Below, one piece after another: positions 1 to 6,065 of a stretch of 6,065 bases of DNA. Both the position numbers and the translations under genes were made by a program. This DNA comes from Candidatus Auribacterota bacterium (GTDB lineage Bacteria; Auribacterota; JAFGBW01). The notes under the pieces are model-generated. The model was not told where the DNA came from. It worked only from the letters and a program-made list of their open reading frames with translations, and made no database searches. Position 1 is the first letter of the stretch, and every line of letters begins with the position of its first letter. Where the stretch lies: contig JAFGBW010000078.1 in assembly GCA_016932965.1 (NCBI GenBank), forward strand, positions 1-6,065, given 5' to 3'.

Positions 1-513
1 CGACTGTATCTGCTCCTGCGACAGCGCGCTGATCTGGCCGCTGTCAAAATAATTCAGCTGATACGCATCCAGACCCGAAACCTGCGCCAAAGTCAGTTTC
101 GAAATATTATCCGGAGAAAGCCCGTAAACCTGATTTTTTGAAAGCAAATGTATCTGATCATCACTCAATTTTTCATTCATTTTTCCAATCGTCGTCCAAT
201 TCAACTGCTGAATGGTAGCATCTGAAATATAATCCATCTGCTCTCGCGTGAGTCCGTTGATTTGATCTTGAGACCATGAATTAAAATCCTGTGCATGGAG
301 TAAACCGATCTGATTCAATGATAATCTGGCAATATTGTCCCCGGATAACAGGTGAATATAATTTTTTGATAACTGCTGAACCTGCTCAGTGGAAAAATAG
401 GCCTGAATAACATCAAAAGTGGATGAGTTAAGCGATTCCAGTTTATCTTTCGTCAAAAAACGGACATAATCCGGATCCATCTTAAGGATTTCATCGTCAG
501 TATAAGTTTGAAT
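1..513 (-). repeat. Protein-level 8-residue repeat array
   Basis: Codons 170-340 of the gene starting at 1020 parse continuously into octads with hydrophobic residues at positions 1 and 4 and often Q/E at position 8. The register is broken by 4-residue insertions (12-residue units ending STEQ and SDDQ), with eight plain octads between them. The array continues past the left edge. The pattern fits a chain of short helices with Ser/Thr/Asp N-caps, a possible alpha-solenoid. Confidence 0.75.
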
Positions 514-1020
514 TTTATTTTTTAATTCCTGAGGGATGTCTATTGTAAGGACTCCATCCTTCAAAATTTTTATTTTGATTATATTGCCTGTGCTGTCTCT
601 GCAGTATTCCGTGTATCCGATCAATTGACCATATTCATTATAAATCAAGTTGCAGCGTTCAGAATATCCCGTGATATTTCCTTGCGGGTCATAGATGGCA
701 TTCTTCTTATAAATAATATTATTGTACTTATCTTTTAATACCAGATCTCCGCCTGTATTATCCCCGACTTTATATAATTGTTCCTTATCAAAATAATAAA
801 TACTCTTTGTGGGACCTTCATACAGAGAAGCATTGATTTTTATCCATTTGGATGTAACAGGCTGCTGCATCAGGAATGTGAATAAAGGATTATTAACCGA
901 AGCCGGACCAATTGCAGCATCATCCAGTCTGTCAATAGTAGCTTCTTTTGCCGAACCCGCCAGACAACCGAGTTCAAATGCTAGAATAACAATATTAATC
1001 ACTGTAACATATTGTTTCAT
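1..1020 (-). CDS. Secreted octad-repeat protein, N-terminal 340 residues (runs off the left edge)
   Basis: The frame is open from ATG at 1020 to the window edge (340 codons, no stop), so the C-terminus is missing. I do not recognise a named family. Residues 1-27 look like a Sec signal (MKQYVTVINIVILAFELGCL, then AGSAKEA); the Cys at 19 has Glu at -3, a poor lipobox, so signal peptidase I processing is favoured. Residues 107-148 hold a near-exact 17-residue duplication (Y110/Y127, G114/G131, GY at 118/135, C123/C140) resembling YD/RHS beta repeats. From about residue 170 to the edge the protein is 8-residue repeats of the form hydrophobic-x-x-hydrophobic-x-x-x-Q, for example SQDQINGL and TREQMDYI. 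The same repeat type builds the membrane protein at 1434-2393, so the two are probably paralogous. It has its own promoter and no clear Shine-Dalgarno. Export and repeats suggest a surface or periplasmic binding protein; this is inference. Confidence 0.85.
   Translation of the reverse strand, partial: MKQYVTVINIVILAFELGCLAGSAKEATIDRLDDAAIGPASVNNPLFTFLMQQPVTSKWIKINASLYEGPTKSIYYFDKEQLYKVGDNTGGDLVLKDKYNNIIYKKNAIYDPQGNITGYSERCNLIYNEYGQLIGYTEYCRDSTGNIIKIKILKDGVLTIDIPQELKNKIQTYTDDEILKMDPDYVRFLTKDKLESLNSSTFDVIQAYFSTEQVQQLSKNYIHLLSGDNIARLSLNQIGLLHAQDFNSWSQDQINGLTREQMDYISDATIQQLNWTTIGKMNEKLSDDQIHLLSKNQVYGLSPDNISKLTLAQVSGLDAYQLNYFDSGQISALSQEQIQS
577..702 (-). repeat. Tandem 17-residue YD-like duplication
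   Basis: Residues 107-148 of the protein starting at 1020 contain two copies aligned without gaps: YDPQGNITGYSERC (110-123) and YNEYGQLIGYTEYC (127-140), matching at Tyr, Gly, Gly-Tyr, Glu and Cys. A degenerate copy (DSTGNII) follows. The spacing resembles YD/RHS-type beta-hairpin repeats. The two Cys occupy equivalent positions and could pair in the oxidising periplasm. Confidence 0.6.
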
Positions 1021-1051
1021 AATATACCAATTATATCCATTTCTAATACAA

Positions 1052-1080
1052 ATTTTAACAAAAAACAATAATACTGTCAA
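1052..1080 (-). promoter_or_regulatory. Sigma-70 promoter for the gene starting at 1020
   Basis: On the minus strand a perfect -35 TTGACA (1075-1080) is followed after exactly 17 bases by TAAAAT (1052-1057), five of six matches to the -10 consensus. The start codon lies about 32 bases past the -10 box. Upstream, 1085-1134 is very AT-rich with T-tracts (1102-1107, 1116-1121, 1128-1134) that could serve as an UP element. Confidence 0.75.
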
Positions 1081-1177
1081 TAATTCTATACGTTAAAGTT
1101 GAAAAAACCAGCTATAAAAAATTTAATAAAAAAATCCTATTTCTGAAAATTCCTCTGGCCATTAAGAACAAAAAAAC

Positions 1178-1209
1178 AAAAAAAACGGATAATGATAACG
1201 ATCATATCC
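1178..1209 (-). terminator. Rho-independent terminator after the pilin gene
   Basis: Reading the minus strand, GGATATGAT pairs with ATCA plus TATCC around a CGTT loop (1187-1209), giving nine base pairs with one bulged T. One G and then eight T (1178-1185) follow, and after a G another seven T (1170-1176). The stem is AT-rich but the T-tracts are strong. It lies about 40 bases past the pilin stop and separates that unit from the promoter at 1052-1080. Confidence 0.7.
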
Positions 1210-1246
1210 TCACCTGACTGACAATCCCCCAGTCCAGACAGAAAAT

Positions 1247-1447
1247 TCACTGATTATATGACGCATTGTATGTGACAATGGCACGATTGACCGTTGCGAT
1301 CGTATAATCTTCTGCTTCTTCCTCGGCTTTTGTGCGCAAATCGATCAGCTTCGGAATGGCAATCAAAGCAATGATGCTCACGATTAAAACCACTAAAACA
1401 ATTTCAATCAGCGTCATTCCTTTAATAAATGGTTTATTCGTTTTCAT
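1247..1447 (-). CDS. Very short type IV prepilin (N-terminal helix only)
   Basis: The 66-residue product has a textbook prepilin N-terminus: a basic leader MKTNKPFIKG, the prepilin peptidase site G10|M11, then MTLIEIVLVVLIVS with Glu at mature position 5, Pro at mature 22, and an amphipathic helix. Predicted mature length is 56 residues; usual pilins and pseudopilins exceed 100 because of a C-terminal globular domain, absent here. Mature Met1 replaces the common Phe. It resembles in length the short PilA of Geobacter (about 60 mature residues), but has only three aromatic residues (Tyr38, Tyr50, Tyr54 mature). The start overlaps the end of the upstream repeat protein by 14 bases, suggesting coupling; the Shine-Dalgarno is weak (GGGA). 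Alternatives are a minor pilin or a pilin truncated by the TGA at 1247-1249; no downstream frame restores a plausible globular domain. Function as pilin subunit is inferred from the N-terminus. Confidence 0.88.
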   Translation of the reverse strand: MKTNKPFIKGMTLIEIVLVVLIVSIIALIAIPKLIDLRTKAEEEAEDYTIATVNRAIVTYNASYNQ

Positions 1448-2393
1448 TTATTCCCGCTATTAATGGAACAGAAGCCGAACCTCTTTCTGAGATTTCATTG
1501 ATGACTGATATTTGTTTATTTGAAAATGATTTCATTTTATTTGATTTCTTAATGAATGCAAGTTGATTAGCAGTGAAAAGCCGGATCCTTTCCTCCCGAA
1601 TCTCACGAAGTTTTTCAGGGGAAAGCCCCATGATCTGCCTGAAACTCAAACAAGGCTCCATAATCTGAAATTGACGGGAAGTGGCATGAACAAGCTGGGA
1701 AACTGAAAGACGCTGAATCTGTTCCGGCTCTAATTTTTTCAGCGTCTCAGCATCCAGGAGTGAAAAAACGGCGCTGTTCATCCGGATGATACGCTCAGGG
1801 GTCATGAAACGCTCTATAAAACGAAGCTGTTCTGCAGTCAAATTATTCAAAAACAGATCCGGTAAAGACTGTATTTCTGATGCATCAAGCTTTCCAAACA
1901 CATCCAATGGCAGAAAACGGACATGTGATTTAGGAAGCCCTAAGATTTGTTTCAGACTCAAACGAACAGCTATTGTTCGCAACTGATCCGGATAGAGTTT
2001 TGCTAATTGTCCATCCGTTATCTGCTGAACCTGTTCCGGTTCAAACCATTTCAGGATTTCAGCGTTCAGCCATGAAAAATGCATTGCATCCAATTGAATT
2101 AACTTTTCGAATGGAAGCTTGAACATGACGGCAGCAAACTGGTTCTGATCCAATGCATTCAACTGAATCGGGGAAAACAAGACTGCCCTCATCCTGTCCA
2201 GATGCACCAATTGAGCCGCCGGAATTCCTGTCATTTCTTTTAACGGAATTAAATCCGGCCGTTCCAGATTATAAACAATTGAATGCCACCTTTGTTTTTT
2301 CATTTGAAAAGTTAGTTCCATCAGTAAACCTGAAATAAAAAGGACGAAAACAATGACAAAAACGAACGGAAAAGACTTGAAAGGTTTTTTCAT
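1434..2393 (-). CDS. Membrane-anchored octad-repeat protein, 52-residue super-repeat
   Basis: A 319-residue protein of no family I recognise. Residues 7-25 form one hydrophobic segment after a basic start (MKKPFK), giving a signal anchor with the rest probably periplasmic. Residues 46 to about 285 are 8-residue repeats, hydrophobic at positions 1 and 4 and often Q at 8 (for example FEPEQVQQI). They have a second order: five octads plus one 12-residue unit make a 52-residue block repeated four times (46-97, 98-149, 150-201, 202-253) with a partial fifth. Blocks two and four are most alike (FSWLNAEILKWFEPEQ against FSLLDAETLKKLEPEQ). The C-tail is polar. The start is ATG at 2393 with a weak AAGAA eight bases upstream. 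The end overlaps the prepilin start, so the two are probably co-translated. It shares its repeat type with the secreted protein at 1-1020. A scaffold or partner role in pilus biogenesis is guessed from position. Confidence 0.85.
   Translation of the reverse strand: MKKPFKSFPFVFVIVFVLFISGLLMELTFQMKKQRWHSIVYNLERPDLIPLKEMTGIPAAQLVHLDRMRAVLFSPIQLNALDQNQFAAVMFKLPFEKLIQLDAMHFSWLNAEILKWFEPEQVQQITDGQLAKLYPDQLRTIAVRLSLKQILGLPKSHVRFLPLDVFGKLDASEIQSLPDLFLNNLTAEQLRFIERFMTPERIIRMNSAVFSLLDAETLKKLEPEQIQRLSVSQLVHATSRQFQIMEPCLSFRQIMGLSPEKLREIREERIRLFTANQLAFIKKSNKMKSFSNKQISVINEISERGSASVPLIAGINENE
1539..2258 (-). repeat. Four and a half 52-codon protein repeats (156-base period)
   Basis: Within the gene at 1434-2393, codons 46-253 divide exactly into four 52-codon blocks (2103-2258, 1947-2102, 1791-1946, 1635-1790) and a partial block down to about 1539. 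Each full block is five 8-residue units followed by one 12-residue unit, the extra four residues being KLPF-, VRLS-, FMTP- or CLSF-like. The period is visible in the protein; DNA-level identity between blocks looks low, so the duplications are old. Confidence 0.75.
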
Positions 2394-2511
2394 GATTGAT
2401 TCTTTTGGAATTATGAAAACTATATATAATAATAAATGATTACTACTGTCCGGTTTATTTTTCTGCTAACGGTTATCCCCATTATCAACGCCTTAAATGA
2501 TGGCATCGTTT
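2394..2511. other. AT-rich intergenic leader of the octad-repeat gene
   Basis: No gene is visible. On the minus strand a possible -10 TATTAT (2429-2434) has only a poor -35 (TAAACC, 17 bases upstream), and TATATA/TATAGT overlaps just downstream of it; a promoter here is plausible but weakly supported. No terminator with a convincing T-tract was found between the ORF ending at 2512 and the gene starting at 2393. Confidence 0.35.
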
Positions 2512-2583
2512 TTAGAATTCAGAAGCGAGAATCGAGAAGTCAGAAGAGTTGCAAGGCAGCCGAACGATTTCATGCTCCCATTC

Positions 2584-2602
2584 AAAACGCCAAAGGCGTT
2601 TT
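2584..2602. repeat. Perfect 8-bp hairpin, possible bidirectional terminator
   Basis: AAAACGCC (2584-2591), a three-base loop and GGCGTTTT (2595-2602) form a perfect stem. T-runs follow on both strands (TTTTT on plus, TTTT on minus), so it could act as a weak terminator either way. It lies inside the MITE-like element. Confidence 0.5.
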
Positions 2603-2646
2603 TGCTGAATTCTGAATCTCTGTACCGGAATGCAACGGAGATCGCG

Positions 2647-2671
2647 TCCCGAAGGGGAGTCCCGGAGGGAC
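2647..2671. repeat. Two tandem GC-rich hairpins
   Basis: TCCC-GAAG-GGGA (2647-2658) is followed immediately by GTCCC-GGA-GGGAC (2659-2671). The two are near copies of one another (GTCCCG starts at 2646 and 2659), so this is also a short tandem repeat of 13 bases. An alternative longer fold pairs GTCCC at 2646-2650 with GGGAC at 2667-2671. Confidence 0.5.
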
Positions 2672-2763
2672 GGCAGGGCGAAGACCGTAGCAATTCTCAA
2701 TTCTATGTCCGGGTTCTTTAAATCTTCAATAAAACCCTTTATTTTATTGTGTTTCATTTTATT

Positions 2764-2768
2764 TCCTT
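2764..2768 (-). promoter_or_regulatory. Strong ribosome binding site for the HEAT-like ORF
   Basis: AAGGA stands six bases before ATG at 2757. It is one of the best sites in the left half of the window, although the ORF it serves looks broken, which supports a formerly functional gene. Confidence 0.7.
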
Positions 2769-2782
2769 ATTTTTTAGCCGGA

Positions 2783-2797
2783 CATTCATGATGAATG
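2783..2797. promoter_or_regulatory. 15-base palindrome upstream of the HEAT-like ORF
   Basis: CATTCAT-G-ATGAATG is a perfect 7-base inverted repeat around one central base. It sits between the pilQ terminator candidate and the ribosome binding site, a position suitable for an operator. No T-tract follows, so it is not a terminator. The regulator, if any, is unknown. Confidence 0.3.
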
Positions 2798-2808
2798 ATA
2801 TCAAAAGG

Positions 2809-2850
2809 AAAAACAGGCAACCATAAAATAGAATCGCCTCAACCTGCCTG
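2809..2850 (-). terminator. Terminator candidate after pilQ
   Basis: About 12 bases past the pilQ stop, the minus strand has CAGGCA (2845-2850) and TGCCTG (2814-2819), the latter followed directly by five T (2809-2813). An alternative stem inside it pairs AGGCGA with TTGCCT around a 13-base loop. The loops are large, so strength is moderate; partial read-through into the downstream genes is possible. Confidence 0.45.
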
Positions 2851-2861
2851 AGACTGAAGAT

Positions 2862-4808
2862 TTATTCATTATTCCTGACAATGGAAGGCGTGACGAAAAC
2901 GGTCAGGTTGATCTTGTTGTTGGTCGTATGTTTATAGGAAAATAATTTCCCCAGGATGGGTATACGGGAAAGAAAAGGAACTGAAGATCCCCCTTTTTCA
3001 TTTTTGTCCGACAGCAAACCGCCGATAACAACCGTATCTCCTCCTTTAACAACCAATTGAGTATTGGCTTCTCTGGTATTGATACGGTTTATCTGAAGCT
3101 GGGAAGAACCGACACTGCTTCCGATAGATGTGACGGACGGGCGAATAATCATGCTCACATAATCGTTATGAAGCACTCTCGGCAATACTTGTAATTGGAT
3201 TCCTATTGGCTCATAATGATCAAAAGTCTGCACCGTAGTTCCCTGGTCCGATGTGGAAGAACGAAGAATCGGATATCGTTCACCCACTAAAATAGAAGCC
3301 TCATTATTGTTTAGGGTCATAATAGAAGGATTGGAAATGATTTCGACATCCCCCCTGGTTTTTAAAGAATTCAGAATCAGATCAAACTGGGAAGCGCTTA
3401 AGGTTGCTGTTGTAATCCGGTTTATCGTGTTTGTATCCAGCGAATTCAGGGACTGGTCTAATGTATTTTTAACACTGGTATCATTGGTAATTTCTCCGGT
3501 ATCCAAAAATTGACTTGTTGTTGTCGTCACTCCAGATGGATCCGTACTGCTGGTCATCGTATTCAGGACCGTATCCAGATTGCTGTTCGTGGTATAATTA
3601 TCTGCCGCCGGCCTCCCATGGGTGGTATCATCGGTTTTTACATGATTACCTATATCCACAAAAGTTCTCGTTATTCTTCCATTCAGGTTTGCTTCTCCTC
3701 CCTGCGTAGCTCCAGCCAGTCCGAGATAAAACCCGCCGGTCCCGGTGGCCCCAGCTCCCAGAAAATCCCATCGGATTCCCAGATCCAGTTGTTCTTCTGC
3801 CTGACTTTCAATCATTTTGCTTTCAATTAAAATCTGCAATGGCATGACATCAAGTTCATCGATGAGCCTTTTGATGGCGGAAATAGCTGATGGAGTGTCA
3901 ATGACCATGAGTCTGTCCACCGTCTCCTGCGGTTTGGAAGTCTGACGAATCCCCTGTGAGATATTGGCAGAACTGCCTGTTACGGATGTTGGAGTATACC
4001 CGCCCTGGAGCGTAGGCTGCAGGGGAATGATCTTGCCGCGCTCCGTGTTCTGGCTTTTCAACAAATCAATGATATCCTTTCCGTTGAGGTATTTCAGTTC
4101 GAATATCTTCGTTAAGAGCTGCTCCAGCTCCAGCGTGGACTTCTTCATCTCATCCTCTTTCGCAAACTGTTCCCTCGTATCCACCTTCAGTAAATTTTCC
4201 TTGATGCGGTATTGGTATCCCCTTGAAATCACGACCGCTTCCAGCGCCGTGTCAAATGAAACATTCTCCAGCTTCAACGTAACGGTCCCCGTGACATCCT
4301 TACCGATCACATAATTCAGATTTTTTGCCGTGGCAATCATGGCTATGACATCCTGGATGTTCCCGTCCACATATTCTAATGAAATCGAATTATTCAAGCT
4401 TTCCGATGATCTATCCTCAGATATGTTTTCAGGAATGGTTTGATCTTGATCCGTTTGCAGCCTTTTCAGCTCTTTTTCACCGGAAACAGAAGAACCGACC
4501 TTCAAAAGGGAACCGATCCTTTCATATTCATATCCGTTGTCCACGATCACCTTTTTCAAGGCTTCTTCCAGGGGAACATGATCCAATTTGACGCTGATCG
4601 TGCCGGTCACTTCCTTTGCAATTTCGTAGTTGAAATTTTTCGTTGCCGCTATCAGCATGATGACATCTTTGATGTCCTGATCCTTTATATTCAGAGTGAT
4701 AGAATCATCCTCCTCAACCTGTGCAGGGGTAAAAGTCAAGGGCATGATCCCCAGTCCCAATATCAAAACGAGGAACAGGACCAGTTTATTTTTCCAAATG
4801 AAGTTCAT
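2862..4808 (-). CDS. pilQ: Type IV pilus outer-membrane secretin PilQ
   Basis: PilQ forms the gated outer-membrane ring through which the pilus passes. I choose ATG at 4808 (648 residues), five bases after GGAGG; an upstream TTG at 4832 would add eight residues but lacks such a site. Residues 1 to about 30 are a signal peptide (cut near TPA|QVEE). Two STN/N0 domains follow, at about 37-105 and 142-210, clearly duplicated (VTGTISVKL against VTGTVTLKL, both ending LLKV). An N1/NolW-like domain is at about 235-321 and the secretin domain runs from about 323 to the end, with the signature VPFLSRIPILGKLF at 610-623. No AMIN domain precedes the STN domains, unlike many PilQ proteins, and residues about 372-467 are a Thr/Ser/Asn/Asp-rich insertion. 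The start overlaps pilP by 23 bases. GspD or MshL are related alternatives, but the pilNOP neighbours make PilQ the best name. Confidence 0.95.
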   Translation of the reverse strand: MNFIWKNKLVLFLVLILGLGIMPLTFTPAQVEEDDSITLNIKDQDIKDVIMLIAATKNFNYEIAKEVTGTISVKLDHVPLEEALKKVIVDNGYEYERIGSLLKVGSSVSGEKELKRLQTDQDQTIPENISEDRSSESLNNSISLEYVDGNIQDVIAMIATAKNLNYVIGKDVTGTVTLKLENVSFDTALEAVVISRGYQYRIKENLLKVDTREQFAKEDEMKKSTLELEQLLTKIFELKYLNGKDIIDLLKSQNTERGKIIPLQPTLQGGYTPTSVTGSSANISQGIRQTSKPQETVDRLMVIDTPSAISAIKRLIDELDVMPLQILIESKMIESQAEEQLDLGIRWDFLGAGATGTGGFYLGLAGATQGGEANLNGRITRTFVDIGNHVKTDDTTHGRPAADNYTTNSNLDTVLNTMTSSTDPSGVTTTTSQFLDTGEITNDTSVKNTLDQSLNSLDTNTINRITTATLSASQFDLILNSLKTRGDVEIISNPSIMTLNNNEASILVGERYPILRSSTSDQGTTVQTFDHYEPIGIQLQVLPRVLHNDYVSMIIRPSVTSIGSSVGSSQLQINRINTREANTQLVVKGGDTVVIGGLLSDKNEKGGSSVPFLSRIPILGKLFSYKHTTNNKINLTVFVTPSIVRNNE

Positions 4809-5394
4809 ACCGCCCTCCGTTAATATCAACAATCACTGATTCCGGGTTAATCTGCTTCACAACGGCGCCTCCTGAATCTTTCACGGCCCCGCCCACCCCT
4901 ACGATACTCCTGTTGATGGTCGCGTAATAAACATTGCCGATTCTGCTGATTCCGGTAAGTTTTAAATTCTTCTCCCCCGCCGCAGGATGTTCCTTTTTTA
5001 TCGTCTCCTCGGGAAGGGGCTGCGCTTTAATTCCGCTTAGCTGGGCAGAAGCTTCTTCAGCAAAATTAGGATAAAAAGGGTCTAATCCCCATTCCCGATG
5101 GGCCGACTCATTCTGCTCTTTCAGGTACCTGTCTTTATTTTCATCTTTCATATGCACTTTTATCAACAGGTTTCCTGCCCGGTTTCCGCTTTTGTCCGAA
5201 GAAACACTTGAAGAAGGAAGTGCAGCAGACGGTTTATTCTCATTTGAAACCGCACTTTCCGTCTTGGGAGGTGTTTTTCCGCGGCTTTTCTTTTTTTTCA
5301 CATTGCTCAGCTGAATAAAAACAATGATACCCATAACAATGACCAGTCCCACGATCATCATGATCTGCTTTTTATCCTTTGAACTTAAGGCCAT
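4786..5394 (-). CDS. pilP: Type IV pilus assembly protein PilP
   Basis: PilP links the inner-membrane PilN/PilO pair to the PilQ secretin. The 202-residue product has a hydrophobic segment at about 11-29 after a basic start (SSKDKKQ), a long Lys/Ser/Pro/Asn-rich linker (about 33-95), a conserved DPF motif (105-107, in WGLDPFYPN), and a C-terminal PilP/GspC-type beta domain (about 143-200: LKLTGISRIGNVYYATI, then VGVGGAV, SVIVDI and the end ELHLEK). Most PilP proteins are lipoproteins with a lipobox Cys; none exists here, so this one seems anchored by a transmembrane helix as in GspC. The start overlaps the pilO stop by one base (TAATG), with AAGGA eight bases upstream. Its end overlaps pilQ. 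Order and C-terminal domain make PilP more likely than GspC. Confidence 0.9.
   Translation of the reverse strand: MALSSKDKKQIMMIVGLVIVMGIIVFIQLSNVKKKKSRGKTPPKTESAVSNENKPSAALPSSSVSSDKSGNRAGNLLIKVHMKDENKDRYLKEQNESAHREWGLDPFYPNFAEEASAQLSGIKAQPLPEETIKKEHPAAGEKNLKLTGISRIGNVYYATINRSIVGVGGAVKDSGGAVVKQINPESVIVDINGGRYELHLEK
4814..4818 (-). promoter_or_regulatory. Ribosome binding site that fixes the pilQ start
   Basis: GGAGG lies five bases before ATG 4808 and inside the end of pilP. It favours that codon over the in-frame TTG at 4832, which lies upstream of the site. Confidence 0.8.
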
Positions 5395-5960
5395 TATCCT
5401 TGTCCTTTTGAGATATACGTTTCAACCTGAATCTTTACCGATAATTTTGGGGCCATTAAGGTGCTTCTTCGTGCAATATAGACTTTTTTTATTGCCAGGG
5501 CTGTTTCGATCTCCTCCACCAGCTTCAGGTAACGGGCCAGCGTGGAATAATCGCTGATCAAATCAATAAAAATCATTCTGGAAATCACGGGCTTGTCTTT
5601 GAGTTCCATCTGATCGCCGGAAGAAACAGAAAGAACCATGACATCAAGAGAGGAAGTTTTCTCGGAAATTTGCCGGATGATTTCAGGCACCTTGTCTTCT
5701 TTGGGGAGCCGGTTATTTAAATAAACCATTTCTTTTTCAAGTTCTTTTCTTTCCACTTCCATTTCCGGGATACTGTTGACGGTTCCCATCACTTTTTCAC
5801 GGTCCGAATTCACTTTCTGAACCATTAAAGACGCCTGTTTAAAACGCATGATCATGGGTTTGAATAATGACAAGGCAAATACAATGGTCACTATCAGCAG
5901 TCCCAGAGAAATGAATATGCTTTTTTGATTTCTTGAAATCATGACTAGTACAACAGCCAT
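5394..5960 (-). CDS. pilO: Type IV pilus inner-membrane protein PilO
   Basis: PilO dimerises with PilN in the inner membrane and connects the cytoplasmic PilM platform to PilP. The 188-residue product has the family layout: short basic cytoplasmic tail (SRNQKS), one transmembrane helix (about 14-33), a charged coiled coil (about 40-85, with EMEVERKELEKEM) and a ferredoxin-like domain (about 90-185; MIFIDLISDYSTLARYL and the final beta strand KLSVKIQVETYI). The start is uncertain: ATG 5960 overlaps pilN by 16 bases but has AAAGG with no spacing; ATG 5942 (MISRNQ, 182 residues) begins two bases after the pilN stop and gives a more usual short tail, also without a clear site. Coupling to pilN is likely either way. 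Identification rests on architecture and gene order. Confidence 0.9.
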   Translation of the reverse strand: MAVVLVMISRNQKSIFISLGLLIVTIVFALSLFKPMIMRFKQASLMVQKVNSDREKVMGTVNSIPEMEVERKELEKEMVYLNNRLPKEDKVPEIIRQISEKTSSLDVMVLSVSSGDQMELKDKPVISRMIFIDLISDYSTLARYLKLVEEIETALAIKKVYIARRSTLMAPKLSVKIQVETYISKGQG

Positions 5961-6065
5961 CCTTTGATTTCGAATTCAGCCTGTTTGTTTTGGGAATCCG
6001 GTTTTTGCTCCATTCTCACCAGTTCCACCCCTTTGAAAAAAGGGGACTGGCCCATTTTTTCCATC
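5945..6065 (-). CDS. pilN: Type IV pilus inner-membrane protein PilN, C-terminal end only
   Basis: Only the last 39 codons are in the window, ending with TAG at 5945-5947. The visible end, MGQSPFFKGVELVRME followed about 15 residues later by AEFEIKGWLLY, matches the close of the PilN ferredoxin-like domain (serine-x-Phe-Phe/Tyr, then a final Phe-x-Ile strand). PilN binds the cytoplasmic actin-like PilM through its N-terminal tail, which lies outside the window. The gene directly precedes pilO, with a 16-base overlap if pilO starts at 5960. Identification depends on the short match plus gene order. Confidence 0.85.
   Translation of the reverse strand, partial: MEKMGQSPFFKGVELVRMEQKPDSQNKQAEFEIKGWLLY

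Follow-up and report, generated by a model that had tools for sequence, protein, structure and literature searches.

An alpha1-only prepilin beside an exported pilin head fused to octad repeats: a candidate split type IV pilin in Candidatus Auribacterota

Type IV pilins divided between two chains have been described chiefly in Geobacter and related bacteria, and what the division means, a heterodimeric pilus or a chaperone, is disputed. In Geobacter, the two genes are adjacent and have been attributed to gene fission, and PilA-C carries a signal peptide (PMC5174107). A type IV pilus composed of equal parts of PilA-N and PilA-C was seen by cryo-EM (PMC12954529); the heterodimeric filament has been disputed, and a chaperone role was proposed for PilA-C (PMC8844916). 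The ALTTAQ octad proteins form a known Pfam class (PF20080) whose function is not known, and a literature search on ALTTAQ and HeliScrew found no described function for ALTTAQ octad solenoids. Here we describe a locus of Candidatus Auribacterota that, judged from its sequence, would encode a functional split type IV pilin like Geobacter PilA-N/PilA-C, a reading to which we assign a probability of roughly 0.58. The new point is a pilin head fused to octads beside an alpha1-only pilin, the octads themselves being of a known class.

The window, that is, the whole stretch of DNA analysed, is an entire contig of 6065 bases (C138) from a 3.14-Mb metagenome-assembled genome of 300 contigs. Along the minus strand, the 3′ end of a pilN-like gene is followed by pilO, a pilP-like gene, pilQ, a spacer with a dispersed repeat, and the genes for P0002, P0003 and P0001. 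The last of these runs off the end of the contig, and the C-terminus of P0001 is therefore missing. An earlier interpretation made from the DNA letters alone (the sequence-only reading) had the open reading frames (ORFs), their strand and their order downstream of pilNOPQ right. The genes are as follows.

5942–6065, minus strand: PilN-like gene, 3′ end, assigned from gene order only
5394–5960, minus strand: PilO
4786–5394, minus strand: PilP-like protein, assigned from position and N-terminal anchor, with no Pfam match
2862–4808, minus strand: PilQ secretin
1434–2393, minus strand: P0002, membrane-anchored octad protein of 319 aa
1247–1447, minus strand: P0003, alpha1-only prepilin of 66 aa (56 aa when mature), cleavage at G/MTLIE
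1–1020, minus strand: P0001, at least 340 aa, with a signal peptide, a pilin-type globular head, a YD-like beta region and an octad superhelix

The stop codon of the P0002 gene overlaps the start of the prepilin P0003 gene by 14 nt, and P0001 lies past a hairpin and T-run, both as previously described. The dispersed repeat, which is non-coding, occupies positions 2442–2720 between pilQ and P0002, and about 20 partial copies of 71–96% identity occur elsewhere in the genome. An 81-aa ORF (MKHNKIKGFIEDLKNPDIEL..., window 2512–2757, minus strand) starts upstream of this repeat and reads into it; it may be what is left of a gene that the repeat interrupted. Three candidate transcription signals were located around the genes.

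2837–2859, minus strand: terminator-like hairpin directly 3′ of pilQ
1164–1209, minus strand: hairpin (1187–1209) and then a T-rich run after the stub pilin, a likely terminator
1052–1080, minus strand: promoter-like site TTGACA-17-TAAAAT upstream of P0001, 11/12 to consensus, a consensus match only

Since a hairpin directly follows pilQ, P0002 and the pilin are probably a transcription unit separate from pilQ, and the 14-nt overlap suggests that the expression of these two genes is coupled. The hairpin before P0001 and the promoter-like site of its own suggest that P0001 and the stub pilin are not transcribed together, and the dose of P0001 may thus be set separately. The stem at 1187–1209 is A+T-rich and was missed by a terminator scan, and the regional fold z-score was not significant. 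The Rfam search gave no match.

P0003 carries the prepilin-peptidase motif KG/MTLIE before a hydrophobic alpha1 and scored above the TIGR02532 cut-off (23.5 vs 16.3). As the sequence-only reading had recognized, this 66-aa pilin has no C-terminal globular head in its own chain. Head-coding sequence was absent from all three downstream frames, and the possibility that P0003 is an intact pilin with a frameshift was rejected for that reason. Profile alignment showed that the end of P0003 corresponds to the start of the head in its intact relatives. Its best match in the PDB was Geobacter geopilin domain 1 (9egp), and 7tgg and 2m7g/6vk9 were also matched. The idea of a conductive pilin was rejected, because P0003 contains only 3 Tyr, none of them before position 38. 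Another prepilin in the source genome (L165:1103-1652, on G000:C161) breaks off after alpha1 at 74 aa and is followed by an overlapping 135-aa ORF, an apparent frameshift of biological origin or due to an assembly error. Among the prepilins found here, P0003 was the only one that stopped after alpha1 and was neither cut nor frameshifted.

The claim that neither octad protein matches a pilus component did not survive for P0001, the N-terminal domain of which is a pilin head. Two regions follow its signal peptide, which has a Glu within the hydrophobic stretch.

751–942, minus strand: pilin head of P0001 (residues ~27–90), sharing homology with intact GFTLIEL prepilins in their C-terminal half
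571–738, minus strand: beta-rich, YD/RHS-like stretch of P0001 (residues ~95–150), a weak match below the Pfam cut-offs that is also present in the G002 relative

When searched alone, P0001 residues 24–165 had two matches: an exported 285-aa protein of genome G002 (E 5e-17) and, in G006, a prepilin-like protein that was matched in its C-terminal half (E 4e-5). The latter, located in a minor-pilin operon with a GspK-like gene (L138:8796-9200), has Gln for Glu at position 5 (SDG/LSIVQ). A profile made from the three heads, with 14 invariant columns, found eight further proteins with the canonical prepilin motif in seven genomes, one within the phylum (G013) and the others outside it (G311, G160, two in G241, G260, G174 and G221). 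The G260 prepilin is encoded directly 3′ of a pilC-like gene, the position of a major pilin. Because the same domain occurs in prepilins with the canonical motif from several bacterial phyla, residues ~27–90 of P0001 are, by homology, a globular pilin head from a family of type IV pilins. The head profile found no credible match among PDB sequences, Geobacter PilA-C included, and the AlphaFold2 model of the P0001 head was too poor for structural comparison.

A pilin model built from seven intact pilins, all from outside the phylum, matched P0003 over columns 8–62 (E 3e-13) and P0001 over columns 74–118 (E 4e-5; both at Z=5000), with no overlap between the two. When P0003 and P0001 were joined in silico, they were recognized as one domain over columns 8–119 with 76.5 bits, as compared with 48.1 and 21.9 bits when apart. 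The best of 1902 scored shuffles reached 10.1 bits vs 24.3 for the head, and among 5487 ORFs the head half alone was matched by P0001 and the G002 protein only, the next score being 6.2 bits. Profile–profile comparison gave a probability of 96.8% (E 2e-10). The complementarity of these columns within one pilin model, together with the layout of an alpha1-only pilin adjoining an exported head gene on the same strand, argues for a split pilin. Exported detached heads also exist in two genomes of the same order, namely a 234-aa protein of G001 in a probable polysaccharide-export cluster (L161:6037-6741) and the 285-aa G002 protein, which has YD-like repeats and is encoded beside flagellar genes close to the end of a short contig (L137:2775-3632). 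The P0001 head could accordingly be a reused binding module from a small order-level exported family, with the stub acting on its own as a minimal pilin or pseudopilin. We regard this as rather unlikely, albeit worth serious attention: both detached heads carry other bodies and have no stub pilin in view, which indicates that such heads do not necessarily pair with a stub and may have a use of their own, and P0001 has a separate promoter-like site. However, the end of the stub coincides exactly with the start of the head, and P0001, the only head-domain gene found in the source genome, adjoins the only uncut and unshifted alpha1-only prepilin, an adjacency expected by chance at about 0.1% if roughly 3000 genes are assumed, as estimated from 3.1 Mb.

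The locus could also be a relic, in which P0003 is a decayed pilin, P0001 was scrambled by rearrangement beside the dispersed repeat, and neither works. The dispersed repeat does adjoin the locus, and an apparently frameshifted prepilin is found elsewhere in the genome. Against decay, the frames of P0001, P0002 and P0003 are open with GC by codon position similar to that of the pil genes, the cleavage motif is intact, a strict 52-residue phasing is retained in P0002, and the promoter and terminator are plausible, so that we consider a relic very improbable.

The eight-residue repeat itself, as described from the sequence, was evident in both P0001 and P0002. Lag-8 self-matching gave z=7.0 for P0001 residues 160–340 and z=5.0 for P0002 residues 30–300, values that were reached by 0/1000 shuffles in each case. 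The repeat regions and the anchor of P0002 are located as follows.

1–504, minus strand: ALTTAQ octads of P0001 (residues 173–340), 20 octads with two 4-residue insertions
1506–2129, minus strand: four 52-residue super-repeats of P0002 (residues 89–296), each of 4 residues plus 6 octads
2319–2375, minus strand: transmembrane segment of P0002 (residues 7–25), mean Kyte–Doolittle 2.61

The 4-residue insertions had been called occasional; they are present, and in P0002 they are regular, recurring every 52 residues (6 octads + 4; lag-52 z=7.8) in the units 89–140, 141–192, 193–244 and 245–296. An octad profile trained on three rhizobial/Thioclava proteins only detected 20 octads in P0001 with a score of 100.7 (best of 500 shuffles, 16.0) and 28 octads in P0002 with a score of 73.2 (shuffle maximum, 13.4), while the scores of the pilin, PilO, PilP and PilQ were inside or near those of their own shuffles. 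P0001 passed the Pfam gathering threshold for PF20080 (ALTTAQ_rpt) with 34.8 vs 26.4 bits, and P0002 remained under it with 16.3 vs 26.4 bits. The repeat, earlier called unusual, is thus of the known ALTTAQ class, above threshold in P0001 and below it in P0002. Sub-threshold Pfam matches to CAAP1 and Peptidase_M15 were judged spurious. The repeats of the two proteins align with each other (E 3e-8 for the pair), which is not proof of recent common ancestry, since octad proteins in general would align. In AlphaFold2 models, each octad of P0001 and P0002 was predicted to form one helix of 4–6 residues. The pLDDT was ~85–90 in the later P0001 repeats and confidence was modest for P0002 (mean pLDDT 58, repeats ~70); AlphaFold2 is over-confident on some repeat sequences, as demonstrated for beta-solenoids (PMC11795689). 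The best solved Foldseek match of the octad solenoid was mesothelin (E 4e-4), with a TM-score of only ~0.2–0.3; for the comparison with armadillo/mesothelin-type solenoids, VIA Z values, drawn from a crowded list, did not exceed 6.4. Mesothelin, a surface protein linked to cell adhesion, is described as a right-handed solenoid built from 24 short helices (PMC10035497).

Within the source genome, octad genes were found at this locus only and are not scattered genome-wide. No credible octad protein was found in the 383 other genomes (384 searched in all, 44 of them from the phylum), and a PF20080 search over the phylum gave nothing convincing outside the source genome. Octad matches in G288 and G061 were dismissed as DNA-repeat or low-complexity noise. 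A search of phages and viral contigs for octad proteins yielded none, and a contig search with P0001 as the query gave no match. The expected recurrence of octads beside pilQ was not borne out: in eight relatives, the neighbourhood of pilQ contained no octad ORF, a negative outcome that mainly reflects the scarcity of homologues. At seven plasmid loci of ALTTAQ proteins, pilus genes were absent and the ALTTAQ genes adjoined glycosyltransferase, katG, mprF and other genes. The Shinella and Roseateles plasmids (L131, L132) have in common a 6.8-kb ALTTAQ gene beside katG and a hydrogen-peroxide-inducible activator gene. These results bear on the proposal that the two octad proteins are accessory pilus parts, such as a tip adhesin, chaperone or scaffold, by virtue of their repeats, and that P0001 does not serve as a subunit. 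The confinement of octads to this locus in the source genome, the overlap of P0002 with the pilin start, and the resemblance of the solenoid to mesothelin, with its tie to cell adhesion, speak for it. It is nevertheless improbable, because it does not account for the presence of a pilin head in P0001 and finds no recurrence beside pili in the eight relatives, the 383 other genomes or the seven plasmid loci. Of the accessory module first envisaged, the notion of a pilin partner is upheld for P0001 through the head that the stub lacks, and the association beside pilQ was not upheld in relatives.

With regard to the split pilin, we propose the following course. P0003 would supply the prepilin leader and alpha1 helix, stopping at the alpha1/head junction according to the profile alignment, and P0001 would supply the missing head, separately exported and extended by the beta-rich stretch and a superhelical ALTTAQ arm of predicted fold. 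On the model of Geobacter PilA-N/PilA-C, the head should dock non-covalently on the P0003 alpha1 at the inner membrane, and the adjacent PilNOPQ machine may assemble the pair into a pilus or pseudopilus that displays the octad arm on the filament surface, probably for binding or adhesion. The 14-nt overlap of P0002 with the pilin start suggests a role in assembly or as a tether; P0002 would be a membrane-anchored octad rod, most likely, if speculatively, an assembly factor or tether keeping P0001 near alpha1, and might hold P0001 by octad–octad contacts, which is a guess. The full scheme, a two-chain subunit in which an exported head brings an octad arm onto the filament and a membrane-anchored octad protein loads the head, with an independent origin of the split, is possible and is offered tentatively. 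If true, it would represent a modular way to decorate pili and a plausible place of work for ALTTAQ octad solenoids. A second case with a seemingly unrelated head points to division of pilins at the alpha1/head junction on more than one occasion, and comparative analysis could then test whether stub pilins depend on separate heads. The arrangement of stub pilin, detached head and octads was found in one genome only.

As in Geobacter PilA-N/PilA-C (GSU1496/GSU1497, geopilin domains 1 and 2; PDB 6VK9, 7TGG), an alpha1-only prepilin adjoins an exported-head gene. In contrast to PilA-C, the P0001 head shows no detectable relationship to a solved chain, and P0001 adds the beta-rich stretch, the octad superhelix and a separate promoter, in a different phylum; unlike PilA-N, P0003 is without aromatic residues in its first 37 positions. 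In the GFTLIEL prepilins of the head family (for example, G260:C44, G241:C148 and G160:C262), the two halves can be aligned over their full extent with P0003 and P0001, but they are in one gene and no octads follow. The octad L-[ST]-x-x-Q-[IV]-x-x is common to P0001, P0002 and the ALTTAQ proteins (PF20080) of rhizobia, Shinella and Thioclava. The three ALTTAQ proteins examined are nearly pure repeat, 777–2304 residues long and without a pilin head, whereas the octads of P0001 and P0002 are short, degenerate, and exported or anchored, with those of P0002 phased at 52 residues. The solved 120-residue chain of HeliScrew4 (PDB 9zem), the name of which suggests a designed protein, matched the octad sequences of P0001 (E 1e-7) and P0002 (5e-5). 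Mesothelin is alike in being a surface protein with a right-handed solenoid of short helices, a likeness that, at its low TM-score, is one of similar layout only.
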